Virus record (IMG/VR): IMGVR_UViG_3300037095_000075
Span: 1 to 22,937 of that record
Direction: 5' to 3' (one strand)
DNA from: a virus
DNA: 22,937 nucleotides
Positions 1 through 22,937 of this stretch are shown here, piece after piece; the first letter of the stretch is position 1, and every line of letters starts with the position of its first letter. The position numbers and the translations under genes were made by a program. The notes under the pieces were generated by a model. That model was not told the origin of the DNA and searched no databases. It saw nothing but the letters and a program-made list of their open reading frames with translations.

Positions 1-201
1 CGCGCTGATCTCGGGAGCCATAGCCTGCGCCGTCTTGGTCGGATCACCGGAAAGGATGCTCTCCTCGTACTGCGCGGCGGGCGTGATGAGCCCTTCCCCC
101 ACGCCGGTCTGGTAGCCGGAAAGGGCGCCAAACTGATTCTGCTCTCCCTGAACGGGGTTCCCTGCCGCGAGATCGAAAATCGATGATAAGAGACCGCCCA
201 C
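1..201 (-). CDS. Virion-associated protein, N-terminal fragment (cut by window edge)
   Basis: Only the first 67 codons are present; the frame is open to the left edge. I chose the GTG at 199-201 because GGAGG (209-213) lies 7 nt upstream and because the preceding gene stops at 222, leaving just room for the ribosome binding site. The peptide begins MGGLLSSIFDLAAGNP and continues with a Gln/Gly/Ala-rich stretch (QNQFGALSGYQTGVGEG). Small, Gly/Ala/Gln-rich starts like this are common in phage internal virion or minor tail proteins, and the position after the tail-fibre genes fits. That assignment is inference; no domain is recognisable in the fragment. Confidence 0.65.
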   Translation of the reverse strand, partial: MGGLLSSIFDLAAGNPVQGEQNQFGALSGYQTGVGEGLITPAAQYEESILSGDPTKTAQAMAPEISA

Positions 202-221
202 GATTACACCTCCAGAACAGT

Positions 222-1004
222 TTACGTCGGATCGACGATATTTGTCGCGATGCCGTTTGTAAAAGTTATACTTCCCTGCGTTCCAAGTGCCGTCAGTTTT
301 GCCAGAGTGACCGTGTGCGTCACCCCCGCCGTAGGCAACTGCGCTTCCGCCAGGCTCCCTGAAATATCCGCGAACGATGGCTGGGATTGCGTGAAGTTCC
401 CGGTAGTTGCATCGTAGGAAGCCAGCCACTCGTGACTGACGGGAGCCTTCGTGTTTGCAAGCTGAGGCGTCCCTGTGAGGTCTGAGTAGTTCGGCTGGCT
501 CTCCGTGAATAGGCCCGTCGTGGCGTTGTAGCTGTTCAGCCATTTATGGGTAACCGGGCCGATGCTCTGAGGGACAATCTGAATCACCGTTGTCCCAGCA
601 TAGGCCAGCCACGCTCGATTGGCGAAGAATACCTGCACGCCTTGCCCAGACGCCAGAGTCAGGCTAGACGGCCCGCCGTTGATTGCCGATCCGTCGCTGG
701 TCGCAAGAGCGATTGAGCCAGAACCGAGGTTGAGGATGGTCGCCTGAAAGTTGGACGTGACGTTCGAGTTGAGCGCGACGTTTACGGTCGCCCCCGAATC
801 GAAGATGATGATGCCCTGATAGTCTGTGTTTTGAAGCGTGTAAGAGGCACTGGAATGCTCCGATATGCCGGAGGTGAACGCTCCCACGCCATACGTCGAG
901 TTCGTCGCCGCCGTAGCGCCAGAGTTCGCGGAAGCGGTGCCAATGGGAGACACCCCGGAGCGCGGAGGAATCGCTGTTGGCGTGTTGATGTTCTCTGCAA
1001 TCAT
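222..1004 (-). CDS. Tail fibre-like protein with two tandem repeats
   Basis: 260 aa, rich in Ser, Thr, Gly and Ala with few charged residues, typical of beta-structured phage fibres. Residues about 50-140 look like a beta-sandwich segment seen in many tail-fibre proteins (YTLQNTDYQGIIIFDS, then LNLGSGSIAL). Residues 151-182 and 189-216 are two copies of a repeat with the pattern H-K/E-W-L-x-S-Y-x-A-T-T-G-x-F-T-x-S-Q-P, a signature common in fibre and collar proteins. Its ATG overlaps the stop of the upstream 63-aa gene as ATGA, so translation is probably coupled. It likely sits at the host-contact end of the particle. The role is inferred from composition, repeats and position; receptor specificity cannot be told. 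Confidence 0.75.
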   Translation of the reverse strand: MIAENINTPTAIPPRSGVSPIGTASANSGATAATNSTYGVGAFTSGISEHSSASYTLQNTDYQGIIIFDSGATVNVALNSNVTSNFQATILNLGSGSIALATSDGSAINGGPSSLTLASGQGVQVFFANRAWLAYAGTTVIQIVPQSIGPVTHKWLNSYNATTGLFTESQPNYSDLTGTPQLANTKAPVSHEWLASYDATTGNFTQSQPSFADISGSLAEAQLPTAGVTHTVTLAKLTALGTQGSITFTNGIATNIVDPT

Positions 1005-1192
1005 TTCTTTGCCGCCGCCCCTTGCTGCGCTTCCAAAGCATTGATCCGAGCAGTTAATTGACCAATCGCGGTGAAATGATTGCCCAGCCGATCAAAAATC
1101 AACTGGTGCAGGGTCTGCAACTGCCCCGCCAATTCCGGGTCAGCCTTCGACTCGATTACCGGCGGAGTGTACTGAATCTGCTTCGTTGCCAT
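1001..1192 (-). CDS. Small coiled-coil protein next to tail-fibre genes
   Basis: 63 aa from ATG at 1192, which overlaps the TGA of the upstream hub gene by one base (TGATG). A GTG one codon earlier (1195) is also possible. GGAGG lies just upstream. The C-terminal half (LQTLHQLIFDRLGNHFTAIG, then LTARINALEAQQ) shows heptad-like spacing of Leu/Ile, so a short coiled coil is likely, followed by an Ala/Lys tail. Small helical proteins of this kind beside fibre genes may act as trimerisation or attachment adaptors, but no family is recognised and this role is a guess. Gene reality is supported by the start/stop overlaps at both ends. Confidence 0.7.
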   Translation of the reverse strand: MATKQIQYTPPVIESKADPELAGQLQTLHQLIFDRLGNHFTAIGQLTARINALEAQQGAAAKK

Positions 1193-4100
1193 CACGCCTC
1201 CAAATCTGGGGTGTTCTTCGCCATTTTGAACGGATTAAACCGCTTGAAGTCTCCAGCCCGCTCCCACGCGCCGATCCAGCAAAGGCAGTCGAACAAATAG
1301 AACGGTGCCGACGACTGAATCTGCCAAGAGCACGTCTTGAATTTGTTCGGAAACATCTTCAAAGCGATCTTTGCCGGAACGAACAGACTCCCCGCCGCCG
1401 GCCACGTCTGAGTCACCGTCGCGGGGTACGCTTCCCCGTCAAGGTTCATCGTAATCGTCACCGGGGCTGTTGCGACATACATCAAGTCGATTTGGTAGAC
1501 CCCCTGCCAGTCGCTCAGGCCGTGCGTCAGGGCGTCCGTTACCCGGCTGAGGATGGCGATGGGGAGAGGCATGAATCCGGGCTGCCATAGGTCAAGCTGC
1601 GTCCCGGAAGACGTGTTCCATGAGAACACAGCCTCAAGGTCGATCACGTCCTGCGGCTGGTTTGCTCCAAAGTCCACGATGTATGGAGCGAGCGCATCGG
1701 TCCCCGTCAGCGAGGCTGGAGCGAAGCCGCTCAAGGCTGTGGCGAACTGGTTCGCGTAGAGTCCGACCGTGACCGGGCCGGCCGCATCGACGACAGCCCG
1801 CACGAACACGTCGGAGACCCGCTTTGGAGCACGCACATCCCCGGAGTTGTCGGGAACCGTCCCCACCATCGACGTGCAAACTTCCGTGCCTCCGCTTTGG
1901 AGCACTCGGAGCGAGTTGTCATTGCATCCAACCGCCGTGTCATTGACGTTAGGAGCGTACTCGCTCGAATGCGCGGTGAATGGATACTGCCCCACATCGA
2001 CCATCCATCCATGCTCCGCCTCACCATAGACCAGCGTCCTCCGGTTTCCGTTCACGTCTCGGTAGTCCCAGTAGATGTACCCGTTCTGGTATGTGATGGT
2101 CTGCGGCAGAGAATCATTCGGGGGGTAGACGGTGAAGGGTCCAACCACTACGGGCGTGGGGGTGAAATTCTCGTGCGGAAAGAGGTTCCACAGCGTCTCG
2201 TCTGTGAGTGATTCATCCCCTCCGCCGTTGGTGATGTAGATGCCATCTGAGGCCCGGAACGCGAACGCCTTGCCGCCAAGAGCGCACCCGCAGTTTCGGA
2301 TGAACATGCCCCGCTTGCCGGAGCCGAGAATCGGGTTCCACTGGTTGCCCTGAATCCCCAATGTCGTCGCCTGAGCGTCCGCAAAGTTTGGATACATCAG
2401 CCAGTGATGCTCGGTTGAGAACGTGATGCTGATTCCGTTGATGAGCCCACCGCCCATCAGCGTCTCGGAAGGCGATGTGAGCAGCAGCCGATTCGTCTGC
2501 GGTGCCGAGTCTGGATTGTTGGCCTTCGTCCACACATAAGCGTTTGTCGTCGGGTCGATGGCATGGAAGAAGCCATAAGCGTCCGGCCCCCACATCGACT
2601 GCGTGGCCTGCTGTGCAAGAATCGGCTGCGCGATGTTGTAGGGAACGCCATCACCCGCCGCATCTCCGATGGTGTCCGGCACGTCGGGGATAACAATAGT
2701 CGTTGCCGAAGTCGGGCGCGATACCAGCGAGTACGCATTCTGTGCCGGCGATCCGATCAGCATCAGCGTTCCCGCAAGCATGTTCAACGGGAACTTGTTG
2801 CCGCTCTTCCACGTCACCACTCCAGCCACGATGGTGACCTTGCCCGCCAAAGGCACGCCGATGGTCGGAAAAGGCTCGTAGTCGTCTACCTGCATCAGTT
2901 GGTTGTTAGCCGCGGCAATGTCGGAAAGCGCATCCTCAACCTGCGTGTTGTACTGGATTCCGTTGATGACCGGCCCCAGACCATCGTTCGGGCCGGTGAT
3001 AACGTAGGTGGGATTCGGGAGACCTTCGTCCTGACGGTAGTAGTCCATCACCGTCACTTGAGGGTCGGTCTGGTAGGGCGACGTGATGAGGTTCGCCAGG
3101 ACCGGCGTCTGCTGAATCGTTGAGGCTGGCCCGGGATTGCCTTGAGCGCCGGTTTCCGTGGCGCGAGGCTTAGCCCAATACTGGACGTTGGTTCGCACTC
3201 CTTGAGGCAGGGGGGGGATGGTCGCAACACCCGCTCCGGGAGTCGGGGCCATCTCCACAATGAGCGAGCGCCCAGAGTGATACCAGTAATCCCAGTCGAT
3301 CTCGAATGGGTAGATTCCGGCGGCAGGGAAGGTCACGCTGATCGTGTTCGTGACGGCTCCACCCTCTCCGTTCGGCGTCGATACGAAGAGCAGCGGAAGT
3401 CCATCGACAACGGTGATCGACTGGCCCGCCGCCCCGTAGACCAGCCCTCCGGTAGAGGTTGCTCCGCCGCCTACCCCGAACATGATCTGGTCTTTGTTCT
3501 GAATCTGAATCGAGTACGTCCCGCCTTGGGGCACCCACAGCGACCCGGTGATACATGCGTTGAAGTCCTGATAGCCGTCCGACTCAAGCGCCGGATCGAA
3601 CAGCGGTACGCTACCGATGGTTGAGCCTGAAGAATTCAGCGTGCTCCACTGTACCGGAACCGTGCCATCCTCGGGCGTCGAGTCGAAGATGAGCGAGTTG
3701 TTCGAGGACGCAGCTTGCGCCGTTCCTGTCGTTCTCGACGTTCCTGTCCCCCCATCATTGGGGTTCTTCCAGATGTACACCGATACCGGCCCGGAGTGCG
3801 GCGAATCCCCCCAGATAGCGGCGTTGATGAGTCCAACGATGGAAGACACTTTCGTGATGGCTGAAGTCGATACTAAGGCTTCAACAAGGTACGACCCGGA
3901 GAAGAGTGCTGGATTGCCGAATGTGCCGCCTTGCCCGTCGATGCCGATCTGTAGCTGCGCCGCACCGTAGGGGACCGTGAGCGTTGCACCTGCGCCCACG
4001 TTGCCCACTACAGGTGGAGCGCCCATCCCAGTTGCCTGAGCGATGATGTTTCCATTCGCATCGGTGAAAGCGAACACGACGATCAACGGAGAAACAATGA

Positions 4101-4857
4101 AGTCGCCGGGATAGCCCGCGGTGCTCGGGCCCGCGTCGCCGGGGGCATGAACAGACCCGTTGACCGTGGCCGTTCCTGTGACCGTGAGCTGTACTGTAGC
4201 CCCTCCAACCGGCGTTGCAATAATCGCGGGATATGGGGGCTGGGTGTCCGTCCCGTTGTAGTCGTAGTCGGCGTTGACGCCGCCGATGTTCGTCCATGGC
4301 GGGGTGTTGGCGGGAAGCGAGAGCCATAGAGAGCTTGAATCGACGTTGATCGAGACTTGGACCGGGTACTGTGGCTCCATGATGCCCGTCTTTCGGGTCA
4401 GCATGTCGGAGCGCAGCTTGATCATCCCCGCGCATTGCTGCGAATCGGAGACAATAACCGTCGCCATCGAGCTATCGGCGATGTATGCCCACGGCTGCAC
4501 TGACTGATCGGGCTGGTTGATGCAGATCGAAGGAGGCTGGCCGGTCATGCCCGAATCGACTTCGGTTCCGTTGACGTAGAGTGCCCCGGAATCCGTAGCG
4601 ATGATGCGCACAAACCCGACTGCGGGGCCGTTGGGAGTCGTGTCGTTGAGCCGCACGATGGTGTTTGGAGCCGAGGGGTAGGTGTAGAGCGCCGCGCCCG
4701 TGGTGGGGCGTCCGGTGATGCGCCCCATAATGCGCTGGCGAATGTTCTGGAGATAGATGTACTCTCCTTCAGGAACCAAATCCGGCGCGACACGGGTATT
4801 CATCCCCCCTTTTACAAGGAATCTTTTGCCATTGGAACGGCGGCTATACCCGGCCAC
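1192..4857 (-). CDS. Very large tail/hub protein, propeller-like with a PA14-like insert
   Basis: About 1,221 aa, the largest gene in the window. I place the start at GTG 4857, not at upstream ATGs (4911, 4875), because AAGGAGG at 4864-4870 is exactly 6 nt upstream; this Shine-Dalgarno lies inside the 3' end of the HNH gene. The N-terminus (FLVKGGMNTRVAPDLVPEGE) resembles the opening of phage hub or DNA-stabilisation proteins that form beta-propellers. Residues about 420-540 (GSLWVPQGGTYSIQIQNKDQ, later GIYPFEIDWDYWYHSGRSLI) look like a PA14-type carbohydrate-binding beta-sandwich. Around residues 750-900 come propeller-like strands (FRASDGIYITNGGGDESLTD). It probably forms the short tail hub or nozzle. 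Domain calls are pattern-based, and an alternative is a large fibre or baseplate-like protein. Confidence 0.85.
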   Translation of the reverse strand: MAGYSRRSNGKRFLVKGGMNTRVAPDLVPEGEYIYLQNIRQRIMGRITGRPTTGAALYTYPSAPNTIVRLNDTTPNGPAVGFVRIIATDSGALYVNGTEVDSGMTGQPPSICINQPDQSVQPWAYIADSSMATVIVSDSQQCAGMIKLRSDMLTRKTGIMEPQYPVQVSINVDSSSLWLSLPANTPPWTNIGGVNADYDYNGTDTQPPYPAIIATPVGGATVQLTVTGTATVNGSVHAPGDAGPSTAGYPGDFIVSPLIVVFAFTDANGNIIAQATGMGAPPVVGNVGAGATLTVPYGAAQLQIGIDGQGGTFGNPALFSGSYLVEALVSTSAITKVSSIVGLINAAIWGDSPHSGPVSVYIWKNPNDGGTGTSRTTGTAQAASSNNSLIFDSTPEDGTVPVQWSTLNSSGSTIGSVPLFDPALESDGYQDFNACITGSLWVPQGGTYSIQIQNKDQIMFGVGGGATSTGGLVYGAAGQSITVVDGLPLLFVSTPNGEGGAVTNTISVTFPAAGIYPFEIDWDYWYHSGRSLIVEMAPTPGAGVATIPPLPQGVRTNVQYWAKPRATETGAQGNPGPASTIQQTPVLANLITSPYQTDPQVTVMDYYRQDEGLPNPTYVITGPNDGLGPVINGIQYNTQVEDALSDIAAANNQLMQVDDYEPFPTIGVPLAGKVTIVAGVVTWKSGNKFPLNMLAGTLMLIGSPAQNAYSLVSRPTSATTIVIPDVPDTIGDAAGDGVPYNIAQPILAQQATQSMWGPDAYGFFHAIDPTTNAYVWTKANNPDSAPQTNRLLLTSPSETLMGGGLINGISITFSTEHHWLMYPNFADAQATTLGIQGNQWNPILGSGKRGMFIRNCGCALGGKAFAFRASDGIYITNGGGDESLTDETLWNLFPHENFTPTPVVVGPFTVYPPNDSLPQTITYQNGYIYWDYRDVNGNRRTLVYGEAEHGWMVDVGQYPFTAHSSEYAPNVNDTAVGCNDNSLRVLQSGGTEVCTSMVGTVPDNSGDVRAPKRVSDVFVRAVVDAAGPVTVGLYANQFATALSGFAPASLTGTDALAPYIVDFGANQPQDVIDLEAVFSWNTSSGTQLDLWQPGFMPLPIAILSRVTDALTHGLSDWQGVYQIDLMYVATAPVTITMNLDGEAYPATVTQTWPAAGSLFVPAKIALKMFPNKFKTCSWQIQSSAPFYLFDCLCWIGAWERAGDFKRFNPFKMAKNTPDLEA

Positions 4858-5281
4858 TCTGCGCCTCCTTTCCATCGAATTCGATTCCCCGCCGTGCAGC
4901 AAGCCATTCAATAGAGTGTCCGTGCTTGAGGGTTATAAACACATGCGAATCGCTGGTTCGCAGAAGTTTTGCCCAATCAGTCAACAGCATCCTGAGTCCA
5001 AATCCCTCAACGTATCGATTACGGGCCGTATTCCTTCCCTGCTCTGTGGCAGTAGCCCACATGCAGTTTTCCGGGCAATAATTGCCGTTCCCGTCTTTCC
5101 GCTCGATGCTGGACCCTACAGGGGGATCACCCATATCGGCATAGAAATTATCGAATGAATTCCTCCACTTGTCACACATGGTGATTCCGCGCCCACCATA
5201 GAGCGGATATTTCTTGCAACGCGGGTTGTAGCAGCGTTCCTTGGCGTGGGACCACGATTTGTATGCCCTGGTTCTAGTCAT
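4844..5281 (-). CDS. Free-standing HNH-type homing endonuclease
   Basis: 145 aa. The core matches a common phage HNH family: SWSHAKERCYNP (9-20), YPLYGGRGITMCDKW (25-39), F..F..DMG..P (43-54), then SIERKDGNGNYCPENCMWAT (58-77) followed by EQ..N. The metal/catalytic region is the DGNGNY-P-NC-W segment. Residues 101-130 (LLTDWAKLLRTSDSHVFITL onward) resemble a helix-turn-helix used for DNA recognition by such enzymes. The start at ATG 5281 lies 7 nt after the adaptor stop (5289-5291); no good ribosome binding site is seen. Its 3' end overlaps the hub-gene start by 14 nt and contains that gene's Shine-Dalgarno. Base composition looks more AT-rich than its neighbours, consistent with later insertion. 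Enzymes of this type nick or cut DNA at allelic sites lacking the insert. Confidence 0.85.
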   Translation of the reverse strand: MTRTRAYKSWSHAKERCYNPRCKKYPLYGGRGITMCDKWRNSFDNFYADMGDPPVGSSIERKDGNGNYCPENCMWATATEQGRNTARNRYVEGFGLRMLLTDWAKLLRTSDSHVFITLKHGHSIEWLAARRGIEFDGKEAQSGRV

Positions 5282-5288
5282 GCCATGC

Positions 5289-6638
5289 CTACGATTTCCG
5301 TGCAGTTCCCCGTCCTTCGCTCTCCATGCGTTCGAATCTCGGATCATCAATATCTCCCCTATTGCCTTCCATGAGCATCTGCACTCGCGAGACACCCAAA
5401 GAGGCATACTGACTACTCTTCAAACGACAGTATGACTCAAATTGTTCAAGAAGGGGGAGTGTATTTAAGAAATCTTTACCGCCAAGCTTGAAGCTCGCCA
5501 CGTGTTGGGCGTAGGCCAGCACCGCATCCACCCCGTCCCGGCTCAACTGGATTTGGTCGCTATCGGCGGATGGCACAGGAGCGTTCTCGACTACCGTCAG
5601 AACCGTTGAGACTTCTGTTGTCGTGAAGGGGGCCAGCGCAATCAGGTCGATTCCCCCAACCACGATTTGCGGATCGTCTACCGGCTGGTTCTGCTCCCAG
5701 TTCTGCATCTGGGTGTCGATCTCCTTGAGACCAAGCGTATCGACGCTCACGCTGCCCACCGTCGCCTCCAGAAGCCACGGCAGGCGCATCATAGCCTTCT
5801 TGCCTTGCTCGTAGCGGGCCATGCAGTATTTGGCTCTCTGCGAGTCCCGGCCCTCGGGAGAGTTCGCCAGAACGTCCGCCAGCGCCCCGTACAGGCATAC
5901 CCACGCCCAATCGTCAGGAAGTCCCACAAGGGCCGCAGAGGGCGGCGCAAATGACACTCCAGCCTCAGATACCAGCATGTCCCACTGGCCGCCTTGATTC
6001 GGCGGACAGGACACGTCGAACGAGAGCGGGGTGTTGGCGGTAATCATCCATGAGTCCGGCTCCCCCGGCTGGATGGCAAGGTTCACGCCGAAAGCGTTTC
6101 GCGTCACCACATCCTCGCGGCCGAGCGCGTAAGGCATCGTGGCCGAAGAGTCGAATGGAATCCACCGCACCCGGCTCAGGTTTAGCGTCGAGTCGGGCAG
6201 GAACGTCCGCACTGAGAGCGCCGGAGATGGTTGAAGCAGGTTCACCACATTCGCGTTCGACAGGAGCAGGAGTTCGTCGCGGCGGTACTGAAGGGCGCCG
6301 GAGAGCATGGCGATGTTGTACTGAGCGGTCCCCGTCCACACGCCACCCGACATCGGCTCAAGCAGCATCGCTTCCATCTGGTCGTAGAGGTCGGAATCGG
6401 TGACCGTGCGCTGGCGCGGGGAGCCGGCCACGTTGAGCGTCTTCCACGTATCGCCGGGGTTGAAGTCGAACTGGTAATCCTCTGGCCACGCCGCAGTTTG
6501 CGCGTTGAGGATTCGCAAGCCCTCTTGGATGTAAAGATTCGCCTCCAGCGCAGTCGTATACACCGCTCCTGAGTCCTGCAAGCGATTGAGCAATTCCGCC
6601 CGCATCTGGCCGAGAGTGATGTACGCATAGCTGGCCAT
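5289..6638 (-). CDS. Adaptor/connector-like virion protein (second of two)
   Basis: 449 aa. The N-terminus (LGQMRAELLNRLQDSGAVYT...LYIQEGLRILNAQTAAWPED) is helical followed by beta-like sequence, and a middle segment (LPDDWAWVCLYGALADVLAN, then A.YCMARYEQGKKAM) matches the pattern lP....i..GAla.lL...rd...A.y..ryeqG seen in phage head-tail adaptor proteins. It therefore probably connects portal to tail. Its ATG overlaps the stop of the 62-aa gene (ATGA). Its stop is followed almost directly by the HNH gene. The family assignment rests on pattern recall and gene order, not on a search; a tail tube-like role is an alternative. Confidence 0.7.
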   Translation of the reverse strand: MASYAYITLGQMRAELLNRLQDSGAVYTTALEANLYIQEGLRILNAQTAAWPEDYQFDFNPGDTWKTLNVAGSPRQRTVTDSDLYDQMEAMLLEPMSGGVWTGTAQYNIAMLSGALQYRRDELLLLSNANVVNLLQPSPALSVRTFLPDSTLNLSRVRWIPFDSSATMPYALGREDVVTRNAFGVNLAIQPGEPDSWMITANTPLSFDVSCPPNQGGQWDMLVSEAGVSFAPPSAALVGLPDDWAWVCLYGALADVLANSPEGRDSQRAKYCMARYEQGKKAMMRLPWLLEATVGSVSVDTLGLKEIDTQMQNWEQNQPVDDPQIVVGGIDLIALAPFTTTEVSTVLTVVENAPVPSADSDQIQLSRDGVDAVLAYAQHVASFKLGGKDFLNTLPLLEQFESYCRLKSSQYASLGVSRVQMLMEGNRGDIDDPRFERMESEGRGTARKS

Positions 6639-6826
6639 CAGGCATCCGTTCTTCCGTGCAGTAAAGCGTCAAGTTGCCGTACACTCATCTTCTCGATGTA
6701 GGTTCCGGAATCCAAAGGATGCCCCTGCCTCTCCGCTTCCCTGAGTAGGGCGTGGATTTGCTTAGGCCCGTAGGTATCATCCGTGTCGTCGGGAATGACG
6801 ATGATATGAAATACCGACTTCGCCAC
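6638..6826 (-). CDS. Small hypothetical protein between two connector genes
   Basis: 62 aa starting at GTG 6826, one base after the upstream stop (TAG, 6828-6830), with GGAGG about 7 nt upstream. The sequence (FHIIVIPDDTDDTYGPKQIH...LLREAERQGHPLDSGTYIEK) predicts a beta-strand, an acidic loop and two helices. No family is recognised. Both ends are coupled to neighbours (TAG-C-GTG and ATGA), which supports real translation. It may be a small accessory or assembly factor of the connector, but nothing in the sequence shows that directly. Confidence 0.7.
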   Translation of the reverse strand: MAKSVFHIIVIPDDTDDTYGPKQIHALLREAERQGHPLDSGTYIEKMSVRQLDALLHGRTDA

Positions 6827-6827
6827 G

Positions 6828-7835
6828 CTATCCCCTCCACGGACCAGATGACATCGTTCCTGAGTTGAAATAGGCTTTGCTGCTGAATCCCTGCGTCGCC
6901 ATGCTCACGTTCGCCATATACGAATCGACGGCATCGCGGTCTAGAAGGCGCAGCGTCTTCAACCGCGTCAGGAAGTCCGTCTCCGACTCTTTTTTGAGGC
7001 CGAGGTAGTTCCCGCCCGAGCCCTTCGCCGCCATGATGTCCTTTCGCGCTTCCGCATCCCGGTAAGCCCATGTCAGCGCCTTTTGCGTCACCACTTCCTC
7101 GTCAATCGGCGGCGGCAGCGTGTCGGAATTGTTGACCAGATAAGGCGCTTCAATCACCGCGTACCACTGGTAGGCAATCGACTGAGTGGGGTAGGGGTAC
7201 AACTCGATCAACTGCTGATTCAGAGTTGCCGATGGGGTTGCGGTCCCGGCGCCGCGCTGGTCAGCGCCAAGCGGAGCGCATACGGTGGGGTTCGATGCGA
7301 TCAGTCTAGCCGGGTCGTAGTAGTCCAGCGTTCGCCGCGGAGTCCAAATATCCATCGTCCAGCAATCGAACATATCCGCCACGCTCAGGAACCGCTTGAA
7401 CCCAACCGGCATCGGGATGTAGGCCCCGTACATCTGATAGGCCACCCCGGAATAGAACGGAAGCGGGTCAGTGAAGTTCCGGTCAAGGGTCAGAACCACA
7501 GCGTTAGGATTCGTTGCGTCGAGAGCAATCACGGAGTAGACGCTGTAGCCCTGGGCGCGGAACTGCTGCGTCGTCGCACGCCAGTAGAACGGCAGCGCCA
7601 GCCATGCCGCCGACGCCACCGCGTCCCCGGTCACCTGGTTCGATCCGAGCGAGCACGTCATCGTCCCCGCCGTCGTGATTGGAGGCGTCGAGAAACTACC
7701 CTGCTGGAGTTGAAACGACCATAGGCAGGAATCCTGCACGATCTTGAATGCCCGGTTGACGAGCTTGCGAGCACGGACGCGGCCAAGCGCCGGAACCAGA
7801 TCCGTGATCTCACTGGACATATCCACGAGTGCCAT
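6828..7835 (-). CDS. Head-tail adaptor-like protein (first of two)
   Basis: 335 aa, start ATG with TTGGAG 5 nt upstream. The N-terminal helical part (ARKLVNRAFKIVQDSCLWSF) is followed by beta-rich sequence. Around residues 215-265 there is LYPYPTQSIAYQWYAVIEAP...LPPPIDEEVVTQKALTWAYR, the l.lyP.P...l.v.y...p.l...d...iPe......gA pattern of phage adaptor proteins that bind below the portal. Position after the head genes and just behind a terminator-like hairpin fits a connector role. The 449-aa protein two genes downstream has a similar architecture and may be a divergent relative. Confidence is moderate because the family is inferred from motif pattern and synteny. Confidence 0.7.
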   Translation of the reverse strand: MALVDMSSEITDLVPALGRVRARKLVNRAFKIVQDSCLWSFQLQQGSFSTPPITTAGTMTCSLGSNQVTGDAVASAAWLALPFYWRATTQQFRAQGYSVYSVIALDATNPNAVVLTLDRNFTDPLPFYSGVAYQMYGAYIPMPVGFKRFLSVADMFDCWTMDIWTPRRTLDYYDPARLIASNPTVCAPLGADQRGAGTATPSATLNQQLIELYPYPTQSIAYQWYAVIEAPYLVNNSDTLPPPIDEEVVTQKALTWAYRDAEARKDIMAAKGSGGNYLGLKKESETDFLTRLKTLRLLDRDAVDSYMANVSMATQGFSSKAYFNSGTMSSGPWRG

Positions 7836-7844
7836 CTACGCTCC

Positions 7845-7879
7845 AAAAGGAAAGGGCGACGGCTTATTCGCCGCCGCCC
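7845..7879 (-). terminator. Rho-independent terminator-like hairpin between head and connector genes
   Basis: On the minus strand a 10-bp stem (GGGCGGCGGC / GCCGTCGCCC, one G-U pair) with loop GAATAA is followed by TTTCCTTTT. It lies between the 110-aa head gene (ends 7900) and the ribosome binding site of the 335-aa gene. It probably lets capsid genes be expressed more strongly than downstream tail genes through partial termination or RNA 3'-end protection. Confidence 0.7.
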
Positions 7880-7899
7880 AAGCTCACTTCCTCTGCCCA

Positions 7900-8232
7900 T
7901 CACTGCCCGATAGCTGCCAGCCTCACCGTCTCACCCGAGAGATTGACTGCCGCTGCCACCTGCGCCCCGGTCGATACAACGAACCAAACCAACTGCCATT
8001 GCGTGAATCCGTTGTTCAGCGCCCGAGGCTCGGCGCGGTAGTTGCCGCTCTGCGATACTCCGCCGGTAAGCTGCCAGATGTACGAGTTGAACCCGAAGCT
8101 CTGCGGACTGATCGCATCGCCGCCCGTCTGGTAGCTTGCGGAGCCGGAAACATCGAGGGGACTCCAATACATCCCCCCGAATGTCTGCTGTACTCCAAGA
8201 ATCGGATGTGTTGCTCCAACACCTTGCGACAT
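7900..8232 (-). CDS. Small head-associated structural protein, hypothetical
   Basis: 110 aa with AAGGAG 5 nt before its ATG. The sequence is Gly/Ser/Gln-rich with aromatic residues (FGGMYWSPLDVSGSASYQTG, WQLVWFVVSTGAQVAAAV) and looks beta-structured. No family is recognised. It lies immediately downstream of the 226-aa and capsid genes and before the terminator, so it is probably a minor capsid, decoration or head-completion component. This is an inference from position and composition only. Confidence 0.7.
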   Translation of the reverse strand: MSQGVGATHPILGVQQTFGGMYWSPLDVSGSASYQTGGDAISPQSFGFNSYIWQLTGGVSQSGNYRAEPRALNNGFTQWQLVWFVVSTGAQVAAAVNLSGETVRLAAIGQ

Positions 8233-8244
8233 AGAAACTCCTTG

Positions 8245-8925
8245 CTACGTGATGAACTTCAGGATGATGTCCGAGTAGTAGGCCACAGCTTGATTGCCGC
8301 TGGTGCCTGCGCTCACCCCGATGCCCTGTTTTCCAGCCGCAGTGTTGGCCGTTGACGACCCCTCAAACTTCCCAGCATTGTTTGTGTCGGGGAAGACGAA
8401 GTTGCCGACAGCGACGTTCGCCACCGAACCAACATTGACCGCCACGCGCCCGCCGCCGGCAAAGATCATCGTCCAGTTTCCGGGAGTGGGAGCCGTAGAT
8501 GCCCCATTCACCGTCGAAGGATTGATGAATACGCCGCAGAACAGGGATTTCAAGCCAAGAGAGTTCGCCACATCTGCCGTGGTAACAACCGGCAAACCGT
8601 AAGCCGTCTCCGGCAACGTTCCTTCTGTCGCCCCCTGGTCGAGAAGCATGAACGCCGGAGATCCCGCCAGCGCATAGGCGGCGGTCGCTCCCGAATCAAG
8701 CTGGACATACTGGTACGCGCCGTCGTAGAGCGTACTGCCGGACACCAAAGTGCCCGCCGCGGCAACGTTCTGCGCCTCTTGGGTACTCAACACCACGAGC
8801 TTGCCGGGGTTGAGGCCCATATAGAACGGGTTGCCGGCAATGTCGGCCTGCGCGGTCGAACTGGAGGAGTTAATCGTATTGAGCGGGCCGGGAAGCCATA
8901 TTCCCGGCGTTGTGAGCCTTGCCAT
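8245..8925 (-). CDS. Putative capsid decoration/minor head protein
   Basis: 226 aa, AGAGGAGA followed by 7 nt and ATG. Composition is Ala/Gly/Ser/Thr/Val-rich, beta-strand prone, with few charges (KLVVLSTQEAQNVAAAGTLV; GRVAVNVGSVANVAVGNFVF), and it ends GNQAVAYYSDIILKFIT. The gene follows directly after the major capsid gene, the usual position of decoration or head-stabilisation proteins, and the phrase VGNFVFPDTNNAGKFEGSS resembles the small beta-barrel of such proteins. I see no diagnostic motif, so another minor head protein is possible. Confidence 0.65.
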   Translation of the reverse strand: MARLTTPGIWLPGPLNTINSSSSTAQADIAGNPFYMGLNPGKLVVLSTQEAQNVAAAGTLVSGSTLYDGAYQYVQLDSGATAAYALAGSPAFMLLDQGATEGTLPETAYGLPVVTTADVANSLGLKSLFCGVFINPSTVNGASTAPTPGNWTMIFAGGGRVAVNVGSVANVAVGNFVFPDTNNAGKFEGSSTANTAAGKQGIGVSAGTSGNQAVAYYSDIILKFIT

Positions 8926-8943
8926 GACTGGTTCTCCTCTGGC

Positions 8944-10170
8944 CTAAGCCAAAATTCCATACGTCTGCTGGTCTTCGCGCGGGGTGGGTTGATAGAAGTT
9001 CAACACGTGCCGCAGCCACTGCACGTACAGGAACGGGTTCTCAGGCCACCGCGCCGGGTCCATGAAGAAGTAGTTCACCGGTGCGCCATCGGCCTCACGG
9101 TACTTCCACTTGTCGGGCGTGATCCAGAAAAGCGGCTCTCCCACCACAATCTGATTCAAGCCTCCAGCCAGCCCGTTCTTGGTCGAGTTCGAGGTGAATC
9201 CGAGATTCGGCAGATTCGAGATGCCCTGGTTCGATGCGATCATCGCGGCGGTCAGCGTGAACTGGCCGGTCTGAATCGCTCCCGGCGAAGGAGCCGTGCC
9301 GGAGGGCGCCTGGAAAAGGTTCGCAATCGACGGCTTGGGGGCGCTCGACGGAACGATGTCGTCGTAAAAGATCGTGCCGTTTTCGAGCTTGATGCCTTCC
9401 CAGTTGATGTGCTTGTCGTCGCGGGTGAAGTACCGCTCCTGGCGCTGGAAAGCGCTGGTGATCGAGGAGTACCCAAGATAGGAGGTCACGCCCAACTTGT
9501 CGCCGCCGTTCTGAATCGGCGTCAAGTAGGTCTTGAGCAGGGTCTGGTAGTTGGGCGGTGCGGGATTGCCGTTCTGATCGCCCAGCCAGATCGGAGTCGA
9601 ATTCAGCGATGCGCCGATGGCTCCATTGCGCGGCTGGCCGCCGTAGGTCGGGAAGACGTTGCCATCCCACGAAGGAACCACGCCGTCGTTCAACGCTTCG
9701 GAGATGCCGTTGATCGAAGCGAGGCGATTGTCGTTCACGCCGTTGCCGGAGGCTTGGCCGTGGCGGAACATGTCGCCCTCGATCTGGAAGTCGATGCCCT
9801 CGGTCATCTGGTTGAGGTACGCCTCAAGCAGCGCCACGCGAGCTTCCGGCCCCTTGTTCTGCGCCTCGATCACGAAGTCGTTCACGAGCTTGTACTTCGC
9901 GTACGCCTTCGGCTGGAAGAGCGAAGCCGTGATGACCTGCTCATCCATGATGGTGATATCTTCACCGGGGAACAGAGCCCCACCGCCAACACCCTGATAG
10001 AGGTCGGGAACCTGCATTCCCGCGCCGCCGCCGAACGGATCGTATGCGCCGGACGCCCTCATGTACCGCTGAAAGGGTGTCCCTACATATGAATTCTGGT
10101 AGATATATCCGTCGACAAGTTCGTTGAGGGTAGTGGCGGAAAGCTCAGGAAACAACGGGCCAAAAGCCAT
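8944..10170 (-). CDS. Major capsid protein
   Basis: 408 aa with a strong ribosome binding site (AAGGAG, 8 nt before ATG). It follows the scaffold gene by 22 nt, the standard scaffold-capsid order. The N-terminus (LSATTLNELVDGYIYQNSYV) is followed by helical sequence around residues 80-120 (ASLFQPKAYAKYKLVNDFVI, ARVALLEAYLNQMTEGIDFQ) resembling the long spine-helix/E-loop part of HK97-fold capsid proteins, and the C-terminal part (RWPENPFLYVQWLRHVLNFY) is aromatic-rich. It should form the icosahedral shell. The specific subfamily is not certain. The HK97 fold is inferred from known universality in tailed phages and from length and context. Confidence 0.85.
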   Translation of the reverse strand: MAFGPLFPELSATTLNELVDGYIYQNSYVGTPFQRYMRASGAYDPFGGGAGMQVPDLYQGVGGGALFPGEDITIMDEQVITASLFQPKAYAKYKLVNDFVIEAQNKGPEARVALLEAYLNQMTEGIDFQIEGDMFRHGQASGNGVNDNRLASINGISEALNDGVVPSWDGNVFPTYGGQPRNGAIGASLNSTPIWLGDQNGNPAPPNYQTLLKTYLTPIQNGGDKLGVTSYLGYSSITSAFQRQERYFTRDDKHINWEGIKLENGTIFYDDIVPSSAPKPSIANLFQAPSGTAPSPGAIQTGQFTLTAAMIASNQGISNLPNLGFTSNSTKNGLAGGLNQIVVGEPLFWITPDKWKYREADGAPVNYFFMDPARWPENPFLYVQWLRHVLNFYQPTPREDQQTYGILA

Positions 10171-10192
10171 CGGGATCTCTCCTTGAAAATAC

Positions 10193-11032
10193 TTACGCTG
10201 CTTGCGCCTCGCGCACCTTGCTCAAAGCCTGGTTGCGCCAGTCGGTATTACGTTCACGAGAACTGTGGGACGACTGCCACGGCTTCTCCGCACTCTTTCC
10301 CGCATCCGTGGACTTGTAGCGGTCGTACCGGCTCGGCTGGCCGCGGCGCATGTGGGGGTTCGCTCCAACACGCTCGCGCTCTTCCTTGAGAACCGATGCG
10401 CGAATCTCGTCGTCGTGCTTCTTTTGGTTGGCGGCAGAAATCTCGGTGCGCTTGGTCGCAACGTTGTACTTCTGCTCCCACGCATTCTTGAGCGTGAAGC
10501 CCTTGTTGCCGAGCAGATGCTGGCGGTTGACTTCGTTGACAAGCTCCTGCGTTCCGCCTAGAGGTGCGTTGAACAGGCCGAAGTGCTCGGCGTTCAAGTC
10601 CTGCAACGCCATCAGAGTATTCGCCTGCCTGTTCTGGAATTGGCCGAAATCGTCGCGTGTGACCAGATTCGGGTCGGGAGATCCGGGGGCGCGAACCTGC
10701 TTGTTCGGGTCCACTGCGGGAGTGTCGTCAATCACGATTCCGAGCTCCTTCGCCTTCGCCAGCTTCGCTTCTGCGGCGGCGCGTTTGGCGTCGGAGTCGA
10801 TGGCCTGCTGCGTCACGTCGCGGAGCGCGGGCACAAACTCGGAATTGTAGCGGGTAGTGAACTGCTCAAGCTCGCCTTCGGCCTTGGTCTTCGCAGCGGT
10901 CAGTGAGGCGTTGGCGTCGATCACCTTTTTGAGCATCGACTTGAACTTGTTGTCTCCGAGGATGGTTTCGTAGGTCTTCAACTCATCGTCGGTCAGCCCG
11001 GATTCCTGCTTGAGCCATTCGAGTTCGGTCAT
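10193..11032 (-). CDS. Capsid scaffolding protein
   Basis: 279 aa, highly charged and helical. Residues 1-95 (GLTDDELKTYETILGDNKFK, ANASLTAAKTKAEGELEQFT, AKRAAAEAKLAKAKELGI) are coiled-coil-like. The C-terminus is basic and hydrophilic (RRGQPSRYDRYKST, SSRERNTDWRNQALSKVREA), like the capsid-binding tail of phage scaffolds. It sits directly upstream of the major capsid gene. Scaffolds guide procapsid assembly and leave before or during packaging. No protease domain is visible. Function is inferred from composition, length and conserved gene order. Confidence 0.78.
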   Translation of the reverse strand: MTELEWLKQESGLTDDELKTYETILGDNKFKSMLKKVIDANASLTAAKTKAEGELEQFTTRYNSEFVPALRDVTQQAIDSDAKRAAAEAKLAKAKELGIVIDDTPAVDPNKQVRAPGSPDPNLVTRDDFGQFQNRQANTLMALQDLNAEHFGLFNAPLGGTQELVNEVNRQHLLGNKGFTLKNAWEQKYNVATKRTEISAANQKKHDDEIRASVLKEERERVGANPHMRRGQPSRYDRYKSTDAGKSAEKPWQSSHSSRERNTDWRNQALSKVREAQAA

Positions 11033-11060
11033 GGTGTTCTCTCCTCGAAACCGTTCAGGA

Positions 11061-11300
11061 CTACCGGGGTGGGGCTGGGGCTTGCTGCGGAGCCGATCCC
11101 GCCGATGCGCTGGCCTGGATCATCTGCAACCCCTTGAGCATCATCTGAATGCCCTGCTGGCCCTGTGGGAACTGCTGCGTGAGCCCTTGAATGAGCTGCG
11201 ACAGCATGGCCAGCTTCACAACAGGAGAAGCGCCACCGCCCTGCGGTGATGGCGCTCCCTGTGGAGGTTGCTGCGGTGACGGCATGGGGGATGAACCCAA
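11061..11300 (-). CDS. Small Pro/Gln-rich protein
   Basis: 79 aa if it starts at TTG 11300, 74 aa if at ATG 11285. I prefer TTG because AGAGGG lies 6 nt upstream and the upstream 37-aa gene stops at 11302, one base away, suggesting coupled translation; the ATG has no ribosome binding site. The N-terminal third is Pro/Gln/Gly-rich (PSPQQPPQGAPSPQGGGASP), the middle is helical (VVKLAMLSQLIQGLTQQF, IQMMLKGLQMIQASA), and the end is Ala/Pro-rich. No family is recognised. It precedes the scaffold gene and might be a small assembly or internal head protein. An upstream ATG (11378) in this frame lies inside the 37-aa gene and is not credible. Confidence 0.6.
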   Translation of the reverse strand: MGSSPMPSPQQPPQGAPSPQGGGASPVVKLAMLSQLIQGLTQQFPQGQQGIQMMLKGLQMIQASASAGSAPQQAPAPPR

Positions 11301-11301
11301 G

Positions 11302-11415
11302 TTAGGCCCTCTTCTTCTTGCTTTCCTTGCGGCGACGGCCCTTGTGATGCATTGCCTTATGACCCAGGTGCGGGCCAACGACGGTCAGCTTTTTACGACC
11401 CCTGCGCTTTGCCAT
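11302..11415 (-). CDS. Very small, strongly basic protein (37 aa)
   Basis: ATG 11415 has GGAGA upstream with good spacing and the frame ends at TAA 11302. The product starts MAKRRGRKKLTVVGPHLGHK and ends RRRKESKKKRA; 16 of 37 residues are Lys or Arg and four are His. A protein this basic probably binds nucleic acid, for example packaged DNA or RNA, but no family is recognised. It is too short for many gene callers. It is the first gene of the scaffold-capsid group, after a 174-bp spacer with a strong hairpin, and is probably translationally coupled to the next gene. Confidence 0.7.
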   Translation of the reverse strand: MAKRRGRKKLTVVGPHLGHKAMHHKGRRRKESKKKRA

Positions 11416-11509
11416 GTGCTTCTCTCCTGATTTGGATTTGGGGAGGAGCCGCTAGCCGCATCAGGAATCGAGGGGGCGGTAGTCCTTTGGTTTCTAAACG
11501 CAACAATAC

Positions 11510-11544
11510 AACGCCGATTCCCCGCGTAAAGGAGAATCGGCGTT
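11510..11544 (-). terminator. Strong hairpin, probable terminator between portal and capsid gene groups
   Basis: A perfect 11-bp inverted repeat, AACGCCGATTC / GAATCGGCGTT, with a 13-nt loop. On the minus strand it is followed by GTATTGTTGCGTTTAG, which is only moderately U-rich, so it could terminate, attenuate or protect an RNA end. It lies in the spacer between the 81-aa gene (ends 11590) and the 37-aa gene (starts 11415). I see no convincing sigma70 promoter in this spacer. Confidence 0.6.
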
Positions 11545-11577
11545 AGTTGTGACTATTTCTGCAATTGTTGTGATTCC

Positions 11578-11591
11578 GTGCGATATTACCT
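11578..11591 (-). promoter_or_regulatory. 14-bp motif, copy A
   Basis: On the minus strand this reads AGGTAATATCGCAC, 12 of 14 matches to the motif GTGYAATATCSCAC found also at 11877-11890, 19759-19772 and 22410-22423. It overlaps the stop codon of the 81-aa gene and heads the spacer before the capsid genes. The function is unknown; a protein-binding site or phage-specific promoter element is possible. Confidence 0.4.
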
Positions 11592-11835
11592 ATTTCCCTG
11601 CGGGTCGCTTTTCCAACCCTTTTTCGGCGAGAATTGCGGCCACATCATCGACATGGAGACAATCGACCATGCAGGCGTAGTCGTTTGGGGCCTGAATGAT
11701 GGCGATGTTCCCGTTGCAGTAGTCGTTTCCGGGTACCGCGCTGTGCAGTACGCCGAAAGCCTCCACCTTGCCTTCGCCTGTCAATTTCACGATCTTGTCG
11801 CCATTCTTCGCTTCACGTCCGTTGCGATAGTGCAT
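11590..11835 (-). CDS. Small hypothetical phage protein with N-G-D-K-I-V domain
   Basis: 81 aa from ATG 11835, chosen because GGGAG lies 6 nt upstream; an ATG seven codons earlier (11856) has no such site. The N-terminus MHYRNGREAKNGDKIVKLTG resembles small phage beta-barrel proteins that begin with Y-x-x-G-x-E-A-x-x-G-D-x-V. The middle (GVLHSAVPGNDYCNGNIAII) holds a Cys and the C-terminus is helical (DDVAAILAEKGLEK). The function is unknown. It is flanked on both sides by the 14-bp motif (11578-11591 and 11877-11890), which is unusual in this otherwise gap-free block. Confidence 0.65.
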   Translation of the reverse strand: MHYRNGREAKNGDKIVKLTGEGKVEAFGVLHSAVPGNDYCNGNIAIIQAPNDYACMVDCLHVDDVAAILAEKGLEKRPAGK

Positions 11836-11876
11836 TTCATGCTCCCACGCGACCACTCCGTCGCCGGTTTATTTTC

Positions 11877-11890
11877 GTGCGATATTACAC
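11877..11890 (-). promoter_or_regulatory. 14-bp motif, copy B
   Basis: The minus strand reads GTGTAATATCGCAC, identical to copy C, and the identity extends to 16 bases (AAGTGTAATATCGCAC). It overlaps the TAA stop of the 90-aa gene and lies 41 nt upstream of the 81-aa gene. No matching -35 element is seen, so it is not an ordinary sigma70 promoter. Confidence 0.45.
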
Positions 11891-12157
11891 TTCGACGGTG
11901 ACAGACCCCGCCGCAAGCTCGCCCTCGTTGTCGAAGACGATGCCGCCGGAGTTGGCCGGAATCCTGTCTTCCTTCACGAACACAAGGCTGGCAATCGAAC
12001 CTCCCGGCCCGATCTGCGCCGTCAGTGCGCCTACGTTGCCCTCTTTCCGGATGAGGTCCAAGGCTTCTGTCAGCAAGGCTCTTCCGCCGTCCGTCTGCTT
12101 GATGTCGGGCGTGAATGTCGTTTTTCTGTTAAGCGTGATTTTCGTTGCCGTTTTCAT
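11885..12157 (-). CDS. Small hypothetical protein downstream of portal
   Basis: 90 aa from ATG 12157, with AAGGAG 5 nt upstream. An in-frame ATG at 12337 lies deep in the portal gene and has no ribosome binding site. The sequence (MKTATKITLNRKTTFTPDIK, TDGGRALLTEALDLIRKEGN, then ASLVFVKEDRIPANSGGIVF) suggests alternating strands and one helix. No family is recognised. It follows the portal stop (12168) by 10 nt, so it is probably co-transcribed with the portal. Its stop codon is embedded in the 14-bp motif copy B. Confidence 0.7.
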   Translation of the reverse strand: MKTATKITLNRKTTFTPDIKQTDGGRALLTEALDLIRKEGNVGALTAQIGPGGSIASLVFVKEDRIPANSGGIVFDNEGELAAGSVTVEV

Positions 12158-12167
12158 TCCTTCTCCT

Positions 12168-15041
12168 TCACGTCGTAGCCACAACGGCCCTTCCGCCGCT
12201 GGCTGTGCCTTTCTGTTTGATTTTCCCTTGCCCCGGCTTTTTCGCCGGAGCACCGGAACCCGGAGCGCCCGGCTTAGGCCCAGGCTTACCTCCAGGGTCG
12301 GGAGGGTCCAGACCGAGCGCGTGCTGCAACTTCGCAATCTGCGCCTCGTCCGTAAGCTTCTCCTTGGCCCAGTTCAACACCTTCTCCTTGATCGTCGAAC
12401 CTTCAATGCTGCCCCAGTTCGACAGGTCAAACTCGTTTGCCAGCGTCTCAGGGTCAATCGGTACACCCTTGCCGAGTAGCGCCAGCAGGTTGAGCTTCTT
12501 CTGCGCCTGCGCGATGTAGTGCATCGAGTGCGGCGTCACGCTCACGCGGATGTTGCGAAGGAAATTCTTCGCTCGTTCCGACTCCGTGACTCCCGACTCG
12601 ACCGGGTTGCCTGCCGCGTCCGTTGTCTGCTCGCCCTCAAGATGCGACGGGATGATCGAGTATGGCTTGTAATCGAAGGTTGCCGGCGCAATCGCATCTA
12701 CGCCGACATAATCCGCAAGCACTCCCACGGGCATGTATTGAACGACCAATCCCAGGAAGATCCTCGCCAGGTCACGAAAGCCGCGCTCCATCGACCGCGA
12801 AGTTCCCATCACCGTTGGGCCTTCGGCGTCGAGCAGTTTTTCCGGGTCGGAGATGTTGGCGCGGAGCTTTTCGAGTGACTTGATTTGGTCGTGCCCCAAC
12901 TGGCGCATGATGCTCGCCTGAAGGAACTCGACAATCTTCATCACCCATTCGGGAATGTTGTAGCACCACTCCGGGAACGGAGGACGCAACACCGGCTCCT
13001 TGATGTCGCCATCCACTCCCCAGCCAATGCCGGGATCGAACGGGTCCAGCGACTCCGCTTGCCGTGACGTGAGCTTGCCTTGCTTGTCTCCAGTCGTGAT
13101 GTCCGTGTTGTACACCTTGCCAGGATTCGCCCTTGCCATCGCCACGCGGTAGATGTAGCGCATCAGGTCGTCGATGGCGTCCTGCGTGTTCGCCGTGCCC
13201 TGGAAGAGCGAGAACCCTGTATCCTCCCACGCCCATTCGTCCAGATAGAACGGCACCAGGGGCACCATGCCGTGCCAGTCGAACGCGGGCCCGTCGTACA
13301 TCAGAGCGTCATTGCAGGAGATCAGCAGACGCCGGTAGGGATACACCCGGCAATCGTCCTCAGTGGCCGGCCGCGTGACGTTCTTGCCGCCCTCGAAGCG
13401 CGTAATCATCTGGCCGACGTAAGGAACTGTGTAGGCCCAACTTGTGCCCGCCTGGCCCATCTCCAGCGGTTTACCAATTTGGTTCCCATCGGGTCCGAGT
13501 ACCGGGTTGCCCTGCTCGTCCACTTCGCCGTAGTTGATTCTCAGGTCGAGGACGTAAGTGTAGTAGATGTCGCAGTTGCCTGTAATTGTGATGGTATCGC
13601 CCTGCCTCATCAGCCATGTACCAAGCCCAGTGGTGGGGCACCATACATCCTCAGTGGATACCAGCTTTTTGGTCAGATTCTGCAAACCACGCTCTGCGTT
13701 GTGCAATAAGGTGAATGTCCGGCACGGATGCTCCTCAAGAACCTTTCTGCCGCTGGAAGTTGCGATTCCTTCAAGAGCGCACGCGAGCTTCATGGCGTCA
13801 TGGACAGGGCCAACATTTTGAGCGAACTGAGTGGTTCCCCTCTGCCCTTCTCCGTGCTGACGCTTGTGGCCCTCTCCGTAGAGCATCCCCACAATGAACG
13901 CTCGTCGCTCGCCTGAGGTCATCTTCAAAACCATCTGTTCGGCGTTTCCTCTTTCAAGAAACTGCTCAACCTCCATCGCATCTAATCCTGGACCATCGGG
14001 AGCGGGAGCGGCCTGTATCAGCCTGGTTTTCTGTCGAGTGCACTCGTCTAGCGTCCGCATTTCAGGCGCGTTGCTGTATGCGTCTTTCTTGTATTTCCCG
14101 ATGCGCCTCTTTACGGCCCAGCGGTGCTCTTTGGTGCACTTGACCGTGAACCCTTTTGTTCCGTACTGATAAACTTCCTTGTCTTGGAATAGATTGACGC
14201 CTTCCAGTCGGGTCCACTCACATCGCCCGGTTTCTTTGTCGTAACCCATAACCTCCTGCCCCACCGCAATTTCGTTGTATTTCTTCCAACCGGCGCGGGT
14301 TAGGATTTCCGAATTGAGGGGGACGCAAAATAATTCCTTCTTCGAGCCAAGCTGGTGCATCCGCCAGCGGTTGCGGTCGTAGGAGCGTTCATTGTTCCCG
14401 GAAGGCGTCCGGGCATAGGTCTTCTCCCCGAAAGGCTTGAGCTTCGATTGGAACTCCGGGAACCTTGCATGGGCCTCAGCAATGCCCGTCTGGACAACCA
14501 GAGTCACGATGTAGGCGTTCTGGTAGTTCCGGCCCCGCGGCAACTGAATTGGCAGCACGTCCGGCTGTCCCAGCGCCATGAACACGAACTCGCCATCGCC
14601 CATGCCAAACTTCGACCGCGAGTAAAACGGGTAGATGAACCCGGCGCCGGAGATGGCAGCGAATTGCAGTGCATCCTTGATGGCGCGATCCACAAACGAT
14701 TCCATGTAGATCGACTTAGCCACCTTGGACATCATGTTGCACTCGGCAAGAAACGCCTTGTTCTCGGTCGAGTAGCCCCAGTAGGGCCGGATGTCGGAGA
14801 GCGCCTCAACAATCTCCAGTACGCCGCGCTTGAGGTCGCCGGTGGTGAAGTTGGCCCACTTGGTAGAGACCTTGCCGCCCGTCTTGCCCGCGAGAATGTC
14901 CATCGCCCGTGTCAGGCTGGTGGAGCGGTTACTCTCCCGATACCATGTGATGCCTTGGTCGATGCACCGCTTGACGAAGCCATGCTTTACGTCGTCTGCT
15001 GATTCGTAATTTGGGCATTGCCAGCTCGTCTCTTGTTCCAC
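12168..15041 (-). CDS. Portal protein precursor containing an intein
   Basis: 957 aa as encoded; 706 aa after predicted removal of residues 239-489. The start is GTG 15041, directly after the upstream TAA, with AAGGTGA upstream. Portal features include a helical N-terminal region (KRCIDQGITWYRESNRSTSL), a conserved core (NTQDAIDDLMRYIYRVAMAR, VYNTDITTGDKQGKLTSRQA), and a charged, Pro/Lys-rich C-terminus. Portals form the 12-subunit ring at one capsid vertex through which TerL pumps DNA. The intein splits the sequence between ...LGSKKELF and CDIYYTYVLDLRINYG, which rejoin as a plausible continuous beta segment. Without splicing the portal would carry a 251-aa insertion and probably be inactive, so splicing is likely needed for virion formation. 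Confidence 0.9.
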   Translation of the reverse strand: MEQETSWQCPNYESADDVKHGFVKRCIDQGITWYRESNRSTSLTRAMDILAGKTGGKVSTKWANFTTGDLKRGVLEIVEALSDIRPYWGYSTENKAFLAECNMMSKVAKSIYMESFVDRAIKDALQFAAISGAGFIYPFYSRSKFGMGDGEFVFMALGQPDVLPIQLPRGRNYQNAYIVTLVVQTGIAEAHARFPEFQSKLKPFGEKTYARTPSGNNERSYDRNRWRMHQLGSKKELFCVPLNSEILTRAGWKKYNEIAVGQEVMGYDKETGRCEWTRLEGVNLFQDKEVYQYGTKGFTVKCTKEHRWAVKRRIGKYKKDAYSNAPEMRTLDECTRQKTRLIQAAPAPDGPGLDAMEVEQFLERGNAEQMVLKMTSGERRAFIVGMLYGEGHKRQHGEGQRGTTQFAQNVGPVHDAMKLACALEGIATSSGRKVLEEHPCRTFTLLHNAERGLQNLTKKLVSTEDVWCPTTGLGTWLMRQGDTITITGNCDIYYTYVLDLRINYGEVDEQGNPVLGPDGNQIGKPLEMGQAGTSWAYTVPYVGQMITRFEGGKNVTRPATEDDCRVYPYRRLLISCNDALMYDGPAFDWHGMVPLVPFYLDEWAWEDTGFSLFQGTANTQDAIDDLMRYIYRVAMARANPGKVYNTDITTGDKQGKLTSRQAESLDPFDPGIGWGVDGDIKEPVLRPPFPEWCYNIPEWVMKIVEFLQASIMRQLGHDQIKSLEKLRANISDPEKLLDAEGPTVMGTSRSMERGFRDLARIFLGLVVQYMPVGVLADYVGVDAIAPATFDYKPYSIIPSHLEGEQTTDAAGNPVESGVTESERAKNFLRNIRVSVTPHSMHYIAQAQKKLNLLALLGKGVPIDPETLANEFDLSNWGSIEGSTIKEKVLNWAKEKLTDEAQIAKLQHALGLDPPDPGGKPGPKPGAPGSGAPAKKPGQGKIKQKGTASGGRAVVATT
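13575..14327 (-). mobile_element. Intein in the portal protein, with degenerate homing-endonuclease region
   Basis: 251 aa, portal residues 239-489. The N-terminal splicing block starts at Cys239 (CVPLNSEILTRAGWKKYNEI). Block B has the T-x-x-H signature (KCTKEHRW, His306). The C-terminal blocks read DVWCPTTGLGTWLMRQGDT then ITITGN, followed by Cys490 (+1). The penultimate residue is Gly, not the usual His, as seen in a minority of inteins. Between the splicing blocks, about 150 residues include one LAGLIDADG-like helix (AFIVGMLYGEG, about 381-391); only one clear motif is seen, so endonuclease activity may be reduced or lost. The nucleotide composition looks more AT-rich than the surrounding portal. 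The frame is intact across both junctions. Confidence 0.92.
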
Positions 15042-15500
15042 TTAGTTCACCTTCGTTCTTGCTGCCGGAAGCGGAGCGGGCGCATCTTCCATCGAACTGA
15101 CGCCGTACCGCGTGTTCTGCTGATTCGCGTGGTCGCGGTCCGCCATCCGCTGCAACGCTTCGCGGATGAATGTCTTCTCCCACTCCTTGACGCCGGAGGC
15201 CGTAAGCCGCTGCATGAGCCTGCCTCGCAGAGCCTCGTAGTGCGCCCGGCCCCGCGCCCAAATCTTCTCGATCAGCTTCTCGTTGGCTTCGCGCTCCTGC
15301 TCGTGCAACTTGCGGAACACGCGGTCCATTTCCTTCGGCTGATTCGTCTTGTGGCGGTTGTAGCCGATTCGGTGCGGAGTCATCGGCGAAGTCATCACCA
15401 CATGCCCGGTTGCTGGGTTCTGGTCGTACCAGACTACTTCCTTGCCGTTCTCGAAGGCCCAGTCGTCTTTGCGCTCGCCGGGTAGGATTATCAGGCTCAC
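15042..15500 (-). CDS. Hypothetical charged protein between terminase and portal
   Basis: 152 aa. Its ATG overlaps the TerL stop (ATGA). The N-terminus (MSLIILPGERKDDWAFENGK) is followed by VVWYDQNPATGHVVMTSPMT, then a long charged helical region (EMDRVFRKLHEQEREANEKL, WARGRAHYEALRGRLMQRLT, REALQRMADRDHANQQNTRY) that may form a coiled coil. No family is recognised. Its place between TerL and portal and its tight coupling suggest a packaging or head-assembly role, but this is inference from position only. Confidence 0.75.
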   Translation of the reverse strand: MSLIILPGERKDDWAFENGKEVVWYDQNPATGHVVMTSPMTPHRIGYNRHKTNQPKEMDRVFRKLHEQEREANEKLIEKIWARGRAHYEALRGRLMQRLTASGVKEWEKTFIREALQRMADRDHANQQNTRYGVSSMEDAPAPLPAARTKVN

Positions 15501-17668
15501 AGTTCCGCTCCCATCATCTGCTCCAGTGAGGAGTTGATCCCCACCGGATAACCGTAGTCTATCTCCAATTCGTCCTCTTCGCCTTCAAATTTTGCTTGCA
15601 CGCGCCTAGCCATGGACTCGGTATCGTTCAAAATGACGTAGCTGATTCCGTCGCCGAAGATGCGATCATCGCGCTTGCCGTCTTGATGGTCCCACCGCGT
15701 CCGTCCGCCGTCCGTCTTGTCAATCTGGAATGCCGGGATCTCATGCTTTAACAGGAACGGGTCGTTCACTTTGCGCCAGTGGTTCTCCACCGCCGTCTTG
15801 TACATCGACAGCATGAAGTTGCGGCTCCACTCCGTTGTGTACCAGCCTAGCCGCTTCGACTTCCTCTTGTCAGCCTCGGGATTCATGCCGTCAAGCCGGG
15901 AGAAGTGATACAGGTTCCTCTTGTTGAAACCCATCGAGAGCATCTGAATCTGCGGCGTGTCGCCCAAGCCAAACACCTGCTCGATCCCAACCAGCGGCTC
16001 ATTCCCCGGCGGCATCTCCGACTTGTACAGCGACACCAGAGCCATGATGTAGGGGTGAACCAGCGAAGGGTCAACGCGGTTCGTCCAGAAGCACGCCGCC
16101 TGAAAGTCCGGCTCAACCGAGTAAATCGACTTCGCATTGACGGAGATGTACGTGCCATCCTTGCCCGTCCCGCCTGAATTATCCACGCCGATTCCGTAGA
16201 TGTACCCCGCTTCCGGCCACTTGAAGATGAGCAACTTTCGCTCCGCGTCGAACAGGTCGATGCCCGACTCCTTCGGCTGGCGCAAAGGAACCATCTCCCA
16301 CCAGAACGTCTTTGCCATCCTGCCGCGCAGATCAGTGATGTTGCCGTCATAGAACACGCGGAACCGTTCGGCGTCGTAGTCGATGTCTGCCGGGTCGGGG
16401 TGATACCCCTCCTGTACCTGCTCACCGATGATCGACCAGCACGAGTACGGAGCCCGCGCGTCATCCTGCTTTGAGACTTCCATCAGGTTGAATACGAGGT
16501 CTTTCTTGGGCCTCAGAGCCTCAATATCGTCGTTCGGCATCTCCTGTAGCCAAGAGTTTTCTTCGCCCTTGCGCCGCGCCTCAAGGAAGCTCTGCTCCCA
16601 GTAGTAGGCTTGGAAGTCCGGCATCCTCCAGTCGTCGCCCATGTACTTCCTGAGCAGTGGCGTCTGGTGAACAAACTCCGCAGCCTTCGATACCATCCTT
16701 CGCGTCTCAACCAGCGTCGGCGTCCAACCCGCAGGAACCGGGTGGTCCTCTCTCCACGTTGGCGTCGGGAAGATGTCTACAGCGACATACCAAGGGCAGA
16801 ATATCGGCTGCAACCTAGCTCCTCCAGACGCCCAGTAATCCCGGCTTGAATACCATGTCTTTGCCCACCAGTCCGTGTTTCCGTTCCCTGTCGATTCCAG
16901 AACCATGAACGTGTTCGGGGACGGGTGAACAGCTTGAAACAGGGACTTCTCAATCACGCCCGATGCGTCGGGGAAAATACTGACCTCGGAAATGTGAATA
17001 ACCGACGGCGTGTCGCCGCGAGCGATGCCGGCCGCTTTCTTGCCGGAGTAGAACGTCAGACGGCAGTTCGTTGCGCCAAACGCTTTTACCGACGCCGCGC
17101 GGTCCGTAGTTGGATTCGCCTTCATCCACGAAGGCATCTCATTGAAGGCAAGCTCCCACATGCCACCCATGCGCTCGCAGGCGTCCTGATCGTAGGAAGC
17201 AATCGCGGCTTTGATGCCGACACCGAAGTTCAACTTCTTGGCGATGGCAAGCTCGGCGATTGTAGAGAATCCCTGCTGACGGCTTTTCAACCATTGCTGC
17301 TCAATGGCCCTGCCAGCTTCTTCACGTTCGGCCCATGTATCCAGAAGCATCGATTGGGAAGCTCTCGGCTCGAATCTCTGGAGAGTTCCATCTGCGTTGA
17401 TGTAGGCATAGGACTCAAGCCAGTAGCGATCATCGCACCAGCAGATGTTGTACTCGTTCGAGATCCATGCCAGCTCATCCGGGCCGAGACTGTCCTCTAC
17501 ATCGGTTCCATCCCGTTCCGCTCTTTCAGCGATTACCTTGAAGTGGGAGTTGAACGAGTCGATTTGCGAGAGGGAGTGGTACTCGGGAATCCACAGGCCC
17601 GTCTCCGATTGGGCGGACGCCTCCGAAAGCCTGGAAAGCTGCTCGGTAGCGAGGCGTTTCGAGAAAAT
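15497..17668 (-). CDS. Terminase large subunit (packaging ATPase/nuclease), apparent ATT start
   Basis: 723 aa if started at ATT 17668. The first in-frame ATG (17350) would remove 106 residues, including CWCDDRYWLESYAYINADGT, which looks like the conserved terminase N-terminal adenine-binding region, so the gene must begin further upstream. The frame contains no ATG, GTG or TTG between the TerS stop and 17350. GAGAGG (17675-17680) lies 6 nt before ATT. The Walker A-like motif is KSRQQGFST (128-136), Walker B is VIHISE with catalytic Glu228, and the nuclease domain shows IGVDNSGGTGKDG with Asp496. The protein drives DNA into the procapsid through the portal and cuts concatemers. The stop overlaps the next start as ATGA. 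Confidence 0.92.
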   Translation of the reverse strand: MFSKRLATEQLSRLSEASAQSETGLWIPEYHSLSQIDSFNSHFKVIAERAERDGTDVEDSLGPDELAWISNEYNICWCDDRYWLESYAYINADGTLQRFEPRASQSMLLDTWAEREEAGRAIEQQWLKSRQQGFSTIAELAIAKKLNFGVGIKAAIASYDQDACERMGGMWELAFNEMPSWMKANPTTDRAASVKAFGATNCRLTFYSGKKAAGIARGDTPSVIHISEVSIFPDASGVIEKSLFQAVHPSPNTFMVLESTGNGNTDWWAKTWYSSRDYWASGGARLQPIFCPWYVAVDIFPTPTWREDHPVPAGWTPTLVETRRMVSKAAEFVHQTPLLRKYMGDDWRMPDFQAYYWEQSFLEARRKGEENSWLQEMPNDDIEALRPKKDLVFNLMEVSKQDDARAPYSCWSIIGEQVQEGYHPDPADIDYDAERFRVFYDGNITDLRGRMAKTFWWEMVPLRQPKESGIDLFDAERKLLIFKWPEAGYIYGIGVDNSGGTGKDGTYISVNAKSIYSVEPDFQAACFWTNRVDPSLVHPYIMALVSLYKSEMPPGNEPLVGIEQVFGLGDTPQIQMLSMGFNKRNLYHFSRLDGMNPEADKRKSKRLGWYTTEWSRNFMLSMYKTAVENHWRKVNDPFLLKHEIPAFQIDKTDGGRTRWDHQDGKRDDRIFGDGISYVILNDTESMARRVQAKFEGEEDELEIDYGYPVGINSSLEQMMGAEL

Positions 17669-17671
17669 GGC

Positions 17672-18376
17672 TTACCTCTCAAACACAATTGGAGTGTTCT
17701 GGTTGAAATGCCGGGGATGGTCCGTGGACAACGTTCCCGACTCAAGCTGCTTGGGGTTGATGACGGCCATGATTGCCTTGGTGCGGTCCTCGGGATACTT
17801 CCACTCGTGCCCTCCCTCGGATTCCTTTTCTTCCCGCGCCTCACCCGCGTTGATCTGGATGGCCGTCTGAGAACCCTTCGGGATGGGGAGAATCTTGCCC
17901 GCTTTCAGCATCCACTCGCGGTCGGCGTAGCCCTTCGGCTTCTTCGCCTGCTTGATCGACGTGGCCACGATCTGCGGCAGGCCCGCCGAGAGCATCATCT
18001 GAGTCTGCATGTTGCCATAGAGGAACAGCGCGGACTGAACGACCTCCGCTAGCCGCAGCGATCCGACACCGGCTGCATGGGCAATTTCTTCCACGCTCAG
18101 GTGCTTCCTGTCTGTCTGTGTGCATCTGTCCCACACCTCAATGAACGATCTTGCGTCCTCGTCGTCGTGAGCGCGGAGAGCCTGGATGCAGTGCTCTACT
18201 CCGCCATCAATCGAGCGCAGCATCGGCGTCACGGTTGGTTCCGACTCCGGCTCCCACTCGCCATCCTCGTTATCCTGCTTCCAAAGGTTTTCGAGACGAG
18301 TGAGAGCCTTCGCCCGTGCAGCCTGGACGGTCAGGTTGTCTTGACGCTTTGGCCGGAATTTAGTTGGCCGGGGCAT
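17672..18376 (-). CDS. Terminase small subunit (probable)
   Basis: 234 aa. A basic N-terminus (PRPTKFRPKRQDNLTVQAAR) precedes helical segments. Residues about 95-120 (LSVEEIAHAAGVGSLRLAEV) look like a helix-turn-helix, fitting recognition of packaging DNA. The C-terminal part is charged (INAGEAREEKESEGGHEWKY). It lies directly before TerL, which starts 3 nt after its stop and in the same reading frame. Small terminases vary strongly in sequence, so the call depends mainly on context plus the HTH. Its ATG overlaps the 170-aa gene by 17 nt. Its last codons (GAG AGG) double as the ribosome binding site for TerL. Confidence 0.68.
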   Translation of the reverse strand: MPRPTKFRPKRQDNLTVQAARAKALTRLENLWKQDNEDGEWEPESEPTVTPMLRSIDGGVEHCIQALRAHDDEDARSFIEVWDRCTQTDRKHLSVEEIAHAAGVGSLRLAEVVQSALFLYGNMQTQMMLSAGLPQIVATSIKQAKKPKGYADREWMLKAGKILPIPKGSQTAIQINAGEAREEKESEGGHEWKYPEDRTKAIMAVINPKQLESGTLSTDHPRHFNQNTPIVFER

Positions 18377-18872
18377 TGGTTTGGATTCCGTATTCCTCAG
18401 TCAAATCCTCGGTAACCGGGCTCACTCCCGGAACCGTGGGCACGCCCATGTTCGCCACGCGCGGCTTCTTGCCGTTCGGCTTGAGCCTTCCCTTGTACTG
18501 CGATGGCTTGACCCACCGCTCGGCCGGGACGCCGTTCTCGTCGATCTGCACTGGGAGGTCCATGCCGCACTCTTCCCGCACCTGATTCGGCGGAGCGACG
18601 GGGATGTCGATGGTTTCCTTGATCTCCGGCCCGACTTCGGTTCCTTCGGGAAGCAAGTCCAGACCGAAGTCAATCACGAAGTCGTCTTGGAGCGCCGGAG
18701 AGAACGACATTGCCGGGGCGAACTCCACCGTTACCCGCGCCCTGTACCCCTGGTACGCCTTGTGGCTGTGAAAGTGGCCGTGAACCCGGAGGCGTTCGTA
18801 GACCTTGTGCATGATTGAGTCCAGAGCTTCGCTTCCACTCAGGCGTTTCGGGATTGACCGTTCCTTGGGCAT
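18360..18872 (-). CDS. Hypothetical protein upstream of terminase
   Basis: 170 aa from ATG 18872, chosen because GGAGGAGG lies just upstream; an in-frame start at 18893 lacks this. The N-terminus (MPKERSIPKRLSGSEALDSI) leads into a helical, His-rich segment (VYERLRVHGHFHSHKAYQGY), then beta-like sequence (ARVTVEFAPAMSFSPALQDD) and an acidic Pro-rich region. The C-terminal part is basic (QYKGRLKPNGKKPRVANMGV). No family is recognised. It overlaps TerS by 17 nt and the HTH gene by about 200 nt, so it is part of the packaging operon. A packaging or regulatory role is possible but not shown. Confidence 0.7.
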   Translation of the reverse strand: MPKERSIPKRLSGSEALDSIMHKVYERLRVHGHFHSHKAYQGYRARVTVEFAPAMSFSPALQDDFVIDFGLDLLPEGTEVGPEIKETIDIPVAPPNQVREECGMDLPVQIDENGVPAERWVKPSQYKGRLKPNGKKPRVANMGVPTVPGVSPVTEDLTEEYGIQTNAPAN

Positions 18873-19113
18873 GGTTTCCTCCTCCGAGGACAATGGGCTT
18901 CAACTCCTCATCCATCTGCTTCCAGTAGCGAATGCGGGCGGCGTAGAGGTTGAGCAGTTTTTGAAGGGTTCCGTTCTGGGGGCGGTGATGGCCGCGTTCA
19001 AGGTAGACGATGGTGTTGTAGTGGACTCCCGACATCTCCATCGCAGCTTTCTGCGTGAGACGCGCTCGCTTCCGAAGCGCCTTCATCCTGCCACCGCTCC
19101 ACTCGTCTGTCAT
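18670..19113 (-). CDS. XRE-family helix-turn-helix regulator
   Basis: 147 aa as an open frame. Residues 8-60 form a clear Cro/CI-type HTH (MKALRKRARLTQKAAMEMSG then VHYNTIVYLERGHHRPQNGT, LQKLLNLYAARI). After about residue 85 the sequence is low-complexity (Pro/Gly/Arg-rich) and lies over the 170-aa gene in another frame, so only the N-terminal half is clearly under selection. ATG 19113 has little Shine-Dalgarno; GATACT with an upstream TG (19124-19132) sits just before it, giving a possible near-leaderless mRNA. It probably regulates phage transcription, perhaps its own operon. The target is unknown, and its place in front of the terminase genes is unusual for a main repressor. Confidence 0.72.
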   Translation of the reverse strand: MTDEWSGGRMKALRKRARLTQKAAMEMSGVHYNTIVYLERGHHRPQNGTLQKLLNLYAARIRYWKQMDEELKPIVLGGGNHAQGTVNPETPEWKRSSGLNHAQGLRTPPGSRPLSQPQGVPGVQGAGNGGVRPGNVVLSGAPRRLRD

Positions 19114-19137
19114 CGCTCACAAGAGTATCACAACATG

Positions 19138-19572
19138 TCAAGAGGCACCAGAAACCGACTTCTGGCCGCGCCGGTAGGCTTCGATGATACCGGGGTTGTG
19201 TAGTGATTTGTATGGATATGGGTCAAGTGGGTCCATCAAGTCCTTGACAGCTTCCGGAACTTCCGGTCCAGGAGCAAGGAACATGCGGCGCTGCCACTCG
19301 GACAGAAAGCGGATCATCCCGTCAAAATAATTCTCCTGACGTTTCTGCTCGTATTCAGGCGTCCCCTTCGTTCCCCACGCCGATGAATGGCTCATGTATC
19401 CAATCGTAGGCAACTCGTCATACGTCTTCGGCACAATCGGATTCGCCGCCATCCAGCGAATCGCAGCTTCGAGAATCCTCCGCGATCCCTCTTCGGCGGT
19501 CACATAGCCGCTATAAGCGGCCCTGCCCGCTTGCAGCATCCCTTCTGGAACCTTGATCTTCACTTCACTCAT
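19138..19572 (-). CDS. Hypothetical accessory phage protein (144 aa)
   Basis: 144 aa from ATG 19572, which overlaps the stop of the upstream zinc-binding gene as ATGA; the longer open frame from 19887 runs through the promoter and leader and is not credible. The N-terminus (MSEVKIKVPEGMLQAGRAAY then EEGSRRILEAAIRWMAANPI) is a module common in phage accessory proteins. The C-terminus ends HNPGIIEAYRRGQKS, another recurring phage segment. The middle is charged and aromatic (QENYFDGMIRFLSEWQRRMF). The function is unknown. It is probably co-transcribed with the 60-aa gene from the promoter at 19859-19887. Confidence 0.72.
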   Translation of the reverse strand: MSEVKIKVPEGMLQAGRAAYSGYVTAEEGSRRILEAAIRWMAANPIVPKTYDELPTIGYMSHSSAWGTKGTPEYEQKRQENYFDGMIRFLSEWQRRMFLAPGPEVPEAVKDLMDPLDPYPYKSLHNPGIIEAYRRGQKSVSGAS

Positions 19573-19751
19573 CGTGTCCCCCCTTTCCGGTATCGCGCCT
19601 TGGCCTTCTTCCGGTTCGTTGCCGTGCATTTCTTGCACCGCTCCGTCCCTGGAACCAAAGGCTTCTTGCTGGAACAGTATCCGCACATACCCTCGGCAAC
19701 ACGTCTCATCTGCCATGCTCTCTGCCGGGATATGGTCGGTGCATCGGTCAT
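19569..19751 (-). CDS. Small zinc-binding (CxxC...CxxC) protein
   Basis: 60 aa. Cys pairs MCGYC and RCKKC, spaced by about 14 residues, should bind one zinc. The basic C-terminus (NRKKAKARYRKGGTR) suggests nucleic-acid binding. ATG 19751 has no Shine-Dalgarno and lies 7 nt after the 14-bp motif copy C; ATG 19709 (MRRVAEGM...) with GAGAG upstream is an alternative start. The stop overlaps the next gene as ATGA. The function is unknown. Small zinc-ribbon proteins are common in phage accessory regions, and this window has several. Confidence 0.65.
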   Translation of the reverse strand: MTDAPTISRQRAWQMRRVAEGMCGYCSSKKPLVPGTERCKKCTATNRKKAKARYRKGGTR

Positions 19752-19758
19752 AGAATTG

Positions 19759-19772
19759 GTGCGATATTACAC
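19759..19772 (-). promoter_or_regulatory. 14-bp motif, copy C
   Basis: The minus strand reads GTGTAATATCGCAC, identical to copy B. It lies in the leader between the promoter at 19859-19887 and the 60-aa gene, 7 nt before its ATG, where a ribosome binding site would be expected. A bound protein here could block initiation or elongation; that is inference. Confidence 0.45.
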
Positions 19773-19782
19773 TTGTGACTTG

Positions 19783-19851
19783 TGCGGAGCCGGGGTTTTC
19801 AGGGTGGCTCACCAGTCCATCCCCTATCTCAGCTTTCGCTGCGGCCCCGCA
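19783..19851 (-). promoter_or_regulatory. Foldable 5' leader (candidate cis-regulatory RNA)
   Basis: The predicted transcript from the promoter at 19859-19887 starts near 19852. Its first bases UGCGGGGCCG (19851-19842) can pair with CGGCUCCGCA (19792-19783) in a 10-bp stem with one G-U pair. Inside are CAGC-GAAA-GCUG, a GNRA-capped hairpin, and GGUG-AGC-CACC. This multi-branched shape resembles a riboswitch or other RNA regulator, but I do not recognise a known class. It is non-coding and directly precedes the 60-aa and 144-aa genes. Confidence 0.45.
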
Positions 19852-19858
19852 TAACCCC

Positions 19859-19887
19859 ACTCTAAGGGATTCCGGGATGGGTGTCAA
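19859..19887 (-). promoter_or_regulatory. Sigma70-like promoter
   Basis: On the minus strand TTGACA (19887-19882), a 17-nt spacer and TAGAGT (19864-19859, 4 of 6 to TATAAT). It lies just downstream of the 100-aa gene and should drive the 60-aa and 144-aa genes through the structured leader, possibly reading on into the packaging genes. Confidence 0.65.
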
Positions 19888-19893
19888 GAAAAA

Positions 19894-20196
19894 TCATTGG
19901 TTCATTGGGTGGGGTGGAACCACGACGACTTTACCGGCCATCGGGGATGGGATATTTATTGCGGCGGCGTCGTGGAGTCGTTGTGCTTCCCGTGCTCCGG
20001 CGCTGATTCGGATGCGGTGGGCGTTCATCGTTTCTTTCCAGTCAACAGCGTGTTCTCTTCTTGCTGCTACCAGTTTCGCCTTGGCAATAGACTTGCTCAC
20101 CGTCGCGGCGGCTGTTTTGCGGGCAGCTCCCTTTGTGAACCCTTTAGCTCTAAGTGCATTCTCGACTGCCTTGACCCATGGCTTGTTCTTCTTCAT
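19894..20196 (-). CDS. Small basic helical protein, hypothetical
   Basis: 100 aa from ATG 20196 with GGAG 8 nt upstream. The longer frame from 20412 has no ribosome binding site and unlikely composition. The product is Lys/Arg/Ala-rich and helical (MKKNKPWVKAVENALRAKGF, TKGAARKTAAATVSKSIAKA, KLVAARREHAVDWKETMNAH) and ends in a Pro-rich tail. It may bind nucleic acid. No family is recognised. It ends just before the promoter of the next transcription unit. Confidence 0.6.
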   Translation of the reverse strand: MKKNKPWVKAVENALRAKGFTKGAARKTAAATVSKSIAKAKLVAARREHAVDWKETMNAHRIRISAGAREAQRLHDAAAINIPSPMAGKVVVVPPHPMNQ

Positions 20197-20639
20197 CGAA
20201 TGTTCTCCGTCCGTATTTTGGACACACCTTCCGGTCAATTCCCCTCGGCATCTAGGGAGTTGTGCTGTGTTCTTGCCGCTCTCTTGGTTTCTTATGACGC
20301 CTGTTTTTGTTGATGCCTTAATGGACCTGGACGTATTGACCATTGGCGGATCGACTACCGCCCCGGAGCCAGGGAAACCCATCACCCGATGGGAACAGAC
20401 TTTCAAAACCAAGACAATCGACCGGGCGCCACGCCGGTCTGATCCCTTTCAGGCCCCTAACCCTGAGATTGGACCGGCAATGCTTGTGCGGTCTGGACCC
20501 GGCATCTCGCTCCTGTACGCGCCAGATTTTCCGGGGAGGAAGTCACCATGCCGGAACGCGGCCGAGGCGCACGTTTGCGAAAAACATGACGGAAAGCAAC
20601 GAATTGTCGTGTTTATTTGCATGTAGCTAGCTTCGACTC
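20197..20639 (+). other. Gene-poor stretch of about 440 bp
   Basis: No convincing gene on either strand. The long plus-strand frame here is mostly antisense to the 100-aa gene and has no good start. The only notable signal is GGGGAGG followed by ATG at 20548, opening a 13-codon frame that overlaps a second 14-codon frame (20586-20630) as ATGA. These are too short to call as genes. The stretch probably holds regulatory DNA for the flanking divergent units. Confidence 0.5.
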
Positions 20640-20668
20640 TTGAAATGTAGCATCGAAACTGAGATAAT
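20640..20668 (+). promoter_or_regulatory. Strong sigma70-like promoter for ncRNA
   Basis: TTGAAA (20640-20645), 17-nt spacer, GATAAT (20663-20668, 5 of 6). Predicted start near 20675, exactly at the first hairpin of the RNA unit that follows. Confidence 0.72.
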
Positions 20669-20674
20669 GCAAGT

Positions 20675-20789
20675 GCGGGGTGGCCTGCAACCCCGCTCCC
20701 GGCTGGCTTCGACACCCTTCTTTGGGAGCAACCCCGCACACACTAAAACGCCCCCATCAGCGGTTCCTGCCCTGGGGGCGTTTCTTTTT
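20675..20789 (+). ncRNA. Candidate small RNA or attenuating leader, about 115 nt
   Basis: The stretch lies between a good promoter and a textbook terminator and holds no good open frame. The RNA can form hairpin 1, GCGGGGU / ACCCCGC (20675-20681 with 20690-20696), and hairpin 2, CUCCC / GGGAG (about 20696-20700 with 20724-20728). A second ACCCCGCAC (20731-20739) can instead pair over 9 bp with GUGCGGGGU (20673-20681), so two mutually exclusive folds exist. It could be a trans-acting small RNA or a cis attenuator of the 58-aa membrane-protein gene starting at 20839. Confidence 0.6.
20745..20789 (+). terminator. Rho-independent terminator
   Basis: AACGCCCCCA / TGGGGGCGTT stem (about 20747-20756 with 20773-20782) with a 16-nt loop, followed by a T-rich tract (TTTCTTTTT). 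The A-tract before the stem extends the pairing. Confidence 0.85.
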
Positions 20790-20838
20790 GCTCAGACAAA
20801 CCCTTCCGCATCGGTATCAAATAGGGGCGAGGTGCATT

Positions 20839-21015
20839 ATGCCGCTTGGGATCTTGTTCTGGGTTGTGTATGTGATCGCCATTTTGTTTGGCTTGTGGTC
20901 GAACTACGATGCCACGCAGCCGCTTTGGATACGCCGCGCCGGGGCCTACATGGTCCTCTGGCTGCTCGTTGGCGTCCTGGGGTGGGAAGTCTTTGGTCCG
21001 GTGGTACGGCGCTAA
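20839..21015 (+). CDS. Small membrane protein with two TM helices
   Basis: 58 aa from ATG 20839, GAGG 6 nt upstream. Two hydrophobic helices: about residues 3-20 (LGILFWVVYVIAILFGLW) and 34-53 (AGAYMVLWLLVGVLGWEV), joined by a short polar loop. Similar short two-helix proteins are frequent in phage genomes; holin function is possible but no lysin gene is seen nearby, so I do not assign it. It lies 50 nt after the terminator of the candidate RNA and may depend on read-through. It converges on the zinc-ribbon operon. Confidence 0.7.
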   Translation: MPLGILFWVVYVIAILFGLWSNYDATQPLWIRRAGAYMVLWLLVGVLGWEVFGPVVRR

Positions 21016-21045
21016 AACACGAACGGCCCACCCCAAGGTGGACCG
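21011..21045 (-). terminator. Terminator for the zinc-ribbon operon
   Basis: On the minus strand CGGTCCACC, loop TTGG, GGTGGGCCG, then TTCGTGTTTT. The 9-bp stem includes one G-U pair that exists only in the minus-strand RNA; the plus strand has a C-A mismatch and no T tract. It therefore ends minus-strand transcription from the 62-aa gene. Confidence 0.7.
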
Positions 21046-21099
21046 CTGTGCGCTCTGGCGTTACTCCGCGACTCCTTTCCTGTTGGATTTGAACTCAGT

Positions 21100-21288
21100 C
21101 TACTCCAGCGCCAGGATGGCCGCGTCCAGCTCCTCAATCTCCTTGGTGACGGCCGCCCGCTTCTCCAGAAGCACCCCGCGGCGCTTGTTCAGGTGACGCA
21201 GCGCAATCACCACATGCAGGTTCTGCTTCTTTGCCGGCTGCTCCTCAGCCTCCGGCACCTCAAACAATTCATCGACTTGCTTTGCCAT
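21100..21288 (-). CDS. Small coiled-coil protein
   Basis: 62 aa from ATG 21288; AGGAG lies 7 nt upstream, inside the end of the 109-aa frame. Sequence: acidic N-terminus (VDELFEVPEAEEQPAKKQN), then a charged helix with Leu/Ile heptads (ALRHLNKRRGVLLEKRAAVT, KEIEELDAAILALE), so a short coiled coil is likely. No function is recognised. Last gene of the small minus-strand operon before its terminator. Confidence 0.7.
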   Translation of the reverse strand: MAKQVDELFEVPEAEEQPAKKQNLHVVIALRHLNKRRGVLLEKRAAVTKEIEELDAAILALE

Positions 21289-21290
21289 TC

Positions 21291-21620
21291 TCATTCTCCT
21301 TTTCGTTTGCACCACTTTTGATGACCGCTCATAGATCCGCAATCGGGACACGATTTAATCCCCCCTCGAATCCTGGTCGCCAGTACACCCTCTCCCCCAG
21401 AAACTCCATCTCGCGCAATTCTTTCTGGCTCGTCCACGTGCAACGGAGATTCAGGCACATGACCCGGCCCCACTCCGACGCTTCCAGTTTTTGATGGCAC
21501 CTTGGACACTTCATTGACCCTCTCCCTGTCCCAGTAAGGGCTCCTGCACTTGGGACACTGCACTGGAGGATCATCCTTCCTCGGCCTCCAATTATGCCCA
21601 CATCGCAAACAGATACGCAT
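21291..21620 (-). CDS. Zinc-ribbon protein, outer frame
   Basis: 109 aa. The first 36 residues are a zinc ribbon typical of very small phage proteins: CLRCGHNWRPR (4-14) and CPKC (22-25). The middle is Gly/Pro/Val-rich and featureless; the end carries CPDC...C (SCPDCGSMSGHQKWCKRKGE). The middle overlaps another zinc-ribbon frame (21329-21514), so either both are translated or only the first part of this frame is functional. The start is ATG 21620, preceded by the AT-rich repeat region. It probably binds nucleic acid or a host protein; the role is unknown. Confidence 0.6.
   Translation of the reverse strand: MRICLRCGHNWRPRKDDPPVQCPKCRSPYWDRERVNEVSKVPSKTGSVGVGPGHVPESPLHVDEPERIARDGVSGGEGVLATRIRGGIKSCPDCGSMSGHQKWCKRKGE
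21329..21514 (-). CDS. Zinc-ribbon protein, overlapping frame
   Basis: 61 aa from ATG 21514 with GGGAG 7 nt upstream. Motif MKCPRCHQKLEASEWGRVMC then CLNLRC gives Cys pairs 3/6 and 20/25, a plausible zinc ribbon, followed by REMEFLGERVYWRPGFEGGL. This frame lies wholly inside the 109-aa frame. Its strong ribosome binding site and domain-like Cys spacing make it at least as credible as that frame's C-terminal half. Confidence 0.6.
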   Translation of the reverse strand: MKCPRCHQKLEASEWGRVMCLNLRCTWTSQKELREMEFLGERVYWRPGFEGGLNRVPIADL

Positions 21621-21635
21621 AGTGCATCACCTATT

Positions 21636-21659
21636 CATATAACCATATCATATAACCAT
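21636..21659 (+). repeat. Tandem 11-bp direct repeat upstream of zinc-ribbon operon
   Basis: CATATAACCAT occurs twice with a 13-bp period, in an AT-rich patch 16 bp before the start of the 109-aa gene. On the minus strand the repeats contain TATGAT, close to a -10 hexamer, but no good -35 is seen. It may be an operator or a promoter with a phage activator site. Confidence 0.5.
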
Positions 21660-21956
21660 AGTCTATTGTAGGCCGATTTTTATTTTTTCTGAGTAGGGCA
21701 AAAGGACGTCCAAGCCATCACGCCGCCGATTCCCGGACAAGTCCCGGCGATCTCCGGCCTGGCCGCCGGCCGGTCCTGGCGCCGGCCTAGTCCGCCGATA
21801 ACCCGCGCATTCACAGCGGATTGGCACCGCATCGGCGGGCGAACGGCGGAACGGGAAAGGAAGAATGAGGAGGATGGGAGCGGGGGAGAAGAACCCCTAC
21901 CTCCGCCGTGAATCTAGGATAGTTACTAAAGATTATCGAAGATCATACGATTTTAG
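21660..21956 (+). other. Divergent non-coding region with inverted repeats
   Basis: No credible gene. The left part is AT-rich; the centre is very GC-rich with repeated CCGGC words. CCGCCGAT occurs at 21723-21730 and 21792-21799, and its inverse ATCGGCGG at 21831-21838. The last two can pair across 31 nt, and GCGG...CCGC (21817-21830) nests inside against the 3' arm. A 31-codon frame (21865-21960) with a weak ribosome binding site is noted but not called. The region may serve as a regulatory or replication site; this is inference. Confidence 0.5.
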
Positions 21957-21985
21957 TTGACATCATATAAGGATAGGAGGATAGT
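21957..21985 (+). promoter_or_regulatory. Sigma70-like promoter of the plus-strand genes
   Basis: TTGACA (21957-21962), 17-nt spacer, GATAGT (21980-21985, 4 of 6). The predicted start near 21992 would place the hairpin at 21996-22010 at the very 5' end of the mRNA. It points away from the zinc-ribbon operon, towards the right window edge. Confidence 0.72.
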
Positions 21986-21992
21986 GGATACA

Positions 21993-22021
21993 TGAGCCGC
22001 TACCGGCGGCATGGAGAATGA
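21993..22021 (+). promoter_or_regulatory. Hairpin-RBS cassette, copy 1
   Basis: TGA, then GCCGC-TACCG-GCGGC (stem 21996-22000 with 22006-22010), then ATGGAGAATGA containing the GGAG ribosome binding site for ATG 22024. 27 of 29 bases match copy 2 at 22453-22481. The hairpin sits immediately before the ribosome binding site and at the mRNA 5' end. Confidence 0.65.
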
Positions 22022-22023
22022 AG

Positions 22024-22248
22024 ATGGGAATGGATACCTACTATGTACCTCTTGGACGCATGGCCGAGTATCAGCATCCTGAGCCTGAGCGGACTGGAGT
22101 ACAGCCCGGTAAGGGGATCTTCGCCGATGTGAAGTGTACGATCTTCCCGTCCCGTCAATGGCTTTTGAACGCGGTGAAGAGGGGCGGAATCAAGCCGTTA
22201 GTCCGCCATACTGTTACACTTCCCGGCGGATGCACAATCGAGAAATGA
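22024..22248 (+). CDS. Small hypothetical protein behind hairpin leader
   Basis: 74 aa. I choose ATG 22024 because GGAG is 7 nt upstream; ATG 22018 is only 1 nt from GGAG. The sequence starts MGMDTYYVPLGRMAEYQHPE and ends TVTLPGGCTIEK, with FADVKCTIFPSRQWLLNAVK in the middle. It is probably a small beta-rich protein; no family is recognised. First gene of the plus-strand unit, 7 nt before the next start. Confidence 0.6.
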   Translation: MGMDTYYVPLGRMAEYQHPEPERTGVQPGKGIFADVKCTIFPSRQWLLNAVKRGGIKPLVRHTVTLPGGCTIEK

Positions 22249-22255
22249 GGACGCT

Positions 22256-22405
22256 ATGAAGTCCATCGGCTTTACACTTAGGGCGCTACGCTACTGGATT
22301 CTAGGCGGTCGTAATCCGCGCCCCGAGGATGGGAGTTGCTTCTATTGCTCGGCAGTGCCTGTAGACCGCTGGGGAGTCTGCCAACGATGCCGCGAAGGGT
22401 ACTGA
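22256..22405 (+). CDS. Small zinc-ribbon protein (49 aa)
   Basis: ATG 22256 with GAGG 5 nt upstream, 7 nt after the previous stop. Ends at TGA 22405. Basic N-terminus (MKSIGFTLRALRYWILGGRN), then CFYC and CQRC pairs separated by 11 residues, a likely zinc site, and the end REGY. The frame is too short for many gene finders. The function is unknown; it resembles other minimal phage zinc-ribbon proteins and is probably co-transcribed with the 74-aa gene. Confidence 0.65.
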   Translation: MKSIGFTLRALRYWILGGRNPRPEDGSCFYCSAVPVDRWGVCQRCREGY

Positions 22406-22409
22406 ATCG

Positions 22410-22423
22410 GTGCAATATCCCAC
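22410..22423 (+). promoter_or_regulatory. 14-bp motif, copy D
   Basis: GTGCAATATCCCAC, 12 of 14 to copies B and C, here on the plus strand and again reading with local transcription. It lies 4 nt after a stop codon and 59 nt before the next gene. Confidence 0.35.
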
Positions 22424-22452
22424 TAAACCGCTAGCCCGGAGCGTTAGCCGGG

Positions 22453-22481
22453 TGAGCCGCTACCAGCGGTATGGAGAATGA
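22453..22481 (+). promoter_or_regulatory. Hairpin-RBS cassette, copy 2
   Basis: TGA, GCCGC-TACCA-GCGGT (stem 22456-22460 with 22466-22470), ATGGAGAATGA, with GGAG 6 nt before ATG 22483. The two differences from copy 1 lie in the loop and at the stem base, where a G-C pair becomes G-U, so the stem is kept. Confidence 0.65.
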
Positions 22482-22482
22482 G

Positions 22483-22937
22483 ATGAAACTGAATCCAGCA
22501 AGGGAAGCATTGAACCGTGCAGTTAACCGTGCAAAGGAGACGCGCAAAGTTGACGCGCCTGCTGCCTGCTATGTCTGCCGTGGAACCTGTCTAGGACACG
22601 ACGCAATCGAACCTGGCGACGTGTTTGAGAGCACGTCCGGCAACGTCTGGCAGGTTGTCCGCACAGAGGACCGTGAAGCTGGTCAGTACGCCGAAGTGTT
22701 TGCCACGTCAAAGCCGGAAGATCACTACTTCTGGCATACCGATTCACTCCGCCTTATGAGGCGATTGGAACCTAGTGACCCAAAACACCCGGTATGGGAA
22801 GAATACGACCGTGCGGCCTCCGATCTGGCCCGCAAAGGTTTGACGGGCGCAAAGGGTGACCCGCTTCCAAACCTCATGACGCCCGAGGCCGTCTCTCTCA
22901 TCAATTCGGACCCCGAAGCGTTTCAACAGCGCGTCAA
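22483..22937 (+). CDS. Hypothetical protein, N-terminal part (cut by window edge)
   Basis: 151 codons, open to the right edge. ATG 22483 has GGAG 6 nt upstream in the hairpin cassette. The N-terminal helix (MKLNPAREALNRAVNRAKET) is followed by a Cys cluster (CYVCRGTC, residues 29-36) that may bind metal, then a beta-like region (GDVFESTSGNVWQVVRTEDR, EDHYFWHTDSLRLM) and a charged helical part (VWEEYDRAASDLARKGLTGA). No family is recognised. It continues beyond the window, so full length and function are unknown. Confidence 0.7.
   Translation, partial: MKLNPAREALNRAVNRAKETRKVDAPAACYVCRGTCLGHDAIEPGDVFESTSGNVWQVVRTEDREAGQYAEVFATSKPEDHYFWHTDSLRLMRRLEPSDPKHPVWEEYDRAASDLARKGLTGAKGDPLPNLMTPEAVSLINSDPEAFQQRV

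Follow-up and report, generated by a model that had tools for sequence, protein, structure and literature searches.

A single-LAGLIDADG intein in a phage portal protein, with intein-free alleles in near-identical phages

The portal gene and its intein-free alleles

The portal protein gene in the window (the whole 22,937-nt stretch analysed here, positions 1 to 22,937 of IMG/VR record IMGVR_UViG_3300037095_000075) carries an in-frame intein. The strongest evidence is that two nearly identical phages, L025 and L102, have portal genes in which the two extein parts meet cleanly at the predicted junction. L025 encodes the portal of the window with precisely residues 239–489 missing and has a clean empty site at the junction TTT/TGC; its DNA agrees with the extein DNA of the window at 2120 of 2121 positions (one base different). 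L102 shares 99.95% identity with the window across the 3.7 kb that lead to the junction, and it resumes beyond the intein. The insert is also absent from more distant portals (L026, L028, L095–L097, L101, L103, L105 and Tunturi_1), and intein-free homologues reach down to 29–31% identity. It is present in the portal of L001 (99.9% identical) and in the L023/L024/L027 lineage (portal about 72% identity). The residue matching +1 varies among intein-free portals: some have Cys there natively, and others have Val or Thr.

The original prediction had placed an intein at this site, and the near-isogenic intein-free alleles, the conserved splicing residues and a HINT-type fold bear it out. Its details also hold: the insert occupies 13575–14327 (251 aa), begins with Cys1, has the T-x-x-H block as T65-K-E-H68 and ends in ITITGN followed by Cys+1 (Table 1). 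Of the checks that it proposed, comparison with intein-free portals found the segment missing in L025, L102 and the more distant homologues, and comparison of residues 239–489 with intein families gave profile and fold matches to known inteins. One could read the segment instead as a native portal domain, given that it is in frame and has no Pfam match. That reading has a negligible probability in view of the insert-free homologues and the presence of the same element in unrelated proteins, and the empty alleles of L025 and L102 rule it out.

The assignment of the host protein as a portal rests on PHROG_156 ("portal protein"), which was matched by all seven of seven intein-free homologues (best 3.9e-22). 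Two cultured relatives, the Tunturiibacter phages Tunturi_1 and Tunturi_2, have the portal after the large terminase in the same gene order as the window; the Tunturi_1 portal is 31% identical to that of the window. The AlphaFold2 model of the intein-free portal had a pLDDT of 34, and the insertion point could therefore not be located on the portal ring, the gate by which DNA passes into the virus head.

Table 1. Coordinates of the portal precursor gene and of the intein features in the window.
Feature	Position	Strand	Remarks
Portal protein precursor CDS	12168..15041	-	957 aa, GTG start; intein-free homologues match PHROG_156
N-extein, portal residues 1–238	14328..15041	-	Uninterrupted with C-extein in L025 and L102
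Intein, portal residues 239–489	13575..14327	-	251 aa, in frame
C-extein, portal residues 490–957 and stop codon	12168..13574	-	First residue Cys+1 (13572–13574)
Cys1, N-terminal nucleophile, block A	14325..14327	-	Cys in 53/53 relatives
Block B: T65 (B:7), H68 (B:10), W70 (B:12)	14118..14135	-	By alignment
Single LAGLIDADG half, block E type, residues 121–170	13818..13967	-	By alignment to two-motif relatives
Block F Cys230 (F:4) in VWCP	13638..13640	-	Invariant in 38-member alignment A2
Block G T249-G250-N251: penultimate Gly and cyclising Asn	13575..13583	-	Gly 52/53, Asn 53/53

Fold and family of the intein

The insert is a removable in-frame element with a HINT fold and splicing blocks A, B, F and G. 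AlphaFold2 modelled it with a pLDDT of 95.1 and a pTM of 0.92. The best PDB matches of this model in Foldseek are inteins (PI-SceI, TliVMA, NrdHF and DnaB inteins), and class 3 inteins occur among the structural matches. A profile built from 38 relatives matched inteins and LAGLIDADG endonucleases in the PDB: PI-PkoII (1.9e-8), NrdJ-1 (1.9e-7) and I-DmoI (1.4e-4). Pfam and NCBIfam searches with the window insert alone gave zero matches, and scans using those libraries thus overlook it. No cellular relatives were found in a scan of genome contigs.

Relatives with the same end blocks were found in portals, large terminases, DNA polymerases, metallophosphoesterases, DNA methylases, an integrase, a nucleotidyltransferase and a tape-measure protein; these host names come partly from record annotation and partly from our reading of the flanking sequence. 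Among 53 family inteins, Cys1, the block B His and the Asn are invariant (53/53 each), the penultimate Gly is found in 52 of 53, and the +1 residue is Ser, Cys or Thr. Trp B:12 is shared by most relatives, not all. The Cys at F:4 is also seen in L053, L059, L063 and L085, in alignments and sequences. Another 62 stretches matching the block F DNA pattern have Cys1 wherever the N-terminus is readable; since the pattern itself fixes the Cys, they are uninformative on F:4. No natural class 3 variants at position 1 were found in the family where the N-terminus falls in the ORF. Penultimate Gly together with an invariant block F Cys thus marks a stable and widespread phage intein design.

Several family members differ in layout. 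L007 (195 aa, in a DNA polymerase A) and L079 (163 aa) are endonuclease-free mini-inteins. The tape-measure protein of Gordonia phage Mcklovin (L045) has a family intein ending in TSN+S, not TGN. A terminase-like ORF, L019:2477-5944, contains an apparent second HINT-type insert (CFIAGTKITTEYGDKNIEEIKEGDRVLT...) downstream of its first intein.

Splicing residues and intein class

The insert is very probably a class 1 (Cys1-initiated) phage intein with the splicing and mobility outlined here. Judged by the residues, the portal would first be made as a 957-aa precursor. Cys1 would attack the peptide bond before it, Cys+1 would then accept the N-extein, and cyclisation of Asn251 would release a 706-aa portal. 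Since the insert splits a conserved segment, the unspliced portal is probably unable to assemble, and virion assembly can reasonably be taken to depend on splicing.

The class 1 residues, Cys1 plus Cys+1 in the window, occur family-wide. The window intein also has the complete WCT motif (W70 at B:12, C230 at F:4 and T249 at G:5), which defines class 3 (PMC3196547, PMC7664689) and which is complete in at least 35 of the 53 relatives. Together with the class 3 inteins among the structural matches, this raises the question of class 3-like splicing with block F Cys230 as the first nucleophile. We regard such splicing as improbable. Class 3 inteins generally have no nucleophile at position 1, whereas Cys1 is present in the window and in all readable relatives; Trp B:12 is not conserved while Cys F:4 is; and class 1 inteins that have Cys at F:4 have been described before and are polyphyletic (PMC3196547). 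Trp B:12 is often lost in the family and Cys1 never, which makes class 1 chemistry the best reading. A natural intein with both Cys1 and WCT is a starting point for testing possible origins of class 3 inteins; an attempt to graft WCT onto gp41-1 failed (PMC7664689).

Inteins can turn into pseudogenes (PMC3196547), and the portal might then be found only in cleaved or full-length form. Loss of splicing is very unlikely here: the catalytic residues are all intact, and the splicing parts have the lowest dN/dS of the gene (about 0.03–0.04 between the window and L027, with dS near saturation).

His is the usual penultimate residue of inteins. The Gly found here in its place had been taken by the original prediction as a sign of transition to a mini-intein, a view that its presence in 52 of 53 family members speaks against. 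A Gly-bearing relative is known to splice well: the RDF intein of mycobacteriophage Bethlehem has a penultimate Gly, and changing it to His slows splicing (PMC5050341). The RDF-type intein of Abrogate is a distant relative of the window intein (BLASTP 2e-5). The Gly is thus no sign of decay and is, by the family alignment, the normal state of these inteins.

The single LAGLIDADG half

Aligned with its two-motif relatives, the window intein covers their second LAGLIDADG half alone and lacks the first (block C) half; of the two motifs (blocks C and E) of a two-motif monomeric enzyme, only the second is present. As predicted, one LAGLIDADG-like helix is seen, FIVGMLYGEG at residues 144–153. It bears the acid E152, giving the single motif plus acidic residue seen in homodimeric endonucleases of the I-CreI type, and a strand with Gln170 follows. 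Of 13 single-motif inteins, 12 retain the catalytic acid and all 13 the Gln after it. The layout is common to inteins of 33–72% identity in several host proteins: portals (including L053), metallophosphoesterases at two sites and polymerases. In a tree that rests on few columns, the single-motif inteins as a whole did not form one supported group; what was recovered is a clade of eight of them that includes the window (support 82/88; inner six 98/97). Its members occupy a single portal site and no fewer than two metallophosphoesterase sites. In L058, two single-motif family inteins lie at two sites of one metallophosphoesterase-like ORF, and in the second of them (L058b) the catalytic E is replaced by R.

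A homodimeric endonuclease is expected to have a palindromic target. At 11 insertion sites, symmetry was no better than in shuffled sequences (homing site best 4 of 9 outer positions), and the pseudo-palindromic target of the I-CreI type was not seen at any of them. Between the window and L027, the half domain (residues 105–217) has a dN/dS of about 0.19, with dS near saturation; this value and the conserved acid and Gln argue for a maintained domain, possibly a homodimer. Because the target sites lack symmetry, we infer such a dimer rather than assert it: paired as a homodimer, the single half may have kept the ability to cut DNA and so drive homing, a proposal that we put just short of an even chance. 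Alternatively, it may be retained merely as part of the fold.

A splicing-competent intein with a dead half-endonuclease, heading to a mini-intein, is the reading that corresponds to the original prediction. It differs from our explanation in the endonuclease only, and the splicing claim is common to both. A dead half-endonuclease is a real contender, to which we give somewhat less than an even chance: the block C half is missing, complete loss does occur in the family (L007, L079), L058b has no catalytic acid and no palindromic target was found. On the other side are the purifying selection on the half domain, the retention of the acid in 12 of the 13 inteins and the occurrence of the single-motif form at several sites and hosts, which a decaying element would not readily reach. 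For the same three reasons, neither the single helix as a sign of transition nor the picture of an intein turning into a mini-intein finds support.

Mobility of the intein and genome mosaicism

The intein DNA appears to be mobile now or to have been so recently, being present or absent in otherwise near-identical phages; occupancy of the same portal site in distant portals also points to movement. Between the window and L027, intein and extein are equally diverged (71.7% and 71.8% identity). Between the window and L053, which has a single-motif intein at the same portal site, the intein is 56% and the extein 31% identical, which suggests horizontal spread.

Around the intein, the window and L025 agree without a mismatch for 516 nt on the upstream side and for about 3.6 kb on the downstream side; past the downstream identical end, divergence is about 4–9% in most bins. 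Identical flanks of this kind could be the result of co-conversion. A second, equally identical block lies further upstream, and co-conversion was dropped as proof of homing since the pattern is not diagnostic. The mosaicism is general and not tied to the intein; it is compatible with homing and does not prove it. Window positions 17938–20437 show high divergence and gaps against L025 between near-identical blocks, as in a mosaic genome.

Relation to known inteins

The window intein is real and mostly ordinary: phage inteins of its kind are already known. The DNA polymerase I intein of Phapecoctavirus/Justusliebigvirus phages, for example coliphage PaulScherrer (MZ501100), where it is annotated as an intein, matches it over the full length with 33% identity (245 aa). 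It has the same single LAGLIDADG half, VWCP block F and TITGN+C end, but a polymerase host and another insertion site. The Bethlehem-type RDF (metallophosphoesterase) intein of A1 mycobacteriophages (Abrogate copy, L043) shares Cys1, the F:4 Cys, the penultimate Gly and the TGN end; it differs in its length of 317 aa, two LAGLIDADG regions, lack of Trp B:12 and host. The class 3 inteins (Mch/Msm DnaB1 and MP-Bethlehem DnaB) have the HINT fold, Trp B:12, Cys F:4 and Thr G:5 in common with the window intein, but differ at position 1, as described above. The AFIS DnaB was examined for an intein and has none.

That a portal is a less common intein host, as originally suggested, is right as a matter of degree, but such hosts were already known. 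Portal inteins are reported from cluster C1 mycobacteriophages (PMC5050341) and have the portal host in common with the window intein. The portal of Gordonia phage Woes (L040) is annotated "contains intein"; this intein belongs to the same broad family, but it has 354 aa and two motifs, and its flanks are dissimilar to the window site. The portal ORFs of L010 and GX15bay have inteins by sequence. No description of single-LAGLIDADG inteins as a group was found in the open-access literature searched, the coverage of which was incomplete.

What is new is the portal site, the natural pair of intein-plus and intein-minus alleles, and the half-endonuclease intein lineage with testable mobility. The near-identical phages with and without the intein are useful for measuring its cost, its homing and the dependence of virion assembly on splicing. 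A bolder picture, which we consider unlikely as a whole, would be a compact phage intein lineage that lost one LAGLIDADG half, has a homodimeric homing endonuclease and is still invading new proteins (the portal, two metallophosphoesterase sites and possibly several polymerase sites), with Cys1 plus WCT as a model of the class 1 intein from which class 3 has been proposed to descend.

Other features of the window

Two further genes on the minus strand may be mentioned. An ORF of about 145 aa at 4847–5281, with no Pfam match, resembles a free-standing phage endonuclease of the HNH/AP2 type (YPLYGGRGITMC...W...DMG...SIERKDGNGNYCPENCMWAT). The gene at 18673–19113 encodes a helix-turn-helix protein (Pfam HTH_31, 8.4e-8).
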